From Streptomyces sp. DG1A-41 (GTDB lineage: Bacteria; Actinomycetota; Actinomycetes; Streptomycetales; Streptomycetaceae): 64,000 bases of DNA. Both the position numbers and the translations under genes were made by a program. This document shows, one piece after another, positions 1 through 64,000 of this stretch. Each line of letters opens with the position of its first letter. Within the stretch, counting starts at the first letter, position 1. The DNA lies in the NCBI RefSeq assembly GCF_037055355.1, contig NZ_CP146350.1:5665001-5729000 (forward strand), written 5' to 3'. The notes below the pieces were generated by a model. The model was given only the letters and a program-made list of their open reading frames with translations, was not told the DNA's origin and did not search any database.

Positions 1-86
1 TCTCATCTTTACGAAACGGTTCTGTCCTTCCCCGCCCGACCGGCGGTAGCTTCCGCCCCGTACGGAGAACCAGCGCTGGAGGACCT

Positions 87-881
87 ATGCACGGGCCCAC
101 CCCGCCCCTGCCACTGCCCACCGACCGGCTGCGGTTCGCGATGCCGCCGATGCACGAGTCGGTCGAGGACGAGCGCCGGCACCGCAAGGAACGGCTCGCG
201 GGCGCCCTGCGGATCTTCGGGCGGCTCGGCTACGAGGACGGCGTGTCCGGGCACATCACCGCCCGCGACCCGGAGTACACCGACTGCTTCTGGGTCAACC
301 CGTTCGGCATGCCCTTCCGGCACGTCACCGTGAGCGACCTGGTGCTCGCCAACCAGGACGGCCAGGTCGTCGACGGCGAGTACCACGTCAACCAGGCCGC
401 CTTCACCGTGCACGCCCAGGTCCACGCCGCCCGCCCCGACGTGGTCGCCGTCGCCCACTGCCACTCGGTGCACGGCCGGACGCTCGCAGCCCTCGGCGAA
501 CTGCTGGAGCCGATCACCCAGGAGAGCTGCGCCTTCTACGAGGACCACGCCCTCTACGACGCCTACACCGGCGTCGTCGTCGACGCCGAGGAGGGGCGGC
601 GCATCGCGGCCGCGCTCGGCTCCCGCAAGGCGCTCGTGCTGCGCAACCACGGGCTGCTGACCGTCGGCGACTCGGTGGACGCCGCCGCCTGGTGGTACGT
701 GTCGATGGAACGGTCCTGCCAGGTGCAGCTGACGGCGCAGGCGGCCGGGCGGCCGGTCCGCATCGACCACCGGATGGCGGTGGCGACGCGGGAACAGCTG
801 GGGGGCGACCTGGTGGCGTGGATCAACTACCAGCCGATGTGGCAGGAGGTCAGCCGCAGTGAGCCGGATCTGCTGAGCTGA
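87..881 (+). CDS. class II aldolase/adducin family protein
   Basis: Probable zinc-dependent class II aldolase/adducin-domain protein of 264 aa, cytoplasmic. Metal ligands of the family are visible: an AHCHSVHG segment with the His-x-His pair at about residues 124 and 126, and a third His in RNHGLLTVG near residue 188. An earlier segment around residues 50-60 (GVSGHITAR) matches the conserved substrate/phosphate loop. The ATG at 87 has GGAGG a few bases upstream. Members of this family act on sugar phosphates (fuculose-phosphate or ribulose-phosphate type) or on small aldols, and the substrate cannot be named from sequence alone. The gene converges on the next one (12-bp gap) and stands alone as far as the window shows. 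Family call confident, reaction unknown. Confidence 0.88.
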   Translation: MHGPTPPLPLPTDRLRFAMPPMHESVEDERRHRKERLAGALRIFGRLGYEDGVSGHITARDPEYTDCFWVNPFGMPFRHVTVSDLVLANQDGQVVDGEYHVNQAAFTVHAQVHAARPDVVAVAHCHSVHGRTLAALGELLEPITQESCAFYEDHALYDAYTGVVVDAEEGRRIAAALGSRKALVLRNHGLLTVGDSVDAAAWWYVSMERSCQVQLTAQAAGRPVRIDHRMAVATREQLGGDLVAWINYQPMWQEVSRSEPDLLS

Positions 882-893
882 GCGGCCGGCCCG

Positions 894-1793
894 TCAGAAG
901 CCGCGGAGCACCGCTGCCTTCGCCACGGCGAACTCCTCGTCGGTGAGCACACCGTCCCGGTGCAGCTCGCCCAACTCGCGCAGACGGCGCAGCAGTACGT
1001 CGTGGTGGTCGGCCGCGGGCGGTACGGCGGGTGCCGGACGGGGGCCGGCGTGCACACCGGCCTCGCGGTTGTCAGCCGCGGTGCGGGTGGACGGGTGCGG
1101 CAGCCGGGCGGTCACCGCCGTCGCGACGAGCGCGGTCAGCAGGTCGCGGCGGGCGCTGCCCCACAGGTCCAGGGCGTACGGGTCCTTCTCCGGCGGCAGT
1201 TTCGAGAACACCGTCTCGCGGGTGACGAAACGCAGACAGCCGTCCTCGTAACCGGAGTTCGGCAGCCACTCGACCTGGACGAGGTCACCCAGGTCGACGA
1301 TGCGCGGGCCGGTGGCGCGTTTGACCCGCTCGGAGGTGTCGGCCCAGTCGATCCGTACCCGGGTCCCGTCGAAGGACACCGTCCCGTCGGACGAGCGCAC
1401 CGACACCGGAACCGGCGGGCCGGGCAGCAGATAGGCCCTCACCGGCTCCTTCGGGATCTGGTCGAGCAGCAGCGCGCGGCGGATCTCCTCGGCGACGTAC
1501 TCGGCGACCCCCGTCCGGTCGACGTCCACCGCCAGCCGGTACGGATCGGCCGCGTCCGGCAGCCGTCCGCCGGTCGCCTGGAGCAGCGGGTCGGCGCCCT
1601 CCCGCAGCCGCAACCTGAGCCGTCCGCGCTTGCGTTCGGGTTCGAGGACCACACCCGAGACCGCCTCCAGCGGCACGGTGATCTCCCCGTACGTCTGCCG
1701 GAACAGCGACACGGAGCGGTGCAGACCGGGCGTGATCCGGATCGTGCTGCCGTCGAAGGCCCAGGTCCCGTCCCGCTGGATGATCTCGGCCAT
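894..1793 (-). CDS. DUF4429 / SHOCT domain protein
   Basis: Predicted cytoplasmic protein of 299 aa. The N-terminal two thirds look like two copies of a DUF4429-type beta-rich domain: each copy has a W-x-FDG/SFDG start and an EERVRR-like arginine-rich stretch (residues ~5-110 and ~135-240). The last ~35 residues form a SHOCT motif (LRRLRELGELHRDGVLTDEEFAVAK), a short helical module common at actinobacterial C-termini and thought to mediate oligomerisation. The ATG at 1793 is the natural start. No enzymatic motif is visible and the function is unknown. It converges on the aldolase gene and is divergent from the membrane protein that follows. Confidence 0.85.
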   Translation of the reverse strand: MAEIIQRDGTWAFDGSTIRITPGLHRSVSLFRQTYGEITVPLEAVSGVVLEPERKRGRLRLRLREGADPLLQATGGRLPDAADPYRLAVDVDRTGVAEYVAEEIRRALLLDQIPKEPVRAYLLPGPPVPVSVRSSDGTVSFDGTRVRIDWADTSERVKRATGPRIVDLGDLVQVEWLPNSGYEDGCLRFVTRETVFSKLPPEKDPYALDLWGSARRDLLTALVATAVTARLPHPSTRTAADNREAGVHAGPRPAPAVPPAADHHDVLLRRLRELGELHRDGVLTDEEFAVAKAAVLRGF

Positions 1794-1907
1794 GAGGGAA
1801 TTCTCGCAGCCAGGTCAACACGGCACGCCGAAGTTCACTCGTGCTGACCGGGCCGGGCGGACGCGGACCGGGTGGTGAAGGGATAATCCGCTGTCGTCGC
1901 ACAGGAG

Positions 1908-3371
1908 TTGTACAGCGGTGTTTCCGGGGTCCGGAAGACCGACGGTGGTGGGGTCGCGGGAAGGCGGGCGTCGGGCGTGACGGTGCGCGAGGCGGGGCAG
2001 GGCGGCGCGGGTGCGTATGCGGGTCGGTACACCGGCGGGGCCGCGGGTGGGTATGCCGGCGGGTATGCGGGCGGCCACGGCAGTGTGCAGGGAGGGGGGC
2101 CCGGAGGTATGGACGGCGGTGTGCACGGAGGTCCGCACGGCGGTGGGTGCGCCTGTGGGGACTGCCCGCACGGGGCGCGCGAGGGGCACCGGCGGGCCCT
2201 CGCCGCGTTCCTGCGCAGGCGCGACGAGTTCGCGGCCGGGCAGGGGCTGCCGGCCGCGGTGGCCCACTCCGCCTCGGCTTCCCGCCAGTGGGTCTCGGAG
2301 GAACTGGCGCAGTCCGCGGAACTCGTCGCCGAGCGCGGCCGGGCCGAGGGCCGGGCCCGGCGGGCCGGCCTGTGGCGCCGCACGGCGGGTGTGGTGTGGG
2401 CGGCCGTCGTGCTGTTGCTGCTCGGACAGTCCCTCACCGCGGTCGGCGCGGGCTGGACGGCGGCCCGTACGGCCGGGCTGGCCGCCGCGCTGGTGGTCGC
2501 CGGGGCGCTGACGGCGGCGTCGTGGTTCCACCGGGCGAAGGGCGGTGCGCTGGCGCCCGTCATCGGTGAGGACAACCGGCTGTCCACCTCCCGCACGGTC
2601 GCCGGGGCATGGGTGCTCTTCGTGGCCTACTCGGTGCTCGTGCTGGCCGGGCGGCTGGCGGGCGCCTCCCGGCACGCCGACCGGGACGCGCTGCTCTCCG
2701 GGCTGGAACTCGCCCGCGGGGCCGGGGTCGTCACCGTGCTCGCCGTGGTGTGCGTGATCGCCGTGCTCGTGCGGCGTGTGGTCGGGCTGCGCGTGCTGGG
2801 GCAACGGCTCCAGAAGGTACCCGCCGACCGGCCGCGCGCCGCCGACCTGCTGACCGACGACGCCGGCCGGGGAACCTTCGCCGACATCCAGTACGTCGTG
2901 ATCAGCGCCGTCGCCCTGGTCTTCGCGGCGGTACGGCTGGCCAGGCGGCCGGACCAGCTGCCGGATCTGCCGTGGGGGCTGGCGGTGGTGGTCCTGGTGT
3001 CGGCGGCGACGTACCTGGCCGGCAAGTACGCGGAGGGCGGCCGGCCGGTCATCCTCTCCGTCGTGCGGTCGCGGGAGGCGGGGGACCTGGACGGGCCGAT
3101 CCGCACGGGCGACGACATCGAGATCCGGGGCGCCGGGTTCGTGCCGCCGGGTGCGCAGGGCGCGGACCGGCTGGCCCGGATGGTCGTCCGCGTCGGTGCC
3201 GTCCATGTGCACGTCCCGTTGGTGCCGGTGCCCGGGGGTTTCAGCAACCCGACGGACACGCTCCTGACCGTGCCGGTGCCGGCGGATGTGGAGCCGGGGC
3301 GGGTGGAGGTACAGGTGGTCACGGCGGCGGGGGTGGAGACGAACCGGTATGTGGTTGATGTGACGGAGTGA
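1908..3371 (+). CDS. polytopic membrane protein with C-terminal IPT-like domain
   Basis: Unrecognised membrane protein, up to 487 aa. The N-terminus is Gly/Tyr/His-rich with AGGYAGGY-like repeats, then a Cys/His cluster (GCACGDCPHGA, residues ~80-90), a charged helix, about six hydrophobic segments between residues ~160 and 380, and a ~110-residue C-terminal domain. That domain resembles an IPT/TIG beta-sandwich (GDDIEIRGAGF, and SNPTDTLLTVPVP near its end). The start is uncertain. TTG at 1908 has its GGAG directly adjacent, which is poor spacing. GTG at 1977, or ATG at 2109 with a GGAGGG run about 10 nt upstream, may be used; the latter would drop the Gly-rich repeat. The downstream gap to 3668 holds a GC-rich hairpin but no further gene that I can support. 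Confidence 0.75.
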   Translation: MYSGVSGVRKTDGGGVAGRRASGVTVREAGQGGAGAYAGRYTGGAAGGYAGGYAGGHGSVQGGGPGGMDGGVHGGPHGGGCACGDCPHGAREGHRRALAAFLRRRDEFAAGQGLPAAVAHSASASRQWVSEELAQSAELVAERGRAEGRARRAGLWRRTAGVVWAAVVLLLLGQSLTAVGAGWTAARTAGLAAALVVAGALTAASWFHRAKGGALAPVIGEDNRLSTSRTVAGAWVLFVAYSVLVLAGRLAGASRHADRDALLSGLELARGAGVVTVLAVVCVIAVLVRRVVGLRVLGQRLQKVPADRPRAADLLTDDAGRGTFADIQYVVISAVALVFAAVRLARRPDQLPDLPWGLAVVVLVSAATYLAGKYAEGGRPVILSVVRSREAGDLDGPIRTGDDIEIRGAGFVPPGAQGADRLARMVVRVGAVHVHVPLVPVPGGFSNPTDTLLTVPVPADVEPGRVEVQVVTAAGVETNRYVVDVTE

Positions 3372-3668
3372 GGCTGGCGGGTACGTCCCGGTTCTGCTGC
3401 CGCAGGCCGCCGGTCCGGGCCGCCGTGGCCGTCCTGGCTGTCGGCAGTCGTGCCGCCTGGGGCGGCGCCCGCCCCAAAGAAGCGGCACCCCGCTCCGCCG
3501 GGCCGTGGGCCCACCCGGCCCCAGCTCAACCGCCGGGCACCTGGAGACGCCGGTTGCCTCGCTCCCCAGTGACAAAAGCCGCCGCACAGGATTGAGCCGG
3601 GCCGGTTCGTCGTACGTATGGTCTGATGAGGGGGTCTCGGCACCGGCGGCGAGAGGCGGCTAGCAGCG

Positions 3669-4199
3669 ATGACTCACCGTATGCGAGCGGACACGCACAC
3701 CTCCCACTCCGGCAGTGGAGGAGACTGGCGGGACACCGCCGTCCGCTACGCCCTCCTTCCCCTTCGGGTCTTCCTCGGCGTCACCTTCATCTACGCCGGC
3801 CTGGACAAGATCACGGACAGCGCCTTCATGAAGGACGCCGGCTCCGGCTCGGTCGGCGACATGATGCGTGCCGTCCGCGACTCCTCCGCCATCCCCGCCC
3901 TGGTCGACCTCTCTTTGAAGAGCCCTGTCGGCTTCGGCTACGCCATCGCCTTAGGAGAACTGGCCGTCGGCATCGGCACCCTGCTCGGCCTCCTCGCCCG
4001 CCTGGCCGCACTCGGCGGTGCGCTGATCTCCCTCAGCCTGTGGCTGACCGTGAGCTGGGCCTCCGACCCGTACTACTACGGCAACGACCTCGCCTACCTC
4101 ATGGCCTGGATCCCCCTCGTACTCGCGGGCGCTCCCCTGCTCTCCGTGGATGCCGCCTTGAGGTCACGGCGACGGCAGAGGACAGGGAGTTACCGGTAG
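3669..4199 (+). CDS. DoxX family membrane protein
   Basis: Membrane protein of 176 aa resembling the DoxX/MauE-like family of four-helix integral membrane proteins. After a polar N-terminus (~25 residues) comes the family hallmark LRVFLGVTFIYAGLDKI with the start of helix 1. A loop and three further hydrophobic helices follow (YAIALGELAVGIGTLLGL; LGGALISLSLWLTVS; LAYLMAWIPLVLAGAPLL). DoxX proteins are linked to thiosulfate or thiol redox chemistry in some bacteria, but the partner here is not visible. ATG at 3669 is preceded by a weak GAGGCGGC ribosome site. Monocistronic in this window, convergent with the next operon. Confidence 0.87.
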   Translation: MTHRMRADTHTSHSGSGGDWRDTAVRYALLPLRVFLGVTFIYAGLDKITDSAFMKDAGSGSVGDMMRAVRDSSAIPALVDLSLKSPVGFGYAIALGELAVGIGTLLGLLARLAALGGALISLSLWLTVSWASDPYYYGNDLAYLMAWIPLVLAGAPLLSVDAALRSRRRQRTGSYR

Positions 4200-4235
4200 T
4201 GCGGCAGTGGGCTGGGCAGCGGGCGGAGCCCGTGG

Positions 4236-4478
4236 TCAGGCGGCCATGTCCGGACCGGGTTCGTCGGTGGCGGTACGCCCCGACGTACGGCGTCGGCGTA
4301 TACGGCCCGTCAGGATCCCTACCGCGCCGGCCAGGCACAGCCCGCCCGTGACGAGGGGTATCGCCACGAACCACGGGGTCTCCCAGGCGCCGCCCGCGTC
4401 ACCGGCGTAGAGGACGCCCACCAGAGTGAGGAAGGCTCCGGCGACCAGCCTTCCGGGCTGGAGTTCATGAAGCAGCAC
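4236..4478 (-). CDS. small two-helix membrane protein
   Basis: Protein of 80 aa with two hydrophobic segments (residues ~12-27 and ~37-57) followed by an Arg-rich tail (RIRRRRTSGR) that would sit in the cytoplasm. Its start overlaps the 3-prime end of the PspC/LiaF-like gene by 14 bp in the same direction, so it is very likely translated from the same mRNA and may belong to the same envelope-stress module. No known family recognised. Confidence 0.72.
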   Translation of the reverse strand: MLLHELQPGRLVAGAFLTLVGVLYAGDAGGAWETPWFVAIPLVTGGLCLAGAVGILTGRIRRRRTSGRTATDEPGPDMAA

Positions 4479-5987
4479 GGGCCACCTCCGCCTGTCCCAT
4501 GCCGACCTGGAGATCCAGGTCGATGGTGCCCGACTTCCTGACGCCTTCGGCGGGGGAGAGGGTCATCTCCTTGTGCTGGCCGGGTTTCACGTCCACGTCC
4601 TTCTTGTCGTCGCCCGGCAGCTGGAGGTCTCCGATACCTACGTCGACACTCAGCCGCACGGTCACGTCCTCGGGCACGAGCACCTTCACCTGGCCCACGC
4701 CGACGTCGGCGCGTGTGGTGACGGTCTGGTTCCGGTCTATGTCCATCCTGGTCAGGTCCAGGGTGCCGACGCCCGTGCCCACGTCGTACCGCCGGTGTAC
4801 GTCCGCCACCGTGGTGGGCTGCCAGGTCGTGCGGGTCCACTGGGTGCCGATGTCCTTGGGCAGTGCCGCCGAGCCGGCGAGCAGGCCGGCCGTGATGACC
4901 GCCAGGAGGATGGAGCCGGCGCCGGTCCGCCCCAGGAAGGCGCTGACCGCTATGCCGAGGCCCAGGACGGCGAGCGCGCAGGACAGGCCGGTCTGGAGAC
5001 TCGTGCCGAGCGGGTGCTGGTCCCAGGTGAGGCTCGTGCCCAGGGCACCCGCGAGCAAGGCCAGCAGGAAGACCCAGCCGCCGATCCAGCGGGGGCCGCG
5101 CGGCTTGGGCGGCCGGGTGTGCGGGGCGGGTATGTCCTCGCGGTCGCGGGGCTGGACGCCGAGGCTGACGTTGATGGCTGCCGCGATGTCCAGGTCGCGG
5201 GAGTCGCGGGGGCCCCAGAGATAGCCCGTGCCGCCGATGTGGGTGCCGTCCTTGACGATCGGGTCGCGCCACCAGGAGGGCGACGTCAGGAGCACCGGCG
5301 GCGCCTGCGGCTCCGGCGGGGCGTCGGCGACGGCCTGGGCGGCGATGGGGACTCCCCGGCTCGAGCGCAGTCGAGAGCTTGGGGAAGGGTCGGGGCTGGG
5401 GGCGCCGCGCTGGTGCGACCAGTAACCGGCGCCAGCGAGGAGGAGGGAGAGGACGACGGCGAAGGTCAGCACCCCCCCGTTGTTCAGCAGGGTCAGGAAC
5501 ACTCCGCAGCCGACCAGCGCGAACAGCACGGCCGTCAGGGCCTGGCCGTCGACACGGCCGGTCAGCAGCCTGCGCACCTCGTTCTCGTCCTCGTCGTCGT
5601 ACGGGACGAAGAGCCAGGCGAAACCGTAGAAGAGGAGGCCGACGCCGCCGGTGGCGGAGAGCACCGCGAGGGTGATCCGGAAGATCACCGGGTCCATGTC
5701 GCACTGCCGCCCGAGCCCGGCGCAGACGCCGGCCAGAGCCTTGTGACGGCGGTCGCGCCGGAACCTGTGCGGCGGTCCGGGAGGGATGGCCTCCCCGGCC
5801 GGGTCGGTCGCTTCGGGCGTACCTCCTCGCTGTTCTCCCGCGTCCGCGGGCTCGTGCGCGCGCGGGGGCGCGGGGAGCCGGCGGACGCGGCGTCCGCGGC
5901 GGGCGCGGCATCCTGCGGCCCGGCGCCCGGTGGGCGCGGGCCGGAGCCGGGTCCCAAACCCGTCGCGGCGTGCTCGTGATCGGTCAT
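4465..5987 (-). pseudogene. PspC / LiaF-like membrane protein, frameshifted
   Basis: Envelope-stress modulator resembling a PspC domain fused to a LiaF-type C-terminus. The natural start is the ATG at 5987 (MTDHEHAATG), and that frame reads an Ala/Pro-rich tail to about 5860. From about 5840 downwards the next frame carries a normal PspC core (RRHKALAGVCAGLGRQCDMD), the first membrane segments, more helices and a beta-rich C-terminal region (VGVGQVKVLVPEDVTVRL). The two halves are offset so that one missing base in the GC-rich run at about 5850-5880 would restore one protein of ~505 aa. The second frame has no ATG, GTG or TTG before 5697, and starting there would cut the PspC domain in half. 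Either real decay or a sequencing error in a G-run. Head-to-head with the histidine kinase and regulator genes. Confidence 0.72.
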
Positions 5988-6165
5988 GGGTCCATGGTGA
6001 CGGGCGCGGCGGTGCGGCGGCAGTCGGAATGACCCTGGCCGGACCCTGATATCGGCCCTGAGGGACGGCTCGGGAAGCGTTCGAGGGGCCGGGGTTCGGA
6101 GATCAGGGGAGTCTCCGGGGTCGACCCTGATGCTCGGGCCTTCCGGCCGTGTGACCATCAATGGC
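5988..6165. promoter_or_regulatory. divergent promoter region of Lia/Psp-like module
   Basis: The 178 bp between the start of the LiaF/PspC-like gene (5987, minus) and the kinase (6166, plus) must hold both promoters. I cannot fix either -10 box with confidence and no clear operator palindrome is visible. Neither gene has a strong ribosome site, so near-leaderless transcripts are possible. Confidence 0.4.
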
Positions 6166-7458
6166 ATGTCGGAAGCCGCAGCAGCGCCACTCGCCGAGCC
6201 GCGGCCGCCGCGCAAGCTCTACCGCAGCAGTGACGGACGCTGGCTCGGTGGTGTGGCGCGGGGGCTCGCCGGGCACCTCGGGCTGCCCGTGATCTGGGTA
6301 CGGCTCGTCTTCGTCGGCCTGTTCATGGCCGACGGCCTCGGTGCGCTGCTGTACGCCGCGTTCTGGTTCTTCGTCCCGCTCGGCGTCGGCGGGGTCGAGG
6401 CGCAGAAGCCGCCGTCGCTGGTCGCCCCGGAGACCTCGCCCGACGGCCGCCGCAGACTCGTCGCCCGCAGGCCCGACAAGGGCCAGATAGTGGCCCTGCT
6501 CCTCATGGTCGTCGTGGCCATGGTGTTCGTGGGCAACGTGAACCTCAGCGGTGGGGCCAGGGCGTATCTCTGGCCGACGGTGCTCGTCGGCGCGGGCGTG
6601 GCCCTGGTCTGGCGGCAGGCGGACAACGCCCGCCGGGCCCGCTGGGTCGAGGTCGGCCGCCGCCGGCGCACGGTGACGCTGCTGCGCTCGGTGGGCGGCG
6701 TCCTGCTGGTGACGGCGGGCGTCTCCGCCATCTTCGTGCTCCAGGGCTCCGCCGCCCACCTCGGATCCGTCCTCCAGGCGGCCCTCGCGGTCCTCGTCGG
6801 CATAACGCTCCTGGCCGGCCCGTATCTGGTGCGCATGACGCAGGACCTGTCCGAGGAGCGCCTGATGCGCATCCGCGCCCAGGAGCGCGCGGAGGTCGCG
6901 GCCCATGTCCACGACTCGGTGCTGCACACCCTCACGCTGATCCAGCGCAACGCGGAGAACGCGAACGAGGTGCGCCGCCTCGCCCGTGCCCAGGAGCGCG
7001 ACCTGCGCACCTGGCTGTACAAGCCCGAGGGCACCGGCAAGGACGAGGCGGACGAGCCGACCACCCTCGCCGACGCGGTGCGGCGCAACGCGGCCGAGGT
7101 GGAGGACAAGCACGGCGTGCCCATCGAGGTCGTGGTCGTGGGCGACTGCCCGCTCGACGAGAGAATCGGCGCACAGATGCAGGCCGCGCGCGAAGCAATG
7201 GTGAACGCCGCCAAGTACGGTGGCGAGGGCGGAGCCGTACAGGTCTTCGCCGAGGTCGAGGGGAAGACGGTCTTCGTGTCCGTGCGGGACCGCGGCCCCG
7301 GCTTCGACCTCGACTCGATACCCGCCGACCGGATGGGTGTCAGAGAATCGATCATCGGCCGCATGGAGCGCAACGGCGGCACAGCGCGGCTGCGCGCGGT
7401 GCCGGACGGCGGCACGGAGGTCGAGTTGGAGATGGAGAGGGCGGAGAAGACGTCATGA
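6166..7458 (+). CDS. PspC-domain sensor histidine kinase (HisKA_3 type)
   Basis: Membrane sensor kinase of ~430 aa from the ATG at 6166 (an ATG at 6130 or GTG at 6151 is also in frame). The N-terminus is a PspC domain (LYRSSDGRWLGGVARGLAGHL, then two helices to FFVPLGVGG). Four more hydrophobic segments follow between residues ~105 and 230. The cytoplasmic part has a HisKA_3 dimerisation helix with the phospho-accepting His in HVHDSVLHTL, and a NarL/LiaS-type ATPase domain with N-box REAMVNAAKYGG and G-box RDRGPGFDLDSI. The stop overlaps the start of the response regulator by 4 bp (ATGA), so the pair is co-translated. With the divergent LiaF-like gene it forms a LiaFSR-like module that by family knowledge senses cell-envelope stress. 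Confidence 0.9.
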   Translation: MSEAAAAPLAEPRPPRKLYRSSDGRWLGGVARGLAGHLGLPVIWVRLVFVGLFMADGLGALLYAAFWFFVPLGVGGVEAQKPPSLVAPETSPDGRRRLVARRPDKGQIVALLLMVVVAMVFVGNVNLSGGARAYLWPTVLVGAGVALVWRQADNARRARWVEVGRRRRTVTLLRSVGGVLLVTAGVSAIFVLQGSAAHLGSVLQAALAVLVGITLLAGPYLVRMTQDLSEERLMRIRAQERAEVAAHVHDSVLHTLTLIQRNAENANEVRRLARAQERDLRTWLYKPEGTGKDEADEPTTLADAVRRNAAEVEDKHGVPIEVVVVGDCPLDERIGAQMQAAREAMVNAAKYGGEGGAVQVFAEVEGKTVFVSVRDRGPGFDLDSIPADRMGVRESIIGRMERNGGTARLRAVPDGGTEVELEMERAEKTS

Positions 7459-8195
7459 GCGACCCGACCGAGGCGAACGGTACGGCGGGATCGGCGGAGG
7501 CGGCCGGGCCCGCGGAGTCGGGCGGCGGCCCGGGGCGTCGCGTGCGCGTGGTCCTCGTGGACGACCACCGCATGTTCCGTACGGGGGTCCAGGCCGAGAT
7601 CGGGCGGACCGAGCAGACCGGTGTGGAGGTCGTCGGCGAGGCCGCGGACGTGGACCAGGCGGTCACGGTCATCACCGCCACCCGGCCCGAGGTGGTCCTC
7701 CTCGACGTGCACCTGCCCGGCGGCGGTGGTGTCGAAGTGCTGCGTCGCTGCGCCCCGTTGATGGCCGACGCCGAACAGCCCGTCCGTTTCCTCGCGCTGT
7801 CCGTGTCGGACGCCGCCGAGGACGTGATCGGTGTGATCCGCGGCGGGGCCCGCGGGTACGTCACCAAGACGATCACGGGCTCCGACCTCGTCGACTCCAT
7901 CTTCCGTGTCCAGGAGGGCGACGCGGTCTTCTCCCCGCGGCTGGCCGGCTTCGTCCTCGACGCCTTCGCCTCCACGGACGCGCCGCCGGTCGACGAGGAC
8001 CTGGACCGCCTCACCCAGCGCGAGCGTGAGGTGCTGCGGCTCATCGCCCGGGGGTACGCGTACAAGGAGATCGCCAAGCAGCTGTTCATCTCGGTGAAGA
8101 CGGTCGAGTCGCATGTCTCGGCGGTCCTCCGCAAGCTCCAGCTCTCCAACCGGCACGAGCTGACGCGGTGGGCGACGGCTCGCCGGCTGGTGTGA
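7455..8195 (+). CDS. NarL/LuxR-family response regulator (LiaR-like)
   Basis: Response regulator of 246 aa. Receiver domain from ~residue 29: acidic pair VDDHR (Asp36-Asp37), phospho-acceptor Asp84 in VVLLDVHLPG, conserved Lys138 in GYVTKTITG. The C-terminal LuxR/GerE DNA-binding domain starts at LTQREREVLRLIARG and includes the recognition helix segment FISVKTVESHVSAVLRKLQL. An extra Ala/Gly/Glu-rich stretch of ~28 residues precedes the receiver. Its ATG overlaps the kinase stop, which shows translational coupling. The target genes are unknown. The divergent PspC/LiaF-like gene is the most obvious candidate. Confidence 0.92.
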   Translation: MSDPTEANGTAGSAEAAGPAESGGGPGRRVRVVLVDDHRMFRTGVQAEIGRTEQTGVEVVGEAADVDQAVTVITATRPEVVLLDVHLPGGGGVEVLRRCAPLMADAEQPVRFLALSVSDAAEDVIGVIRGGARGYVTKTITGSDLVDSIFRVQEGDAVFSPRLAGFVLDAFASTDAPPVDEDLDRLTQREREVLRLIARGYAYKEIAKQLFISVKTVESHVSAVLRKLQLSNRHELTRWATARRLV

Positions 8196-8265
8196 CGCGG
8201 GAAGCCCGGGCCGCCTGACTGCGGTGGGAGCGGCCGACCCGGCGACGGTGCCGCCGCCGCGCCCG

Positions 8266-9333
8266 TCAGACCACCCGGGTGGCGCCCGTGAACGGCATCT
8301 CGTCGAGCGGGGCGACCCGGACCGGGGCGGAGGGGTTCGGGGCGTGGATCATCCGGCCGTTGCCCACATAGATGCCGACGTGACTGATGCCGGCGTAGAA
8401 GAACACCAGGTCCCCGGGGAGGAGTTCGGAGCGGGAGACGCGGCGGCCCGCGTCGATCTGGGAGTACGTCGTGCGGGGCAGGGAGACGCCCGCGGAGCGG
8501 TACGCGGCCTGGACGAGGCCCGAGCAGTCGAAGGCGTTCGGGCCGGTCGCGCCCCAGACGTAGGGGCTGCCGAGCTTCTGGTAGGCGTAGGACACGGCGG
8601 CGGCCGCGCGGGCGTTGGGCGCCTGCGCGCTGACGGACCCGGGGGCGGCGAGGCGGTCACGCGCACCCGCCGAGGAGCGTGAGGCGCGGTCCGTGCCCGG
8701 CGCTTCGCCGAGCCTGGAACGTTCCTGCGCGCTGAGCCGGGACAGCAGCTGACGCGCGGAGCCCAGCTTGCCGGTGATCGTCTTCTTGTGCCGTCTCAGC
8801 TCCGTCTGCCGTGATTTCAGGGAGGTCAGCTCGATGTGGGCGGCCCCGCGCAGCTGCTCGATCTCCCGGAGCTGCCGGCGTACGCGCGCGACGTCGGCCT
8901 GCTGCCGGTTGCCGGCCCGCTCGACGAACTCGGCGTTCTGGAGGTACCGGTCGGGATCGTCGGACAGGGCGAGCTGGAGCGCGGGGTCGAGGCCGCCCCC
9001 GCGGTACTGGGCGGCGGCGACCGACCCCAGTTCCTCGCGGGCGGAGTTGAGCCGTTCCTCCTTGCGTGCCGCCTGGTCCTGGAGGTCCTTCAGCCGCCGT
9101 CCGGCCGCCTCGGCCTTCTCCTTCGCGCCGTTGTACTTCTCGGTGGCGACCTCCGCATCCTGGTACAGCTCGTCCACCTTGGCCTTGACCTGGCCGGGGG
9201 TGAGCTCAGGTTCGGCGTGTCCGGTGCCGTCGAAGCCCGTCGCGGTCGCCGCGCCCGCGAGGGCGATCGTGGCGGCCGTACGGGCCTTGTTGCCGCTCGC
9301 GGAGCGCTGGCGGGGCTTGCGATGCGCTGCCAC
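8266..9333 (-). CDS. secreted NlpC/P60 peptidoglycan endopeptidase
   Basis: Cell-wall hydrolase of 355 aa that by family knowledge cuts the D-Glu to meso-DAP (or LL-DAP) peptide bond. An N-terminal signal-like segment (Arg/Lys-rich, then TIALAGAATATG to ~residue 40) is followed by a long coiled coil (residues ~45-205, heptad-like Lys/Glu/Leu pattern). The C-terminal NlpC/P60 domain has the catalytic Cys270 in FDCSGL, His318 in SHVGIYVG and a further His in MIHAP. Start is GTG at 9333 with an AGGAAAGG ribosome site. A paralogue lies at 11215-12384. The leader here lacks the GACAGCTAACC core that marks the c-di-AMP riboswitch of that paralogue. Convergent with the response regulator gene. Confidence 0.92.
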   Translation of the reverse strand: MAAHRKPRQRSASGNKARTAATIALAGAATATGFDGTGHAEPELTPGQVKAKVDELYQDAEVATEKYNGAKEKAEAAGRRLKDLQDQAARKEERLNSAREELGSVAAAQYRGGGLDPALQLALSDDPDRYLQNAEFVERAGNRQQADVARVRRQLREIEQLRGAAHIELTSLKSRQTELRRHKKTITGKLGSARQLLSRLSAQERSRLGEAPGTDRASRSSAGARDRLAAPGSVSAQAPNARAAAAVSYAYQKLGSPYVWGATGPNAFDCSGLVQAAYRSAGVSLPRTTYSQIDAGRRVSRSELLPGDLVFFYAGISHVGIYVGNGRMIHAPNPSAPVRVAPLDEMPFTGATRVV

Positions 9334-9755
9334 CTGGGGGCCACGTCCTTTCCTGCGACCGCCGACGGGTGCGTACGGCCGCCTGGGGAGCGGACGGGCG
9401 GCCTGCGCGTCCGGCGACGGCCCGCACAGGGGAAGCGGACCGCCGCCGGACCTTTTCGGCGGTGGTGTCCGACTGCCGCCCCTGGCCCGGGCGGCGGTGG
9501 GGAGCCGGGCACCTGGTGGAGGACGCTAAACCTCGCCGCGGCGGCCCGGTGGCGGGTGCGCGGAAGTGTTCCGAGAGGACCGGCGGTGACCGTATGCGAC
9601 CGGGATCGCGTCTCGCCGCCGTCGACTTAACTCAGTGTGATGACCGAAGCGCCGAATCATGAGCCCGGGGCGTCGGGCGGGTGCTATGGGTGCATATATG
9701 CATCCGACGGGCCGGTGTCGGGCGGCTGTGGAGCCCCTGATTAGGCTCCGGCCTC
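9334..9755. other. intergenic region between NlpC/P60 gene and small membrane gene
   Basis: No gene supported in these 422 bp. It holds the GTG-proximal leader of the NlpC/P60 gene (minus strand), a perfect 12-bp palindrome TGCATATATGCA at 9691-9702 that is unusually AT-rich for this genome, and a TAGGCT -10-like box at 9742-9747 lying inside a GGAGCC/GGCTCC inverted repeat. The box is 8 nt from the ATG at 9756, so that gene is probably leaderless. Confidence 0.55.
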
Positions 9756-10109
9756 ATGGACGTACTCATCCACCTCTTCGTCGGTCTCCACATCATCGGC
9801 ATCGCAGCCCTCCTGGGCGGTTTCCTCACCCAGACGAAGGCGATGGGCGAGGGCACCGCCCGCTACACCCCCGCGATGCTGCACGGCGCGCTGACGATGC
9901 TGGTCACCGGTGTGATCCTGGTCGGCCTCAACCAGGCCGACGACCAGTCCGTGAACAACATCAAGATCGGCGTGAAGCTGGCCCTGCTGATCGTGATCCT
10001 CGGCCTGGTCTATGTGAAACGGGACGACGAGAAGGCGGACAAGGGCCTGTTCGGCCTGGTCGGGGCGCTGACCACGGCGAACGTCTTCATCGCCGTCCTC
10101 TGGACCTGA
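9756..10109 (+). CDS. small four-helix membrane protein
   Basis: Protein of 117 aa with four hydrophobic segments (VLIHLFVGLHIIGIAALLGG; LHGALTMLVTGVILVGL; VKLALLIVILGLVYV; GLFGLVGALTTANVFIAVLW), a short Asp-rich loop and a charged KRDDEKADK loop before helix 4. No characterised family recognised; similar proteins are widespread in actinobacteria as hypothetical membrane proteins. ATG at 9756 sits just downstream of a TAGGCT box without a ribosome site, which points to a leaderless mRNA. Its last 23 bp overlap the convergent transporter gene. Confidence 0.83.
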   Translation: MDVLIHLFVGLHIIGIAALLGGFLTQTKAMGEGTARYTPAMLHGALTMLVTGVILVGLNQADDQSVNNIKIGVKLALLIVILGLVYVKRDDEKADKGLFGLVGALTTANVFIAVLWT

Positions 10110-11121
10110 CCCGGCCGGGCATGACGTAGGCCCGGGCCGAGGCGACCGCCCAGGCGGTGGCCCCGAGCCACGCGGCCACCGCGATCCACAACAGGGCCTC
10201 CCCGAGGCCGTCGAGCCAGGAGACGTCGAGGGCGGCGGCGACGGCCAGTGCCGCCGCCGCCGTCTTGGCCCAGGTGAACACGGTCGCCCAGCGGCGGATG
10301 TCGGTGCGGGGCCGGGGTCGTAGGAACTCGGCGGCGAGCAGGACGGCGCAGCAGGCCAGTGCGAGCACGAGCAGCGCGACGGTCACATGGCGCAGGACAC
10401 CGCGGTCGTCGTCGTTCCACAGGTACAGGCGCCCGCTGTCGGAGCTGATCAGCCGCGCCCCGGCCAGCGCCGAGATGGCGAGCGCCCCGCTCGCGAGCCA
10501 GTGGTCGCCGCGCCCCTCGGCCACCTGCCGCACATCGAAGCGGGCCAGGGCGAGGACGTACAGCACGAGTCCCAGCCAGAACAGCACCAGTGCCGCGTGC
10601 GCGAGCCAGGCCGCCGACTCGGCCGCGGCGAGCGTGGCGCCGAGCACGGCGAGCCCCTGCGTGGCCATGCAGCGCGCGAACACCGTCCCCGGCCTGCGCC
10701 GCTCCCCGTCCTGCTCGGGGAGGGCGAGCGGCACGGGCCAGAGCAGCACGGCCAGCACCAGCAGTGCGGCGGCCAGAGGCTGCGAGCCGGCCGCCGAGAA
10801 GCCGGTGCCCAGGACGGCCGTCGCCGCCACGGTGGTGAGGGCGGCCGTAGCCACGGTGTCCAGGAAGCCCGGCACCTCCGCGTACGCCCGCCACTTGGTG
10901 CCGGCGAGCAGCAGCCGAAGGGTGAAGTCCGCGGCGAGCATCAGCCAGGCCGCGCAGGCCAGGCCGAGGGCGATACGGGAGAGGGCGTCGTACCCGGCCA
11001 GATCCAGACCGATCGCCAGGGTGCCGGTCGCCAGCACGGCGGCACTGGCGGACGGCGCTCGCTGCGCCCACCAGACGGGGGAGGGGGAGGGGCCGGGCAT
11101 GGGGCCGATGCTAGGAGGCAC
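10087..11121 (-). CDS. polytopic membrane protein, TehA / C4-dicarboxylate transporter-like
   Basis: Integral membrane protein of up to 344 aa with about ten hydrophobic segments separated by short loops. The layout and segments such as LYVLALARFDVRQV and DHWLASGALAISALAG resemble the tellurite-resistance/dicarboxylate transporter (TDT, TehA-like) family, but no family-defining residue was verified. GTG at 11121 and ATG at 11100 are both possible starts; neither has a clear ribosome site. The 3-prime end overlaps the convergent small membrane gene by 23 bp, an antisense overlap that could couple their expression. Substrate unknown. Confidence 0.72.
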   Translation of the reverse strand: MPPSIGPMPGPSPSPVWWAQRAPSASAAVLATGTLAIGLDLAGYDALSRIALGLACAAWLMLAADFTLRLLLAGTKWRAYAEVPGFLDTVATAALTTVAATAVLGTGFSAAGSQPLAAALLVLAVLLWPVPLALPEQDGERRRPGTVFARCMATQGLAVLGATLAAAESAAWLAHAALVLFWLGLVLYVLALARFDVRQVAEGRGDHWLASGALAISALAGARLISSDSGRLYLWNDDDRGVLRHVTVALLVLALACCAVLLAAEFLRPRPRTDIRRWATVFTWAKTAAAALAVAAALDVSWLDGLGEALLWIAVAAWLGATAWAVASARAYVMPGRVRSRGRR

Positions 11122-11168
11122 CGCGCGCGTTGCGAGCGGGGCACGCGCGCGGGCGCCTAAAAACGCGC

Positions 11169-11198
11169 GAGCGCCCTCACGCGCGCGTGAGGGCGCTC
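11169..11198 (-). terminator. perfect 15-bp inverted repeat, terminator-like
   Basis: A perfect palindrome (arms 11169-11183 and 11184-11198, no spacer) lies 16 bp past the stop of the riboswitch-controlled NlpC/P60 gene. On the minus strand it is followed after a few bases by GCGTTTTT, giving a plausible intrinsic terminator. Confidence 0.7.
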
Positions 11199-11214
11199 AG
11201 TGGCGTACGAGCCC

Positions 11215-12384
11215 TCAGGCCGGGCGCACCACGCTGTGGATCGCCGACTCGCCGTCGTAGTAGATCGACTCCTCGCGCACATAGGTGCCGGGCTTCGGGG
11301 CGTGGATCATCATGCCGTTGCCGATGTAGATGCCTACGTGGGTGATGTCGTCATAGAAGAAGACCAGGTCACCGGGCTGGGCGTCGGCGAGGGAGACCGT
11401 GGTGCCGGCGTCGACCTGGTCGTAGGTCGTGCGCGGCAGGGTGACGCCCGCGGCCTTCCAGGCGGCCTGGGTGAGGCCGGAGCAGTCGTAGGAGCCGGGG
11501 CCGACGGCGCCCCAGACGTACGGCTTGCCGATCTGGGCGCGGGCGAAGGCGAGCGCCTTCTCGGCCTTGGTGGCGTACGAGGAGTCGGCCGGGGCCGTCG
11601 AGGAGGAGGACGAGCCCGACGACGAGGACGAACCGCTCTCCTGCTGCTGGGCGGCCTCCTCCTGTGCCTTCTGCTGCGCGGCCTGCTGCCGGGCCAGCTC
11701 GGCGGCCTTGCGTGCGGCCTCCTGCCGCTTCTCCCTCTCGATCGCCGCGAGCCGCGCCTGCTCCTCGGCGGTCAGCTTCGACAACAGTTCGCGCGCGTCG
11801 GCGAGCTTCCTCTGGACGGTGGCCTTGGCCGTCTTGAGGTCGCCCTGCGTCTCGGTGAGCGTCTCGAGGCTCTCGGTGGCCTCCTGGCGCTTCTTCATCG
11901 TCTCGGACTGCTGGGTGACGTAGTCGTCGACCGCGACCTTCTGACGGCCGGTCATCCGGTCCATCAGCTGGGTCTGGTCGAAGTAGTCCTGCGGGGTGTC
12001 CGCGAGCAGGAACGTCGCCGTGTCCGGGGCGGAGGCGCCGGTGCGGTACTGGGCGGCGGCGAAGGAACCGAGTTCCTCCCGTGCCTCGTTGAGCTTCTGG
12101 GTGCGCTGGGCGACGTCGTCGAGGAGGGTGTCGACGCGCTTGCGCTGCTTGGTGGTCTTCTCCTTGGCCGAGTTGTACTTGTCGGTCGCCGACTCGGCCT
12201 GGCGGTACAGGTCGTCGATCTTCTTCTCGACTTCCTCGAGACTCGGCTTGTCGTCGGCATCGGGGGCGGCATTGGCCGACTGGGACAGCAGGGCCACGGA
12301 CGTGAGGGCCGCCGTTGCGAGGGCGGGGGTCCGTATGCCTGCGACGCGCGTACCCGCGGGACGCGACTTGCGGTGCGACGCCAA
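11215..12384 (-). CDS. secreted NlpC/P60 endopeptidase under c-di-AMP riboswitch
   Basis: Peptidoglycan hydrolase of 389 aa. Start taken as the TTG at 12384 (MASHRKSRP), which has AAGGAG 9-10 nt upstream; starts further upstream would lie inside the riboswitch. Signal peptide (TPALATAALTSVALLSQSANA), then a long coiled coil of ~200 residues rich in Lys/Glu/Gln. A Ser-rich linker (GSSSSSGSSSSS) precedes a C-terminal NlpC/P60 domain with DCSGLTQAAW (catalytic Cys), HVGIYIG (His) and MMIHAPKPG. Preceded by a ydaO-type riboswitch at 12405-12559, so c-di-AMP should control expression, as reported for Streptomyces wall hydrolases. Paralogue of the protein at 8266-9333. Confidence 0.93.
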   Translation of the reverse strand: MASHRKSRPAGTRVAGIRTPALATAALTSVALLSQSANAAPDADDKPSLEEVEKKIDDLYRQAESATDKYNSAKEKTTKQRKRVDTLLDDVAQRTQKLNEAREELGSFAAAQYRTGASAPDTATFLLADTPQDYFDQTQLMDRMTGRQKVAVDDYVTQQSETMKKRQEATESLETLTETQGDLKTAKATVQRKLADARELLSKLTAEEQARLAAIEREKRQEAARKAAELARQQAAQQKAQEEAAQQQESGSSSSSGSSSSSTAPADSSYATKAEKALAFARAQIGKPYVWGAVGPGSYDCSGLTQAAWKAAGVTLPRTTYDQVDAGTTVSLADAQPGDLVFFYDDITHVGIYIGNGMMIHAPKPGTYVREESIYYDGESAIHSVVRPA

Positions 12385-12404
12385 GGGAGGCGACTCCTTC
12401 CATG

Positions 12405-12559
12405 CTCCGCCTACCGGGTTAGCTGTCGGGTTCGGGCGGGTACGTCGGAAGGGTTGCCCTACGGCCATCTCCGCGTGGGGAGTCGGGCCGATTCACCCCA
12501 GAGTTCTCGGTTGGGTCCCCGGCTCCGGCTGCCGCTGCGGCACACCGGACTCGGCGGAG
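12405..12559 (-). ncRNA. ydaO/yuaA c-di-AMP riboswitch
   Basis: Minus-strand leader of the NlpC/P60 gene. The conserved core of the ydaO class is readable: GGGGACCCAACCG, then GGGGTGAATCGGCCC, then a variable hairpin, CCGCCCGAACCCGACAG and CTAACCCGGTAGGCGGAG. The closing P1 helix pairs CTCCGCC (fwd 12553-12559) with GGCGGAG (fwd 12405-12411). Only 20 nt separate it from the TTG start. By family knowledge it binds two c-di-AMP molecules and turns expression off at high ligand, linking wall hydrolysis and spore germination to c-di-AMP. Confidence 0.93.
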
Positions 12560-12824
12560 GCCGCGCGGCCCGGCGACGTTCGCCGGTGGGGGTCGTGCGG
12601 CCTGCCCGCACGGTAGCCAACTGGTGTGGCCCTTGTGAAGGTTGATGGGTGATATGCCCGATACATTTTCGTGACCTTGCCCCGGAGCATCGCCGAGAGT
12701 GATCGATCGCGGGGGGTTGGTCACGAGTCATCCATGATTGTGACGCCCGTAGCGGGCTGTGATCATGCGGGGATGCAGGGTGACGAGAGGGTCCTCTCGG
12801 TGATGTTCTCAGGGCGGCGGCGGG
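12560..12824. other. divergent intergenic region, NlpC/P60 vs pcrA
   Basis: No gene supported. It should carry the promoter of the riboswitch transcript (minus strand). A GTGACGCCCGTAGCGGGCTGTGATCA-like region around 12738-12766 shows short inverted arms, but I cannot assign a function. Confidence 0.4.
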
Positions 12825-12847
12825 CTGTCAGTGGGGCGCCCTAGACT
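12825..12847 (+). promoter_or_regulatory. PafBC / RecA-independent DNA-damage-type promoter of pcrA
   Basis: CTGTCAGTG at 12825-12833, an 8-nt spacer, then TAGACT at 12842-12847. This fits the actinobacterial RecA-NDp motif (tTGTCRGTG-N8-TAnnnT) recognised with PafBC in mycobacteria. The -10-like box ends 9 nt before the pcrA ATG, so the mRNA would be nearly leaderless. Assignment is by motif only. Confidence 0.72.
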
Positions 12848-12856
12848 CGTAGAGCG

Positions 12857-15361
12857 ATGAGCAGCCTCTTTGACGACAGCTTCCTGGCGGACCTCCAGGC
12901 CCAGCGGGGCCCCGCGGACGAGCCCCCGCCGCCACCCGAGGACGATCACGTTCCGGAGCCGGTTCCGGACGATCTGTTCGGCGGCAAGTTCGACGTGCCC
13001 CCGGACCGGGACGCCTACTACCGCGACGGCGCCCCGCGCCCGGTGGTGGATACCGCCGCCCTGCTGGAGGGGCTGAACGACAACCAGCGCGCCGCCGTCG
13101 TCCACTCCGGCTCCCCGCTGCTCATCGTGGCCAGCGCCGGCTCCGGCAAGACCCGCGTGCTCACGCACCGCATCGCCCACCTGCTCGCCGAGCGGGGTGT
13201 CCACCCGGGCCAGATCCTCGCGATCACCTTCACCAACAAGGCCGCGGGCGAGATGAAGGAGCGCGTCGAGCAGCTCGTCGGCCCGCGGGCGAACGCGATG
13301 TGGGTGATGACCTTCCACAGCGCCTGCGTGCGCATCCTGCGGCGGGAGAGCAAGAAGCTCGGCTTCACGTCCTCCTTCTCGATCTACGACGCCGCCGACT
13401 CCAAGCGCCTGATGGCCCTGGTCTGCCGCGACCTGGACCTCGACCCCAAGCGCTTCCCGCCGAAGTCCTTCAGCGCCAAGATCAGCAACCTGAAGAACGA
13501 GCTGATCGACGAGGAGGACTTCGCCGCCCAGGCCGCCGACGGCTTCGAGAAGACCCTCGCCCAGGCCTACGCGATGTACCAGTCGCGGCTGCGCGAGGCG
13601 AACGCCCTCGACTTCGACGACCTGATCATGACGACGGTCAACCTGCTGCGCGCCTTCCCGGACGTCGCCGAGCACTACCGCCGCCGCTTCCGCCACGTGC
13701 TCGTCGACGAGTACCAGGACACCAACCACGCCCAGTACGCCCTCGTCCGGGAGCTCGTCGGCACCTCCGAGCACCCCGTCGACGTACCGCCGGGCCCGGA
13801 CGACATCCCGCCCGCCGAGCTGTGCGTGGTGGGTGACGCCGACCAGTCGATCTACGCCTTCCGCGGCGCGACGATCCGCAACATTCTCCAGTTCGAGGAG
13901 GACTACCCGGACGCGACGACGATCCTGCTGGAGCAGAACTACCGCTCCACCCAGACGATTCTGAGCGCTGCCAACGCGGTCATCGAGCGCAACGAGTCCC
14001 GCCGCCCCAAGAACCTGTGGACCAACGCGGGCACGGGCGCCACGATCACCGGCTACGTCGCCGACACCGAGCACGACGAGGCGCAGTTCGTCGCCGACGA
14101 GATAGACCGGCTCACGGACGCCGGCGAGGCGAAGGCCGGCGACGTCGCCGTCTTCTACCGCACCAACGCCCAGTCCCGTGTCTTCGAAGAGGTCTTCATC
14201 CGCGTCGGCCTGCCCTACAAGGTCGTCGGCGGCGTCCGCTTCTACGAGCGCAAGGAGGTCCGCGACGTCCTGGCCTACCTGCGCGTGCTCGCCAACCCGG
14301 AGGACTCGGTGCCGCTGCGCCGGATCCTCAACGTCCCCAAGCGGGGCATCGGCGACCGCGCCGAGGCGATGATCGACGCCCTCGCCCAGCGAGAGAAGAT
14401 CAGCTTCCCGCAGGCGCTGAAGCGTGTGGACGAGGCGTACGGCATGGCCGCGCGCTCCACCAACGCCGTCAAGCGGTTCAACACGCTGATGGAGGACCTC
14501 CGTACGATCGTCGAGTCCGGCGCCGGACCGGCCACCGTGCTGGAGGCCGTCCTGGAACGCACCGGGTACCTCGCCGAGTTGCAGGCCTCCACCGACCCGC
14601 AGGACGAGACCCGGATCGAGAACCTCCAGGAACTCGCCGCCGTCGCCATGGAGTTCGAGCAGGAGCGCGGCGAGGGCGCGGAGACATCGGGGGTTGCCGC
14701 CCCGGGGGGCACGCTGTCCGACTTCCTCGAACAGGTAGCGCTGGTCGCCGACTCCGACCAGATCCCCGACGAGGAGGACGGCGACGGCGTCATCACGCTG
14801 ATGACCCTGCACACAGCCAAGGGCCTGGAGTTCCCGGTCGTCTTCCTCACCGGCATGGAGGACGGCGTCTTCCCGCACATGCGCGCCCTCGGCCAGACCA
14901 AGGAGCTGGAGGAGGAGCGGCGCCTGGCGTACGTCGGCATCACGCGAGCGCGAGAGCGGCTGTATCTGACGCGGTCCACCCTGCGCAGCGCCTGGGGCCA
15001 GCCGTCGTACAACCCGCCCTCCCGGTTCCTGGAGGAGATCCCGCCGGCGTTCGTGGAGTGGAAGCGGACGGGGGCGACCGCGCCCGCGTCCTCCGGGCCG
15101 GTCTCCGGGGTGGCGGCTTCGCTGTCGTCGTCCCGCTCGCGTTCGTCGGCGTCGGGCGCGTCCGGCTTCTCCACGCGCCGGACCTCCGAGAAGCCGGTCG
15201 TGTCACTGGCCGTCGGGGACCGGGTCACGCACGACCAGTTCGGGCTCGGGACCGTCGTGGCGGTGAAGGGCACGGGCGCGAACGCCGAGGCGACCATCGA
15301 CTTCGGGGACACCAAACCGAAGCGGCTGCTGCTGCGGTACGCGCCGGTGGAGAAGCTGTAG
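12857..15361 (+). CDS. pcrA: ATP-dependent DNA helicase PcrA/UvrD
   Basis: Superfamily 1A 3-prime to 5-prime helicase of 834 aa acting in nucleotide-excision repair and replication-conflict removal. All SF1 motifs are present: I ASAGSGKTRVLTHRI, Ia FTNKAAGEMKERV, II VDEYQDTNHAQ, III VVGDADQSIYAFRGA, IV LEQNYRSTQTIL, V TLHTAKGLEFPVVF and VI YVGITRARERLYLT. A ~60-residue acidic N-terminal extension precedes the core. The C-terminus has a Ser-rich linker and a Tudor-like domain (GDRVTHDQFGLGTVVAV), typical of PcrA proteins that bind RNA polymerase. ATG at 12857 lies 9 nt from a DNA-damage-type -10 box and lacks a Shine-Dalgarno, consistent with leaderless translation. Ends against the convergent M23 peptidase gene across a shared hairpin. 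Confidence 0.97.
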   Translation: MSSLFDDSFLADLQAQRGPADEPPPPPEDDHVPEPVPDDLFGGKFDVPPDRDAYYRDGAPRPVVDTAALLEGLNDNQRAAVVHSGSPLLIVASAGSGKTRVLTHRIAHLLAERGVHPGQILAITFTNKAAGEMKERVEQLVGPRANAMWVMTFHSACVRILRRESKKLGFTSSFSIYDAADSKRLMALVCRDLDLDPKRFPPKSFSAKISNLKNELIDEEDFAAQAADGFEKTLAQAYAMYQSRLREANALDFDDLIMTTVNLLRAFPDVAEHYRRRFRHVLVDEYQDTNHAQYALVRELVGTSEHPVDVPPGPDDIPPAELCVVGDADQSIYAFRGATIRNILQFEEDYPDATTILLEQNYRSTQTILSAANAVIERNESRRPKNLWTNAGTGATITGYVADTEHDEAQFVADEIDRLTDAGEAKAGDVAVFYRTNAQSRVFEEVFIRVGLPYKVVGGVRFYERKEVRDVLAYLRVLANPEDSVPLRRILNVPKRGIGDRAEAMIDALAQREKISFPQALKRVDEAYGMAARSTNAVKRFNTLMEDLRTIVESGAGPATVLEAVLERTGYLAELQASTDPQDETRIENLQELAAVAMEFEQERGEGAETSGVAAPGGTLSDFLEQVALVADSDQIPDEEDGDGVITLMTLHTAKGLEFPVVFLTGMEDGVFPHMRALGQTKELEEERRLAYVGITRARERLYLTRSTLRSAWGQPSYNPPSRFLEEIPPAFVEWKRTGATAPASSGPVSGVAASLSSSRSRSSASGASGFSTRRTSEKPVVSLAVGDRVTHDQFGLGTVVAVKGTGANAEATIDFGDTKPKRLLLRYAPVEKL

Positions 15362-15373
15362 CCCCGACGGATC

Positions 15374-15403
15374 AGCCCCTGCCGGGCCGAACCGGCGGGG
15401 GCT
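15374..15403. terminator. bidirectional terminator hairpin
   Basis: AGCCCCTGCCGG / CCGGCGGGGGCT inverted repeat with a short loop and one mismatched pair, between the convergent pcrA and M23 peptidase genes. It has no U-run on either side, as is usual in Streptomyces. Confidence 0.65.
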
Positions 15404-15412
15404 GGCGGGACG

Positions 15413-16936
15413 TTACGTCGGGTCGATGCCGTGGCTGCGCAGCCACGGGAGCGGGTCGATCGCCGAACCGCCGGCCGGGCGCACCTCGAAGTGCAGATGA
15501 GGACCGGTCGAGTTGCCGGAGTTGCCGGAGCGCGCGATCGGATCGCCGGCCTTCACGGTCGTACCGGAGGGGACCGTGTAGGTGGAGAGGTGGCAGTACC
15601 ACGTCTCCGTGCCGTCCTTCGCGGTCACGATCATCATGTTGCCGTACGCGCTGTTCCACTGCGTGCGGACGGTGCCGTCGGTCGCGGCCATCACGGTCGT
15701 GCCGTACGAGACGGGGAAGTCGATGCCGGTGTGCAGGGACATCCAGTTGATGCCGGACTGGCCGTAGTAGGCGCTGAGTCCGTGCCGGGCGACCGGCAGG
15801 GCGAACTTCGGGCGCAGCCGCTCCTTGCGGGCCGCCTCCTCCGCCGCGCGCTTGCGCTCGGCCGCCTGCTGGGCCTTGAGGTCGATGCGCTCCTGCGTAC
15901 GGCTGGCCCGGTCGGCGAAGTCGTCGGCGCCGGCGGCGAGGCTCTGGAGCTGTGTGTCCAGCTTGTTGTTGGCGGCGGCCGGTTTCACCGGCTGCGCGTC
16001 CGCCGCGGTCGTCTGCGCCTCCGCGGCGCCGTCGTCGGTGAAGCTGCCGACGGAGGCGGCGGCGATCCCCGCGACACCCATCACGCACGCCGAGGGAACC
16101 GCGATGGTCAGCAGCGCCGAGCGCTTGGGGGGCGTACGGCGGCGGGAGCGGGACCGGGCGCGCGAGGCCGCACGGGAGGCGGCGCGCGGGCCGGCCTCTT
16201 CCTGACCGTCCAGGAGCGGGGTGACGGTGGGCAGTTCGCCGGTGGTGGCCTGCTCGCCGCCGTCCGTGGCGGGGTCGTGGTAGGCGGCCCCGGGGGCTTC
16301 GTCGTAGGCGACCTGCTCGAATGTCGCGGTCTCGTGCTGCTCGAAGGTTTCGCCGTGCTGCTCGTACGCGTCGGGGGCCGGTGCGGCGGCGCCGTCGGTG
16401 TTCCACTGCGTGGCGTCGTAGGCGCCGGTGTCGAAGGCCTGCGTGCCCCATTCCCATTGCTGGGTCCGGTCGGCCGGATTGCCGGACTGGTCGGGCTGGA
16501 GCCAGGCGCCGGCGTCCCACTGCCCGGTGGTGTCCGGGGAGGTGGCCTGCGGCGGGATGACTGAGAGCGGCTGCTGCTCGGACGTCCAGGTCGTGGTGTC
16601 GTAGACGCCGGTGTCGTAGGCGGCGTGGTGCTGGGCCGCGTACGCGTCGTAGTGCGGGTTCGCGTGCGTGCCGGTGGGCCAGTGGCCGGTGTCGTACGTG
16701 CCCGTGCCGTGGCCGCTGCCCGGCATGTCGCCGAAGAGGGGGTCGGTGGCGAAGGTCGCGGTGGTGTGGCCGGTGGCGGCGAAACCGGTGCCGTCGGTAC
16801 CGGTGGCGGCGTAGTCGCCGTACGTGGTGAAGTCGCCGTACTGGGCTTCCTGGGTGCCGTACGACGCGTAATGCGCCGAGTCGGCGTCGGAAGCCGGAGC
16901 CGGGGTCATGGTCCCCGACGGGTGACGGTCGTTCAC
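15413..16936 (-). CDS. M23 family metallopeptidase (LytM), membrane anchored
   Basis: Zinc endopeptidase that by family knowledge cleaves peptidoglycan cross-links. Start taken as GTG at 16936 (MNDRHPSGTMTPAP) behind AAAGAGAAG, giving 507 aa. The first ~240 residues are low-complexity, rich in Thr/Gly/Asp/Tyr/Ala (GTYDTG, YDTGVYDTTTW). An Arg-rich stretch (SRARSRSRRRTPPKR) then precedes one transmembrane helix (ALLTIAVPSACVMGVAGIAAAS). A coiled coil with KAQQAAERKRAAEEAARKER leads to the C-terminal M23 domain: ligands in SLHTGIDFPV (His, Asp) and in GPHLHFEVRP (HxH). A type II topology is expected, with the long Thr/Asp-rich N-terminus inside the cell. Confidence 0.92.
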   Translation of the reverse strand: MNDRHPSGTMTPAPASDADSAHYASYGTQEAQYGDFTTYGDYAATGTDGTGFAATGHTTATFATDPLFGDMPGSGHGTGTYDTGHWPTGTHANPHYDAYAAQHHAAYDTGVYDTTTWTSEQQPLSVIPPQATSPDTTGQWDAGAWLQPDQSGNPADRTQQWEWGTQAFDTGAYDATQWNTDGAAAPAPDAYEQHGETFEQHETATFEQVAYDEAPGAAYHDPATDGGEQATTGELPTVTPLLDGQEEAGPRAASRAASRARSRSRRRTPPKRSALLTIAVPSACVMGVAGIAAASVGSFTDDGAAEAQTTAADAQPVKPAAANNKLDTQLQSLAAGADDFADRASRTQERIDLKAQQAAERKRAAEEAARKERLRPKFALPVARHGLSAYYGQSGINWMSLHTGIDFPVSYGTTVMAATDGTVRTQWNSAYGNMMIVTAKDGTETWYCHLSTYTVPSGTTVKAGDPIARSGNSGNSTGPHLHFEVRPAGGSAIDPLPWLRSHGIDPT

Positions 16937-17155
16937 CAACTTCTCTTTCGCCTCGACAACAGGGGCTGCCAGAGCAGTGCGGCGACTGTACCCGGCGGTA
17001 CGCGGGCACGACAATCTTCGGCAGGTTTCGCGCGCGCAGGAAACGGGCATTCGGCCGTGTTTTGGCGGACTGCGGGCACGGGTTTGGCCCTGTGTTCGAA
17101 GTTTGTTCGAGGTTGATCGGTGCTTCGACGCTGTGTGCCTCCTGTATGACGAGTC

Positions 17156-18019
17156 TCAGGCCACCGTCAGACCGCCGGTCCGGCCGGCGGACGGTTCACC
17201 CGGGCGAGCGGTGTCGAGGACCTGCCGTATTCCGTTGGCGACGGCGGGGTGCACGGGCAGGGCGAGATGGCCGATACCGGTCACCCGCACGTTCTGAACC
17301 GTCAGATCGGGATGGTCGATGCAGGCCGTCTCCAGCGGGTCCATCACGTGGTCCAAGTCGCTCCAGAAGCTGACGAAGTGCGTACGGCAGCCCGGGGCCG
17401 GCCGAGTGAGCTCCTCGAGCACCGGTGAGCCGGGGCGCATCTGGCGCACGATGGGGTGCGCGTTGGCCAGGGGCACCACTCTGGTGCCCGAGTGCGGCGT
17501 GCCGAGTGTCACGAGGGTCCGCACGCGCGTGTCGCCGCCGAGCCGCTGCACGTAGTAACGCGCTATCAGGCCGCCGAGGCTGTGCCCGACGACGTCGACC
17601 TGCGGGGCGCCGGTGCGCTCGCAGATCTCCTCTATGTGCCGGCCGAGCAGTTCGGCTGCGGCGCGTATGTCGCAGGTCAGTGGCGAGTAGTTGAGGGACT
17701 CGATCTGCTGCCTGCCGTGCTGGGCGAGGCTGCGGCGCAGCAGGACGAAGACCGAGCGGTTGTCGATGAAGCCGTGGAGCAGGACGACCGGGGGCTTGGC
17801 CTCCGTGGGCAGTTGGGCGGCGCCGCCCGTGGTCAGTGCCGGGGTGGGGGCGCGTCGCTCCTGGGTGATGCCGGAGGGGTAGAGGAGGAGATGCCCGGCC
17901 AGGATCGCGATCTCCAGGGCCGTGGCCTTCAGGAGCGCCAGGGAGAGTCCCGCCAGCCGGCTCGGCAGCAGACGCTGGCAGAACGGAAGAAAGGGCAGAG
18001 CAGCCCTGGTGACCCTCAT
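17156..18019 (-). CDS. alpha/beta hydrolase, lipase-like
   Basis: Predicted esterase/lipase of 287 aa. The ATG at 18019 is chosen because GGAGG lies 8 nt upstream; longer in-frame readings give an Arg-rich, non-protein-like N-terminus. A hydrophobic segment (LAGLSLALLKATALEIAILAGHLLLY, residues ~20-45) may be a membrane anchor or signal. The hydrolase core shows oxyanion-hole LLHGFIDN, nucleophile elbow VVGHSLGGLIARYY (Ser), the LVTLGTPHSGTR segment typical of LipA/PGAP1-type lipases, and a late His in GIGHLALPVHP. The acidic member is probably the Asp in the DLDHVMDP region. Substrate unknown; acyl ester likely. Confidence 0.88.
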   Translation of the reverse strand: MRVTRAALPFLPFCQRLLPSRLAGLSLALLKATALEIAILAGHLLLYPSGITQERRAPTPALTTGGAAQLPTEAKPPVVLLHGFIDNRSVFVLLRRSLAQHGRQQIESLNYSPLTCDIRAAAELLGRHIEEICERTGAPQVDVVGHSLGGLIARYYVQRLGGDTRVRTLVTLGTPHSGTRVVPLANAHPIVRQMRPGSPVLEELTRPAPGCRTHFVSFWSDLDHVMDPLETACIDHPDLTVQNVRVTGIGHLALPVHPAVANGIRQVLDTARPGEPSAGRTGGLTVA

Positions 18020-18519
18020 GGCCGACCTCCTGTCGGCAGACGGGAGGACAGCCGCCCCCCGTGTGCCCTCGTGGAAAGCCGCGGCGAAGACGGCCGATGA
18101 CTGCGTGAGCGGCGTGAGCCGCGGGGACGGAGCGCGGCTTGTGGCGCGTGTGACGCCGGTGATGCGACGAGGTCCCCTGCCGGTGCGGCGACGAGGCTCC
18201 CCGTTGTTGCGCCGTGTCTGCCCTGCGTGCTGTGCGTGCCCTGCGTGTCCCGCGTGCCTTCGCCGAAGTGCCGTACCGCCGCTGTGCGTGGTGGGTGGGG
18301 CGGTGGTACGGCGACTTCGTCGCGGCTCCCCTTGCGCTTGTCCCATCGTGTGATTTCCCCCTCGGTCCGCACCGCGAAACTGCCGGTTGCGGGATCCTGG
18401 AGATAACGTTCGTTCACTTGCCCGGACGGTTCGGGGCGGGGTGTCCGTGCTGTACGGCGTGCGCGATGTGTGCGGTACTTGTCGGTACGGATGGATGTAG
18501 TCGCTTCATGGAGGCAGTG
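18020..18519. other. 500-bp intergenic region between lipase and icmB
   Basis: No gene supported. It holds the ribosome site and promoter of the lipase gene (minus strand), then a 13-bp inverted repeat with one wobble pair (arms 18270-18282 and 18300-18312), and the icmB leader. Tandem CTGCGTG / GCGTGCC-like short repeats near 18215-18262 make part of it low complexity. Confidence 0.5.
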
Positions 18520-18936
<417 letters not shown>

Positions 18937-19055
18937 GCCTCCGGCGGTGGCGCCGGGGTTCGTGCCGGTGGCCCGGGGCGGCGTCGGCGGGTGGTTGCGG
19001 CCTGCCTGGGCCGGCGCCGGTGGGCGGCAACCGGGCGCCGTGACGCGGGCCGGGG

Positions 19056-20729
19056 TCAGGGAGTGGTCAGCTCCTCGGCCATCGCCGCGCGCAGGCGCAA
19101 CGTCGTGACCAGGCGCTGGAAGGCCTCCGCCCAGTAGCCGCCGGCGCCGGGAGAGGCGTTCTCCGGCTCGTCCGGTACGGCCAGCAGGGCGTCGAGGCGA
19201 CCGGCCTCGGACGGGTCGAGGCAGCGCTCGGCCAGGCCCATGACTCCGCTGAAACTCCATGGATAACTCCCCGCGTCCCGCGCGATGTTGAGCGCGTCCA
19301 CCACCGCCCGGCCGAGCGGCGGCGCCCACGGCACCGCGCACACCCCGAGCAGCTGAAACGCTTCGGACAGGCCGTGCGTCGTGATGAAGCCGGCCACCCA
19401 CTCGGCCCGCTCGGCGGCGTCCAGCGTGCCGAGCAGCTTGGCGCGTTCGGCCAGGGACACCGCGCCCGGGCCGCCCGCCTCCGGTGCCGAGGGCTCCCCG
19501 AGCAGCGCCCGCGACCACTCGGTGTCCCGCTGGCGCACCGCGGCGCGGCACCACGCCGCGTGCAGTTCGCCTCGCCAGTCGTCCGCGACCGGCAGGGCCA
19601 CGATCTCCCGGGGCGTCCGCCCGCCCAGCCGTCGCGACCAGGTCCCGAGCGGAGCCGCCTCCACCAACTGGCCGAACCACCACGACCGTTCACCCCGTCC
19701 GGCGGGCGCCTTCGCCACGACGCCGTCGCGCTCCATGCCCGGATCGCACTCGTGCGGCGCTTCGACGGCGATGGTCGGCGTGGCCACCGTGACTCCAGCG
19801 GCCGTCGAAGCCCCCGGGTCTGTGGCCCGGGTGGCCTGGGTGTGGTCGAGGGCCACGCACGCCTCCGCCCTGACCGCCATTCGCGCGGCGAGCGCCGAAC
19901 CGGGCAGCGCCGACAGCAGTTCCGCCGCCGTCGCCCGGACGTTGCGGCTGCGGTCGGCCAGGGCCTGTTCCAGGAACGGCTCGTCGTCGGGGACCAAGCC
20001 CGTGCGCAGGGAGTCGAGGAACATCAGCCGGTCCTCGGCCCGTTCCATCGCCCAGGTCGTCGCCAGCAGTTCCCGCGCGGCGGCCGATCGGCGGGAGCGC
20101 AGGGCGGACAGGAGGGCGACCCGTTCGGCGAACAGGCCCTCCTGCCACAGCTGCCGGACGCTGTCGTCGTCCTCGAGATGCGGCAGGGCCGCTCCGCCGC
20201 CCGGTGTCGAGCGCAGGGCGAACCGCCAGTCCGGGTTCAGCCGCGCCAGCCACAGGGCCCGCGGCCCCGCGAACTCCAGGGCCGCCGGACGCAGGTCGGT
20301 GCGCCCCCGGGCCGCGTCAAGCAACGCGGGAAGCAGCTGCGGAGCAGGTGCAAAACCACGGGTGTTGGCCGCCGCGAGCCACTGGGGCAGCAACTCCGTC
20401 AGGTCGGGCGCGGTGCCCCGGCGGCCGCCGCCGGACGCGCCGGGGCGGTCGGCCAGCAGCAGCGCGAGTCTGCGGGCGGCCGCCTGCGGCAGAGGCGGAC
20501 GCGGGTCCTCCGGGGCCGGCTGCGGACGCTCCGCCGCACGCGCCGGACGCAGACCGGCCCTTCGTCGTACGGTCTCCACGGCCGCCGCGTCCAGCAGGGC
20601 CACCGGTGCGTCCGCGCCCGGTCCGGTGCCCGGCGGGGTGCGCCGGTCCGTGCCCAGCAGTGCCGTGGTGACGAGCCCCTCCCAGGCGCCCGTCGCGGGC
20701 GCGTCCACAGGAGCGGAGGTCCTGTTCAT
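19056..20729 (-). CDS. DUF5691 family protein, MoxR/VWA-locus component
   Basis: Cytoplasmic protein of 557 aa. ATG at 20729 has AAGGAAG upstream. No enzyme motif is visible. The middle (residues ~130-330) is helix-rich with HEAT-like character: repeated leucine-rich helical pairs such as RSRNVRATAAELLSALPGSALAARM. Segments like VTTALLGTDRRTPP near the N-terminus and GTWSRRLGGRTPREIVALPV are typical of DUF5691. It lies 161 bp downstream of the SWIM gene on the same strand, in a locus divergent from a MoxR ATPase / DUF5682 / VWA operon, a grouping I recall as conserved in actinobacteria. Possibly a scaffold for the ATPase complex. This role is inference. Confidence 0.78.
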   Translation of the reverse strand: MNRTSAPVDAPATGAWEGLVTTALLGTDRRTPPGTGPGADAPVALLDAAAVETVRRRAGLRPARAAERPQPAPEDPRPPLPQAAARRLALLLADRPGASGGGRRGTAPDLTELLPQWLAAANTRGFAPAPQLLPALLDAARGRTDLRPAALEFAGPRALWLARLNPDWRFALRSTPGGGAALPHLEDDDSVRQLWQEGLFAERVALLSALRSRRSAAARELLATTWAMERAEDRLMFLDSLRTGLVPDDEPFLEQALADRSRNVRATAAELLSALPGSALAARMAVRAEACVALDHTQATRATDPGASTAAGVTVATPTIAVEAPHECDPGMERDGVVAKAPAGRGERSWWFGQLVEAAPLGTWSRRLGGRTPREIVALPVADDWRGELHAAWCRAAVRQRDTEWSRALLGEPSAPEAGGPGAVSLAERAKLLGTLDAAERAEWVAGFITTHGLSEAFQLLGVCAVPWAPPLGRAVVDALNIARDAGSYPWSFSGVMGLAERCLDPSEAGRLDALLAVPDEPENASPGAGGYWAEAFQRLVTTLRLRAAMAEELTTP

Positions 20730-20890
20730 GAGCTTCCTTTCCGTGGGGCGCCCGGTGGTGGTTGAAGGCTCACCCTTACCGGTTGTCCCGGGATGCCTGA
20801 AAGATTCGTGGATTTGAGAGAAGGGTGGGCCGGGCCGGAAAAGGCCGGGCCGCCGGTTTCGGAGTTGGCGGCGTTGGCGTTGGCTTCGGC

Positions 20891-22246
20891 TCAGCACAGG
20901 GCTATCGCGTCGCCCGGGCCCTCGGGCCACGCCGTCAGCGGGGTGAAGCCCTGGTGGCCGCATTCGCCGAAGACCCTGACCGGGGCGCCGCCCGACAGCG
21001 CGACGAGCCGCCACAGGCCCGGCCGGGCACGCGCCGTGGGAGTGAGCGGCAACGCCGCGTCCTCGTCCGCGTCCGCCAACTGCCAGGAGTCGCCGTCCGG
21101 GCTGGGGACGACCCGGTCCAGCGTCACCGGGACGGACTCCACCCAGGGATCGTCGCGCAGGGCGTCGCCGTAGCGGGCGGCCGCCTGGGACGTCGTCACC
21201 CCCTGCGGGCGTATCGCCGTCGGCGCGGGCGGTGCGAACTGTTCGCCCAGGGCCACCCGCGGCTGCCCGGCGCCCGGGTAGGCGGACACCTCGGCCTCCA
21301 GGACCAGCCCCACCGGCAACGCCAGCTCCGGGGCGCGGCCGGCGGCGCCGTAGGAGAGGAGCAGCACGGTGCGGTCCGAGTCGGCGCCGTGCAGCCAGAC
21401 CCGGCGGGTCGTCAGGCGCGTGTCCGCCGTGTCGTACTGGGCGAGCACCAGCCAGCGGTCCCGCACCGGCGGGCCGTCCGCGGAGGCCGGCAGACCGATG
21501 CGGGAGCGGACCGTGGCGGCGAGAGCGTCCGGGAGCCGCTCGCGGCGCAGCCAGCCCTGACCGAGGAGGTGCAGCAGCGCGCACTCCTCCAGCAGACGCA
21601 CCGGCCAGCCCGGCCCTGTGGACGGGATCGCCCCCAACTCCCGGACCCGGCCGGCCAGGCCCTGCGCCTGGGCGTCGACCATGCGGGCCGCCGTCTCCTC
21701 CCACAGGCCGTAACCCGACTGCTCCGCCGTCGCCAGACCCGTGCGCAACAGATCCGCCAGGCGCTGCTCCAGCTCCACCGCTCCCGCCGTGACCCGCTCT
21801 GCCCGCCGCTCCGCCCGGCGCCGCGCCGCCTCCGGATCAGCGGATCCGGACGGTGAACCGGAGCTGTCCCCGGCCTTCTTCCCCTCAGCGCGCTTACGCC
21901 GCCCCGCTATCCACTGCCCGGCCCACTCCGGCGCCTCTCCCGTCGGCACCGCTGCGTCGCCGCCCGCCCAGAGCAGCAGCAGCCCGAGCGCGTGCTTGCA
22001 CGGGAACTTGCGGCTCGGACAACTGCACTTGTACGCGGGCCCGGAGGCGTCCGCGATGTCGACGACCGTCTGATACGGCTTGCTTCCGCTGCCCTTGCAC
22101 AGCCCCCACACCGTCCCCTCGTCGGAACTCCCCGCCTCGGACCACGGCCCCGCCGCGCCGAGTTTGCTCCCCGCTTTGCGTGATGCCGCGTCAGGCGCCA
22201 GTGCCAGCACCTGGTCCGCGGTCCAGCGCACCCCCTGCTGAGTCAT
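20891..22246 (-). CDS. SWIM zinc-finger protein
   Basis: Protein of 451 aa with a SWIM domain near the N-terminus: CxCx(6)CxH spelled by KCSCPSRKFPCKHALG (Cys74, Cys76, Cys83, His85). SWIM fingers bind zinc and are seen in nucleic-acid or protein-binding contexts. The rest is unassigned, with a helical Arg/Glu-rich middle and a C-terminal region with several Gly/Pro breaks. ATG at 22246 (MTQQGVRWT) has no Shine-Dalgarno and lies 7 nt after a TACCTT -10-like box, so it is probably leaderless. That promoter is the minus-strand half of a mirrored DNA-damage-type pair (see 22254-22276). Its presumed operon partner is the DUF5691 gene. Confidence 0.86.
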   Translation of the reverse strand: MTQQGVRWTADQVLALAPDAASRKAGSKLGAAGPWSEAGSSDEGTVWGLCKGSGSKPYQTVVDIADASGPAYKCSCPSRKFPCKHALGLLLLWAGGDAAVPTGEAPEWAGQWIAGRRKRAEGKKAGDSSGSPSGSADPEAARRRAERRAERVTAGAVELEQRLADLLRTGLATAEQSGYGLWEETAARMVDAQAQGLAGRVRELGAIPSTGPGWPVRLLEECALLHLLGQGWLRRERLPDALAATVRSRIGLPASADGPPVRDRWLVLAQYDTADTRLTTRRVWLHGADSDRTVLLLSYGAAGRAPELALPVGLVLEAEVSAYPGAGQPRVALGEQFAPPAPTAIRPQGVTTSQAAARYGDALRDDPWVESVPVTLDRVVPSPDGDSWQLADADEDAALPLTPTARARPGLWRLVALSGGAPVRVFGECGHQGFTPLTAWPEGPGDAIALC

Positions 22247-22253
22247 GCCATCG

Positions 22254-22276
22254 AAGGTAGATCCCACCACTGACAA
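22254..22276 (-). promoter_or_regulatory. PafBC-type promoter of SWIM gene
   Basis: On the minus strand: TTGTCAGTG (fwd 22276-22268), exactly 8 nt, then TACCTT (fwd 22259-22254). This is a full match to the tTGTCRGTG-N8-TAnnnT DNA-damage promoter motif of actinobacteria, ending 7 nt before the ATG. Confidence 0.75.
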
Positions 22277-22325
22277 TCGGGTCGGCGAGCGGCTCCGGCG
22301 GGGTGTTTGCGCAGGTCACAACGCA

Positions 22326-22348
22326 TTGTCAGTGGTGTGGTGCAACGT
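22326..22348 (+). promoter_or_regulatory. PafBC-type promoter of MoxR operon
   Basis: TTGTCAGTG at 22326-22334, 8 nt, then CAACGT at 22343-22348. The -10-like box has C in place of the first T of TAnnnT, so this is an imperfect match. With the minus-strand site it forms a 13-bp perfect inverted repeat (22265-22277 and 22325-22337) facing outwards over 47 bp. Confidence 0.62.
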
Positions 22349-22391
22349 AAATGCCAGATCCGAACCGGCCGAGCTGGAGGGGGACTCAGCC

Positions 22392-23567
22392 ATGCCTGTG
22401 TCCGTAGAACCGACGTCCGTCGACCCGAGCCAGAACGGGTCCGCGCCCGCGAACGCGGGGGCGGGCGCACCCGCGGACGTGACCGAGGCGGAAGCACTGC
22501 GGCCGCACGCCGAGGACGCCTTCGCCGGCGAACTCGCCGCGCTGGCCGCGCAGGACGACCGTTCGCGTCCGGCCCGCTGGAAGCTGTCGCCGTGGGCCGT
22601 CGCGACGTACCTGCTCGGCGGGACGCTGCCGGACGGCACGGTGATCACACCGAAGTACGTCGGCCCGCGCCGTATCGTCGAGGTCGCCGTCACCACGCTC
22701 GCCACCGACCGCGCCCTGCTCCTGCTCGGCGTACCCGGCACGGCGAAGACCTGGGTCTCCGAGCATCTGGCCGCGGCGGTCAGCGGCGACTCCACGCTGC
22801 TGGTGCAGGGCACCGCCGGCACGCCGGAGGAGGCCATCCGGTACGGCTGGAACTACGCGCGGCTGCTCGCCCACGGCCCGAGCCGCGACGCGCTCGTGCC
22901 CAGCCCGGTCATGCGGGCCATGGCCGAGGGCATGACCGCCCGCGTCGAGGAGCTGACGCGTATCCCGGCCGACGTGCAGGACACGCTCATCACGATCCTG
23001 TCGGAGAAGACGCTGCCCATACCGGAGCTGGGCCAGGAGGTGCAGGCGGTCCGCGGCTTCAACCTGATCGCCACGGCCAACGACCGCGACCGCGGGGTCA
23101 ACGACCTGTCCAGCGCCCTGCGCCGCCGGTTCAACACGGTGGTGCTGCCGCTGCCGGAGAGCCCCGAGGCCGAGGTCGACATCGTCTCGCGCCGCGTCGA
23201 CCAGATCGGCCGCTCGCTCGACCTGCCGGCCGCGCCCGACGGCCTCGACGAGATCCGCCGGGTCGTCACGGTCTTCCGTGAGCTGCGCGACGGGGTCACG
23301 ACCGACGGCCGGACGAAGCTGAAGTCGCCGAGCGGCACGCTGTCCACGGCCGAGGCGATCTCCGTCGTCACCAACGGGCTCGCCCTGGCAGCCCACTTCG
23401 GCGACGGCGTGCTGCGGCCGGGCGACGTGGCCGCGGGCATCCTCGGCGCGGTGGTCCGCGACCCGGCGGCCGACCGCGTCATCTGGCAGGAGTACCTGGA
23501 GACGGTCGTCCGCGAGCGGGACGGCTGGAAGGACTTCTACCGGGCCTGCCGGGAGGTGAGCGTGTGA
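22392..23567 (+). CDS. MoxR-family AAA+ ATPase
   Basis: AAA+ ATPase of 391 aa, start ATG 22392 with GGAGGGGG 8 nt upstream. Walker A is GVPGTAKT (residues ~113-120). The Walker B region is unusual (ARVEELTRIPADVQ, where MoxR proteins usually have LLDEINR). Sensor/arginine-finger segments FNLIATANDRDRGVNDLSSALRRRFN and PLPESPEAEVDIV follow. MoxR ATPases act as chaperone-like remodelers together with VWA proteins, and the VWA gene is the fourth in this operon. Residues 1-60 are Ala/Pro-rich and probably flexible. The operon is transcribed from a DNA-damage-type promoter divergent from the SWIM gene. Confidence 0.9.
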   Translation: MPVSVEPTSVDPSQNGSAPANAGAGAPADVTEAEALRPHAEDAFAGELAALAAQDDRSRPARWKLSPWAVATYLLGGTLPDGTVITPKYVGPRRIVEVAVTTLATDRALLLLGVPGTAKTWVSEHLAAAVSGDSTLLVQGTAGTPEEAIRYGWNYARLLAHGPSRDALVPSPVMRAMAEGMTARVEELTRIPADVQDTLITILSEKTLPIPELGQEVQAVRGFNLIATANDRDRGVNDLSSALRRRFNTVVLPLPESPEAEVDIVSRRVDQIGRSLDLPAAPDGLDEIRRVVTVFRELRDGVTTDGRTKLKSPSGTLSTAEAISVVTNGLALAAHFGDGVLRPGDVAAGILGAVVRDPAADRVIWQEYLETVVRERDGWKDFYRACREVSV

Positions 23568-23622
23568 GCGACGCGGGGCGGGGGTTGGCTGCGGGGCCGG
23601 GCACGGGATGGGAGGGAGACAG

Positions 23623-26040
23623 GTGACGGGCGTGGAAGAATCTGTCGGCCGGGCGGCCGGGGCGGGGCCGGTGCTGCTCGGGGTACGGCATCACGGGCCG
23701 GGGTCGGCGAGGGCGGTGCGGGCGGCGCTGGAGGAGACCCGACCGCGGATCGTGCTGATCGAGGGACCGCCCGAGGCCGACGCGCTGATCCCGCTCGCCG
23801 CCGACGAGGAGATGCGGCCGCCGGTCGCCCTGCTCGCCCATGCCGTGGACGAGCCCGGCCGCTCGGCGTTCTGGCCGTTGGCCGAGTTCTCCCCGGAGTG
23901 GGTCGCCATCCGCTGGGCCCTGGAACACGACGTCCCGGCCCGCTTCATCGACCTGCCGGCCACGCACACGCTGGCCTGGGGAAGGCAGGAGGACGGGGCC
24001 GGAGTGGAGGGGAAATCTCCTCCGGACGCCGAGACGGCGGACAACGAGGGCGACTACGGCCCCGCCTCCGGCCCCGCCGACGTGCGGATCGATCCGCTCG
24101 GGGTGCTCGCCGAGACCGCCGGCTACGACGACCCGGAGCGGTGGTGGGAGGACGTCGTGGAGCACCGGGGCGTGGGGAAGAAGGGGGAGGCGCTCGCGCC
24201 GTTCACCGCGATCGAGGAGGCGATGGGGGCGCTGCGGGAGACCTATGGCAGCGAGGGACACGACCGGGACCTGGTGCGCGAGGCGTACATGCGGCTCCAG
24301 GTGCGAGCCACGCAGCGGGAGTTCGAGGACGGTGTGGCCGTCGTGTGCGGGGCGTGGCACGTGCCCGCACTGAGGCGGAAGACCACCGTCGTCGCCGACA
24401 AGGCGCTGCTGAAGGGGCTGCCCAAGGTCAAGACGGACATGACCTGGGTGCCCTGGACCCACCGCAGGCTGTCCCGGAACAGCGGTTACGGGGCCGGCAT
24501 CGACTCGCCGGGCTGGTACGGGCACTTGTTCAGCGCCCCGGACCGGCCGGTCGAGCGGTGGATGACCAAGGTGGCGGGGCTGCTGCGCGCCGAGGACCGG
24601 TTCGTCTCCTCCGCGCATGTCATCGAGGCCGTGCGGCTGGCCGAGACGCTCGCCGCGATGCGCGGCCGTCCGCTGCCCGGCCTGAGCGAGACGACCGACG
24701 CGGTGCGGGCGGTGATGTGCGAGGGCTCGGACGTGCCGCTGGCGCTGGTGCGGGACCGGCTGGTCGTGGGGGACGTGCTGGGGGAGGTGCCGCCGACGGC
24801 GCCGGCGGTACCGTTGCAGCGGGACCTCGCCCGGCTCCAGCGCCGGCTGCGGCTGAAACCGGAGGCGTTGGAGCGGGAGGTGGAGCTCGACCTGCGCAAG
24901 GAGACCGACGCCGCCCGCAGCAGGCTGCTGCACCGGCTGCGGTTGCTCGGCATCGCGTGGGGCGAACCGGCCGCCTCACGGGGCAGCACGGGCACGTTCC
25001 GGGAGTCGTGGCGGCTGCGCTGGGAGCCCGAGCTGTCCGTGCGGGTCGCCGAGGCCGGGGTGTGGGGGACGACCGTCCTGTCCGCCGTGACCGCCAAGGC
25101 CGAGGCGGACGCCGTCGCCGCGCAGGGTCTCGCCGACGTCACGGCGCTCGCCGAGCGCTGCCTGCTGGCCGAACTGCCCGAGGCCCTGCCGACGGTGATG
25201 CGACTCCTTGCCGACCGGGCGGCCCTCGACACGGATGTCGGCCAGCTCGCCCAGGCGCTGCCGGCCCTCGTCCGCTCCCTGCGCTACGGCGATGTGCGCG
25301 GCACGGACACCGGAGCCCTGGGAGAGGTCGCGGCGGGTCTGGCCGAGCGGGTCTTCGTCGGCCTGCCCCCGGCATGCGCCGCGCTCGACGCGGACGGCGC
25401 CGAGGAGATGCGGCGTCATGTCGACGCCGTGCACGGGGCCGTGGGGCTCCTGGGCGACGCCCCGGCAGCGGGACAAGGCAACTTGAGTGCCCGTTGGCAG
25501 GCGGTGCTGCGGGTGCTGTGCGGGCGGGACACCGTGCCCGGGGTGATTCGGGGGCGGGCCGTGCGGCTCCTGCTCGACGACGGGGAGCTGGCGCAGGACG
25601 AGGCGGCGCGCCTCATGGGGCTCGTCCTGTCCCCGGGCACGCCACCGGCGGACGCGGCCGCGTGGATCGAGGGCTTCGTCGGAGGAGGCTCCGGGGGCGG
25701 GATGCTCCTGGTGCACGACGACCGGCTGCTCGGGCTGGTCGACGCGTGGCTGACCGGGGTGCCGGTGGAGGCGTTCACGGACGTGCTGCCCCTGCTGCGG
25801 CGGACGTTCTCGGCGTACGAGCCCGGGGTCCGGCGGACCCTCGGCGAACTGGTCCGGCGCGGGCCGGGGGCCGGGAGCGGCGCGACAGGAGCAGGCTCCG
25901 GCATACCAGGCATACCCGGCTTCGCCGCAGAGCTCGACACGGTGCGCGCGGACGCCGTGCTGCCGGTCGTGCGACTGCTGCTCGGCCTGGACGAAGGGGA
26001 AGAACACATCCGCAACAACCTGGTGGGGGTGACGGGATGA
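23623..26040 (+). CDS. DUF5682 family protein, possible TraB/ChaN-like hydrolase
   Basis: Large protein of 805 aa. GTG at 23623 is preferred (GGGAGGGAG upstream); ATG at 23608 is also in frame. The N-terminus reads VLLGVRHHGPGSARAV (His23-His24) then IVLIEGPPEAD (Glu47). This pattern, glycine-x-x-His then a beta strand ending in a conserved Glu, recalls the TraB/PrgY-EreA-ChaN superfamily of metal-dependent hydrolases or proteases. A Glu/Gly-rich insertion (residues ~125-150) and a long helical C-terminal half follow. Second gene of the MoxR operon, ending in an ATGA overlap with a 48-aa ORF. In a MoxR-VWA setting it could be the effector or the client. That role is inference. Confidence 0.82.
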   Translation: MTGVEESVGRAAGAGPVLLGVRHHGPGSARAVRAALEETRPRIVLIEGPPEADALIPLAADEEMRPPVALLAHAVDEPGRSAFWPLAEFSPEWVAIRWALEHDVPARFIDLPATHTLAWGRQEDGAGVEGKSPPDAETADNEGDYGPASGPADVRIDPLGVLAETAGYDDPERWWEDVVEHRGVGKKGEALAPFTAIEEAMGALRETYGSEGHDRDLVREAYMRLQVRATQREFEDGVAVVCGAWHVPALRRKTTVVADKALLKGLPKVKTDMTWVPWTHRRLSRNSGYGAGIDSPGWYGHLFSAPDRPVERWMTKVAGLLRAEDRFVSSAHVIEAVRLAETLAAMRGRPLPGLSETTDAVRAVMCEGSDVPLALVRDRLVVGDVLGEVPPTAPAVPLQRDLARLQRRLRLKPEALEREVELDLRKETDAARSRLLHRLRLLGIAWGEPAASRGSTGTFRESWRLRWEPELSVRVAEAGVWGTTVLSAVTAKAEADAVAAQGLADVTALAERCLLAELPEALPTVMRLLADRAALDTDVGQLAQALPALVRSLRYGDVRGTDTGALGEVAAGLAERVFVGLPPACAALDADGAEEMRRHVDAVHGAVGLLGDAPAAGQGNLSARWQAVLRVLCGRDTVPGVIRGRAVRLLLDDGELAQDEAARLMGLVLSPGTPPADAAAWIEGFVGGGSGGGMLLVHDDRLLGLVDAWLTGVPVEAFTDVLPLLRRTFSAYEPGVRRTLGELVRRGPGAGSGATGAGSGIPGIPGFAAELDTVRADAVLPVVRLLLGLDEGEEHIRNNLVGVTG

Positions 26041-26183
26041 CGACCGACGGACTGAGGCGGCCGGCTCCGACCGCGGAAGCGGGAGACACGGCCGGGAACG
26101 GGTCGCCGGCGGAAGGCCGGCCGACGACGGCCGTGCCGGTGATCCCGCTGTGGGAACGGCCTCGAAAAGGAGGACGTGGATGA
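26037..26183 (+). CDS. 48-aa coupled small protein in MoxR/VWA operon
   Basis: Short ORF whose ATG overlaps the DUF5682 stop (ATGA at 26037-26040) and whose stop overlaps the VWA start (ATGA at 26180-26183). It encodes 48 aa, Pro/Gly/Thr-rich and polar, ending in a distinctive hydrophobic-then-basic tail (VPVIPLWERPRKGGRG). No family recognised. Tight coupling at both ends argues for real translation, either as a product or as a ribosome relay that sets the DUF5682:VWA ratio. The AAGGAGG for the VWA gene lies inside its 3-prime end. Confidence 0.6.
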   Translation: MTTDGLRRPAPTAEAGDTAGNGSPAEGRPTTAVPVIPLWERPRKGGRG

Positions 26184-27343
26184 CGGCCGAGGTGACGGAC
26201 CCGGTGCAGGAGCGGTTGCGGCGGTGGCGGCTCGTGCTCGGGGGCGACGCGGCGGACGGCACCGGGTGTGAACTGTCCGGGCGGGACGCGGCGATGGACG
26301 GAGCGCTCACCGCGCTCTACGGCAAGGGGGAGAAGCCGCAAGGGGGCCGGGACCGTTCGGCGGGACTGGGGGCGTCGGCGCCGTCCGTGGCGCGCTGGCT
26401 CGGCGACATCCGGACGTACTTCCCGTCCTCCGTCGTACAGGTCATGCAGCGCGACGCCATCGACCGGCTCGGTCTCGCCACGCTCCTGCTGGAGCCGGAG
26501 ATGCTGGAGGCGGTGGAGGCCGACGTGCACCTCGTCGGCACGCTGCTGTCGCTCAACAAGGCCATGCCCGAGACGACGAAGGAGACGGCACGGGCCGTCG
26601 TACGCAAGGTCGTCGAGGACCTGGAGAAGCGGCTCGCCACCCGCACTCGCGCCACCCTCACCGGCGCCCTCGACCGCAGCGCCCGGATCAACCGGCCCCG
26701 GCATCACGACATCGACTGGAACCGCACGATCGCGGCCAATCTCAAGCACTACCTGCCCCCGTACCGAACGATCGTGCCGGAGCGGCTCATCGGGTACGGG
26801 CGAGCGTCCCAGTCCACGAAGAAGGAGGTCATCCTCTGTATCGACCAGTCGGGATCCATGGCGGCATCGGTCGTGTACGCATCGGTGTTCGGAGCGGTGC
26901 TCGCCTCGATGCGGACGATCTCCACGCGACTCGTCGTCTTCGACACGGCGGTCGTCGACCTGACGGACCAGCTCGACGACCCCGTCGACGTCCTCTTCGG
27001 GACGCAGTTGGGCGGCGGCACGGACATCAACCGGGCACTCGCCTACTGCCAGTCGCAGATCACCCGGCCCGCGGAGACGGTGGTCGTGCTGATCAGCGAT
27101 CTCTACGAGGGAGGCATACGGGACGGGATGCTCAAGCGGGTGGCGGCGATGAAGGCGTCAGGGGTGCAGTTCGTGACGCTGCTGGCGCTCTCGGACGAGG
27201 GGGCGCCGGCATACGACCGGGAGCACGCGGCCGCGCTCGCCGCGCTGGGGGCACCGGCGTTCGCCTGCACGCCCGGTCTGTTCCCGGAGGTGATGGCGGC
27301 GGCGATCGAGAAGCGTCCGCTGCCGATACCGGATGCGGCGTGA
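26180..27343 (+). CDS. VWA domain protein, partner of MoxR ATPase
   Basis: Protein of 387 aa. ATG at 26180 (MTAEVTDPVQ) has AAGGAGG upstream and overlaps the stop of the 48-aa ORF. The N-terminal ~200 residues are helical. The von Willebrand A domain follows with a complete MIDAS: DQSGSM (Asp222, Ser224, Ser226), then the Thr of LGGGTDIN and the Asp of LISDLYEGG. This combination is typical of ViaA/CoxE-type partners of MoxR ATPases. Last gene of the divergent operon; nothing follows within 275 bp. Confidence 0.9.
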   Translation: MTAEVTDPVQERLRRWRLVLGGDAADGTGCELSGRDAAMDGALTALYGKGEKPQGGRDRSAGLGASAPSVARWLGDIRTYFPSSVVQVMQRDAIDRLGLATLLLEPEMLEAVEADVHLVGTLLSLNKAMPETTKETARAVVRKVVEDLEKRLATRTRATLTGALDRSARINRPRHHDIDWNRTIAANLKHYLPPYRTIVPERLIGYGRASQSTKKEVILCIDQSGSMAASVVYASVFGAVLASMRTISTRLVVFDTAVVDLTDQLDDPVDVLFGTQLGGGTDINRALAYCQSQITRPAETVVVLISDLYEGGIRDGMLKRVAAMKASGVQFVTLLALSDEGAPAYDREHAAALAALGAPAFACTPGLFPEVMAAAIEKRPLPIPDAA

Positions 27344-27618
27344 GGATGCGGCGTGTCGTGCCGTGGGCCGCGGTGGTGCGGGGCGGTCGGATGCCGACTT
27401 GTCGATGCGTCGTCGTCCGACTTCGTTCGGCAAAACCGGATATGACTGTCCATCAGCGAAGAACGGCTTGCGCAACCTCCGCACTCCCGTGCGAGGATCG
27501 GCGCCTGCTCGGCGGGGTGCCGCGCTGCGCCGGGCAGTACCGCGTTGTGCCGACTCGTTGCTCGTAACGCGTGATGCGTTCCGCACTTGTTCCGTAGCAC
27601 GGGAGGAAGCTCCCCCTC

Positions 27619-28725
27619 TTGACCTGGTCAGCAGTCCTGCTTAGTGCCGCCGTGCGCATGCTGCGCACGGCGGCCGGGCGGCGTGCGCTCCAAGTGGCGC
27701 TGCTGGTGGGCGGGGTGCTCGTCATCGGGCTCCTGTGCGGGGAGCGGGCGTATGCGGCGGACGGCGCTGACGGGCGGGTCGACTCGCCGGGTCCTCGCCC
27801 CGTGTCCGGAGTCGGCAGCGCTCGCATCGCCGGGGTCTCGGAGGCCGTAGGAGCCGTGGGGGAGCGTGGCGTGCGGGTGGCTGGTCATACGGGCGAGGCG
27901 GTGAGCAAGGGGCTGGGAGCGGCGCGGGCGAAGGAGCCGTCCTCGTCGGCATCGACGCCGACGACGTTGTCCAAGCTGCCGGTGCTGTCCGCCCCGCCGT
28001 CGGCCTCGAAGTCTCCGGTGCTGCCGGATCTGCCGGTGCTGTCCGCCCCGCCCATGGCCCCGAAGCCTCCGACGCTCCCGGACCTGCCCGCACTGCCCAA
28101 GCCGCCAGTGCTCCCGGACCTGCCAGACCTCCCCGACTTCCCGGACCTGCCAGACCTCCCCGGCCTCCCGGCCCCGTCCGGGCCGTCAAACCTCCTGCCC
28201 GCACCCGCCGCCGGTGCAGTCACGCTCCCGGGAGGGCCCGGGCTTCCCGCAGTTCCCGGCGGTCCCAGCTACCCAGAACTCCTGAGCCACCCCCGCCCCG
28301 CCCCGGTCACGGCCGGCTCACAGCCGGGCCGGGCGGCGCCCTCCCCGGCCGGCGTCCCTGCCTCCGTCGTCGGACGGACCGGTGCGGCCGAGTTCGTCGC
28401 CGCTGGGGCGGACACCGTGGTGTGCGGCGCCGAGTACCGAGCCGTCGGTCGCGCAGAGCACGCGGGCCACACCGGACTCGCTGACCACGCCGGCCCGTCC
28501 GCCCACGTCGGACGCGCCCCGGGCGGGCATGGGCCTGCGGATCGGCCTGACGGCAGGCTCGGCAACAGGTCCACGGCCGACAACAGCACGTCCCGCCACG
28601 GAGACCCGCACGCCGTCACCCTGAGCCTCCGGGCCCCGCTGAGACTCCTGCCCGGTGTCGCGGCCCGCTCCTGCGCGGCCGGCAGCCGGGACAGTCACCG
28701 GGACATTCCCGTCTTCCCCGGCTAG
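27619..28725 (+). CDS. Pro-rich secreted or surface protein
   Basis: Unrecognised protein of 368 aa. The start is taken as TTG at 27619 with GGGAGG ~11 nt upstream; ATG at 27658 would give a cleaner signal peptide. A hydrophobic segment (LQVALLVGGVLVIGLLCG) and an AYA-AD-like cleavage site suggest export. Residues ~110-190 are a degenerate repeat of LPDLP / LP(V/A)LP units (SPVLPDLPVLSAPP, PVLPDLPDLPDFP), Pro every second or third residue, so likely an extended stalk. The C-terminal part is Gly/Ala/His-rich with no motif. Coding here is supported mainly by codon bias and the repeat; function unknown. Confidence 0.65.
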   Translation: MTWSAVLLSAAVRMLRTAAGRRALQVALLVGGVLVIGLLCGERAYAADGADGRVDSPGPRPVSGVGSARIAGVSEAVGAVGERGVRVAGHTGEAVSKGLGAARAKEPSSSASTPTTLSKLPVLSAPPSASKSPVLPDLPVLSAPPMAPKPPTLPDLPALPKPPVLPDLPDLPDFPDLPDLPGLPAPSGPSNLLPAPAAGAVTLPGGPGLPAVPGGPSYPELLSHPRPAPVTAGSQPGRAAPSPAGVPASVVGRTGAAEFVAAGADTVVCGAEYRAVGRAEHAGHTGLADHAGPSAHVGRAPGGHGPADRPDGRLGNRSTADNSTSRHGDPHAVTLSLRAPLRLLPGVAARSCAAGSRDSHRDIPVFPG

Positions 28726-28973
28726 CACGGCGGACCGCCGCTCCCGGTGCGGTTCCCCGTGCGAACCCTGCCGCCCCGACGAGCGCACCCCGCACCTCTC
28801 ACCCCCGACTCCACGAGGCATCGACTCGGGGCGGCCGAAAACCGTCGGTCGTCCGAGGCCGAAACCTCGTGGATGGGGTCGGGTGGTCCCCATTGGGGTG
28901 GGGACCAACCACCCCGCGCCCCGGAGAGCAGGGCCCTGAACAGGACCTTTTCGCTCCTTCGGGGGTGCCGGAC

Positions 28974-29009
28974 GGGCCTCACCGGGTCAACCCCAGCCCG
29001 GTGAGGCCC
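28974..29009 (+). terminator. 13-bp perfect hairpin, terminator-like
   Basis: GGGCCTCACCGGG / CCCGGTGAGGCCC with a 10-nt loop (arms 28974-28986, 28997-29009), downstream of the Pro-rich protein gene. It lacks a U-run, as is common in Streptomyces. Confidence 0.6.
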
Positions 29010-29047
29010 CTCACCCCAGGCACGCCGTGCCAGAGAGCGCGGCATCA

Positions 29048-29063
29048 TGTGACAGGTATCACC
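29048..29063. promoter_or_regulatory. CRP/FNR-like palindrome upstream of sucCD
   Basis: TGTGA-CAGGTA-TCACC, one base from the symmetrical TGTGA-N6-TCACA site of CRP-family regulators. It sits ~180 bp upstream of sucC. A nearby AGGTGTGACC (29069-29077) looks like an extra half-site. Streptomyces Crp binds a related GTG-N6-GNCAC sequence. Confidence 0.4.
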
Positions 29064-29244
29064 GCTCAGGTGTGACCCTCGATTTAGAGGCCCCCCGCAA
29101 GCAGCGATAACCTGCGAGACGGACATGCCGCGCGCTCGGACACCGTGTGCGCCTCCCTTGTGACAGACGGCGGACGTCACGTTGCCCTCGCGGCACGCCC
29201 ACGCAGACAACGAACCGCGAGATCACTGATAGGGACGGAAGCGC

Positions 29245-30423
29245 GTGGACCTGTTCGAGTACCAGGCGAGGGACCTCTTCGCCAAGCACGATGTACCGGT
29301 GCTGGCCGGTGAAGTCATCGACACGCCTGAGGCGGCCCGCGCAGCCACCGAGCGCCTCGGTGGCAAGTCCGTCGTCAAGGCCCAGGTGAAGGTCGGCGGC
29401 CGTGGCAAGGCCGGTGGCGTGAAGCTCGCCGCCACCCCCGACGAGGCGGTCGAGCACGCGACCAACATCCTCGGCATGGACATCAAGGGCCACACGGTCC
29501 ACAAGGTGATGATCGCCGAGACGGCCCCGGAGATCGTGGAGGAGTACTACGTCTCCTTCCTCCTGGACCGTGCCAACCGCACCTTCCTCTCCATCGCCTC
29601 CGTCGAGGGCGGCATGGAGATCGAGGAGGTGGCGGCCACCCGCCCCGAGGCCGTCGCCAAGACGCCGATCGACGCCAACGAAGGTGTCACCGAGGCGAAG
29701 GCCCGCGAGATCGTCGAGGCCGCGAAGTTCCCGGCCGAGGTCGCCGACAAGGTCGTGAACGTCCTCGTCAAGCTGTGGGACACCTTCGTCAAGGAGGACG
29801 CCCTCCTGGTCGAGGTCAACCCGCTGGCCAAGGTCGCCTCCGGTGACGTCATCGCCCTCGACGGCAAGGTGACCCTCGACGAGAACGCCGAGTTCCGTCA
29901 CCCCGACCACGAGGCTCTCCAGGACAAGGCCGCGGCCAACCCGCTCGAGGCCGCCGCCAAGGAGAAGAACCTCAACTACGTCAAGCTCGACGGCGAGGTC
30001 GGCATCATCGGCAACGGCGCGGGTCTCGTCATGAGCACCCTGGACGTCGTCGCGTACGCCGGTGAGAAGCACGGCGGTGTGAAGCCCGCCAACTTCCTCG
30101 ACATCGGCGGTGGCGCCTCCGCCGCCGTCATGGCGAACGGCCTGGAGATCATCCTCGGCGACCCGGACGTCAAGTCCGTGTTCGTCAACGTCTTCGGTGG
30201 CATCACCGCCTGTGACGAGGTCGCCAACGGCATCGTGCAGGCGCTTCAGCTGCTCAAGGACAAGGGCGAGGACGTCACCAAGCCCCTCGTCGTCCGTCTC
30301 GACGGCAACAACGCCGAGCTGGGTCGCAAGATCCTCTCCGACGCCAACCACCCGCTGGTGCAGCGCGTGGACACCATGGACGGCGCGGCCGACAAGGCCG
30401 CCGAGCTCGCGGCTGCGAAGTAA
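29245..30423 (+). CDS. sucC: succinate-CoA ligase, ADP-forming, beta subunit
   Basis: Beta subunit (392 aa) of succinyl-CoA synthetase, the TCA-cycle enzyme making ATP (or GTP) from succinyl-CoA. The GTG start at 29245 gives the canonical N-terminus ([19 protein letters not shown]). The ATP-grasp domain has the [18 protein letters not shown] nucleotide loop. The C-terminal ligase domain has [21 protein letters not shown] and [16 protein letters not shown], and the length is normal. The codon use is very strongly biased to GC-ending codons, as for a highly expressed gene. It is followed 21 bp later by sucD in one operon. Confidence 0.98.
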
Positions 30424-30444
30424 GGGACGAGGGACTAAACAGCC

Positions 30445-31329
30445 ATGGCTATCTTCCTCAACAAGGACAGCAAGGTCATCGTCCAGGGCATGACCGGTGC
30501 CACGGGCATGAAGCACACCAAGCTCATGCTGGCCGACGGCACGAACATCGTCGGTGGCGTGAACCCCCGCAAGGCGGGCACGTCGGTCGACGTCGACGGC
30601 AACGAGATCCCGGTCTTCGGCACGGTCGCCGAGGCGATCGAGAAGACGGGCGCGAACGTATCCGTCCTCTTCGTCCCGCCGGCCTTCGCCAAGGCCGCCG
30701 TCGTCGAGGCCATCGACGCCGAGATCCCGCTCGCGGTCGTCATCACCGAGGGCATCGCGGTCCACGACTCGGCGGCGTTCTACGCCTACGCGGTCGAGAA
30801 GGGCAACAAGACCCGGATCATCGGCCCGAACTGCCCCGGTCTCATCACCCCGGGCCAGTCCAACGCCGGCATCATCCCGGGCGACATCACCAAGCCGGGC
30901 CGCATCGGCCTGGTGTCGAAGTCCGGCACGCTGACGTACCAGATGATGTACGAGCTGCGGGACATCGGCTTCTCCTCCGCCGTCGGCATCGGTGGCGACC
31001 CGGTCATCGGGACGACCCACATCGACGCCCTCGCCGCGTTCGAGGCCGACCCCGACACCGACCTGATCGTCATGATCGGTGAGATCGGCGGCGACGCCGA
31101 GGAGCGGGCCGCGGCCTTCATCAAGGAGAACGTGAAGAAGCCGGTCGTCGGCTACGTCGCGGGCTTCACCGCGCCCGAGGGCAAGACCATGGGCCACGCC
31201 GGCGCCATCGTCTCCGGCTCCTCCGGCACGGCCGCCGCGAAGAAGGAGGCCCTCGAGGCCGCCGGCGTCAAGGTCGGCAAGACGCCGACCGAGACGGCGA
31301 AGCTGGCGCGCGCCATTCTCGGCAATTAA
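30445..31329 (+). CDS. sucD: succinate-CoA ligase alpha subunit
   Basis: Alpha subunit (294 aa) carrying the CoA-binding Rossmann domain ([16 protein letters not shown]) and the phosphohistidine loop [17 protein letters not shown]. The TGPNCPG-type motif appears as [13 protein letters not shown], with [14 protein letters not shown] after it. Forms the alpha2beta2 or alphabeta enzyme with SucC. ATG at 30445 follows a GGGACGAGGGA ribosome site. Ended by a strong intrinsic terminator at 31394-31434. Together with mdh at 46.3 kb it gives two TCA-cycle loci in this window. Confidence 0.98.
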
Positions 31330-31393
31330 GCACGGCCTCGCCGGCTGAGCAGCGGCAGCGCCCTACGGCTCAGTCGTACAGCACAGCTCACAG

Positions 31394-31434
31394 GTGGGCC
31401 CGCTCCCTGCACGGGGGCGGGCCCACTGCCTTTT
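31394..31434 (+). terminator. intrinsic terminator of sucCD
   Basis: 14-bp stem GTGGGCCCGCTCCC / GGGGGCGGGCCCAC with one T-G wobble and a short loop, followed by TGCCTTTT at 31427-31434. One of the clearest U-tailed terminators in the window. Confidence 0.88.
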
Positions 31435-31447
31435 CGTGAATCAGGCG

Positions 31448-32824
31448 TCAGCGTGGCTGCGGCATCAGCCGGACCGGCCCTCGCTGCTCCTCCTTGCGCA
31501 GCTTCGCCCGCAACTCCCGCTCCGACTCCGACAGCGGTCCGGGCGCGACCCGTGGCGGCACGCCCTCGACGGTCTCGCCCTCCGGCACCGGTGGCTCGTA
31601 GCGCGTGGGGGCCGTGCGGGCGGTGAGGGCCGTGGCTCCGATCAGGGCGATCGTGAAGGCGATGGCGGCCCGGGTCCAGAAACGGGCCCGGCGTTCCCCG
31701 GTCCGGCGCACGACCAGCGGTTTGGCGGCCCGCAGCCGCTCGATGGAGGCCAGTTCGACCAGCCGCCAGTGGAGCACCTCCGGGTCCGCCAGCTCCGGCA
31801 GCCGCTCGGCGACCGCCTCACGCGCGTGCATCAGCCGGTTCGCGACCGCGCGGCTGCTCGCCTCCGTCTCCGCCGCCGTCTCCGGCAGGCCGAGACCGAC
31901 ACCGTCGTGCAGCAGCAGCGTGCGGCGGTACGAGGGCGGCAGCTTCAGCAGGGTGTCCAGCAGCGCGCGGTCGAACCCGTCGGCGGGCGGCGGCTCGGGG
32001 TGCCGGAAGCGGGGGCGGAACCGGTGCCACGGGGAGAGGGCGTAGTCGTACGCCACCGCCCGCACCCAGCCCGCCGGGTCGCGGTCGCAGGCCACCTCGG
32101 GCCACCGCTGCCAGGCGATGTGAAAGGCCCGCTCGACCGACTCCCGCGCCAGCTCCCGGCGGCCGGTCAGCAGATAGGTCTGCCGGACGAGCGCGGGCGC
32201 GCAGAACGAGTACAGCGCGTCGAAGGCCTGATCGGGGGTCAGGGCGGCGATCGCGCCGTCCGGCCGCCGCGGGGCCGCTGCGCGGGCAGGGTCGGGCCGC
32301 CGGTCGGTGACGGTGGTGTGGCTGCTGCCGGCGGCGGTGCTGCAGCTGCTGTCAGCGCCGGTGGTGGGGTGGCGATGGTCGGCAACGGCGGTGTGGCGAT
32401 GGCCGGCGGCGGGGCCGCGGTTCTGACCGGTGCCGGTGCTACGGCTGTGTTCGGTGGCCGAGGCGCGGCTGCGGTGGCCAAGGGCGGTGCGGTCCGGGTC
32501 CGTGACGGAGGTGCGACCCCTGTTCCTGCCGGAGGCGCGGCCGCGGTCCCCGGCCGAGGCGCGGCTGCGATCGCTCGGGGCGGCGGTCCCGCGCTCCGCA
32601 TGAGGCGGTGTCACTTCCCCTTCCGCGCCCAGTGAGTTCAGCAGCTTCGCGTACTTCTGCCCTTTCCGGCCGCGCGGCGTCGAGCGGCCGGTCTCCCACC
32701 CGCGCACCGTCTCGCTGGTGACGCCCACTCGGGAGGCGAGTTGAGCCCGCGTCAGCGAGGCGGCCTCGCGCAGGCGTCGGCGTTCCTTGGGCGGCGGGAG
32801 CGGGATGGCAGGGCTCTGTGTCAC
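31448..32824 (-). CDS. XRE HTH + ECF-sigma-like + membrane anchor fusion protein
   Basis: Regulator of 458 aa; GTG at 32824 (MTQSPAIPLPP) has GGAGG 8 nt upstream. Residues ~15-60 are a Cro/C1-type HTH (SLTRAQLASRVGVTSETVRGWETGRSTP). Then comes a ~120-residue polar repeat linker (DRSRAS, RNRGRTS, HRHTAV units). Residues ~165-340 look like ECF sigma regions 2 and 4: FCAPALVRQTYLLTGRRELA, HIAWQRWPEVA, and SYRRTLLLHDGVGLGLPETA with EASSRAVANRLMHAREAV. A single transmembrane helix (WTRAAIAFTIALIGATALTA) and a polar tail close it. It could be a membrane-tethered sigma-like factor. No separate anti-sigma gene is adjacent. Confidence 0.8.
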   Translation of the reverse strand: MTQSPAIPLPPPKERRRLREAASLTRAQLASRVGVTSETVRGWETGRSTPRGRKGQKYAKLLNSLGAEGEVTPPHAERGTAAPSDRSRASAGDRGRASGRNRGRTSVTDPDRTALGHRSRASATEHSRSTGTGQNRGPAAGHRHTAVADHRHPTTGADSSCSTAAGSSHTTVTDRRPDPARAAAPRRPDGAIAALTPDQAFDALYSFCAPALVRQTYLLTGRRELARESVERAFHIAWQRWPEVACDRDPAGWVRAVAYDYALSPWHRFRPRFRHPEPPPADGFDRALLDTLLKLPPSYRRTLLLHDGVGLGLPETAAETEASSRAVANRLMHAREAVAERLPELADPEVLHWRLVELASIERLRAAKPLVVRRTGERRARFWTRAAIAFTIALIGATALTARTAPTRYEPPVPEGETVEGVPPRVAPGPLSESERELRAKLRKEEQRGPVRLMPQPR

Positions 32825-32920
32825 AGGGCGCCCCTCCGTACGGAAAAGTACATAACCATATATTGAGCGACACAGCGATGGTTCGCCTGTTACGGCGGGA
32901 AAGCGCGTGTCGTTGGGAGC

Positions 32921-34855
32921 ATGGCGGGCGTGATCGAGATGACCGCTCGCCGACGTCCGCCGTCGCCCCTGCTCGCCCGCATGCGCGACCGTTCGTCCGG
33001 ACTGGTCGGCGCCCTCATGGGGGGTGCGGTCGCGGCGGGCCTCGGACTCGCGTCGTTCGCCGTGCTGGCGATGATGCTGTGGATCACCTCTCCGTACCCC
33101 GACAGCGGGCCCGGCGGCGCGCTGCACGTGGCGGCGGCGCTGTGGCTGCTGGCCCACGGAGCCGAACTGGTCCGCACCGACACGCTCGCCGGCGTCCCGG
33201 CTCCCGTGGGCGTCCCGCCACTGCTGCTGCTCGCGCTGCCGGTGTGGCTGCTGCACCGGGCGGCGCGGGACGCCACGGACGGCGGGCCGGCGGACGGGGA
33301 CGACGGCACCGACGACGGCTTCGACGAGGGCGTCGAGGAGGGCGAGGGCCTCACGGTGGCCGCCGGACCGCCGCTGGTCTCCGTGCGTACGGCGTGGACG
33401 GGCGTCGTCCTCGGCTACCTCGCCGTCGCCGCGCCCGCCGCCGTCTACGCCGGTGGCGGCGCGCTGCGGCCGTCGTGGGTGTGGACGGGGGTGTACGTGC
33501 CGCTGGTCGCCGTCGTGGCGGCGGGGGTGGGCGTGTGGTCGGCGTACGGCCGTCCGGGCGGGCCGCCGCGGCGGCTGCTGGGCGTACTGCCGGCGTGGGT
33601 ACGCCCGCTGGTCCTCGGTCCGGACGGGCGCCCGGGCGTCGCCGCCCGGGCCGCGGCGGCCGGGGCCGCGGTGCTCCTCGGGGGCGGTGCGCTGCTGGTG
33701 GCGGTGTCGCTGGTGGGGCACGGCGCGGCGGCCCAGGCGGCGTGGCTGCGGCTGACGGAGGGGTGGTCGGGGCGGTTCGCGGTGCTGCTGCTGTGTGCGG
33801 CCCTGGTGCCGAACGCGGCGGTGTGGGGCGCCGCCTACGCCCTCGGCCCCGGCTTCGCGCTCGGCGCCGGCCATGTCGTCAGCCCGCTGTCCTCCGCGCC
33901 GGCTCCGTTCCTGCCGCCGTTTCCGCTGCTGGCGGCGGTGCCGGAGGCGGGGGAGGGGCGGTTGGTGCACTGGGCGGCGGCCGGGGCCGTGCCGATGGTC
34001 GCCGGGGTGGTCGTCGGCTGGGCCGTGGCGAAGGGGGCGGCCTCCGCAGAGCGTGACGGGACGCGGCCGGGCGGCGGGCGTGGTGTCGTCTGGTCGCCGG
34101 GGCGCACCGCTCGTGCCGCCGCCCTGGCGGCCGTGCTGTGCGCCGCCGTACTCGCGGGGCTCGCCGCGCTGGCGGGCGGGCCGCTCGGAGTCACCGTCCT
34201 GGCCCGGTTCGGGCCGGTGTGGTGGCAGGTGGGTGCGGCGACACTGGTCTGGCTGGTGCTGGTGGCCGTCCCGACGGCGGTGACCGTACGGGCCTGGCGG
34301 TGCCGGGCGCCGCAGGCGGACGGGCCGAGAATCGGCAAGCAGCGGAAGGAACGGGCCGAGGTCGCCGGAAAGGGCAGGCGACTGCGGAAGGGCACGCGCC
34401 CCGGCCGGGGCTGGTTCACGCGCACCGGAGTCGCCGGGATCGCCGGAGTCGCCGGGGGTGCGGGGAGCGCCGGCCTCACCGGAAGCGCCGGGACCGCTGC
34501 CGCCGCCGGAAGTACCAGGCCCGCCAGTGGCGCCGGAAACGCCGGGGGCGCCGGAGGTGCTGGGACCGCCGGAAGCGCTGGCGCCGCCGGGCTCACCGCA
34601 AGCGCTGGAGCCGCCGGAGCCCCCGGAGGCGGTGCCTCCCCGCACGACGGTGATACAAAGCCGAGGACCTCACCCCCCACACCGGACGCCCCCTACGTCC
34701 CCTACGCGCCCTTCGACCACGACGCCCTGTACGGCCTCCAGGACCAGGACGACACCACATTCGAACCGTACGACTTCCTGCCGGCCGACCCGGCCCCCGA
34801 GCCCTACGACGTCCTGCCTCCGCCTGACTCCACGCGAAAGCCGGACACCCCGTGA
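32921..34855 (+). CDS. DUF6350 integral membrane protein
   Basis: Membrane protein of 644 aa; ATG at 32921 with GGGAG upstream (ATG at 32939 is also possible). About ten hydrophobic segments span residues ~25-460 with large acidic and Gly-rich loops ([19 protein letters not shown]). The C-terminal ~170 residues are disordered: first a Gly-x-Ala / Gly-Ala-Ser tripeptide repeat (residues ~505-575), then an Asp/Tyr/Pro-rich tail ([14 protein letters not shown]). DUF6350 is an actinobacterial family with no assigned role; it commonly sits next to purN, as here. Divergent from the XRE-sigma gene by ~96 bp and convergent with the next gene. Confidence 0.85.
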
Positions 34856-34875
34856 GGCAACGGGCGGCCAGGCCG

Positions 34876-35652
34876 TCAGTCGTTGGCCCCCAGCAACCCC
34901 CGCAGTTCCTTCGGCAGCAGCTCCGTGCAGGACTGCCTGGCCTCGTTCGTGAGGGCGTCGTTCGTGCACGTGTAGTAGTCGCGGTAGACCAGCTGGGCCG
35001 TGAAGGACGCGGCGACCAGGGCGATGGCCAGGGACGCCGTGACCAGGCCGCTCACCGCGGCCGTCGTCTGGGGGCGGCCCGGCTGCTCGGAGACCGGGGC
35101 GTCCGGGTCGGCCCTGCGGGGCTTGGCACGCAGGGCGCTGATGCCCCAGTAGAGGGAGAGCGCGCCGAGCAGCAGAGCCACGTACGGCCAGCTGAAGAGG
35201 GCGAAGAAGAAGGCCCACATGCCCGAGAGCAGGGCATAGCGCGCATGGCGCTGGGCGGGGTCCGTCGGGTCCCAGCGCGGGTTCTGGCCGCCCTGGGGGC
35301 CGCCCGGGCCCTCGGGGCCGCCGCGGGGGCGCTCGCCGAAGCCGCCGGGGGAGCGGCCGGGCTGCCGGTCGCTCCACTGCCTGCCCCACGGCGCGCGGTC
35401 GCCCTCGCCGCCGTCCTGGGAGTCGTCGCCCGACGGGCGCCGCGGCTGCCAGGGCCGGTCCGGGGTGCCCTCGGGCGGCGGGGCGAAGGGGTTGTCCTCC
35501 TGGGACCCGCGCCCCCGCTCCTCGCCGCGGTCGCCGTCCGAAGGCGCGTCGGGTGGTGAGCTGGGGCGCTCCCGCAGCAGCACGCTGCCGCGCTCCCCTC
35601 CCTGCGCCGAGAGCTGGGGGAACGTGAGGAGTCGCATGCTGCGGTCCGGCAT
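34876..35652 (-). CDS. integral membrane protein with disordered N-terminus
   Basis: Protein of ~258 aa. Starts at ATG 35652 (or ATG at 35634, MRLLTFPQL). The first ~135 residues are Gly/Pro/Arg/Asp-rich and disordered ([13 protein letters not shown]). Three hydrophobic segments follow ([32 protein letters not shown], likely two; then [20 protein letters not shown]). The short exported tail has two Cys (YYTCTN and QSCTEL), which could pair. No function recognised. Convergent with the DUF6350 gene (20-bp gap). Confidence 0.75.
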
Positions 35653-35972
35653 CAAGTGAGCGTCTTCCCGTTGATGAGTAGGAACGAGTCGGTGAGCAGG
35701 AATGGGTGGACAGAACTGAACGGTGTCGGACGCAGGTCCGCCATCTGTTGAACGCGTCGCGTCCGGACGGCGTTCCCGAACCGGCTCCGCCCAGACGCTA
35801 CCTTCCGGCCATGCCCCCGTCCCGTGGGGGCTGCCCGGTGTGCCGGTATCGTTGCTGACGGTCGGCCGGTTCGTAGGCTTCCCCGTATCCGGGGGCGCGA
35901 AGCATTCGTATGAATGTACAAACGCCAGGGTCGGCCGCCTGGACAGACGCTCCCCCGAGAAAGGCCCCCACC
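35653..35972. other. 320-bp divergent region upstream of purNH
   Basis: No gene supported. The purN promoter lies here. A CATTC-GTAT-GAATG inverted repeat at 35905-35918 sits ~55 bp upstream of the purN start and is AT-rich for this genome; it may be an operator, but none is known to me for this site. Confidence 0.4.
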
Positions 35973-36611
35973 GTGGCCGCCAAGCCCGTGGCCCAGCGCG
36001 CCAAGCGCCTCGTCGTGCTGGTCTCCGGATCCGGCACCAACCTTCAGGCGCTGCTCGACGAGATCGCCGCCGTCGGCGCGCAGGCGTACGGGGCCGAGGT
36101 CGTGGCCGTCGGCGCCGACCGTGAGGGCATCGAGGGGCTCGCGCGGGCCGAGCGCGCCGGGCTGCCGACCTTCGTGTGCAAGGTCAAGGAGTACGGCAGC
36201 CGCGAGGAGTGGGACGCCGCCCTCGCCGAGGACGTCGCCGCCTTCGAACCCGACCTCGTCGTCTCCGCCGGGTTCATGAAGATCGTCGGCAAGGAGTTCC
36301 TCGCGCGGTTCGGCGGGCGGTTCGTCAACACGCACCCCGCCCTGCTGCCCAGTTTCCCGGGGGCCCACGGCGTGCGGGACGCGCTCGCGTACGGCGCCAA
36401 GGTCACCGGCTGCACCGTCCACTTCGTCGACGACGGCGTCGACACCGGACCGATCATCGCCCAGGGCGTGGTCGAGGTCCGGGACGAGGACGACGAGAGC
36501 GCTCTGCACGAGCGCATCAAGGAAGTCGAGCGAAGGCTGCTCGTCGAGGTCGTGGGGCGGCTCGCCCGCAACGGCTATCGCATTGAGGGACGAAAGGTAG
36601 TTATCCAGTGA
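35973..36611 (+). CDS. purN: phosphoribosylglycinamide formyltransferase (GART)
   Basis: Third step of de novo purine synthesis: transfers the formyl group of 10-formyl-THF to GAR. GTG at 35973 ([12 protein letters not shown]) gives a standard 212 aa and has GAGAAAGG upstream; the ATG at 35910 would add a non-conserved leader. Seen: phosphate loop [12 protein letters not shown], catalytic Asn/His of [14 protein letters not shown] and Asp of [12 protein letters not shown]. Operon with purH by a 4-bp GTGA overlap. folD, which makes its cofactor, is at 42.0 kb. Confidence 0.96.
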
Positions 36612-38170
36612 CCGCCGAGAGCAACAAGCGGCCCCTTCGCCGGGCGCTCGTCAGCGTCTACGACAAGACCGGGCTGGAGGAGCTCGCCCGCGGCCTGCAC
36701 GAGGCCGGTGTGGAGCTCGTCTCCACCGGGTCCACGGCCGCCCGCATCTCCGCCGCCGGCGTCCCGGTCACCAAGGTCGAGGAGCTCACCGGCTTCCCCG
36801 AGTGCCTGGACGGCCGCGTCAAGACGCTGCACCCCAGGGTCCACGCCGGCATCCTCGCCGACCTGCGCCTGGAGGACCACCAGCGGCAGCTCGCCGAGCT
36901 GGGAGTCGATCCGTTCGACCTCGTCGTCGTCAACCTCTACCCGTTCCGCGAGACCGTCGCCTCCGGGGCCACCCCCGACGAGTGCGTCGAGCAGATCGAC
37001 ATCGGCGGCCCGTCGATGGTCCGGGCCGCCGCCAAGAACCACCCCTCGGTCGCGGTCGTCACCAGCCCTGCCCGCTACGCCGACGTCCTGTCCGCCGTGC
37101 AGAACGGCGGCTTCGACCTCGCCACCCGCAAGCGGCTCGCCGCCGAGGCCTTCCAGCACACGGCCGCGTACGACGTCGCCGTCGCCTCCTGGTTCGCCTC
37201 CTCCTACGCGCCCGTCGACGAGTCGCAGTTCCCCGACTTCCTCGGCGCCACCTGGGAGCGCGAGCACACCCTGCGCTACGGCGAGAACCCGCACCAGCCC
37301 GCCGCCCTGTACGTGTCCGGCAGCGGCGGCCTCGCCGAGGCCGAGCAGCTGCACGGCAAGGAGATGTCGTACAACAACTACACGGACACGGACGCCGCCC
37401 GCCGTGCCGCGTACGACCACGCCGAGCCCTGCGTCGCGATCATCAAGCACGCCAACCCCTGCGGTATCGCGGTCGGTTCGGACGTCGCCGAGGCGCACCG
37501 CAAGGCGCACGCCTGTGACCCGCTGTCGGCGTTCGGCGGCGTGATCGCGGTCAACCGCCCGGTCAGCAAGGAGATGGCCGAGCAGGTCGCGGAGATCTTC
37601 ACCGAGGTCATCGTCGCGCCGGACTACGAGGTCGGCGCCCTGGAGGCCCTCACCAAGAAGAAGAACATCCGCGTGCTGCGCTGCCCCGACGGGCCCTCCG
37701 CCCCGGTCGAGGTCAAGCCGATCGACGGCGGCGCGCTGCTCCAGGTGACCGACCGGCTCCAGGCCGACGGCGACGACCCGGCCAACTGGACGCTGGCGAC
37801 CGGCGAGGCGCTGGACGCCGACGAGCTCCAGCAGCTCGCCTTCGCCTGGAAGGCCTGCCGCGCGGTGAAGTCCAACGCGATCCTGCTCGCCAAGGACGGT
37901 GCCTCGGTCGGCGTCGGCATGGGGCAGGTCAACCGGGTCGACTCCTGCAAGCTGGCGGTCGAGCGGGCGGGGGCCGAGCGGGCCCGGGGGTCGTACGTCG
38001 CGTCGGACGCGTTCTTCCCGTTCCCCGACAACATCGACGTCCTGGGCGCCGCCGGCGTCAAGGCCATCGTGCAGCCCGGCGGTTCCGTCCGTGACGAGCT
38101 GGTGGTCGAGGCCGCGAAGAAGGCGGGCATCACGATGTACTTCACGGGGACGCGGCACTTCTTCCACTGA
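36608..38170 (+). CDS. purH: bifunctional AICAR transformylase / IMP cyclohydrolase
   Basis: Last two steps to IMP; 520 aa. N-terminal IMP cyclohydrolase domain ([51 protein letters not shown]). C-terminal AICAR formyltransferase domain ([25 protein letters not shown], the catalytic Lys-His of which is typical). The start is GTG at 36608 overlapping the purN stop, so translation is coupled. The enzyme consumes ZMP (AICAR), the precursor of the ligand of the ZTP riboswitch found upstream of glyA in this window. A strong hairpin terminator follows. Confidence 0.97.
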
Positions 38171-38185
38171 GCCGCATGTGCTGTC

Positions 38186-38223
38186 GGGCCCGCCGGTCGG
38201 TGACCGGCGGGCCCTCGCCCTTT
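38186..38223 (+). terminator. intrinsic terminator of purNH
   Basis: Perfect 13-bp stem GGGCCCGCCGGTC / GACCGGCGGGCCC with a 3-nt loop (38186-38214), followed by TCGCCCTTT. Confidence 0.88.
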
Positions 38224-38233
38224 CACGTCACAG

Positions 38234-38650
38234 TCATGTCGGACTGCGCGGCGCCGCGACGCTGTAGCCGCGCTTGCCGAGCATGCACTGCGCCTGGCCC
38301 TTGGCTCGGCTGCCGCACGCTCCGTCGACCCACCGGTGGGAGCGCACCTCGTAACTCCCGGCGAGGTTGCCGCCCTCGCCCTGCTTGGTGCAGCCGACGC
38401 GGTTCTTGCAGTCCTTGTCGAGGTAGGAGGCCACGCCGGTGAAGCGGCTGCCCGTGCCGTTGTTGAAGACAGACTTGACGTTCTTGTCGTCGGCCCAGCC
38501 GCACGAGATGTTGCCGTTCCACCAGTCCGGGTCGGCCCGGCTCCAGACGCACCGGTCTCCGCTGTAGTTCTCACCGGAGTGAGAAGGCGGCACCGGTGCA
38601 ACGGCCTCCGGCCCTCCCCCGAGCGGGCCGGAGGCCGCTGGTCGTGCCAC
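38234..38650 (-). CDS. Cys-rich I36-inhibitor-like protein, probably 5-prime truncated
   Basis: ORF of 138 aa from GTG 38650. The C-terminal ~90 residues have four to six Cys and repeated Trp/Asn/Gly patterns (SGDRCVWSRADPDWWNGN, VGCTKQGEGGNLAGSYE) resembling the peptidase-inhibitor I36 / beta-gamma-crystallin-like secreted family. Such proteins carry a signal peptide, but here the frame is open only ~50 nt further upstream and gives no signal sequence, only an Ala/Pro/Cys stretch before a stop. The kinase gene starts its coding 67 bp away. A truncated or decayed secreted-protein gene is the simplest reading; a cytoplasmic start cannot be excluded. Confidence 0.5.
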   Translation of the reverse strand: MARPAASGPLGGGPEAVAPVPPSHSGENYSGDRCVWSRADPDWWNGNISCGWADDKNVKSVFNNGTGSRFTGVASYLDKDCKNRVGCTKQGEGGNLAGSYEVRSHRWVDGACGSRAKGQAQCMLGKRGYSVAAPRSPT

Positions 38651-38716
38651 CCCGCAGGTGCACGGCTTCCACCGTGCCGGGGCCGGGACGACGAGGAAAC
38701 CTCAGACCTCTGAGGG

Positions 38717-40279
38717 TCACTTCTTGCCGGGCGGGGCGTACTCCTTGAGGTAGTGGGCAATGCGGGCGGCGTAGTCGCGGTACTTCGGGGGAACGCCGCC
38801 TGCGTCGTTCACCGTCTTGTACGACGTCCGGTACGCGGCGGCGACCAGCACCCGGCGGTCGCCGCTCAGCCCCGCCTCCAGGCGGGGTTCGGCGAAGCAC
38901 AGATAGCGGGCCATGGCCGGGATGGACTCGGAGGGCGTGAGCGGCGGCCTGGGGGTCTCCTTCGCGGGGACGCCGTCGGCGCGGATCCACCAGCGCAGGA
39001 TGCTCGGCGTCCAGCGGGCGATGCCGTACTCGCCCTCCTTGCCCGCGTCCGGTTCGGAGAGATCGGGGTCGAAGTCGCTCTCCACCTTCAGCATCGCGGC
39101 GATGAGCGCCGGGGTGATCTCCGGCTGGACGCAGTCGTGGGCCGAGTCGACGATGAGCCGTCGGTAGGCCACCGGGACGTGCTTGTCGGTGCGGAGTTCG
39201 GAGGCGCCGTAGGTGGCGGGTGTCACCTTGCGGGACTCGGCGGCCTTGCTCCCACCGTCGTCGCCGGGATCGGCCCAGGTGGCGACGCCGTAGCCGAGGG
39301 CGGCGACGGCGGCACCGGCCGCCAGGACCGCCGTACGGCGGAAGCGGCGGCGGGCCCGGCGCAGGCGGGGCAGGCGGAAGGAGCGGCGGCCGGTGCCGGT
39401 GGCCCCCCGGACGCGGCCGAGCAGGGCCTCGCCGGAGACGCGGTCCTGGTGGGTGCGGGTCAGGCAGGCGGAGATGATCTGCCGCCAGTCGTCGGGCAGT
39501 TCGGGCGACAGACGCAGCTCCTCGGAGCCGCGGACATAGGCGGCGGCCGCGTCGCGACGGGCCGTCGGGGTCGCGCCGGGCAGCGGGAAGGAGTCGGTCA
39601 GGACGAGGTGCGCGAGGACGCCGAAGGCCCACACGTCGGCGGACGGGCGGATCCTGCGGCCCCGTTCGCCGATCTCGGTCCACAGGAGCTCGGGCGGGGT
39701 GTAGTCGGGGGTGGAGAACGCCGGGGTGTAGGCGTGGGTGCCCTCCAGCTCGGCGGCCATGTTGAAGTCGGCGAGGCGGACCGAACCGTCGTCCATCAGC
39801 AGCACGTTGGCCGGCTTCAGGTCGCCGTGCACCCAGCCGGCGCCGTGCAGCTGGGCCAGGCCCTCGCAGATCTGCGCGAGCAGCGCGGGACCTGCCTCGG
39901 GCCGGGGCGTGGTGGTGAGCAGGGCGGACAGGGAGCCCTTGGCCCGCTCCAGGACGAGGACGGTGGCGCCGTCCAGCTCCGGGCGGTCCGGGTCGTCGAC
40001 CGTCAGCGTCTCGTACATCCGCACCAGCCGCGGCTGCTTCAGCCGCCGGTACAGCTCGACCTCCCGCTCGATCAGCTCGCGCAGATGCGTCAGCCGGCGG
40101 GGCGTGGCCGTGCCGGTGGGAAGGAACTTCAGGGCGGCCGTTCGCGGCAGTTCCGTGCTCTCCCCGGTGCGCCGGGCCGCGTACACACTGCCGAAGGCGC
40201 CGGTCGCGATGGGTTCGCGCACCTCCCAGACGCCGACCCGGTAGCCCTTCGGCACCGCGACGGCGTAGGGCTCGGTCAC
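38717..40279 (-). CDS. Ser/Thr protein kinase fused to SLT-like transglycosylase domain
   Basis: Fusion protein of 520 aa from GTG 40279. Kinase domain, residues ~15-290: Gly loop TGAFGSV, Lys51 (AALKF), catalytic loop HGDLKPANV (HRD is HGD, Asp153 kept), DFG is DFN (Asp171), and a TPPELL segment in place of APE. One transmembrane helix at ~316-336. The extracellular domain (~370-520) contains LIAAMLKVESDFDPD with the Glu400 expected as catalytic acid of family-1 lytic transglycosylases, and EYGIARWTP in place of GAxGLMQ. A kinase that senses or cuts peptidoglycan outside is implied; kinase activity is uncertain given DFN. Coupled by GTGA overlap to the upstream FHA gene. Confidence 0.85.
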   Translation of the reverse strand: MTEPYAVAVPKGYRVGVWEVREPIATGAFGSVYAARRTGESTELPRTAALKFLPTGTATPRRLTHLRELIEREVELYRRLKQPRLVRMYETLTVDDPDRPELDGATVLVLERAKGSLSALLTTTPRPEAGPALLAQICEGLAQLHGAGWVHGDLKPANVLLMDDGSVRLADFNMAAELEGTHAYTPAFSTPDYTPPELLWTEIGERGRRIRPSADVWAFGVLAHLVLTDSFPLPGATPTARRDAAAAYVRGSEELRLSPELPDDWRQIISACLTRTHQDRVSGEALLGRVRGATGTGRRSFRLPRLRRARRRFRRTAVLAAGAAVAALGYGVATWADPGDDGGSKAAESRKVTPATYGASELRTDKHVPVAYRRLIVDSAHDCVQPEITPALIAAMLKVESDFDPDLSEPDAGKEGEYGIARWTPSILRWWIRADGVPAKETPRPPLTPSESIPAMARYLCFAEPRLEAGLSGDRRVLVAAAYRTSYKTVNDAGGVPPKYRDYAARIAHYLKEYAPPGKK

Positions 40280-41022
40280 CGGGTCACCCGGCCCGACGGG
40301 GCGGCCAGAACGCTCAGGTCGTCCTCGCCGACCAGGTCGAAGCGGAGCGCCAGGGAGACCAGGGACTCCTTCTTGCCGTTGAGCCGCGGGCCGGTGTCCG
40401 CACTCTCCGGGCCCGGCTTGAGGCGCAGTTTCACGGCGAGGTAGTCGATGTTCCACTGCACCGACGTGCGGGACGCGGCCGGCCAGGTGGAGCGCAGGCG
40501 GTCGGCGACCTGGTCGACGGTGGGCAGCGGGGCGTGCGGGGCACCGCGCAGGCGCGGTTCGCACAGGGCGGCCAGGACCGCGAAGTAGCGCTTGGTGCGG
40601 TCGAGGGAGAAGGCCGGTGCGGTCGTCGCGCCGTCCAGGCCGCCCGCGCCGCTCAGGTAGTCGTGGCGCGGCGCCCACACCTGGAGCGCCAGCAGGTCGC
40701 CGGCGGCCGGCAGCACGATCCGTGAGAACTCGAAGGGGATCGGCGCGTCCAGCCGCCCGGGCGCGACCTTGACGTGCTCGCCCGCGCCCTCCGGGTTCTC
40801 CACCACGTAGGTCTGTTCGCGGCTGAGGTTGCTGAGGATCCAGAAGGCACCGTGCGCGGTGATCTCACCGGCCCGGCGGGAGACTCCGTCGTGGGTGATG
40901 CGGAGGTCGTTGTCGGGTGCGGACCGGCCGAACCTGAGGCGTTCGCCGGGCGCCAGTCTGATCTGGCTGAGGTTTCGCTCGTCCTCCGTGGTCGGCGGAG
41001 GTACCACGATGATGCTGTACAA
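40276..41022 (-). CDS. FHA domain protein, partner of kinase
   Basis: Phosphothreonine-reader protein of 248 aa. TTG at 41022 (MYSIIVVPPP) is preferred: GGGGAG lies upstream and a TAGTCT -10-like box at ~41058 would place the mRNA start just before it. FHA domain, residues ~25-90: LRFGRSAPDNDLRI then GVSRRAGEITAHGAFWILSNLS (the usual His after SR is Ala). The C-terminal region (~125-248) is a helical domain (RYFAVLAALCEPRLRGAP, QWNIDYLAVKLRLKP) typical of bacterial FHA-kinase pairs. The stop overlaps the kinase start by 4 bp. Likely binds the autophosphorylated kinase or its substrates. Confidence 0.83.
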   Translation of the reverse strand: MYSIIVVPPPTTEDERNLSQIRLAPGERLRFGRSAPDNDLRITHDGVSRRAGEITAHGAFWILSNLSREQTYVVENPEGAGEHVKVAPGRLDAPIPFEFSRIVLPAAGDLLALQVWAPRHDYLSGAGGLDGATTAPAFSLDRTKRYFAVLAALCEPRLRGAPHAPLPTVDQVADRLRSTWPAASRTSVQWNIDYLAVKLRLKPGPESADTGPRLNGKKESLVSLALRFDLVGEDDLSVLAAPSGRVTR

Positions 41023-41154
41023 GGTGCTCTCCCCGTGCCTGACGGCTACCACCGTCAGACTAGGGCGACGCACCAGGGCCGTGCCCCCCTCGTACGGGTG
41101 AGACACGGCCCTTGGATGTGATTGGCGTGAACTGGTCCGCTCGCCGGGGTGCGT

Positions 41155-41742
41155 TCAGTAACGGGGGCGGTTGAACCAGGCCTTGCCGTTCGCGTTGCCG
41201 ACGAACACCGCGACCAGGATGGCCAGGACGGTGTGCACCAGGCCCACGATGATGAACGGGTAGATGCCGAGGACGGCGGTGATGATGGCGAAGACCAGGA
41301 TGGTGACGCGGGCGCCGTTGCCGCCGTTCTTGAACTTCGTCGCCAGGACGGCCGCGAACACCAGCCAGGCCAGGCCGAACACCACGTAGCCCCAGATCAC
41401 GCCGGTCGACTGGCCGACCAGGTCCTGGAAGGCGGTGTTGTCCTTGAGGGACTCGTCGTCCTTCGCGGCGTTGAGGGCCACGGCGGCGAAGGCGAAGAAC
41501 GCCACGCCGAGGACCTGGAGACCGACGATGACCCACATCATCACCTTGGCCGCGTTCACCGAGCCCGGCATCGTCGTCGGTGCGGCGGGCCCGCCGTAGG
41601 GGGACACCGGAGGGGCCTGCGGGTAGCCGTAACCGGGGGCCTGCCCCTGCTGCTGCGGGTAGCCGTAGCCCGGCTGCTGCGGCTGCTGCTGCGGCTGTCC
41701 CTGGGGAGCGCCGTAGGGGTTGTTCGGGTCGCCGTAGCTCAT
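41155..41742 (-). CDS. CD20-like four-helix membrane protein with Gln/Pro/Tyr-rich head
   Basis: Protein of 195 aa from ATG 41742 ([18 protein letters not shown] upstream). The first ~60 residues are a Gln/Pro/Gly/Tyr repeat region ([16 protein letters not shown]). Four hydrophobic segments follow ([80 protein letters not shown]). The layout recalls actinobacterial DUF4064/Tyr-Pro-rich membrane proteins. No function assigned. Divergent from folD. Confidence 0.8.
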
Positions 41743-42015
41743 GGGGGCTTTCCTCCGTTGGTCCGAGTGCGGGGACGACGCGTGGCATACGTACGGAGGA
41801 GAGTTCTTCAGTTTGCGGCCGTCCCCCCGTTGAGCTGCCCGCGGCACTTGTCAGGTCATCGTTCTTCACCACTGACGGGCTTGTCCAGCCGCATTCCCGA
41901 TGTGTTGTGCAAGTGCAACATCACTGATCATGGGCGGATACGGGGGAGGGGCCCCGCGGTGCCCGGATTGCGGCCGGATTGGAACCGCGGGCGGGTCATC
42001 CGCGAGGATGGGGGC
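41743..42015. promoter_or_regulatory. divergent region, membrane protein vs folD
   Basis: 273 bp. A dyad at 41899-41922 (GATGT...ACATC flanking TGCA-AG-TGCA) is AT-richer than its surroundings and is followed by ATCACTGATCA. It could be an operator for folD; not a site I can name. Confidence 0.4.
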
Positions 42016-42870
42016 ATGACCGCCCAGATTCTCGATGGCAAGGCCACCGCAGCCGCGATCAAGTCCGATCTGACCGCCCGCGTGGCGGCGCTGAAGGAGA
42101 AGGGCGTCACGCCCGGCCTCGGCACGATCCTGGTCGGGGACGACCCCGGCAGCCAGAAGTACGTCGCCGGCAAGCACCGTGACTGCGCGCAGGTCGGCAT
42201 CGCCTCCATCCAGCGCCAGCTGCCGGCCACGGCGACGCAGGAGGAGATCGAGGCGGTCGTCCGCGAGCTGAACGAGGACCCGGCCTGCACGGGTTACATC
42301 GTGCAACTGCCGCTGCCCAAGGGCATCGACGAGAACCGCATCCTCGAACTGATGGACCCGGACAAGGACGCGGACGGCCTGCACCCGATGAACCTCGGCC
42401 GTCTCGTCCTGAACGAGCCGGCCCCGCTGCCCTGCACCCCCAACGGCGTGCTGACCCTGCTGCGCCGCTACGGCGTGGAGATCAAGGGCGCGGAGGTCGT
42501 GGTGGTCGGCCGGGGTGTGACCATCGGCCGCCCGATGCCGCTGCTGCTGACCCGGCGCAGCGAGAACGCGACCGTGACCCAGTGCCACACCGGCACGCGT
42601 GACCTGTCGGCGCACCTCAAGCGCGCGGACATCATCGTCGCCGCGGCCGGTTCCGCCCATCTGATCCGCGCCGAGGACGTCAAGCCGGGCGCGGCCGTCC
42701 TCGACGTCGGCGTCTCCCGCAGCGCCGAGGGCAAGATCGTGGGCGACGTCCACCCCGACGTGGCCGAGGTCGCCGGCTGGATCTCCCCGAACCCCGGCGG
42801 AGTCGGCCCGATGACCCGCGCCCAGCTGCTCGTCAACGTGGTCGAGGCGGCGGAGCGCAGTGCCGGCTGA
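42016..42870 (+). CDS. folD: methylene-THF dehydrogenase / cyclohydrolase
   Basis: Bifunctional one-carbon enzyme (284 aa) interconverting 5,10-methylene-THF and 10-formyl-THF with NADP. ATG at 42016 ([13 protein letters not shown]). Seen: catalytic Lys in [12 protein letters not shown], the [14 protein letters not shown] block, [11 protein letters not shown], Rossmann loop [13 protein letters not shown] and C-terminal [15 protein letters not shown]. Supplies 10-formyl-THF for purN and purH, and accepts one-carbon units produced by glyA in this window. The last 11 bp overlap the next gene. Confidence 0.97.
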
Positions 42871-43615
42871 ACGGAAGGCGGGGAGCGCGGGCAGCGCGTC
42901 GGACGCCGGGAACGCGGAGAGTGCGCCGGCCGCGGGGAAGGGTGCGGGCGCGGAGGGCGCTGCGGTCGTCCGGGGCGTGCAGGACGCCCAGGGCGGCCCG
43001 GCCGTCCCGAACGCTGCCGGAGCGCCGAGCGGCCGGGGCACGCGGCATGGTGCGGGCGTGGAGGACGTCACGGCCGGTCGGAGTGCGCAGGCCGTGCGCA
43101 GTGAGCAGGACGCGCCGATTGCGCGCAGCGGTGATACCGACCCGGGGGTGGTGCGGGAGGAGGACGGCGATATCACCGTGCGGGACCCCGTCAGCGCGCC
43201 CGATGCCGAGGGGCGGCCGCGGCGGGTCACCCGGCGGTTTCCGTTGTTCACCAAGGACACGGCGCGGCCCGAGGGCGGTGGCCGGGCCGCGTCCGGGGAC
43301 GCGTTCGCGCCGGCGCGGCAGTGGCCCGTCCTCGCCGTGCTGGGGCTGGTCGGACTCGGCCTGCTGGTGACCGCGCTCGGGGAGTTCCGGCTCGGGACGC
43401 TGCTGATCGGCAGCGCCCTGCTGAGCGGTGGCGTGCTGCGCTGGCTGCTGCCGGACGTCGGCATGCTCGCCGTCCGCTCCCGGTTCACGGACATCGTCAC
43501 GTACGGCACCATGGGCCTGGCGATCGTCCTGCTGGCGATGATGGCGCAGCCGAATCCCTGGCTCCAGATCCCGTTCCTGAAGGACACACTGCACTTCACG
43601 GTCACCAGCGAGTGA
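42860..43615 (+). CDS. DUF3017 membrane protein
   Basis: Protein of 251 aa starting GTG 42860, overlapping folD by 11 bp. The N-terminal ~140 residues are Ala/Gly/Asp-rich and disordered. The DUF3017 part follows: three or four hydrophobic segments ([59 protein letters not shown]). DUF3017 proteins follow folD in many actinobacteria, but no role is known to me. The Ala-rich head is longer than in a minimal DUF3017 protein. Confidence 0.88.
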
Positions 43616-43991
43616 CCGGACGGCGGTCCGTCCTCTCCCCCGAGGAAGGACGGGCCGCCGCCACGGCCAACCTTCCTGCACGGCGAAGAGCCTGTTCAAC
43701 GGCTGTCAGTGCGCTGTGGCACGGAAGTGACGGTTCCGGTACTGGTTCCGGCACTTCCTCCGGCAGATTCGGCACGAAGTGGTGCAACCACGGGGTTGGC
43801 ATGGACAATCGGGACGGTCCAGGGTGTATCGCGCGCGGCTCTTGCGCTCCTGTGCGCCTCCGCTCAGGGAACTGAGATCCTGAGTGGACGCATCCCTGTG
43901 GGTAGCCAGAACGGGGACTCGGCCGAGGTTGCCGACGCGGGGCGAACAGCGCGGGTAACAACAGCACGTACCGGGGGAAGAGGGGGAAGCA
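43616..43991. other. 376-bp region upstream of XRE/DUF2690 gene
   Basis: No gene supported. It starts with a terminator-like hairpin (43621-43660). A TGTCAGTG at 43704-43711 resembles the DNA-damage motif but lacks a -10 box. TTCCGGTACTGGTTCCGGCACTTCC near 43734-43758 has short repeats, and the XRE gene leader follows. Confidence 0.5.
43621..43660 (+). terminator. folD-DUF3017 operon terminator hairpin
   Basis: 14-bp stem CGGCGGTCCGTCCT / AGGACGGGCCGCCG with one wobble pair, loop of 12 nt, just past the DUF3017 stop. No U-run. Confidence 0.65.
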
Positions 43992-45245
43992 ATGCCTCGT
44001 TGGAGGGCCTTGCCGGATGAGCTCGATCCGCAGATCAGGGAGTTCACCAGCCAGCTGCGCAGGCTCGTGGACCGCAGTGGTCTGAGCATCGCGTCGGTGG
44101 CGGACCGCACGGGCTACAGCAAGACGTCGTGGGAGCGTTATCTGAACGGCCGGCTGCTCGCGCCCAAGGGCGCGATCGTGGCGCTGGCCGAGGTCACCGG
44201 GACCAATCCGGTGCATCTGACCACCATGTGGGAGCTCGCCGAGCGTGCCTGGAGCCGCTCGGAGATGCGGCACGACATGACGATGGAGGCCATCCGGATC
44301 TCCCAGGCGCGCGCCGCGCTCGGGGAGTTCGGCGGGCAGGACTTCGGGAGCTCCTCGGCCGGTTCCAAGGGGGATGGCACGTCGGCCTCCGACGGCAAGA
44401 CGGCCTCCGCGGGCGGCGGCCGGACGGCCCGCAGAAGCGGCAGCGCCACGGTCACGCCGGGGATCGCGGGCCCGGCGGGCGTCGCCCCGACCGTGCCGCC
44501 GCAGCCGACGGCCCCCGAGGTGCAGGATTCCACCGGCAGCGGTGCGACCGGGGTCAACTCGTGGGGAGTGGCGTCCGGGTACCAGGGCCGCGGCCGTACG
44601 GGCGGCACGGGAACCGGCTCCACGCCGGGTTCGGGCCCCGGAACCGCCCGCACACCGGGCGCCGGGGCGGGCGCGTACGGTGCGCCGCCGCAGGACGCGG
44701 TCCCGGCGGGCGCCGGTGGTGCCGGGGGCTCTGGCGGCTCTGCGGGTTCTGGCGGCAAGCGGCGGACCGCGACGTTCCTCGCGGGTGTCGTGGGCGTGCT
44801 CGTGGTGATCGCCGGCGCGTTCCACCTCACCGGTGGCGGTGGCGACGACGAGGCCAAGGGCGGCACCAAGTCGCCCTCGCCGACCGCCAGCACGAACCCG
44901 GAACTGCCGCCCGGCGTGAAGTGCAGCGGCGACAGCTGCACCGGCAAGGACGCGGAGAGCATGGGGTGCAGTGGTGACCTGGTGACCACGGCCCAGACCG
45001 CGACCGTCGGCACGACCGTCGTCGAGGTCCGCTACAGCGAGACCTGCAAGGCCGCCTGGGGCCGTATCACCCAGGCGGCCCAGGGCGACGAGGTCCAGAT
45101 CAGCGCGGGCAAGGCGAAGCAGTCCGGCAGCATCACCGTCGCCGGCGACACCATCGCGTACACCCCGATGGTCTCCGTGAAGAACGCCACCACCGCCAGG
45201 GCCTGCGCAGCCCTGGCATCCGGCCGGCAGGGCTGCACGGAGTAG
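43992..45245 (+). CDS. XRE HTH regulator with membrane anchor and DUF2690 domain
   Basis: Protein of 417 aa; ATG at 43992 with GGGGGAAG upstream. Residues ~25-75 are an XRE HTH (GLSIASVADRTGYSKTSWERYLNGR). A long Gly/Ser/Thr/Pro linker follows (~100-255), then one transmembrane helix (RTATFLAGVVGVLVVIAGAFHL). The exported C-terminal domain has four Cys (KCSGDSCTGKDAESMGC, SETCKAAWGRI), which is DUF2690. The topology puts the DNA-binding part inside and the Cys domain outside, so it could relay envelope state to transcription. This is inference. Nothing follows in the same direction until mdh. Confidence 0.88.
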   Translation: MPRWRALPDELDPQIREFTSQLRRLVDRSGLSIASVADRTGYSKTSWERYLNGRLLAPKGAIVALAEVTGTNPVHLTTMWELAERAWSRSEMRHDMTMEAIRISQARAALGEFGGQDFGSSSAGSKGDGTSASDGKTASAGGGRTARRSGSATVTPGIAGPAGVAPTVPPQPTAPEVQDSTGSGATGVNSWGVASGYQGRGRTGGTGTGSTPGSGPGTARTPGAGAGAYGAPPQDAVPAGAGGAGGSGGSAGSGGKRRTATFLAGVVGVLVVIAGAFHLTGGGGDDEAKGGTKSPSPTASTNPELPPGVKCSGDSCTGKDAESMGCSGDLVTTAQTATVGTTVVEVRYSETCKAAWGRITQAAQGDEVQISAGKAKQSGSITVAGDTIAYTPMVSVKNATTARACAALASGRQGCTE

Positions 45246-45360
45246 GGGACCACTCGGCACGTGGCGGGGCGCGTGGTTTCCGGCCCGGTGAGGGGGCTGG
45301 GATCCGACGACGCCTGGCGTGCGGCGGGCCGGCTGACCCTTGGCAGGGCGCGCGGAGTCC

Positions 45361-45900
45361 GGCCGGAGGCCCCGGGTCCGGCGGCGCCTGGCACACCGTG
45401 GAGCTCCTCGCACCGGCGGTGTCCGGCGTGCGGCGGGTTGTCTTGCCCCTGGTGGCTGCGCGTGGCCTCCGGCCGGGGGCTGGTATCGCGGGCCGTCTGG
45501 CTTCCTGGTGGGACGCGCGGTTTCCGGAGGGTGCCCGGCTTTCGGCTGGAGGTTCCGGGGCGGTCGTGACGATGGCCGTCTCCTTGCCCGCCCACCGGTG
45601 GACCGGCCGCACTCGGCGGCCCGGCCACTGCGGCCCGGCGGCGCTTGGCGCTCCGTGGGGCGCCTCGCATCGGCGGGTGCATTGCGTGCGGAGGGTTGTC
45701 TTGGCCCTGGCGGGGTGCCTGGTCTCCGGCCGGGGGACTGGGTTCCGGCGGGTGCCCGGCATGCGGTGGGCCGTCTGGTACCTGGCGGGGCCCGCGGCTT
45801 CCGGAGGGGGCATGGGCTCCGGCCGGAGGCCCCGGGCCGGCGGCGCCTGGCGCGCCGTGGGGCGTCGCGCGCCCGGAAACGCCGTCGCGTCTGGCCGCGA
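45361..45900. repeat. imperfect long direct repeats (~200-260 bp units)
   Basis: The block CGGCGGCGC(C/T)TGGC..CCGTGG begins at 45379, 45636 and 45838, and GTGCGG(C/A)GGGTTGTCTTG(C/G)CCCTGG at 45429 and 45686 (257 bp apart). GGCCGGAGGCCCCGGG occurs at 45361 and 45821. Blocks such as GGCCTCCGGCCGGGGGCTGG and GGGCCGTCTGG recur between them with indels. Read on the minus strand, QGQDNPPHA is encoded in units 1 and 2 with only third-position changes, but the frame shifts between units. Confidence 0.7.
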
Positions 45901-46160
45901 TGTCGGGTGTGGGCTGCCTCGGGGGGCAGGTGTTCTCGGCCGGAGGGCCGGTCGGGGAAGGAATTCCGGAGAGGGAGGAATGCCTCGCGGAATCGCGGGC
46001 ACGCGAACCGTACCCCCACGGGAGTCCGGCATGGTCGGTTCCCCCGGCGGCCGCCTTCGTCCTCCTCTCCCGGACGGGCGGCCGCCTTTTATGTACGGGT
46101 GCGGGCTGAGTTGTGGGGTGGGCCACACCGACCCGGCCGTCCGGGATCCCGGATGCGCGA

Positions 46161-47245
<1,085 letters not shown>

Positions 47246-47316
47246 GTCGTCCGAGTCATGCGAGTCGTCTGAGCCGTCCGGCTCATCCGACCGGAGTCTC
47301 TCCGCGTTCCTTCGCA

Positions 47317-47356
47317 GGCCCCGTACCGGTTCCGTCCGGTGCGGGGCCTGCGGGTT
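47317..47356 (+). terminator. mdh terminator
   Basis: 13-bp stem GGCCCCGTACCGG / CCGGTGCGGGGCC with one wobble (47317-47348), then TGCGGGTTTT. Confidence 0.82.
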
Positions 47357-47389
47357 TTCCAGAGGCTCGCCCAGAGGTCTGTCCGGCGC

Positions 47390-47623
47390 CCTCCCCGGCG
47401 CCTTCCGGGAGCAGCCGTACTCGGCGACCACCGCCGCCGTGGCCGCCAGGACCAGCAGGGCCACCGTGCGCAGGGCCGGGGCCATGCCGTCGTGGAGGCC
47501 GCCGCGGGAGGCCAGGACCGTGCCGGTGACCGCGACGCCGAGCGCCGCGCCGATCTCCCGGGCGGAGGTGCCGAGGCCGGAACCGAGACCCGCCTGATGG
47601 GGTGGCAGGGACGTGACGACGCC
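47390..47623 (-). pseudogene. C-terminal remnant of EmrB/QacA-type MFS transporter
   Basis: The minus strand encodes ~75 residues matching the end of a 14-helix drug-efflux transporter: [36 protein letters not shown], then MAPALRTVALLVLAATAAVVAEYG, the last two membrane segments. No start or upstream helices are present in the flanking DNA, and the frame runs on without a sensible stop. A decayed fragment abutting the DUF664 remnant. Confidence 0.62.
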
Positions 47624-47840
47624 CACGGTGAACCTGCGCGAGGCGCTGGCCGGGAGTGACGCCGGGCGGCTCGCCGCGTTCACTACCCGCGACGGCCGGT
47701 CCCCGAGCGTGCGGCGTCCGCTCGTCGATCTCATCGAGGAGTACGCCCGCCACGTCGGCCACGCCGACCTCATACGCGAGTCGATCGACGGGCGCGTGGG
47801 CGAGGATCCGCCGGAGGACTTCCGGCCTCGGACGATCTGA
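47613..47840 (+). pseudogene. C-terminal remnant of DinB/DUF664 (mycothiol-dependent) protein
   Basis: Reads [38 protein letters not shown], the conserved C-terminal helix pair of DUF664/DinB-like mycothiol transferases (EEYARHxGHADLLRExIDG). The protein of 75 aa from 47613 lacks the rest of the ~160-residue four-helix bundle, and the preceding residues do not look like the family. It joins the MFS remnant within ~10 bp, so both are probably scars of one deletion or rearrangement. Confidence 0.58.
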
Positions 47841-48018
47841 CGTCTCCGCGCCTGATCGTGCCCGCTTTCAGCATGATTGTCCGCATCTCCCGTGACACAG
47901 CGCACTTTCGGCCAGGGATCGCGCATGCATCCGGGCGACCAGGGCAGGCGCACTCGGTCTCTTGGTGACACATGTGTGACACAGGGGCGCTGATCAGGAA
48001 CGGAAGGCGAAAACGATC
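47841..48018 (+). promoter_or_regulatory. betB promoter region with TGACACA direct repeats
   Basis: TGACACA occurs at 47893-47899, 47966-47972 and 47977-47983. The last two are 11 bp apart (one helical turn) ~40-50 bp before the ATG. A candidate operator for the choline/betaine operon; no regulator gene is adjacent. Confidence 0.42.
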
Positions 48019-49538
48019 ATGGCGGAAAGCAACGAACTCCAGGCGCGCAGCACCATCCACGCGGGAGGGGAATGGCGTGCGGCCGTCTCCGGCGCCACGC
48101 GCGAGATCCTCGACCCCGCGGACGCCCTGCCGTTCGCCGTGGTCGCGGAGGGTGACGAGAAGGACACCGATCTGGCGATCGCCGCCGCCCGGCGCGCCTT
48201 CGACGAGGGGGAGTGGCCGCGCACACCCGCCGCCGAGCGGGCCGCGCTGCTGCGCCGCGTCGCCGACCTGCTCGTGCGCGACCGTGAGCAGCTCGGGCTC
48301 CTGGAGAGCCGTGACGCCGGCAAGACCGTCGAGGAAGGGCGCGTCGACATCGACTGCGTCGCCGACGCCTTCCGGTACTTCGCCGACCTGGTCGCGGCCG
48401 AGAGCCCGGGCCGGGTCGTGGACGCCGGCTCGTCCGACATCCACAGCGTCGTCGTGCACGAGCCCATCGGCGTCTGCTCGATGATCACGCCCTGGAACTA
48501 CCCCCTGCTCCAGGCCAGCTGGAAGATCGCCCCCGCCCTGGCCGCCGGCAACACCTTCGTCATCAAGCCGAGCGAGATCACCCCGATGACGACGATCGCG
48601 CTGATCGAGCTGCTCGTCGAGGCCGGACTGCCCGCCGGTGTCGCCAACATCGTCACCGGGCCGGGTCATTCGGTCGGCGCCCGGCTCTCCGAGCACCCCG
48701 ACGTCGACCTCGTCTCCTTCACCGGCGGCCTGATCAGCGGCACCAAGGTGGCCCAGGCCGCCGCGCCCACCGTCAAGAAGGTCGCCCTCGAACTCGGCGG
48801 CAAGAACCCCAACGTCGTCTTCGCCGACGCCTGCGCCACCGACGAGGGCTTCGACACCGCCGTCGACCAGGCCCTCAACGCCGCCTTCATCCACAGCGGC
48901 CAGGTCTGCTCGGCCGGCGCCCGCCTCATCGTCGAGGAGTCCGTGCGCGAGCGGTTCGTCGCCGAAATCGCCCGGCGCGCCGAGAAGATCCGCCTGGGCC
49001 GCGGCACCGAGGACGGCGTCGAGTGCGGTCCGCTGGTCTCCGAGCAGCAGCGCGCCAAGGTCGAGATGTACGTCGAGTCCGCCCTCAAGGAGGGCGCCGT
49101 GCTGCGCTCCGGCGGCAAGCGCCCCGAGCCCTCCCCGCAGCGCCCGGAGAACGGCTACTTCTACGAGCCGACCGTCCTCGACCACTGCCACCGCGAGATG
49201 CGCGTCGTACGGGAGGAGGTCTTCGGGCCGGTCCTCACCGTCGAGACCTTCCGCACCGAGGACGAGGCCGTCGCCCTCGCCAACGACACCGAGTACGGCC
49301 TCGCGGGCGGCGTCTGGACCGCCGACGCGGGCCGCGCCCGGCGCGTGGCCGGCCGCTGCGGCACGGCACGATCTGGATCAACGACTTCCACCCCTACCTG
49401 CCGCAGGCGGAATGGGGCGGTTTCGGCAAGAGCGGAGTGGGCCGCGAACTCGGCCCGGCCGGCCTCGCCGAGTACCGCGAGACCAAGCACGTCTACCAGA
49501 ACCTCGCCCCGAAGCCGGTGCGCTGGTTCGCGGGCTGA
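48019..49538 (+). pseudogene. betB: betaine aldehyde dehydrogenase, apparent 1-bp frameshift
   Basis: NAD-dependent aldehyde dehydrogenase that turns betaine aldehyde into glycine betaine. ATG 48019, ~506 aa if corrected. Seen: ITPWNYPLLQASWKIAPALAAGN, the catalytic Glu of VALELGGKNPNVVF and catalytic Cys of HSGQVCSAGARL, and EVFGPVLTVETF. After RRVAGR (about 49354) the frame changes: GGCCGC-TGCGGCAC where GGCCGC-CTGCGGCAC is expected. The C-terminal end (GTIWINDFHPYLPQAEWGGFGKSGVGRE) continues in another frame to the TGA at 49538. One missing C next to 49356 explains it. Unless this is a sequencing error, the last ~60 residues (oligomerisation and substrate tail) are lost and replaced. First gene of the betaine operon. 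Confidence 0.8.
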
Positions 49539-49637
49539 CCTCCGCCAGCGCCTGACCTCTCACCCGCCGACCTCACCACCCTTCGAGCCCGGCCCCCTTC
49601 GACCCCTCTGGTCCACCCCCCTCTGGAGCAACACGCC

Positions 49638-51166
49638 ATGTCCCACACCAGTCCTGAGTACGACTATGTCGTGATAGGCGGCGGAACCGCCGGTTCCGTG
49701 ATCGCCTCCCGCCTGACCGAGAACCCCGACGTCTCCGTCGCCGTCATCGAGGGCGGCCCCAGCGACGTCGGCCGCGACGACGTGCTGACCCTGCGCCGCT
49801 GGATGGGCCTGCTGGGCGGCGAGCTCGACTACGACTACCCCACCACCGAGCAGCCACGCGGAAACTCGCACATCCGGCACAGCCGGGCCCGGGTCCTGGG
49901 CGGCTGTTCCTCGCACAACACGCTGATCGCGTTCAAGCCGCTGCCCGCCGACTGGGACGAGTGGGAGGCCGCCGGCGCCAAGGGCTGGGGTGCGGTGCCG
50001 ATGGAGGCGTACTTCGCGCGCCTGCTCAACAACATCGTCCCGGTCGACGAGCGGGACCGGAACGCCATCGCCCGTGACTTCGTGGACGCGGCCCAGACGG
50101 CGCTGGACGTGCCGCGCGTGGAGGGCTTCAACCAGAAGCCGTTCACCGAGGGCGTCGGCTTCTTTGACCTCGCCTACCACCCCGAGAACAACAAGCGGTC
50201 CTCGGCGTCGGTGGCGTATCTGCACCCGGTGATGGACGAGCGGCCCAACCTGACGATCCTGCTGGAGACCTGGGCGTACAAGCTGGAGCTGAACGGCAAC
50301 CGCGCCGAGGGCGTCCACGTGCGCACCAAGGACGGCGAGGAGATCCTCGTCAAGGCCCGCAACGAAGTCCTGCTGTGCGCCGGTGCCGTCGACTCGCCCC
50401 GCCTGCTGATGCACTCCGGCATCGGCCCGAAGGCGGACCTGGAACAGCTCGGCATCCCCGTCACGCACGACCTGCCGGGCGTCGGCGAGAACCTGCTCGA
50501 CCACCCCGAGTCGGTCATCGTGTGGGAGACCAACGGCCCCATCCCGGAGAACTCCGCGATGGACTCGGACGCGGGCCTGTTCGTGCGCCGCGACCCCGAA
50601 CTGCCGCACCCCGACCTGATGTTCCACTTCTACCAGGTCCCGTTCACGGACAACCCGGAGCGACTGGGCTACCAGCGGCCCAAGTTCGGCGTCTCGATGA
50701 CCCCGAACATCCCCAAGCCGAAGAGCCGCGGCCGGCTGTACCTCACCAGCGCCGACCCCGAGGTCAAGCCCGCCTTGGACTTCCGCTACTTCACCGACGA
50801 GGACGACTACGACGGCCGTACCCTCGTCGACGGCATCAAGATCGCCCGCGAGATCGCCAAGACCGAACCGCTGGCCGGCTGGCTCAAGCGCGAGGTCTGC
50901 CCCGGCCCGGACATCACCGGCGACGAGGAGCTCGGCGAGTACGCCCGCAAGGTCGCCCACACCGTCTACCACCCCGCCGGCACCTGCAAGATGGGCGACG
51001 CCGACGACCGGCTCGCGGTCGTCGACCCGGAACTGCGCATCCGCGGCCTGGAGGGCATCCGCGTCGCCGATGCCTCCGTGTTCCCCACCATGACCACCGT
51101 CAACCCGATGATCGGCGTGCTCATGGTCGGGGAGAAGGCCGCCGAACTGATCGGTGGTGGTTCCCG

Positions 51167-51170
<4 letters not shown>
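49638..51170 (+). CDS. GMC-family choline oxidase/dehydrogenase
   Basis: FAD-dependent oxidoreductase of 510 aa oxidising choline to betaine aldehyde (and probably onward to betaine if it is an oxidase). FAD Rossmann motif [17 protein letters not shown] at the N-terminus; [12 protein letters not shown] loop as [17 protein letters not shown] signature [24 protein letters not shown]. The active-site His is in HTVYHPAGT and the Asn in [11 protein letters not shown]. It resembles choline oxidase of Arthrobacter more than E. coli BetA (SSHN loop, DDGxxxLxxWMxLL region). ATG at 49638, GGAG upstream. With an oxidase, betB might be partly redundant. Confidence 0.85.
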
Positions 51171-52275
<1,105 letters not shown>

Positions 52276-52276
<1 letters not shown>

Positions 52277-54225
52277 TGGCGACCATCACCGCCTCCCCGC
52301 CGCGTATCGGCCTGCCCGGCCTCCTCAAGAACCCGGCTGTCCGCAAGCTGCTGCTGCTCGCCCTGGTCGCCGCGATCCTCGTCCCGCTGGCCAACGCCCG
52401 CTGGGCGAGCGGCACCTGGCCGAGCGCACTGACCGTCGACGTCTCCGAGCCGCTCTCCAAGGCCAGCGACTGGATCATCGACAACCGCGACAGCCACCCG
52501 CTGTTCCTGTACTTCTTCGGCCACGTCAGCAACGTCGTCGTGATCGCCGTACGGGCCGTCTACCTCACCCTCCTCGCCATCGGCTGGGCGGGCGTCACGG
52601 CCCTGGGCGCGCTGGTCGCCTGGCGCGTCGCGGGCGTCCGGCTCGCACTCGGCACGGCCGTCGCCTTCCTCGCCTGCGGCCTGCTCGGCATGTGGGTGCC
52701 GACCATGCAGACGCTCGCCCTGATGGTCGTCGCGGTCGTCGCGTCGGTCGTCGTCGGCATGCTGCTCGGGCTCGCCGCCGGCCTTTCCGACCGGATGGAC
52801 CGCGTCCTGCGCCCGGTCCTGGACACCATGCAGGTGCTGCCCGCCTTCGCCTACCTGCTGCCGGTCGTGCTGGTCTTCGGCATCGGCGTCCCGGCGGCCG
52901 TCCTGGCCACCGTCATCTACGCCGCCCCGCCCATGGCCCGCCTGACCTCGCTCGGTCTGCGCGGTGCCGACAAGGAGGTACTGGAGGCCGTCGAGTCGCT
53001 CGGCGCCACCGCACGGCAGCGGCTGCTGACCGCCCGGCTCCCGCTGGCCCGCAAGGAACTCCTGCTCGGCGTCAACCAGACGATCATGATGGCGTTGTCC
53101 ATGGCCGTCATCGCGGCCGTCATCGGCGCGGGCGGTCTCGGTGACCGCGTCTACCAGGCACTGGCCTCGGTCGACGTGGGCGCCGCGCTCGCCGCCGGTA
53201 TCCCGATCGTGCTGCTGGCCGTCGTCCTGGACCGCGTCACGGGCGCGGCGGGGGAGAAGCTCGGCGCCGAACCGGAGCCCCGCAGCGGGCTCGGCTGGCT
53301 CCTCGCCCTCGTCGGTGTCGTCGTCGTGGCGGTCGCCGGCCGTTTCGCCGGCCGGCTCGACTGGCCCGAAGCCTGGATCGTCGGCATCGCCGAGCCCGTC
53401 AACCGCGCCGTCGACTGGATGACCGCGCACCTGTACTCCGGTGTCCCCGTCATCGGCGGCACCGCCGACTGGGCCGGCCACTTCACCACCTGGGTCCTCG
53501 ACCCCGTGCGCGGCGGCCTCCAGTGGCTGCCCTGGTGGTCGGTCCTGCTGATCGTCGCCGCCCTGGCCTGGGTGATCGGCACCTGGCGCACCGCGCTCAC
53601 CGCCGTCCTCGCCATGGCCGCGATCGGCGTGCTCGGTGTCTGGAAGCCGTCCCTGGACACCCTCTCCCAGGTCCTGGCGGCCGTAGCCGTCACCCTCGTC
53701 GTCGGCTTCGCCACCGGCATCGCGGCGGCCCGCAGCGACCGGCTGGAGCGGCTGCTGCGCCCGGTCCTGGACGTCTTCCAGACGATGCCGCAGTTCGTGT
53801 ACCTGATCCCGGTCGTCGCCCTGTTCGGCGTCGGCCGCGCCCCGGCCGTCGCGGCCGCGATCGTGTACGCGCTCCCGGCCGTCGTCCGCATCACCACCCA
53901 GGGCCTGCGCCAGGTCGACCCGGCCGCGCTGGAGGCCTCCGGCTCGCTCGGCGCGACCAGCTGGCAGCAGCTGAAGCAGGTGCAGCTGCCGCTGGCCCGC
54001 CCGGCCCTGCTGCTCGCCGTCAACCAGGGCCTCGTCCTGGTCCTCGCCGTCGTCGTCATCGGCGGCCTGGTCGGCGGTGGCGCCCTCGGCTACGACGTCG
54101 TCTTCGGCCTCGCCCAGGGGGACCTCGCCACCGGTCTGGTGGCCGGCGCGGCGATCGTCTGCCTCGGCCTGATGCTCGACCGGGTGACCCAGCCCACCGA
54201 ACGCCGCGCGAAGAAGGGAGCGTGA
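52276..54225 (+). CDS. glycine betaine ABC permease, two ProW domains fused
   Basis: Permease of 649 aa whose ATG overlaps the ATPase stop by one base (TGATG; AAGGAGG upstream). Two consecutive binding-protein-dependent transport domains are present. The first (~residues 140-330) has EAVESLGATARQRLLTARLPLARKELLLGVNQ; the second (~460-640) has EASGSLGATSWQQLKQVQLPLARPALLLAVNQ. Each has a copy of the EAA loop that docks the ATPase. Both halves start with a related extracytoplasmic segment (SDWIIDNRDSHPLF; VDWMTAHLYSGVPV). Normally ProW is a homodimer, so a single polypeptide can make the full channel. The halves have diverged clearly, so the duplication is old. Confidence 0.93.
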
Positions 54226-54226
54226 C

Positions 54227-55183
54227 ATGCGAGTCCGTAAGACGGCCCTGGTCGCCGCTCTGAGCTCCCTGGCGCTGCTCACCGGCTGCGGTGCCGCCGA
54301 CATGACCAAGCAGGCCTCGCCCTTCGCGGGCGCGCAGGGCGCCAAGACCGTGACCCTGTCCGTACAGTCCTGGGTGGGCGCCCAGGCCAACGTGGCCGTC
54401 GCCCAGTACATCCTGGAGCACGAGCTCGGCTACCGCGTCGACACCGTCCAGGTCGACGAGGTGCCCGCCTGGGACGCCCTCAGCCAGGGCCGCGTCGACG
54501 CGATCCTGGAGGACTGGGGCCACCCCGAGCAGGAGCAGCGGTACGTCAAGGACAAGAAGACGATCGCCCCCGGCGGCGATCTCGGCGTCACCGGCCACAT
54601 CGGCTGGTTCGTCCCGACGTACCTCGCCAAGCAGCACCCGGACATCACGAACTGGAAGAACCTCAACAAGTACTCCCACCTGTTCCGCACCCCGGAGAGC
54701 GGCGACAAGGGCCAGCTGATGGACGGTTCGCCGTCCTACGTCACCAACGACAAGGCGCTGGTGAAGAACCTGAAGCTGGACTACCAGGTGGTGTTCGCCG
54801 GGTCCGAGGCGGCGCAGATCACCCAGATGAGGCAGTTCGCCAAGGAGAAGAAGCCCTTCCTCACCTACTGGTACTCGCCGCAGTGGCTCTTCAAGAAGGT
54901 CCCCATGACCGAGGTGAAGCTGCCGCCGTACAAGGAGGGCTGCGACGCCGACCCGGAGAAGGTCGCCTGCGCCTATCCGCACACGCCGCTCCAGAAGTAC
55001 CTGAACTCGGGCTTCGCTAAGAACGGCGGCAAGGCGGCGGCCTTCCTGAAGGAGTTCAAGTGGACGACCGAGGACCAGAACGAGGTCTCCCTGATGATCG
55101 CCGACAAGAAGATGACGCCGGAGGACGCGGCGAAGAAGTGGGTGGACAGCCACCGGTCCACGTGGAAGAAGTGGCTGTCCTGA
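54227..55183 (+). CDS. glycine betaine-binding lipoprotein
   Basis: Substrate-binding protein of 318 aa, ATG 54227. Lipoprotein signal with lipobox LLTGC (Cys21). An OpuAC/ProX-type domain follows: VQSWVGAQANVAVAQYILEHELGY, ILEDWGHPEQEQRY, LTYWYSPQWLFKK. The Trp/Tyr-rich segments (DWGH, YWYSPQW) supply the aromatic cage for quaternary ammonium. Last gene of the betB-GMC-ABC operon. It ends 6 bp before the stop of the convergent gene. Confidence 0.93.
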   Translation: MRVRKTALVAALSSLALLTGCGAADMTKQASPFAGAQGAKTVTLSVQSWVGAQANVAVAQYILEHELGYRVDTVQVDEVPAWDALSQGRVDAILEDWGHPEQEQRYVKDKKTIAPGGDLGVTGHIGWFVPTYLAKQHPDITNWKNLNKYSHLFRTPESGDKGQLMDGSPSYVTNDKALVKNLKLDYQVVFAGSEAAQITQMRQFAKEKKPFLTYWYSPQWLFKKVPMTEVKLPPYKEGCDADPEKVACAYPHTPLQKYLNSGFAKNGGKAAAFLKEFKWTTEDQNEVSLMIADKKMTPEDAAKKWVDSHRSTWKKWLS

Positions 55184-55189
55184 CGTCCC

Positions 55190-55906
55190 CTACGTCAACC
55201 GAGCCGCGATCTCCCGCAGGGCCCGGGCGGCCCGCCGCTGGAGTCCCGGCCCGAAGGTGATCCGGGTGGCCCCTCGCGCGCCGAGTTCGGCGGGCGAGGG
55301 GCCACCCTCGGTCGGGGCACCCACGTTGATCGGCCCGTGAATCCCGGCCCGCAGCAGCGGCAGCACGTCCGGCGGGGCGCCGATCGGGTAGACACAGTCG
55401 GCGCCCGCAGCGACGTACAACGCGGCCCGCTCGACGGCCCGTTCGGGATCGGCGACCCCGCGGGCGAAGGTGTCCACGCGTGCGTTGACGAAGAGCCGGT
55501 CACCGGCCGCGTCCCGCACCTCGGCCAGCCAGTCGGCGTGCGCGTGCGGGTCCTTGAGCACCCCGCTCTCGGAGTCCTCCAGGTTGCAGCCCACGGCCCC
55601 CGTCTCCAGCAACCGCTCCACCAGCACCTTGGGCGCGAGCCCGTATCCGCCCTCCACATCCGCCGACACCGGCACGTCCACGGCCCGGACGATCCGGGCG
55701 ACCGCCGCGAACATCTCGTCGGCCGGGACCTGCCCGTCCTCGTAGCCGAGGGAGGCGGCGACCCCGGCACTGGGCGTGGCGAGCGCCGGGAACCCGGCCT
55801 CGGCGAACACCCGCGCGCTGGCCGCGTCCCAGGGCCCGGGCAGCACGAGGGGGTCGCCGGGCGCCCGGTGATGGTGCAGGGCGCGGAACACATCGGTTTT
55901 GCTCAT
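55190..55906 (-). CDS. isocitrate lyase / PEP mutase family protein
   Basis: TIM-barrel enzyme of 238 aa, ATG 55906 overlapping the upstream stop (ATGA). Seen: PGPWDAASARVFAEAGFPALATPSAG, DVPVSADVEGGYG (metal-binding Asp/Glu), GCNLEDSESG, NARVDTFARG and GADCVYPIG. Members add or break C-C or C-P bonds in 2-oxo acids (2-methylisocitrate, phosphonopyruvate, oxaloacetate). The short form without a Cys-loop (KKCGH) argues against isocitrate lyase itself. Third gene of an operon with two AhpD-like proteins; its substrate is not evident. Confidence 0.86.
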   Translation of the reverse strand: MSKTDVFRALHHHRAPGDPLVLPGPWDAASARVFAEAGFPALATPSAGVAASLGYEDGQVPADEMFAAVARIVRAVDVPVSADVEGGYGLAPKVLVERLLETGAVGCNLEDSESGVLKDPHAHADWLAEVRDAAGDRLFVNARVDTFARGVADPERAVERAALYVAAGADCVYPIGAPPDVLPLLRAGIHGPINVGAPTEGGPSPAELGARGATRITFGPGLQRRAARALREIAARLT

Positions 55907-56349
55907 GGCGTGTAACCCCTCGGCGGAACGCGGCGGCTGACCATCAGCCGGTTCCAGTTGTTGATGGCGACGACCAGGCCGATCAGATGGGCGAGCCGGG
56001 CCTCGTCGAAGTGCTTGGCGGCCCGCTCGTACACCTCGTCCGGCACGAACCCGTCCGTCAGCACGGTCACCGCCTCCGTCAGCGCCAGCGCGGCCCGCTC
56101 CCGCTCGTCGAAGACCTCCTCGGCCTCCTCCCACGCGGCCAGCAGATCGAGCTGCCGCTCACTCACCCCGTACTCGCGGGCGATCGCGAGATGCATGTCG
56201 AGGCAGAACGCGCAGTGGTTGAGCTGCGAGGCGCGGACCATGACGAGTTCGGCCAGGGCCGGGTCGCCGAGGCCCTTTTTCGCTGTGGCGCTCAAAGTCG
56301 ACATGGCCCGGCTGACCGCCGGGTCGAGCGCCCGCGTCCGAGCCGTCAT
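55903..56349 (-). CDS. AhpD-like (carboxymuconolactone decarboxylase-fold) protein 2
   Basis: Alkylhydroperoxidase-D-fold protein of 148 aa. ATG at 56349 overlaps the stop of the preceding paralogue (ATGA). The redox CxxC is HCAFCLDMH, followed by a helix with ERQLDLLAAW, LALTEAVTVLTDGFVPDEV and INNWNRLMVSRRV. The CxxC plus a downstream His relay is the peroxidase-type arrangement. About half the residues match the paralogue at 56346-56855, including an identical EAVTVLTDGFVPDEVYE stretch, so tandem duplication is likely. Confidence 0.9.
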   Translation of the reverse strand: MTARTRALDPAVSRAMSTLSATAKKGLGDPALAELVMVRASQLNHCAFCLDMHLAIAREYGVSERQLDLLAAWEEAEEVFDERERAALALTEAVTVLTDGFVPDEVYERAAKHFDEARLAHLIGLVVAINNWNRLMVSRRVPPRGYTP

Positions 56350-56855
56350 TTGTACTGCCCCGGCTGGTAGTGCCCCGGCGCCATACGGCAGGTCACCCCG
56401 AACCGGTTCCAGGCGTTGATCGTCGTGATCGCGGCGATCAACTGCGCCAGCTCGGCCTCCTCGAAGTGCCTGGCGGCGTTCTCGTACACCTCGTCCGGCA
56501 CGAAGCCGTCCGTCAGGACCGTCACGGCCTCCGTCAGCTCCAGCGCCGCGAGCTCCTTCGCGGTGTAGAAGTGCCGCGACTCGTCCCAGGCGCTGAGCTG
56601 GAGGATCCGCTCGACGCTCTCGCCCGTCGCGAGGGCGTCCTTGGTGTGCATGTCGATGCAGAAGGCGCAGTGGTTGATCTGGGAGGCGCGGATCTTCACC
56701 AGCTCGTACAGCGTGTGGTCGAGGCCCTGCCGGGCGGCGATCTCCAGCCGGACCATCGCCTTGTAGACCTCGGGCGCGTGCTTGGCCCACTCCAGGCGGG
56801 CGGGCTGCTCGGGGGCGTACTCCACGGTCGTCGTGTCATCGGTGTGCTTCGTCAT
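56346..56855 (-). CDS. AhpD-like (carboxymuconolactone decarboxylase-fold) protein 1
   Basis: Paralogue of 169 aa, first gene of the three-gene operon. CxxC in NHCAFCIDMHTKDALATGE, then ALELTEAVTVLTDGFVPDEV and TINAWNRFGVTCRM. An N-terminal extension (~20 residues) includes polar EYAPEQPARLEWAK. ATG 56855. The divergent MocR-type regulator starts 47 bp away and is the obvious candidate regulator. AhpD-fold proteins of this type are usually thiol peroxidases or decarboxylases; the pair with a PEP-mutase-like enzyme has no pathway that I can name. Confidence 0.9.
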   Translation of the reverse strand: MTKHTDDTTTVEYAPEQPARLEWAKHAPEVYKAMVRLEIAARQGLDHTLYELVKIRASQINHCAFCIDMHTKDALATGESVERILQLSAWDESRHFYTAKELAALELTEAVTVLTDGFVPDEVYENAARHFEEAELAQLIAAITTINAWNRFGVTCRMAPGHYQPGQYK

Positions 56856-56902
56856 GCCCTCGACCCTAGGAAGGAAGCAGCCCAGGGGTATGGTCCATTT
56901 CC

Positions 56903-58291
56903 ATGGCGGATCAGTGGGCCACTTTGGGCATCGACCTGCACCTGGAGCCGACCGGCCCGGGCCTGCGCCGGGGGCTCACCGACGCCCTGCGCGAGGCGGT
57001 GCGCTCCGGCCGGCTGGCCCCCGGCACCCGGCTGCCCTCCTCCCGCGCGCTCGCCGCCGACCTGGGCATCGCCCGCAACACGGTCGCCGACGCCTACGCC
57101 GACCTGGTCGCCGAGGGCTGGCTCACCGCCCGGCAGGGCTCGGGGACCCGGGTCGCCGACCGGACGGTCGTCCCGCCGGCCGGCACGGCACCCCACCACC
57201 GCGAACGCACCCGCCCCGCCTACGACCTGCGCCCCGGCCGCCCCGACCTCGCCTCCTTCCCGCGCGCGCAGTGGCTCAAGGCCGCCCGCCGCGCCCTGAC
57301 CGCCGCCCCCCACCACGCCCTCGACTACGGCGATCCCCGCGGCCGTCCCGAGCTGCGCGCCGCGCTCGCCGGCTACCTCTCCCGGGCCCGGGGCGTACGC
57401 GCCGGCCCCGAACGGATCGTGGTGTGCGCCGGGTTCGCGCACGGCCTGAAGCTGCTCGGCACGGCCCTGCGGGCGCGCGGGGCACGGACGGTCGCGGTCG
57501 AGTCGTACGGGCTCGATGTGCACTTCAGGCTCCTGGCCGAGTCCGGCCTGCACACGGTCCCGCTGCCCTTCGACCGGCTGGGCACCGACCCCGGCGAGCT
57601 GTCCGCCGCCGACGCGGTCCTCCTCACCCCCGCCCACCAGTTCCCCATGGGCGTCCCCCTGCACCGCGACCGCCGCGCGGCCGTCGTGGACTGGGCGCGC
57701 CGCACCGGCGCTCTGGTGCTGGAGGACGACTACGACGGCGAGTTCCGCTACGACCGTCAGCCCGTGGGCGCGCTCCAGGGCCTGGACCCCGACCGGGTGG
57801 TCTACCTGGGCACCGCGAGCAAGTCCCTCGCGCCCGGACTGCGGCTGGCCTGGATGGTGCTGCCGCCGGACCTCGCGGAGGAGACCGCGGCGGCCAAGGG
57901 CGGAATCGACACCTGCGGGGCCCTGGACCAGCTGACCCTGGCCGAGTTCCTCACGTCCGGGGGCTACGACCGCCATGTCCGGGCGGCCCGCCTGCGCCTC
58001 CGGCGCCGCCGGGACGCCCTGGTCGCCGCCGTCGCGGCCCGGGCCCCCGAGGCCCGGGTCACCGGCATCGCGGCCGGGCTGCACGTCCTGCTGCGGCTGC
58101 CGCCCGGCACCGAGCAGTCGGTGCTCCAGGCAGCCCACTGGCGGGGCCTGGCGGTCCACGGCCTCACCCGCTACCGGCACGCAGCCGCGGTCGCCGAGCC
58201 GGCCGACGCCCTGGTCGTCGGCTACGGGACACCGCCGGACCACGCGTGGTCGGGGTCGCTGGACGCGCTGTGCGCGGTACTGCCCGGATGA
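56903..58291 (+). CDS. MocR-type GntR/aminotransferase transcription regulator
   Basis: Regulator of 462 aa. N-terminal GntR winged helix (residues ~17-85: LREAVRSGRLAPGTRLPSSRALAADLGIARNTV). C-terminal fold-type I aminotransferase domain: RPDLASFPRAQW, YGDPRGRPELRAALAGYL, EDDYDGEFRYDR, and the PLP Lys in YLGTASKSLAPGLRLAW. MocR proteins such as PdxR, GabR and TauR bind PLP adducts and often control the divergent gene, here the AhpD-like/PEP-mutase operon. ATG 56903 is 8 nt after a TATGGT box (56889-56894) without a ribosome site, so probably leaderless. ATGGTCCAT (56890-56898) overlaps that box. Confidence 0.92.
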   Translation: MADQWATLGIDLHLEPTGPGLRRGLTDALREAVRSGRLAPGTRLPSSRALAADLGIARNTVADAYADLVAEGWLTARQGSGTRVADRTVVPPAGTAPHHRERTRPAYDLRPGRPDLASFPRAQWLKAARRALTAAPHHALDYGDPRGRPELRAALAGYLSRARGVRAGPERIVVCAGFAHGLKLLGTALRARGARTVAVESYGLDVHFRLLAESGLHTVPLPFDRLGTDPGELSAADAVLLTPAHQFPMGVPLHRDRRAAVVDWARRTGALVLEDDYDGEFRYDRQPVGALQGLDPDRVVYLGTASKSLAPGLRLAWMVLPPDLAEETAAAKGGIDTCGALDQLTLAEFLTSGGYDRHVRAARLRLRRRRDALVAAVAARAPEARVTGIAAGLHVLLRLPPGTEQSVLQAAHWRGLAVHGLTRYRHAAAVAEPADALVVGYGTPPDHAWSGSLDALCAVLPG

Positions 58292-58305
58292 TCGATGGTC
58301 ACCCC

Positions 58306-58374
58306 ATGAGACGAAGCACTTCCCTGTCCCGCGTGGCCCTGAAGAAGGAAAACACCCCGATCACCTGGGCGTGA
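58306..58374 (+). CDS. possible 22-aa leader-like ORF
   Basis: ATG 58306 to TGA 58374 encodes MRRSTSLSRVALKKENTPITWA. A small, basic, Ser/Thr-rich peptide 14 bp after the MocR stop, with AGAAGGAA inside but no clear upstream ribosome site. The last 17 bp are duplicated at 58377-58393 (direct repeat 22 bp apart). Unverified; may be chance. Confidence 0.25.
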   Translation: MRRSTSLSRVALKKENTPITWA

Positions 58375-58393
58375 GCCCCCGATCACCTGGGCG
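58355..58393. repeat. 17-bp perfect direct repeat
   Basis: CCCCGATCACCTGGGCG at 58355-58371 and 58377-58393 (22-bp period). The second copy includes the last codons and stop of the DMT transporter gene (minus strand). Consistent with a small tandem duplication. Confidence 0.8.
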
Positions 58394-59237
58394 CGAGCGC
58401 GCTCTCCGCCTGCCCGGCCGGCGCCTCCCCGAACCGCGACAACGCCAGCGCCCCGGCGACCGCCACCGCGAAAGCGAGCACCGCCGGCCAGCCCAGCCCC
58501 GGCCGCGTACGGTCCCCGAGCCACACCACGCCGATCAGCGCGGGCGCGACGGTCTCCCCGAGCACCAGTCCGGCGGTCGCCGTGGTCACCGACCCGCGCT
58601 GGAGGGCGGAGGTCAGCAGCAGGAACGCCGCCCCGCCGCCGAGCAGCAGCGCGTACACCGCCGGGTTCGTGAAGAGCGCACCAGGCGTCAGGCCGTTGAC
58701 GAGCCGCACCGCCACCTCCACCACCCCGAACCCGAGTCCGGCACCCAGCCCGAGCGTGAGCGCCCGCCCCCGCTCCGGCAGCCGCCCACCCACCGCTCCG
58801 AGCAGTAATACCCCGCCCGCCGCGGCGAGCATCGCCCACTTCAGCCAGACCGGCCCGGCCTGCTCGCCCTCCGCCCCGGACGTCAGCCCCAGCAGCGCCA
58901 GCCCGGCGCACACCACCCCCACCGCCCCCCACTCCACGCGGCTCAGCCGCACCCTGAGCAGCCGCGCCGCGACCACCGCCGTCACCGCGAGACTCGCGGC
59001 CAGCGCCGCCCCCACGGCGTAGATCGGCACCGACCGCAGCGCGGCGATCTGGAGCAGGAAGCCGAGCCCGTCCATCCCGAGCCCGACCAGATACCGCCAC
59101 TGCCGCAGCGCCCGCCACAACAGCGCCGCATCCCCGCCCGGGCCGGTCGCCACCGCCCGCGCGGCCATCGCCTGCAACACCGTCGCCGTACCGAAGCAGA
59201 CCGCCGCACCAAGGGCGCACACCATTCCAAAGATCAC
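58383..59237 (-). CDS. DMT-superfamily (EamA-like) transporter
   Basis: Membrane protein of ~284 aa with nine to ten hydrophobic helices in two halves (first half from MVCALGAAVCFGTATVLQAMAA; second from GAVGGRLPERGRALTLGLGAGLGFG). GTG at 59237 follows TACTGT by 6 nt (leaderless type); ATG at 59225 is an alternative. Layout and the late segment GLVLGETVAPALIGVVWLGD are typical of EamA/DMT exporters. Substrate unknown; often amino acids or metabolites. Its 3-prime end lies in the duplicated 17-bp repeat. Confidence 0.83.
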   Translation of the reverse strand: MIFGMVCALGAAVCFGTATVLQAMAARAVATGPGGDAALLWRALRQWRYLVGLGMDGLGFLLQIAALRSVPIYAVGAALAASLAVTAVVAARLLRVRLSRVEWGAVGVVCAGLALLGLTSGAEGEQAGPVWLKWAMLAAAGGVLLLGAVGGRLPERGRALTLGLGAGLGFGVVEVAVRLVNGLTPGALFTNPAVYALLLGGGAAFLLLTSALQRGSVTTATAGLVLGETVAPALIGVVWLGDRTRPGLGWPAVLAFAVAVAGALALSRFGEAPAGQAESALAPR

Positions 59238-59370
59238 AAAACGACAGTAGGGTCTGGGGGCGTGAGCCGGGGGGGCCATGCGCGCGTCTTCACACCGGTC
59301 TCTAGGCTTGGCCGCTCGGCAGTACATGACAGGGACACGCAGCACACGACGGGGACACGGGGAGACACGC

Positions 59371-59727
59371 ATGGCGGAAACACGGCGACGGCTGCGCTCG
59401 AGCACGGTGGTGCTGGGCGGCATGGGTGTCCTCGCGGCGGCCCTGTCCGCGTGCGGCTCCGACCCGGACCGCCGATGTGTGGACCGGGACAGTCACGACT
59501 ACATCAACGGCTACAAGATCGTCGCCGACAAGAACTGCGAGTCGGGCTCCTCGTCCTCCTCCTACGGCAAGGGCCGCAAGAAGACCGGCAAGACCACCAC
59601 GAACGCCGACTGGTACTACGACGCCGACGTCAGCGGCCGCTACGCCGACCACGGCACCTTCAGCCGCAGCGAGGCCGTCGACCGGGGCGGCTTCGGCTGC
59701 TCGGGCTCCGGCAGCGGCGGCGGCTGA
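59371..59727 (+). CDS. YgiB-like lipoprotein
   Basis: Small lipoprotein of 118 aa from ATG 59371 (GGGGAGAC upstream). Signal with lipobox ALSAC (Cys28). Mature part polar, with Cys/Asp/Tyr-rich RRCVDRDSHDYINGYK, a Ser run (SGSSSSSYGKG) and a Gly-rich end: RGGFGCSGSGSGGG. The RGGFG-Gly-rich terminus and the position directly before a YgiC-like gene match the E. coli YgiB (DUF1190)-YgiC arrangement. Function unknown there too. Confidence 0.72.
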   Translation: MAETRRRLRSSTVVLGGMGVLAAALSACGSDPDRRCVDRDSHDYINGYKIVADKNCESGSSSSSYGKGRKKTGKTTTNADWYYDADVSGRYADHGTFSRSEAVDRGGFGCSGSGSGGG

Positions 59728-59742
59728 CCGGGCCGTACGCAC

Positions 59743-60918
59743 ATGGAACGCCGCACCATCACCCCCCGCCCCGGCTGGCAGCAGACCGTCGAGGAACAGG
59801 GCCTGATCTACCCCCTCACCCGCTACCCCGACGACTCCCTGCGCCCCTACTGGGACGAAAGCGCCTACTACGTCTTCTCCCTCCCGGAGATCGAGGCCCT
59901 GGAAGAGGTCGTCGAGGAACTCCACCGCATGTGCCTGGCGGCGGCCGACCACATCGTCACCGAGGAGCGTTTCGCGGACCTGGGCATCACCGACCCCCGC
60001 CTGGCCCGCAGGGTCGCCGAGTCCTGGCGCCGCCGCGCCGAACTCCCCTCCCTCTACGGCCGCTTCGACCTCCGCTACGACGGCACCGGCCCGGCCAAGC
60101 TCCTGGAGTACAACGCCGACACCCCCACCTCACTGGTGGAGGCCGCCTCCCCCCAGTGGTTCTGGATGGAGGAGTGCTTCCCCGGCGCCGACCAGTGGAA
60201 CTCCCTCCACGAACGCCTGATCGACGCCTGGGGGAAACAGGCCGCCCTCCTCCCGCCGGGCAGCCCCCTGTACTTCGCGTACTCCTCCGCCGACGAACTC
60301 GGCGAGGACCTGATGACGGTCGCCTACCTCAAGGAAACAGCGGAGCAGGCGGGCCTCGCCACCGACTGGATCTCCATGGAGGAGATCGGCTGGGACCGCC
60401 TCTCCGGCCGCTTCGTCGACAACCGCCTCCGCTTCATCCGCAGCGTCTTCAAGCTCTACCCCTGGGAGTGGCTCACCACCGACCGCTTCGCCGACCACGT
60501 CCTGGACACCCTCGACAACGGCGGCGGCACGGGCACGACCCTCTGGATCGAGCCGGCCTGGAAAATGCTCCTCAGCAACAAGGCGCTCCTGGCCATCCTC
60601 TGGGAGCTGTACCCCGACCACCCCAACCTCCTCCCGGCCTACCTCGACGGCCCCCGCGACCTACCGGGCTGGGTCGCCAAGCCCCTCCTCGGCCGAGAGG
60701 GCGCGGGCGTCACGATCCACGACCCCGGATCCCCCCGGACCCGCCGAGACGAACCCTGCTGCTACCAGCGACTGGCCCCGCTCCCCACCTTCGACGACAA
60801 CCACGTGGTCCTGGGCGCCTGGGTGGTGGAAAACGAGTCGGCGGGCCTGGGCATCCGCGAGTCATCGGGCTTGGTCACAGACGAATACGCCCGCTTCCTT
60901 CCCCATGTGATCCTTTAG
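59743..60918 (+). CDS. glutathionylspermidine-synthase-like ATP-grasp protein (YgiC-like)
   Basis: ATP-grasp ligase of 391 aa, ATG 59743, 16 bp after the YgiB-like gene. N-terminus GWQQTVEEQGLIYPLT and WDESAYYVFSLPEIEAL; core FDLRYDGTGPAKLLEYNADTPTSLVEA, GREGAGVTIHD and a C-terminal VVLGAWVVENESAGLGIRESSG, all of the GSP_synth family. In E. coli the relative YgiC has no proven polyamine ligase activity. Streptomyces uses mycothiol, not glutathione, so glutathionylspermidine is an unlikely product. A peptide-type ligase acting on an exported or lipoprotein partner is possible. Confidence 0.88.
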   Translation: MERRTITPRPGWQQTVEEQGLIYPLTRYPDDSLRPYWDESAYYVFSLPEIEALEEVVEELHRMCLAAADHIVTEERFADLGITDPRLARRVAESWRRRAELPSLYGRFDLRYDGTGPAKLLEYNADTPTSLVEAASPQWFWMEECFPGADQWNSLHERLIDAWGKQAALLPPGSPLYFAYSSADELGEDLMTVAYLKETAEQAGLATDWISMEEIGWDRLSGRFVDNRLRFIRSVFKLYPWEWLTTDRFADHVLDTLDNGGGTGTTLWIEPAWKMLLSNKALLAILWELYPDHPNLLPAYLDGPRDLPGWVAKPLLGREGAGVTIHDPGSPRTRRDEPCCYQRLAPLPTFDDNHVVLGAWVVENESAGLGIRESSGLVTDEYARFLPHVIL

Positions 60919-60943
60919 GCGTGCTTGAGGGAAATTGCCTCTT

Positions 60944-60976
60944 AGGGGCGCGGGGAACTGCGCGACAAGCCACAAC
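60944..60976. repeat. dispersed Streptomyces intergenic repeat, copy 1
   Basis: 33-bp element AGGGGCGCGGGGAACTG..AGCCACAAC upstream of the glyA riboswitch. It differs at one base from the copy at 62609-62641. This unit is familiar from many Streptomyces intergenic regions. Confidence 0.8.
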
Positions 60977-61011
60977 GAAACCCGCACGCATGGTCCGGTA
61001 GGCTGATCACC

Positions 61012-61115
61012 GGGCCGTGACTGGCGTGCTGGGATGGGACCGACCATCGGGAAGCGGCCCACGGACCCGGTTGAACCCCGGGGACCGGAACCGTGCCGTG
61101 CGCCTGGGCCGTACC
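61012..61115 (+). ncRNA. ZTP/ZMP (pfl) riboswitch upstream of glyA
   Basis: The pfl core is readable: CGTGACTGGCG, GGGATGGGACCGACCATCGGGAAGCG, a variable GC hairpin, and the 3-prime half GCCGTGCGCCTGGGCC. A TAGGCT -10-like box (60999-61004) would start transcription near 61011, at the 5-prime edge. The ATG is ~34 nt downstream. Ligands are ZMP and ZTP, made when 10-formyl-THF is short; the switch turns on one-carbon genes. Confidence 0.92.
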
Positions 61116-61126
61116 GTGAACGCTGA

Positions 61127-63712
<2,586 letters not shown>

Positions 63713-63854
63713 ACCCGCCCCCGCGCACAGCCGTACCACCGAACAGCGCTGTACATCACTTCGGTTGCGCCTGCCTGTAACCGGGTCGTGGCCGTACAGT
63801 CGATAGCCGGGTGGTCGTATCAGCGGCCCGTTAACTGAACCGACAGGAGACGAT

Positions 63855-64000
63855 GTGGGGACCGTAACGATCGGTGTCTCGATCGCGGTCCCGGAGCCTC
63901 ACGGCAGCCGGCTTCAGCAGCTGCGCGCGGGCTTCGGCGACGCCGCGGCTCACGGCATCCCCACGCACGTCACCCTGCTGCCACCGACGGAGATCGACGA
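63855..64000 (+). CDS. 2-prime-5-prime RNA ligase / 2H phosphoesterase family, partial
   Basis: Start of a gene cut by the window end. GTG 63855 with AGGAGA upstream. The first 48 residues (VGTVTIGVSIAVPEPHG..) include HVTLLPP, the first H-x-T motif of the 2H phosphoesterase superfamily. The second HxT motif would lie beyond the window. Confidence 0.75.
   Translation, partial: MGTVTIGVSIAVPEPHGSRLQQLRAGFGDAAAHGIPTHVTLLPPTEID

Follow-up and report, generated by a model that had tools for sequence, protein, structure and literature searches.

Putative DNA-damage control of a conserved MoxR-VWA gene set with DUF5682, SWIM and DUF5691 proteins in Streptomyces

The locus lies in Streptomyces sp. 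DG1A-41 (NZ_CP146350.1, assembly GCF_037055355.1), at positions 19056..27343 of a 64-kb window (5,665,001-5,729,000) that is the whole stretch of DNA analysed. Two divergent units are separated by exactly 145 bp between the start codons at 22246 (minus strand) and 22392 (plus strand). Pfam matches and start codons agree with the genes and the order given in a preliminary description of this DNA. In window coordinates the features are:

19056..20729, minus strand: DUF5691 protein of 557 amino acids, second gene of the leftward unit, ATG at 20729 (Pfam PF18944, 571 bits, the query having been extended by one codon at its start)
20891..22246, minus strand: SWIM zinc-finger protein, encoded first in the leftward unit, ligands CSCPSRKFPCKH (Pfam PF04434, 26.5 bits)
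22254..22276, minus strand: putative PafBC-type (RecA-NDp) promoter box of the SWIM-DUF5691 unit, TTGTCAGTG-N8-TACCTT, full box TTGTCAGTGGTGGGATCTACCTT
22326..22348, plus strand: putative PafBC-type (RecA-NDp) promoter box of the MoxR-DUF5682-VWA unit, TTGTCAGTG-N8-CAACGT, full box TTGTCAGTGGTGTGGTGCAACGT
22392..23567, plus strand: MoxR-type AAA+ ATPase with the variant Walker A motif GVPGTAKT (Pfam AAA_5, 127.7 bits)
23608..26040, plus strand: DUF5682 protein, start codon provisional (Pfam PF18934, 1007.7 bits)
26037..26183, plus strand: ORF of 48 amino acids overlapping both neighbouring genes, without a Pfam match
26180..27343, plus strand: VWA protein of the CoxE family with the MIDAS motif DQSGS (Pfam PF05762, VWA_CoxE, 208.5 bits)

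The box of the SWIM-DUF5691 unit starts 30 bp 5' of the SWIM ATG, and the SWIM transcript is therefore probably leaderless. For the HEAT-like label given earlier to DUF5691 there is a sub-threshold match of 15.4 bits.

In 74 of 80 loci the five genes are all present and divergently arranged as here; the other six are short of at least one gene within the sequence covered, at least some of them at a contig end. DUF5682 is present in 146 of 150 Streptomyces genomes, and the set is also found in other actinobacteria, on a Deinococcus plasmid and on Rhizobium plasmids. A co-occurrence of six genes had been expected and it holds for five of them. The 48-amino-acid ORF was detected by tblastn in only 24 of the 80 loci, which rules it out as a conserved part of the system, so the conserved set consists of five genes and not six.

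Judged by its protein families, the set is homologous to yehLMPQ of Escherichia coli. The MoxR, DUF5682, VWA_CoxE and SWIM genes that characterise the YehLMPQ family adjoin at the locus, and in the E. coli yehF/yehI (molR) region YehL (MoxR, GEPGTAKS), YehM (DUF5682, 330.8 bits), YehP (VWA_CoxE) and YehQ (SWIM) are encoded in one row. The E. coli version differs in that the WGR/DUF4132 genes yehF and yehI replace DUF5691, that a single strand is used and that a LexA-like box, not PafBC boxes, precedes yehF. According to published accounts, the WGR/DUF4132 partners have a link to LexA in E. coli, and in Deinococcus they are under the control of DdrO. A literature search requiring at least two of the names yehL, yehM, yehP and yehQ gave genome reports only, and the terms DUF5682 and DUF5691 were not found in the literature searched.

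The N-terminus of DUF5682 had been likened to the TraB/ChaN hydrolases, a likeness borne out by structural comparison of the modelled domain but not by sequence profiles. In the predicted model, residues ~19-282 form a ChaN/Ere/TIKI-like alpha/beta domain with a core of parallel beta-sheet and flanking helices, as in the TIKI/TraB/Ere/ChaN superfamily, and residues ~475-791 form a helical solenoid at the C-terminus. Helical-repeat matches of the C-terminus filled the whole-protein fold search, and the N-domain was therefore folded alone; one ciliate protein then ranked first, followed by ChaN, EreC, BcR135 and RRSP, above all else. The N-domain thus models best on ChaN/Ere/TIKI folds, with which it would belong.

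The residues point in the same direction: E, R-x3-M and GxxH, which resemble an active site, are invariant in 37 DUF5682 proteins, and the conserved Glu, Arg-x3-Met and later His follow the same order in the Ere proteins, where E12, R199 and H232 are invariant in a set of 16 and M203 occurs in at least 90%. Proof of a TIKI fold by sequence profile failed, however. Comparison with the superfamily by hhalign aligned the R-x3-M..H stretch at E 0.018-0.03 and a probability of 2-3%, and a sequence search of the PDB with DUF5682 gave no match. TraB (PF01963) and ChaN (PF04187) were matched in one of 149 and one of 246 sampled actinobacterial genomes respectively, too few to build a profile. DUF5682 has no significant sequence match to these proteins and differs from them in its long C-terminal solenoid.

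Walker A and MIDAS motifs are both present, as in MoxR-VWA machines. The assignment to the RavA-ViaA type had to be abandoned: RavA-ViaA is likewise a MoxR-VWA pair, but the VWA protein of the locus scores 20 bits on the ViaA equivalog model against a cut-off of 500, and membership was rejected on this score. A third component besides MoxR and VWA is a feature of the ternary conflict systems of Kaur et al. (2020), which include VMAP, iSTAND, FtsH and beta-propeller kinds. Some of them have the P-loop GXXXTAKS, and the P-loop variant of the locus MoxR also occurs in the FtsH and beta-propeller kinds. In the locus the third component is instead DUF5682, accompanied by SWIM and a DNA-repair promoter; TraB and SWIM are terms absent from that paper.

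The locus could by this analogy be a damage-triggered anti-phage or cell-death system in which a MoxR-VWA threshold switch releases DUF5682 as effector. The P-loops of MoxR and YehL fit such a system, as do a sub-threshold score on the bpMoxR model (23.3 of 27 bits), the several versions in the genus and the copies on plasmids. It is nevertheless unlikely, because the arrangement is identical across the 74 complete loci and because, unlike most defence loci, DUF5682 is carried by nearly every Streptomyces genome. PADLOC models found nothing for five of the six proteins and for the sixth only MoxR-IetA (12.7 bits at E 0.014, and a second match at E 0.03), so that no known anti-phage system is credibly matched.

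Equally improbable is a reading of MoxR and VWA as mere metal- or cofactor-insertion chaperones of DUF5682, which would then be an enzyme of damage metabolism, with no remodelling of DNA-bound proteins. The locus MoxR matches seven solved PDB chains, midasin first and NorQ next, and its VWA partner is of the CoxE family, which recalls NorQ-NorD and CoxD-CoxE; Tiki is also reported to require metal. However, RRSP, with the same fold, is reported to be metal-independent, and the SWIM and WGR partners would be left unexplained. The locus differs from these metal-insertion pairs by its additional DUF5682, SWIM and DUF5691 genes, and a Pfam scan of neighbouring genes showed none of NorB or CO-dehydrogenase type.

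Boxes of DNA-damage type had been described before both units, and they are indeed there, as instances of a genome-wide DNA-repair motif. The pattern TTGTC(A/G)GTG-N8-(T/C)ANNN(T/C) has two matches in the window, both being the intergenic boxes; in that of the MoxR unit CA replaces TA at -10. TTGTCAGTG-N9-A-N3-T has 49 matches in the genome and the reversed pattern none, and both boxes are kept in all 77 Streptomyces and Kitasatospora loci having SWIM and MoxR (72 exactly, five with a single substitution in either of the boxes). The two boxes therefore exceed chance. Motif sites in DG1A-41 precede recA, uvrA, uvrB, dinB, ung, ogt, dnaX, lhr and others, repair or replication proteins make up 18 of the 30 downstream proteins scanned, and nine Streptomyces genomes have 6 to 37 strict matches each (controls 0). 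This makes it very improbable that the boxes are chance or ordinary sigma-70-like promoters outside DNA-damage control, even though the mycobacterial PafBC motif is said, in a 2022 study, not to be conserved in S. venezuelae.

The mycobacterial RecA-NDp/PafBC box is given as tTGTCRgtg-8-TannnT in the literature, and the two regulons share the box, recA and other repair genes, and PafC adjoining PafA; the form of the box in Streptomyces, TTGTCAGTG, is the difference. PafC is recognised in the genome by its own Pfam model and its PafB neighbour by the WYL domain only. By its sequence the motif is the PafBC-type damage promoter of actinobacteria, which is independent of RecA, and the promoters place the gene set under the DNA-damage switch that recA also has in Streptomyces. 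A regulatory link between the operon pair and DNA damage is almost certain. A pafBC mutant of M. smegmatis is reported to have lower levels of proteins named MoxR1 and MoxR2. In Streptomyces the motif recurs on three mutually distant versions of the system: besides that of the locus, these are the E. coli-type operons, with the motif in all eight complete ones, and a third type, with the motif in 28 of 30 loci. Thirteen further DUF4132 loci comprise seven complete ones, one partial (L311), one truncated where its contig ends (L314) and, as the other four, solitary DUF4132 genes (L320-L323).

Promoter motif, regulon membership and conservation all strengthen the earlier view of the locus as DNA-damage-responsive. 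The gene set looks like a protein-remodelling machine, perhaps a protein-cutting one, and the chances are about even that the locus is a chromosomal operon pair of the DNA-damage regulon encoding a single machine. PafBC would bind the boxes and switch on MoxR, VWA, DUF5682, SWIM and DUF5691 along with recA, uvrA, uvrB and other repair genes, and the products would most likely assemble. A client may be held by the MIDAS site of VWA and the DUF5682 solenoid while the MoxR ring spends ATP on remodelling it, and the TIKI-fold N-domain might hydrolyse it; alternatively, this domain could itself be the enzyme that MoxR-VWA matures. Targeting of the machine to damaged DNA, or to proteins trapped there, may be the task of the SWIM protein, and in the E. 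coli-type version a WGR-DUF4132 protein would share it. An AAA+/VWA remodeller acting with a TIKI-fold hydrolase at damaged DNA is a tentative mechanism, somewhat less probable than the single machine. Considerably more doubtful is a machine family for proteins jammed on damaged DNA, in which a MoxR-VWA unfoldase feeds the TIKI-fold protease DUF5682 and is aimed by SWIM or WGR modules. Eukaryotic repair of DNA-protein crosslinks uses p97 and SPRTN, and such a family would be a bacterial counterpart to it.

The place of the set in the Streptomyces DNA-damage regulon, together with the hints for its E. coli and Deinococcus relatives, gives a concrete phenotype testable in model organisms: this little-studied family may help cells to survive damaged DNA. 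If the WGR/DUF4132 links in E. coli and Deinococcus cover the whole set, it came under damage control on separate occasions, through three regulators that are unrelated to one another: PafBC, LexA and DdrO. The 2022 S. venezuelae study left open whether a damage response independent of RecA/LexA exists in Streptomyces, and the 49 motif sites, with recA and many repair genes among them, bear on that question.

In eight alphaproteobacterial loci, three of them without annotation and located by a tblastn search with the SWIM protein, no SOS box was found in the 250 bp upstream. A DUF4132 gene on a Rhodococcus plasmid has no annotated MoxR or DUF5682 in the 21 kb covered, and the motif was not found at the start of a fourth version of the system (L159, L173, L174). 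In the third version, the protein encoded first is SWIM-like by eye only, with no Pfam match at 0.01. Outside Streptomyces, one locus of this third version has no motif (L171) and another has a TTGTCGGTG-type site ~2.5 kb upstream (L170).

The locus lies in a genome that consists of a single contig of 8.99 Mb, with Streptomyces as closest relatives and the window at C1:5665001-5729000, and its genes diverge from a shared intergenic region:

19056-20729, leftward, DUF5691, second gene of its unit, following SWIM
20891-22246, leftward, SWIM
22392-23567, rightward, MoxR
23608-26040, rightward, DUF5682
26037-26183, rightward, 48-aa ORF
26180-27343, rightward, VWA_CoxE

The start codons of SWIM and MoxR are separated by 145 bp, and each direction has one TTGTCAGTG box followed by an 8 bp spacer and a -10-like hexamer. 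A motif scan of the 64-kb window gave no TTGTCAGTG-type site besides these two. The SWIM box starts 30 bp before the ATG, which fits a leaderless transcript, and MoxR has 66 bp from box to start with a GGAGGGGG ribosome site. The RecA-independent promoter has the literature consensus tTGTCRgtg-8 nt-TannnT (PMC5656591) and is the promoter used by PafBC (PMC6789036, PMC11804915). The preliminary description placed damage-type promoters on both sides of the region, and this is borne out: both boxes fit the consensus, the MoxR box with CA in place of TA at -10, and the pattern TTGTCAGTG-N9-A-N3-T has 49 matches in the genome compared with 0 for the reversed pattern. Judged by sequence, the SWIM and MoxR boxes are thus predicted DNA-damage (RecA-independent) promoters.

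For the 47 genome sites besides the window pair, a candidate start lies within 135 bp in 36 cases and at 27-37 bp in 18. The starts come from simple GC3-based gene calls, some of which may be wrong, and several sites lie inside long ORFs. A Pfam scan of 30 of the 47 downstream proteins, mostly those with close starts, gave 18 repair or replication proteins, 10 of other kinds and 2 without a match. With labels such as RadA, RarA and DinG being our reading of the Pfam domains, the 18 are UDG, DinB-type polymerase, RarA, DEAD helicase, RecD2-HHH, UvrA, UvrB, Ogt, AlkZ-like, DnaX, HolB, RadA, DnaN-type, Lhr, RecA, DinG-type helicase, GyrA/ParC and RNase_T exonuclease. PafC is encoded in the genome (HTH_PafC 97.9 bits, WYL, WCX) and adjoins a second WYL protein; PafA (559 bits) is nearby, in the same stretch as a box-bearing helicase gene. 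At five further loci of this genome (L083, L101, L106, L141 and L152) the box precedes unassigned, SUKH-4, DUF2797 and DUF4253 genes, which are candidate new damage-response genes. At locus L144 a DnaN-type sliding-clamp gene (3065-4213) and an adjoining sigma-70-family gene (1929-2945), both on the minus strand, have a separate damage box each.

At least 557 loci carry DUF5682, and conservation was assessed in the best 80 of them. The complete divergent arrangement is found in 74 of the 80; in the stretch covered, three of the others have only DUF5682 and VWA, two are without VWA and one is without DUF5691. Co-occurrence of six genes had been expected, and it holds for five of them in divergent order but not for the 48-aa ORF, which was detected in only 24 of the 80 loci. 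SWIM and MoxR are both present in 77 loci, with both 9-mers exact in 72 and a single substitution in one box in five (L044, L049, L058, L063 and L073). DUF5682 occurs in 21 of 296 genomes of the phylum sample and in 146 of 150 Streptomyces genomes, which makes the family core rather than accessory within the genus. In 129 of these 146 the match is at least 925 bits, taken by score alone as the window type.

A single row SWIM-DUF5691-MoxR-DUF5682-VWA is present in nine further actinobacterial genomes of the sample, although tblastn did not detect DUF5691 in L165 and L166. The tenth locus, L162, is a short contig. Both genomes of one genus (g4) have TTGTCGGTG-N8-TA at recA and, at the operon start, (T/G)TGTCGGTG-N8-TACAA(A/C), in which the final T of the -10 is missing. 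Five genomes without a box at recA are also without one at the operon, in a comparison that judges the recA box of genome G162 on the better of two recA-like matches alone and excludes G188 (no recA found) and G042 (recA matches partial or weaker).

Distant versions of the set are found within Streptomyces. The E. coli-type set (L172) consists of WGR-DUF4132, MoxR, DUF5682, VWA and SWIM. There are 15 long DUF4132 loci among the 150 genomes, 14 of them with the gene start present, and 12 of these 14 have a correctly oriented upstream box, once as TTGTCGGTG; in L191 the box is reversed at a rearranged spot and L204 has none. The neighbours of the 13 loci besides L172 are complete in seven, partial in one, contig-cut in one and absent in four solitary cases. 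All eight complete operons, L172 included, have the box. The third version (SWIM-like, VWA, MoxR and a distant DUF5682) occurs in 34 of the 150 genomes, with the box in 28 of 30 loci returned (L235 has none, L249 is cut). The remaining three genes follow in all 18 further loci checked, so that with L175 there are 19 loci with checked neighbours, 18 of them with the box. The reversed pattern had 0 matches in 93 kb and 136 kb of DUF4132 and third-version loci. The start of the fourth version carries no box. The same promoter type on three distantly related versions argues for a real functional tie.

Several side observations concern these loci. L320-L323 are solitary WGR-DUF4132 loci with no MoxR, DUF5682, VWA or SWIM nearby, and the damage box is present in three of four solitary genes (L200, L201, L202; none in L204). 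The third version (L220-L249) opens with a protein that some genomes encode as a single ORF; in most of the rest it is in two pieces, between which the search table reports a stop. Stand-alone proteins that combine WGR with a beta-propeller-like part in two other Streptomyces genomes (L291, 1579-3012, plus strand; L293, 3388-4848, minus strand) start about 80 bp past a TTGTCAGTG box. In three Streptomyces genomes (L292, L294, L295) the TTGTCAGTG box is followed by an unassigned 138- to 160-aa ORF and a DUF4132-like protein (this match by tblastn only) beside succinate-dehydrogenase-type genes.

MoxR-VWA pairs are known from the literature to remodel client proteins. In this locus the pair is joined by a solenoid scaffold, a putative hydrolase and a zinc-finger protein, and the whole set lies behind promoters of the DNA-repair type. 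On the likeliest reading, these proteins would form a remodelling and hydrolysing complex, which may act upon proteins at damaged DNA. Less likely readings are that MoxR and VWA serve cofactor insertion into DUF5682, or that the set is a damage-triggered conflict system.

A RecA-NDp-type promoter has reportedly been described for recA of S. rimosus. According to a review, the promoter reaches past mycobacteria to other Actinobacteria (PMC8223512). Against this, an initial search in a 2022 study gave no conservation of the M. smegmatis motif in S. venezuelae (PMC9380542). The strict motif, searched in a sample of 296 genomes of the phylum, has 6 to 37 matches per genome in all nine genomes of the same genus, with controls at 0. 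In the remaining 287, one or two matches occur in 23 and a control match in 12, so the exact form is hardly enriched outside the genus. Literature on PafBC, Streptomyces and DNA damage included, by title, no work on a PafBC regulon in Streptomyces. What is new, as far as the searches reach, is that this operon carries the motif; the occurrence of the motif in Streptomyces is not in itself new.

In E. coli the matches are YehL (AAA_5), YehM (DUF5682, 330.8 bits), YehP (VWA_CoxE) and YehQ (SWIM), and upstream of them lie yehF (WGR, 61 bits), the pseudogene yehH and yehI (DUF4132). A LexA-like box that agrees with 13 of 20 consensus positions ends 7 bp before yehF, in the region yehF/yehH that we take to be molR. 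Two papers give molR as LexA-regulated (PMC11039860, PMC4576408). In a D. radiodurans study, the DdrO targets include DRA0165-DRA0166 (DUF4132) and DR2173 (WGR), which have RDRM motifs; mitomycin C raises tagged DRA0166 and DR2173, and MoxR, SWIM and VWA are not mentioned (PMC8533742). WGR is described as a domain of PARP2 that recognises DNA breaks (PMC13061835). The damage links in E. coli and Deinococcus bear on the WGR/DUF4132 partner and do not yet extend to the MoxR-DUF5682-VWA genes. A window-type operon is found on a plasmid of D. taeanensis, and an RDRM-like palindrome with 2 mismatches lies 20 bp upstream of its first gene. The locus has three such matches where 1.79 are expected, so it is the position of the palindrome alone that is suggestive.

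DR2173 has its WGR at the N-terminus, like the L291 and L293 proteins. On a Hymenobacter radiodurans plasmid (L263, 6989-9281) DUF5682 is annotated as three overlapping pieces, and on Sinorhizobium and Allorhizobium plasmids (L254, L260) the E. coli-type operon is ordered AAA-DUF5682-DUF4132-VWA-SWIM.
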